Shown here one piece after another: positions 1 to 5,549 of a stretch of 5,549 nt of DNA. Source of the DNA: Clostridia bacterium (GTDB lineage Bacteria > UBA6262 > WVXT01 > JAUXBS01); NCBI GenBank assembly GCA_030618495.1, contig JAUXDE010000108.1:1-5549 (forward strand), written 5' to 3'. Below the pieces are notes generated by a model. The model searched no databases. It saw only the letters and a program-made list of their open reading frames with translations, and was not told the DNA's origin. The translations under genes were made by a program, and so were the position numbers. Position 1 is the first letter of the stretch. Each line of letters begins with the position of its first letter.

Positions 1-1145
1 GCGCCTCCGTATACAACAAGGGCTCCTGGAAAACCCCCCTGGGAACAGTTAAAGTAAACACTGAAGTAGCCAATGATATTATAAGTGAATCCGACCTATT
101 TGAATTCCATGAGCAGGCACATTTAAAGGAACATTCCATTGAAGTGGAATTACCGTTTTTACAGACAGTCCTTTCAGGATTCCAGATTGTCCCGATACTG
201 GTGAACTACCCCGAAAAAGAGCTTTGCGATAAGCTCGCCTCCGCAATCGTCAAAGCGATTAAAGGCAAGAGCGCTTTACTGGTTGCATCCACGGACATGT
301 CACACGTTTCAAATGATTATGATAAGGTAAAAAGGATGGACAAGCTTACATGCGATGCCATCAATAAGTATGACATTGAAGGCCTTTTCAGGCACATCAA
401 TACGGGGAAAGGGCAATTATGCGGCGGAGCCGCAACTCTCACCACCCTGCTTGCAAGTAAAAAACTCGGAGCTGACAGTACGAATTTGCTAAACTACTCC
501 GATTCGTATAAAGTATCCGGCAAAGAAGATTACGTGGTGGGGTACTGCGCTTTTGCAGTGACTAAAAAAACTATTTCCGAAAATAAAGGAGCAGGCATGC
601 TGAATAAAAAACAGCAGGACACTTTAGTAAAAATTGCCAGGGAAACCATAGAGTCGCACCTTGGCAACAGCAAGAAACCACGCTTTGACATCACCGACCC
701 GTTGTTAAAAGAGAAAAGGGGCGCTTTCGTAACCCTGCGTAAGGACGGCAATCTCAGGGGCTGTATAGGTTATATAATGCCCGTTGAAGAACTGTATAAC
801 GCGGTCTCAAAACTGGTAATCCAATCGGCAACGGAAGACACGAGGTTCCCTCCCGTAACCGCAGCCGAACTTAGCAATATAGAAATCGAAATATCCGTAC
901 TTACCGTTCCTGAAAAGATATCGGACATAGATGAAATAGAGCTCGGCAAGCACGGGGTAATTGTTAAGAGCGGCTTCAGGCAGGGTGTATTCCTGCCCCA
1001 GGTGGCAACGGAAACAGGCTGGACAAAAGAGGAATTCCTGAGCCATCTTTGTTCCGGTAAAGCAGGACTGCCGCCGGACGCGTGGAAGGATAATAAAACA
1101 GAGATATATACATTTTCGGCGCAGGTATTTGAGGAGAATAAATGA
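1..1145 (+). CDS. AmmeMemoRadiSam system proteins B and A fused (MEMO-AMMECR1), 5'-truncated
   Basis: The reading frame is open from base 3, so the gene starts upstream; 380 residues are visible. The GTG at 144 lies inside the conserved EHSIEVELPFLQ motif and is not a start. Visible residues 1-190 are the C-terminal part of a MEMO domain: a WKTPLG strand, EHSIE, then STDMSH (His 101) and LCGGAA (Cys 140), which match the human MEMO1 His192 and Cys244 regions. The HAGY and GPSH metal-site motifs would lie in the missing N-terminus, roughly 100 residues. Residues 199-380 are a complete AMMECR1 domain with its hallmark LRGCIG (251-256) and a TRFPPV motif. In bacteria and archaea these two families belong to a three-part system with a radical SAM enzyme; its chemistry is not settled to my knowledge and the protein is probably cytoplasmic. 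The gene ends in an ATGA overlap with the next gene. Family assignment is very secure; function is open. Confidence 0.95.
   Translation, partial: ASVYNKGSWKTPLGTVKVNTEVANDIISESDLFEFHEQAHLKEHSIEVELPFLQTVLSGFQIVPILVNYPEKELCDKLASAIVKAIKGKSALLVASTDMSHVSNDYDKVKRMDKLTCDAINKYDIEGLFRHINTGKGQLCGGAATLTTLLASKKLGADSTNLLNYSDSYKVSGKEDYVVGYCAFAVTKKTISENKGAGMLNKKQQDTLVKIARETIESHLGNSKKPRFDITDPLLKEKRGAFVTLRKDGNLRGCIGYIMPVEELYNAVSKLVIQSATEDTRFPPVTAAELSNIEIEISVLTVPEKISDIDEIELGKHGVIVKSGFRQGVFLPQVATETGWTKEEFLSHLCSGKAGLPPDAWKDNKTEIYTFSAQVFEENK
585..599 (+). promoter_or_regulatory. Internal Shine-Dalgarno and in-frame ATG at the MEMO/AMMECR1 junction
   Basis: AAAGGAG at 585-591 is followed after five bases by ATG at 597-599. 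This ATG is in the frame of the fused gene and lies in the linker, just before the first AMMECR1 helix (MLNKKQQD). Starting here gives a 182-residue protein, about the length of a stand-alone AMMECR1 protein. The site is either an active internal start or a relic of two formerly separate genes. The motif and spacing are seen directly; its use is inferred. Confidence 0.6.
1131..1136 (+). promoter_or_regulatory. Ribosome binding site for the small secreted protein gene
   Basis: GAGGAG lies five bases before the ATG at 1142, inside the last codons of the MEMO-AMMECR1 gene. With the ATGA start/stop overlap it fixes the start of the second gene and indicates coupled translation from one transcript. 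Confidence 0.75.
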
Positions 1146-1567
1146 AAAAAATAACTACAATCTATCTGTTGGCATTTCTTATGGTTCTTTCAACCGTTTC
1201 TCAGGTTTATTCAAAAGGAAGGAAGCCTCCCGAGCCGGTGGACACGTCCATAGAAAGCAGGATTGCCTCGCATTTCAACCTTGAAAAATCCCTTGTTATA
1301 AGTATAAAGAACATGGGATATATTGATGAGGACATAATAAGGATACTGCTGATACACGTCACCTCTGAAATTCCAGTGCTTCAGATAACGAAACTTCACA
1401 AGCAGGGAACAAAATGGGAAGACATAACGAACAGGTACGAGATTGACGCTGATGTATTCAACAAGGAAACTATCAACATCCTGATATACCTGGGAATGAT
1501 CGAAAAAACAGAACCAACCGAGGATAATGTTATAAACGATATATTGACCCCTTCAAGTGAACAATAA
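1142..1567 (+). CDS. Small secreted helical protein of unknown function
   Basis: The product has 141 residues. Residues 1-24 form a clear Sec signal peptide (MKK, hydrophobic core, likely cut after VYS). There is no lipobox cysteine, so it should be a soluble periplasmic or secreted protein. Residues 36-105 look all-helical, with a pattern of Gly-Tyr, Asp-Ile, then a GTKWEDI segment and an I-D-x-D-x-F end. This resembles small helical domains in which a hydrophobic helix is followed by 'I-x-x-L-x-x-x-G-x-x-W-x-x-I', but I cannot name the family. The tail from about residue 121 is acidic and probably disordered. The start is fixed by GAGGAG and a 4-base overlap with the upstream stop, so it is probably in an operon with the MEMO-AMMECR1 gene. 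That pairs an apparently cytoplasmic system with an exported protein and may be no more than shared transcription. No function can be assigned. Confidence 0.85.
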   Translation: MKKITTIYLLAFLMVLSTVSQVYSKGRKPPEPVDTSIESRIASHFNLEKSLVISIKNMGYIDEDIIRILLIHVTSEIPVLQITKLHKQGTKWEDITNRYEIDADVFNKETINILIYLGMIEKTEPTEDNVINDILTPSSEQ

Positions 1568-1585
1568 TCCCTGTAAATCAGAAAG

Positions 1586-1591
1586 TATAAT
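1586..1591 (+). promoter_or_regulatory. Possible -10 box before the beta-barrel gene
   Basis: A perfect TATAAT lies in the 83-base gap between the two secreted-protein genes and would give a leader of about 50 bases. At 16-18 bases upstream there is no recognisable -35 box, and no TG extension precedes it. It is therefore a weak promoter candidate; read-through from the upstream operon is equally possible. No terminator is visible in the gap. Confidence 0.3.
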
Positions 1592-1650
1592 CAACTACGA
1601 TGTATTGCGTATGCTCATAGCTGCCTGACGAAAATGCGGGGAGCGCTACA

Positions 1651-2445
1651 ATGAAAAGAGAATCAATATTTATTTTAGTTTTGCTATTTATTACGGCTAT
1701 TCCCGTTTATCCGGCAGATATCAATGACGATGACTTCGGCAGAGATGATTATCTTGAGAGAAAGTATGAAAAGGCAAAGAGCAGGGAGGGATTCAAGTAC
1801 GTTACAATGTTCGGGGCAGTGCCCTATATAAGGACTGTTTACCTGGAACCCGGCAACGAATTCTACCCCAACAACGCCGGCATAGCGTTTCATGTAGCGA
1901 TAACTCAAAGTAAACATAATGATCTGCCGTTTCCTGTTAACCTATCAGTTGATTTCGGGTTTATTGGAACCGGCATAGAAGTGCTTCAGTCAGACGGCAG
2001 CTGGTGGGGTGCAGCCGGGGATAAAATGAACGGTTTGTGGGCGGATATCACTGTTGAAGGCGGACTTAAGATTAATGAGTTTATCAGGCCGAATGTATTT
2101 GTGGGTTACAGTTATTCTCATTACATCAACAATGCTGACATCACTAAAAAGATAACGGGGGATGGGTTATGTGGAGGGATAGGCATTAACTTCTATATCT
2201 CAAAAGAGCACTCGGTGTTCTACAGGATGCAGTTCAATACCATTAACTTCAGGCATGCATTAGCGGGAATAGAGACAGGTTCTTTCATGGGCAGTTCCAT
2301 TTCACATCACATAGGCGCCAGATACTGCATTTATCTGGATCCGTACAAGTCTTACCTTGACCGGCGTAAAAACGAGAAGAAAAAAAGGGAATATGAAAAA
2401 CAAAAAGAACCCGACCCCATAGACAAACCTGAGTTTAGCAGGTGA
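1651..2445 (+). CDS. Probable outer-membrane beta-barrel protein, unknown role
   Basis: The product has 264 residues. Residues 1-22 are a signal peptide ending VYPA. Residues 23-48 are a highly charged, acidic-then-mixed segment. Residues 49-230 alternate polar and hydrophobic/aromatic residues with many glycines: strands around 75-86, 95-110, 128-140, 147-158, 174-184, 187-198 and 217-229. This fits a small transmembrane barrel of about eight strands, of the OmpA/OMP_b-brl kind. The only two cysteines (174 and 226) sit in late strands and could pair. A 35-residue, strongly basic and charged tail (234-264) follows the last strand. GGGGAG at 1638-1643, seven bases before the ATG, supports this start. 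The gene follows the small secreted protein in the same direction and converges on the membrane synthase gene with 12 bases between. The barrel is inferred from pattern only; a periplasmic beta-sandwich is the alternative. Confidence 0.8.
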   Translation: MKRESIFILVLLFITAIPVYPADINDDDFGRDDYLERKYEKAKSREGFKYVTMFGAVPYIRTVYLEPGNEFYPNNAGIAFHVAITQSKHNDLPFPVNLSVDFGFIGTGIEVLQSDGSWWGAAGDKMNGLWADITVEGGLKINEFIRPNVFVGYSYSHYINNADITKKITGDGLCGGIGINFYISKEHSVFYRMQFNTINFRHALAGIETGSFMGSSISHHIGARYCIYLDPYKSYLDRRKNEKKKREYEKQKEPDPIDKPEFSR

Positions 2446-2450
2446 CCTGC
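2438..2450. repeat. Perfect inverted repeat over the stop codon of the barrel gene
   Basis: GCAGG-TGA-CCTGC can form a five-pair GC-rich stem whose three-base loop is the TGA stop codon of the barrel gene. It lies at the junction of two convergent genes. No T-run follows on either strand, so it is not a standard intrinsic terminator. It may slow or end transcription from both sides, or may be chance. Confidence 0.4.
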
Positions 2451-2457
2451 CCACTCT

Positions 2458-4734
2458 CTACCTGGAAATCAAAAGCAGGCTTAAACTCCCCATAACGATT
2501 ACCGCAAGGATTATACATGCCGATATGATGCCAACCAGCGGAACCAGCAGTACACCTGAGACCATAGCGCCGAGCGCGGCTCCCGCAAGGTCAGCCCCGT
2601 AAACAACTCCGGCTTCCCGCAACCCGATATCCTGCCCGGAATCGCCGTCAAACCGTATCCTGTTTGCAAGCGCAAATACTCCCCCGGTGAAACAGCCCAT
2701 AACCAGGGTCAGTATGGGAAAAACCACCTGCGCTGAAATAAATATTGCAGCATGATTCTTAAGAAGAGAGAAACATGAAAACACAACCGGCAGCGATACC
2801 AGGTAAATAATCATCAGCAACTGCGTTATTTCAAGCCATTTATACGAACTAACCTGTTTTTTTCTATTCATGTACCTGCTGCCCACAACTACACCGACCA
2901 TGTAACCCGCCGTTAATATGCCTATTTTCGTATATACGTATCCGTAAAACACCTGAAAAATGGAAATCAAAATAACCTGGCATGACATGCCCACAAAACC
3001 CGTTACCATCACGGCGAACAGGCAGGTCTTTTTCACGCCGCCCCCACGGTTGATTATCCCCGCAACAACCATCATTATGAGGATGACTATAATGAAATTA
3101 TTTGTCGTTGCCTTCTGCAGAATCCAGTTAAAAATCTTTTTTGCGTGAATATGGTAAGAGGAGACCCACAGGGCTATATCATGATAGTATGCAATCGGAT
3201 GAAAATCCGAATTTATTTTCAGATCATCGTTATCTTCAATCCTGTTTCTAACATATTTTATCCGTTCAGGATTAAGCCGGTAATGCAGGTATGAAGGTGA
3301 GATGTATTTTGTCCCTCCATGCAGGCCTGAAAGGTTCATGGAAAGAAATTCCCTCGTAACCGCAAGGCACCTTTCCTGGGACGCTACAAAAAAAGCATGT
3401 TCCCCCGGAATTACTATTACGTTCTTAAAAACCTCCTTTAATGTTTTGTAGATTGAACCGTTAAACTCCCTTAATTCATCGCTTATATAATCCTGTGACG
3501 AGCTAAGCCCTATGGAAAATATACCCGAAGGGCTCAGGGCTTCCGATGCCTCCCTGAAGAACTCGAGGGTATAAAACCTGTTTAGCTGAGCAGTTGAAGG
3601 GTCCGGGAGGTTGATGATAATGCAATCCAGCAACGGATGCGAGCTTAAATCCTTTATAAAAAACCTTCCATCCGTGTTTATTATACTGACACGCTTATCC
3701 TTCAGGGAATCCGGGTTCAGGTACTTTCTTCCAAGTTTTATAATCAAAGGGTCAATCTCAGCATACCATACCTTTTCCATGCCGGGATACTTAAGGAGTT
3801 CATCCAGGGCTCCGCTGACTCCGCCCCCGACAAGCAGGGCATTCCTGACGTTAACAAACCTCAGAAGGGGCAGGTGAACCAGTTCTTCGTTCCAAAGCAG
3901 GTCATCGCTTGTCGAAGTCAATACTCCGCTCTGGTAAAAACTGTACTGTCCGGACCTCTCGCGTACAGTGACATTTCCAAAAACCGAATCCCTTGAGGTT
4001 ACAAGTTTATAATGGCCTTCCCATTGTTTCTTAAGCATGTTTTCATATGCCCTGCCCCTGAGGGGCGTAACGGTAAATAAAATAAAAAGAACCATCAAAA
4101 TAAATAAAGAAAAGGCAGCAGGTTTTCTTTTACCGCCCAGGGCCAGGATGAAGGCAAGCAGTAGATTTATGACGCTAATCCCCAGCGCAATCGTGAAGTT
4201 ATCAAGAATATATGATAGTAGATAGGTGAACAATACTCCGCCGATTGCCCAGCCCACCGCCTCGTACCCGTAGACCCTGGAAACATCATCCGCCTGCCCG
4301 TGGTTTTTACCGTACCCGGCAAACAGCCTGCACCCGGAACTGAACTGAAGACCGAAGAGCAAACAGACTGGCGCGAGCAGCAGGAAGGGGACATACATCG
4401 TTGGCAGTATGCCTATAATCTCACCCTGTCCGACCCCGAGCATTACCCTTGTCATCTTGACCGCCATTATTGATAATGGCAGGAAAATACTTATGAGCGC
4501 TTGAATAATAACGAACAGGTTCAACGGGTCTATCCGCTTTTTTATAAGCAAACCCGCAGCGCCTGCCCCGCAAGCCTCCCATATCAGCCAGCATGCAAGA
4601 ACAATGCCTATACACAGCTCATTGCCGTAAAACACCACGAGGAGTTCGCGCAGAAGGACTATCTGGGCAACTATCGAGGATAATCCCATCACAATTATTG
4701 CCGCTACTGTTTTGTTTTTCATTTTACGATTCAT
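2458..4734 (-). CDS. Membrane-embedded spermidine-synthase-like protein (fused transporter-like/SpeE-fold protein)
   Basis: The product has 758 residues in three parts. Residues 8-223 hold about seven membrane helices. Residues 235-530 are a soluble SAM-methyltransferase/SpeE-fold domain. Residues 543-756 hold a second set of about seven helices. In the soluble domain the nucleotide-site motifs are GGGVSG (303-308), EID (326-328) and TDGR (354-357), followed by INLPDPSTAQLNRFYT (374-389), a signature I associate with the large membrane-bound spermidine/spermine synthase relatives. In classical SpeE this stretch reads DSxDP and its first Asp is catalytic; here it is Asn 375, so aminopropyl transfer to putrescine is doubtful. 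The two membrane parts are related to each other. The gene diverges from a CcdA-like gene. Two in-frame ATGs, at 4734 and 4722, lie in a 12-base duplication and neither has a Shine-Dalgarno; I keep the upstream one. Family is secure, substrate unknown. Confidence 0.92.
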   Translation of the reverse strand: MNRKMKNKTVAAIIVMGLSSIVAQIVLLRELLVVFYGNELCIGIVLACWLIWEACGAGAAGLLIKKRIDPLNLFVIIQALISIFLPLSIMAVKMTRVMLGVGQGEIIGILPTMYVPFLLLAPVCLLFGLQFSSGCRLFAGYGKNHGQADDVSRVYGYEAVGWAIGGVLFTYLLSYILDNFTIALGISVINLLLAFILALGGKRKPAAFSLFILMVLFILFTVTPLRGRAYENMLKKQWEGHYKLVTSRDSVFGNVTVRERSGQYSFYQSGVLTSTSDDLLWNEELVHLPLLRFVNVRNALLVGGGVSGALDELLKYPGMEKVWYAEIDPLIIKLGRKYLNPDSLKDKRVSIINTDGRFFIKDLSSHPLLDCIIINLPDPSTAQLNRFYTLEFFREASEALSPSGIFSIGLSSSQDYISDELREFNGSIYKTLKEVFKNVIVIPGEHAFFVASQERCLAVTREFLSMNLSGLHGGTKYISPSYLHYRLNPERIKYVRNRIEDNDDLKINSDFHPIAYYHDIALWVSSYHIHAKKIFNWILQKATTNNFIIVILIMMVVAGIINRGGGVKKTCLFAVMVTGFVGMSCQVILISIFQVFYGYVYTKIGILTAGYMVGVVVGSRYMNRKKQVSSYKWLEITQLLMIIYLVSLPVVFSCFSLLKNHAAIFISAQVVFPILTLVMGCFTGGVFALANRIRFDGDSGQDIGLREAGVVYGADLAGAALGAMVSGVLLVPLVGIISACIILAVIVMGSLSLLLISR

Positions 4735-4743
4735 TTTACGATT
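4720..4743 (-). repeat. Perfect tandem 12-base duplication carrying the start codon
   Basis: Read on the minus strand, AATCGTAAAATG occurs twice without a gap (4743-4732 and 4731-4720). Because the unit is four codons long, both ATGs are in frame, giving an N-terminus MNRKMKNK. The duplication gives the membrane synthase gene two possible starts 12 bases apart. Confidence 0.9.
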
Positions 4744-4746
4744 GAA

Positions 4747-4775
4747 ATTTTAGCATATTTTGAAACTTTATTCAA
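4747..4775 (-). promoter_or_regulatory. Sigma-70-like promoter for the membrane synthase gene
   Basis: On the minus strand, TTGAAT (4775-4770), a 17-base spacer and TAAAAT (4752-4747) match the consensus at four and five of six positions. A TG dinucleotide one base before the -10 makes it an extended -10 promoter. Transcription should begin near 4743-4739, only about 5-9 bases before the ATG at 4734, so the message would have almost no leader. Confidence 0.65.
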
Positions 4776-4804
4776 TTGACTTAAAGGGTAAATTGCGATA
4801 AAAT
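4776..4804 (+). promoter_or_regulatory. Sigma-70-like promoter for the CcdA-like gene
   Basis: TTGACT (4776-4781), a 17-base spacer and TAAAAT (4799-4804) match the consensus at five of six positions in each box. Transcription should begin near 4811. The -10 box overlaps the ATG at 4803, which rules that ATG out as the start if this promoter is used. The -35 box touches the -35 box of the divergent promoter, and together they form the palindrome TCAATTGA (4772-4779). Confidence 0.7.
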
Positions 4805-4814
4805 GGTAACCGCA

Positions 4815-5459
4815 ATGGACATGAAAATGGCATTTGAATTATTCCTGGCGGGACTGTCGCTTGGCTGGGGGCCGTGCCTGGCTTACTGCGCGGTGATAAT
4901 CACCCCCTACATGGCGGGAACAAAAACCGGCTGGAAGAAGGGATTAAGAAACAGTATCGTTTTTTCCGCAGGACGGCTTGCCGCTTACATGCTGCTCGGA
5001 GCCCTGGCGGGTTTCTCGGGAAAGATATTCAGCTCCCTGTACCTGGCGGGCAATTTCTCAAATTACATACAGACAGCTGGCGGTATATATATCTTCCTTA
5101 TCGGCATTGCTGTCATTGCCGGAAAGAGCTCTTCTATAAGTTTATGCAGGCACCTTGACAAACACAGCATTAAATCAATGGCTGTACTTGGTTTGCTCGT
5201 AGGGCTTGCGCCCTGCGCTCCGCTTACGGGAATACTGCTCTACATGATACTTAAATGCAGCAATATCCTTGAAGGGGCGATATACGGGCTATTCTTCGGG
5301 GTAGGCACAATGCTTTCCCCCATAATAATAATCGGAGCGATAGCCGGTTTCCTGCCCGGGAAGGTTTTAAAAAATCCAAAGATTAACCTGTGGTTCCGAA
5401 GATTGTGCGGCGTTATTATAATCTATTTTTCCGTGAAACTGCTGTTACCATTAATATAG
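4815..5459 (+). CDS. CcdA/DsbD-type six-helix membrane protein (sulfite exporter TauE/SafE, DsbD_2-like family)
   Basis: From the ATG at 4815 the product has 214 residues; the ATG at 4803 would add four. Numbered from 4803, six membrane helices lie near 11-33, 53-75, 88-107, 124-148, 155-181 and 196-217. Helix 1 carries GWGPCLAYC (Cys 25, 29) and helix 4 carries GLAPCAP (Cys 138). The matching GLxxGxxPC in helices 1 and 4 shows the 3+3 internal repeat of the CcdA/DsbD transmembrane family, in which the two PC cysteines relay electrons from cytoplasmic thioredoxin to the cell exterior. No thioredoxin-like domain is attached, so a separate partner would be needed, for example for cytochrome c maturation. 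TauE/SafE-type names are used for relatives, and an ion-transport role is the alternative. There is no Shine-Dalgarno at a workable distance; the promoter's -10 box covers the 4803 ATG, so I choose 4815, which makes the message practically leaderless. Confidence 0.88.
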   Translation: MDMKMAFELFLAGLSLGWGPCLAYCAVIITPYMAGTKTGWKKGLRNSIVFSAGRLAAYMLLGALAGFSGKIFSSLYLAGNFSNYIQTAGGIYIFLIGIAVIAGKSSSISLCRHLDKHSIKSMAVLGLLVGLAPCAPLTGILLYMILKCSNILEGAIYGLFFGVGTMLSPIIIIGAIAGFLPGKVLKNPKINLWFRRLCGVIIIYFSVKLLLPLI

Positions 5460-5524
5460 TGTAGTGTTACTAACATAGCTTTGGATATGAAGGGCAGGCT
5501 TTGAGACGGATTCAAGGAAAGACG

Positions 5525-5549
5525 ATGAAAGCATATCGAGAATATGGTG
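5525..5549 (+). CDS. Start of a further gene, cut by the window end
   Basis: AAGGA at 5514-5518 lies six bases before ATG at 5525, followed by an open frame to the window end reading MKAYREYG. The eight residues resemble the N-terminus of zinc-type alcohol dehydrogenase/quinone oxidoreductase proteins (MKA...YG...), but that is too little to assign. The gene lies 65 bases after the CcdA-like stop in the same direction; no clear terminator or promoter separates them. Confidence 0.45.

Follow-up and report, generated by a model that had tools for sequence, protein, structure and literature searches.

A candidate internal translation start in a MEMO-AMMECR1 fusion gene, its conservation and its possible role in supplying two compartments

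The fusion gene and its genomic setting

The window (the whole stretch of 5,549 nucleotides analysed here) corresponds to contig C112 of a 1.69 Mb draft genome and opens on the forward strand with a MEMO-AMMECR1 fusion gene (3-1145), in which proteins B and A of the AmmeMemoRadiSam system are joined and whose 5' end lies beyond the window edge. The C-terminal two thirds of the MEMO domain (protein B) are encoded at 6-551 (+), with Pfam PF01875 at residues 2-183 and TIGR04336 at residues 2-186 (173.4 bits for the window part against a cut-off of 26, positions 85-270). They are followed by an inter-domain linker (552-596, +), of which residues 190-197 were predicted as unstructured (AlphaFold2 pLDDT below 50), and by AMMECR1 (protein A) at residues 209-376 of the window frame (Pfam; PF01871 positions 1-168 of 168, and TIGR04335 with 190.7 bits against a cut-off of 99).

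A Shine-Dalgarno (SD) element, AAAGGAG, was read directly at 585-591 (+), followed by a five-base spacer (CAGGC, 592-596) and an in-frame ATG (597-599, +), which is residue 199 of the window frame and residue 315 of the full-length protein and thus lies within the linker. This arrangement at the MEMO/AMMECR1 junction is exactly as it had been described in an earlier note on this DNA. The duplex energy of the SD was -7.9 kcal/mol, as estimated with an assumed E. coli-type anti-SD, the 3' end of the 16S rRNA being absent from the assembly. RNA structure at the start site gave no signal (z = -0.14). The predicted product from ATG 597 (597-1145, +) is a free AMMECR1 of 182 amino acids, beginning with MLNKKQQD, ending at the TGA of 1143-1145 and containing the complete PF01871/TIGR04335 match. 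In the AlphaFold2 model (mean pLDDT 91, pTM 0.52) the first helix of A begins at residue 202, three residues past the Met, and the N-terminus of the predicted free A matches that of a solved free protein, MM0484 (1zq7).

The ATG of the next gene (1142-1567, +; 141 amino acids) overlaps the stop codon of A (ATGA), and this gene likely shares an operon with the fusion. Its product has an N-terminal hydrophobic signal-like segment and belongs to no recognized family; the same is true of the product of 1651-2445 (+), and both genes, directly downstream of the fusion, were without Pfam or NCBIfam match. The remainder of the window contains a gene on the reverse strand (2458-4734) for a 758-residue protein, whose spermidine-synthase domain (residues 282-409) is flanked on both sides by long hydrophobic stretches and which scored below the cut-off for the fused MFS/spermidine synthase, and a gene (4803-5459, +) for a DsbD_2-type membrane protein (cytochrome c biogenesis transmembrane region).

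The first 119 bases of the window repeat the end of contig C111, and on this overlap the fusion gene very probably continues on C111, where the N-terminal part of protein B missing from the window was found. The protein joined from the C111 part (L208:2930-3394) and the window has 496 amino acids and starts with MNKKFQSISILILVLLSISSC, a lipoprotein-type signal with a lipobox, as called by hydropathy and by eye, which is crude compared with a trained predictor; a signal of the same type was seen in the same-genus genome G001. Upstream of the fusion on C111 a radical SAM gene (G000:C111:352-1356; TIGR04337, above cut-off) encodes a protein with an N-terminal membrane segment, so that all three components of the system (TIGR04335 for A, TIGR04336 for B and TIGR04337 for the radical SAM protein) were recognised by their models, with the radical SAM partner encoded nearby. 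A TatD-like gene and a protein-isoaspartate-methyltransferase-like gene with a lipoprotein-type signal, both named by sequence reading and not by family search, also lie upstream on C111. The methyltransferase-like gene (L208:2137-2880) starts with MNHALLYITIIISFIVNGC and has a counterpart in G001 (L214:860-1591). Gene order in G001 is as in the window genome; its contig stops short of the junction, and no A was found in G001.

The N-terminal membrane or signal segment of the radical SAM protein of the fusion operon (L208:151-1395) reads MKKYLKTTIISAIPVLVILALFIFTKNN in the window genome, and N-terminal membrane or signal segments were likewise present in the radical SAM proteins from four of four further Omnitrophota genomes (L254-L257). 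This suggests that the catalytic domain may face outside the cytoplasm, which would be unusual for a SAM- and reductant-dependent enzyme.

Elsewhere in the window genome, a second MEMO, without a signal, is encoded on contig C20 and a second radical SAM protein, without a membrane segment, on contig C15 (C15:18713-19669). No other A domain was detected in this genome by family searches, and the A of the fusion is accordingly a single copy.

Conservation of the SD and the ATG among fusions

For comparison, 183 distinct fusions were collected by a scan of genome contigs and a search of 384 Omnitrophota genomes, and the sample consists of the best-scoring ones. In the fusion tree the order-level group of the window was placed among the Omnitrophota sequences. 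The SD and the ATG were kept in five of five junctions from the window's order; in G002-G005 of this order (58-60% identity) the element reads AAAGGAGGT or AAAGGGGGT, with the ATG at the same residue. Among the Omnitrophota, an in-frame ATG was present in the linker of 78 of 102 fusions, and in 70 of 102 it was preceded by an SD with a duplex energy of -7 kcal/mol or below, a cut-off chosen after the first sequences were seen. When synonymous codons were resampled with the peptide fixed, the mean was 36 and the maximum in 200 trials was 47, against the 70 observed. Only 15 of 615 other Met codons of the same Omnitrophota genes (2.4%) had such an SD.

After alignment on the ATG, the strongest upstream nucleotide signal was the SD itself (G at -9 in 93%). 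It occupied all three codon phases, and the pentapeptides before the Met were of 65 distinct kinds in 70 sequences. The distance from the Met to the domain anchor was 13 codons in 47 of 70, in linkers of 25-65 residues that could not be aligned between relatives. Conservation at the nucleotide level thus exceeds what the protein would impose, and across relatives the SD and the ATG are, by these sequence comparisons, far beyond chance. The earlier note had asked whether the two would be conserved in related fusions more than the linker is, and in the relatives they were kept while the linkers diverged. Its proposal that two products arise from one gene is strongly supported by this comparison. 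Outside the Omnitrophota and the window's order most fusions are without an internal start; it was present in 9 of 76, a small excess over the codon null of 6.4.

Taken by itself, the site in the window is not exceptional: on the sampled contigs of the window genome, an equal or better duplex (-7.9 kcal/mol or below) was found at 7 of 138 internal in-frame ATGs (about 5%), and one of -7 kcal/mol or below at 14 of 138. Significance from the window site alone was therefore rejected.

The unfused relatives were consistent with an origin of the fusion from adjacent genes. The nearest A domains outside the window's order (61-62% identity; L106 from Ratteibacteria, and L107) are encoded by separate, unfused genes that begin at the same Met. 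In L029, B ends with GAAGGAGGTGTC and TAA, the ATG of A follows immediately, and the same SD stands before the TAA-ATG junction; a look for unfused neighbours with such a junction had been proposed in the earlier note. Loss of the stop codon in such a layout would yield a fusion with the SD already in place, and, judging by how widespread the fusion is and how well the SD is conserved, selection would then have kept the SD.

Export signals, standalone B and the source of signal-less A

By the crude hydropathy test, a signal-like hydrophobic N-terminus was found in 156 of 176 fusions with intact 5' ends. It was present in 77 of the 79 fusions that also have an internal start, and the signal-less fusions comprised 2 with and 18 without that start. 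Standalone B was without a signal-like segment in 19 of 20 sampled cases. Free A genes, where present, mostly begin just before the A helix, as the internal start does, and a source of signal-less A was defined as either an internal start or a separate A gene. Family searches of 153 fusion-bearing genomes gave 84 with and 6 without such a source when standalone B was present, and 4 with and 59 without when it was absent, the incompleteness of metagenome-assembled genomes (MAGs) blurring gene absence in these counts. The two characters agreed in 143 of 153 genomes (Fisher 3e-30).

Tree neighbours share history, and Pagel-type dependence tests were run on the fusion gene tree, which was used in place of a species tree. 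The likelihood ratio was 71.5 for all genomes, 48.0 for internal start against B where free A was absent, and 19.4 (p = 7e-4) within the Omnitrophota alone, where the corrected signal was modest. A simpler rule, that fusions without an internal start have a free A gene, holds mainly outside the Omnitrophota and was set aside for the standalone-B rule.

Ten of the 153 genomes break the standalone-B rule. G503 and G530 have standalone B and neither source of A, and G402, G422 and G438, which may be incomplete MAGs, keep the internal start with no B detected. Of the six genomes with B and no source, four have a plausible weaker start, as read after the fact: in G294 and G491 the SD before the ATG is weaker, G235 has a GTG at the same position, and in G039 a GTG is preceded by an SD.

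For 40 further Omnitrophota fusions, the number of family matches in the 384-genome search was also used to predict whether the internal start would be present, and the predictions were recorded before the 40 loci were fetched. By the preset criterion 30 were right (19/25 and 11/15 for predicted presence and absence, respectively; p = 0.003) and 10 were wrong. In hindsight, the linkers of five of the six false positives do contain an in-frame ATG (four with energies between -5.8 and -6.6, one with -0.4). All four false negatives come from assemblies that measure 0.8-1.2 Mb and may lack B through incompleteness.

Several variants were observed in the same searches. Omnitrophota without an internal start and without standalone B often have a much better-scoring TIGR04337 protein (E 1e-170 to 1e-193), encoded off the contig of the fusion (G434:C24, G243:C8, G255:C60, G424:C84 and others), and these genomes may use another version of the system. 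Several genomes (G050:C145, G496:C26, G501:C52, G039:C129 and others) have a MEMO homologue that is divergent and longer, at about 370-460 amino acids, and very long open frames of 1032 and 1732 codons (G442:C110 and G063:C1:919836-921239, respectively) also hold A and B domains.

A proposed supply of two compartments and the alternatives

It is considered likely that ATG 597 works as a start and that one gene gives both a B-A fusion that is exported and a free A that serves the B of the cytosol. The full-length MEMO-AMMECR1 lipoprotein would leave the cytoplasm by means of its N-terminal signal, along with the membrane-anchored radical SAM protein of the same operon, and the internal SD and ATG would give the free, signal-less AMMECR1 of 182 residues, which would remain in the cytosol as the only A available to the signal-less MEMO of C20 and the second radical SAM protein of C15. 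The fusion would let a single signal peptide export both domains, and the internal start would supply the cytosolic set with A without a second A gene. Two compartments are proposed because the full-length protein has an export signal and because the internal start tracks a separate, signal-less B; the partnership of free A with standalone B would be a physical one. The wider reading, that an extracytoplasmic AmmeMemoRadiSam system (exported fusion and membrane-anchored radical SAM) stands beside a cytosolic one whose A comes from the hidden start, the start and a separate A gene being interchangeable across phyla, is held with less assurance, though on balance it is favoured.

Among the alternatives, it is unlikely that the internal start is real and that free A only sets the stoichiometry of the fusion or regulates it in one compartment. 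The signal-like N-termini would then give no export, or free A would join the complex of the fusion, and C-terminal internal products that join or regulate the parent complex are known (archaeal type I-B Cas11b, PMC11899642; RpnS, PMC10327210). However, it would be left unexplained why the start is kept mainly alongside a separate signal-less B, why a free A gene can substitute for it and why it is rare in signal-less fusions. The suggestion in the earlier note that the start serves the ratio of fused to free A was demoted to a rival on the same ground, the export signal and the tracking of signal-less B favouring two compartments. That the fusion arose recently by stop-codon loss and the old ribosome site of A has simply not decayed is improbable, even though unfused neighbours share the layout and unfused A begins at the same Met. 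A recent relic would be confined to close relatives, with the SD decaying in older fusions; instead, fusions with protein identities of 40-60% occur widely among the Omnitrophota, and the recent-relic reading raised in the earlier note was contradicted because the SD and the ATG are kept, above the codon null, despite varying linkers. Start loss also accompanies the loss of standalone B, a link that neutral decay does not predict.

The two remaining explanations concern the element itself. An SD-like pause site for ribosomes at the domain boundary, aiding folding or export with the ATG incidental, would fit the resemblance of purine-rich Lys/Glu/Gly linkers to SDs and the finding that 54% of the ATG-less Omnitrophota linkers still contain a 10-mer at or below -7 kcal/mol; it is very improbable given that the SD stands at start-codon spacing from an ATG, that this ATG keeps a constant distance to the A domain and that the presence of both tracks standalone B. 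Least credible of all is chance or constraint on the protein, by which Lys-Gly-Glu linkers would happen to read as an SD ahead of a Met that the structure requires: under the codon null, the composition of the linkers is enough for about half of the observed cases, and single internal ATGs of the window genome score as well at the rate given above, but the excess over the resamplings contradicts this at the level of the group, and the Met is replaced by other residues in many fusions.

Internal in-frame products and proteoforms that lose a signal are both known kinds (PMC11899642, PMC10327210, PMC11005335). As in Cas11b, RpnS and the short forms of SsaQ and ClpB (PMC11005335), an in-frame start within the gene is predicted here to give a C-terminal part that is made both joined and free. 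Unlike in those cases, the long form has an export signal, so that the products are predicted in different compartments, and across phyla a separate gene can take the place of the start. The N-terminal proteoforms of Salmonella PagC/OmpX and YfhG lose a localization signal by an alternative start (PMC11005335), as predicted here. The short forms of PagC and OmpX omit little beyond the signal, whereas a complete upstream domain (314 residues) would be omitted here, and, unlike in PagC/OmpX and YfhG, a partner protein is predicted for the free domain. Compared with the known AmmeMemoRadiSam system, B and A are fused and bear a lipoprotein-type signal, the adjoining radical SAM protein has a membrane segment at its N-terminus, and the second, signal-less set of B and radical SAM protein has no A gene of its own. 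A limited literature search brought up no conserved start that provides another compartment with its only free copy of a domain and that a separate gene can replace, and none of the papers found on AmmeMemoRadiSam described what the microbial system does.

Proteins of the AmmeMemoRadiSam system occur widely, and MEMO1 and AMMECR1, their counterparts in humans, are linked to disease. If signal-less B needs signal-less A from either of two exchangeable sources, then A and B probably partner in the cytosol as separate chains, with a second version of the system outside it; and if the internal start is true, genome annotation would be missing a conserved protein product in a large bacterial group.
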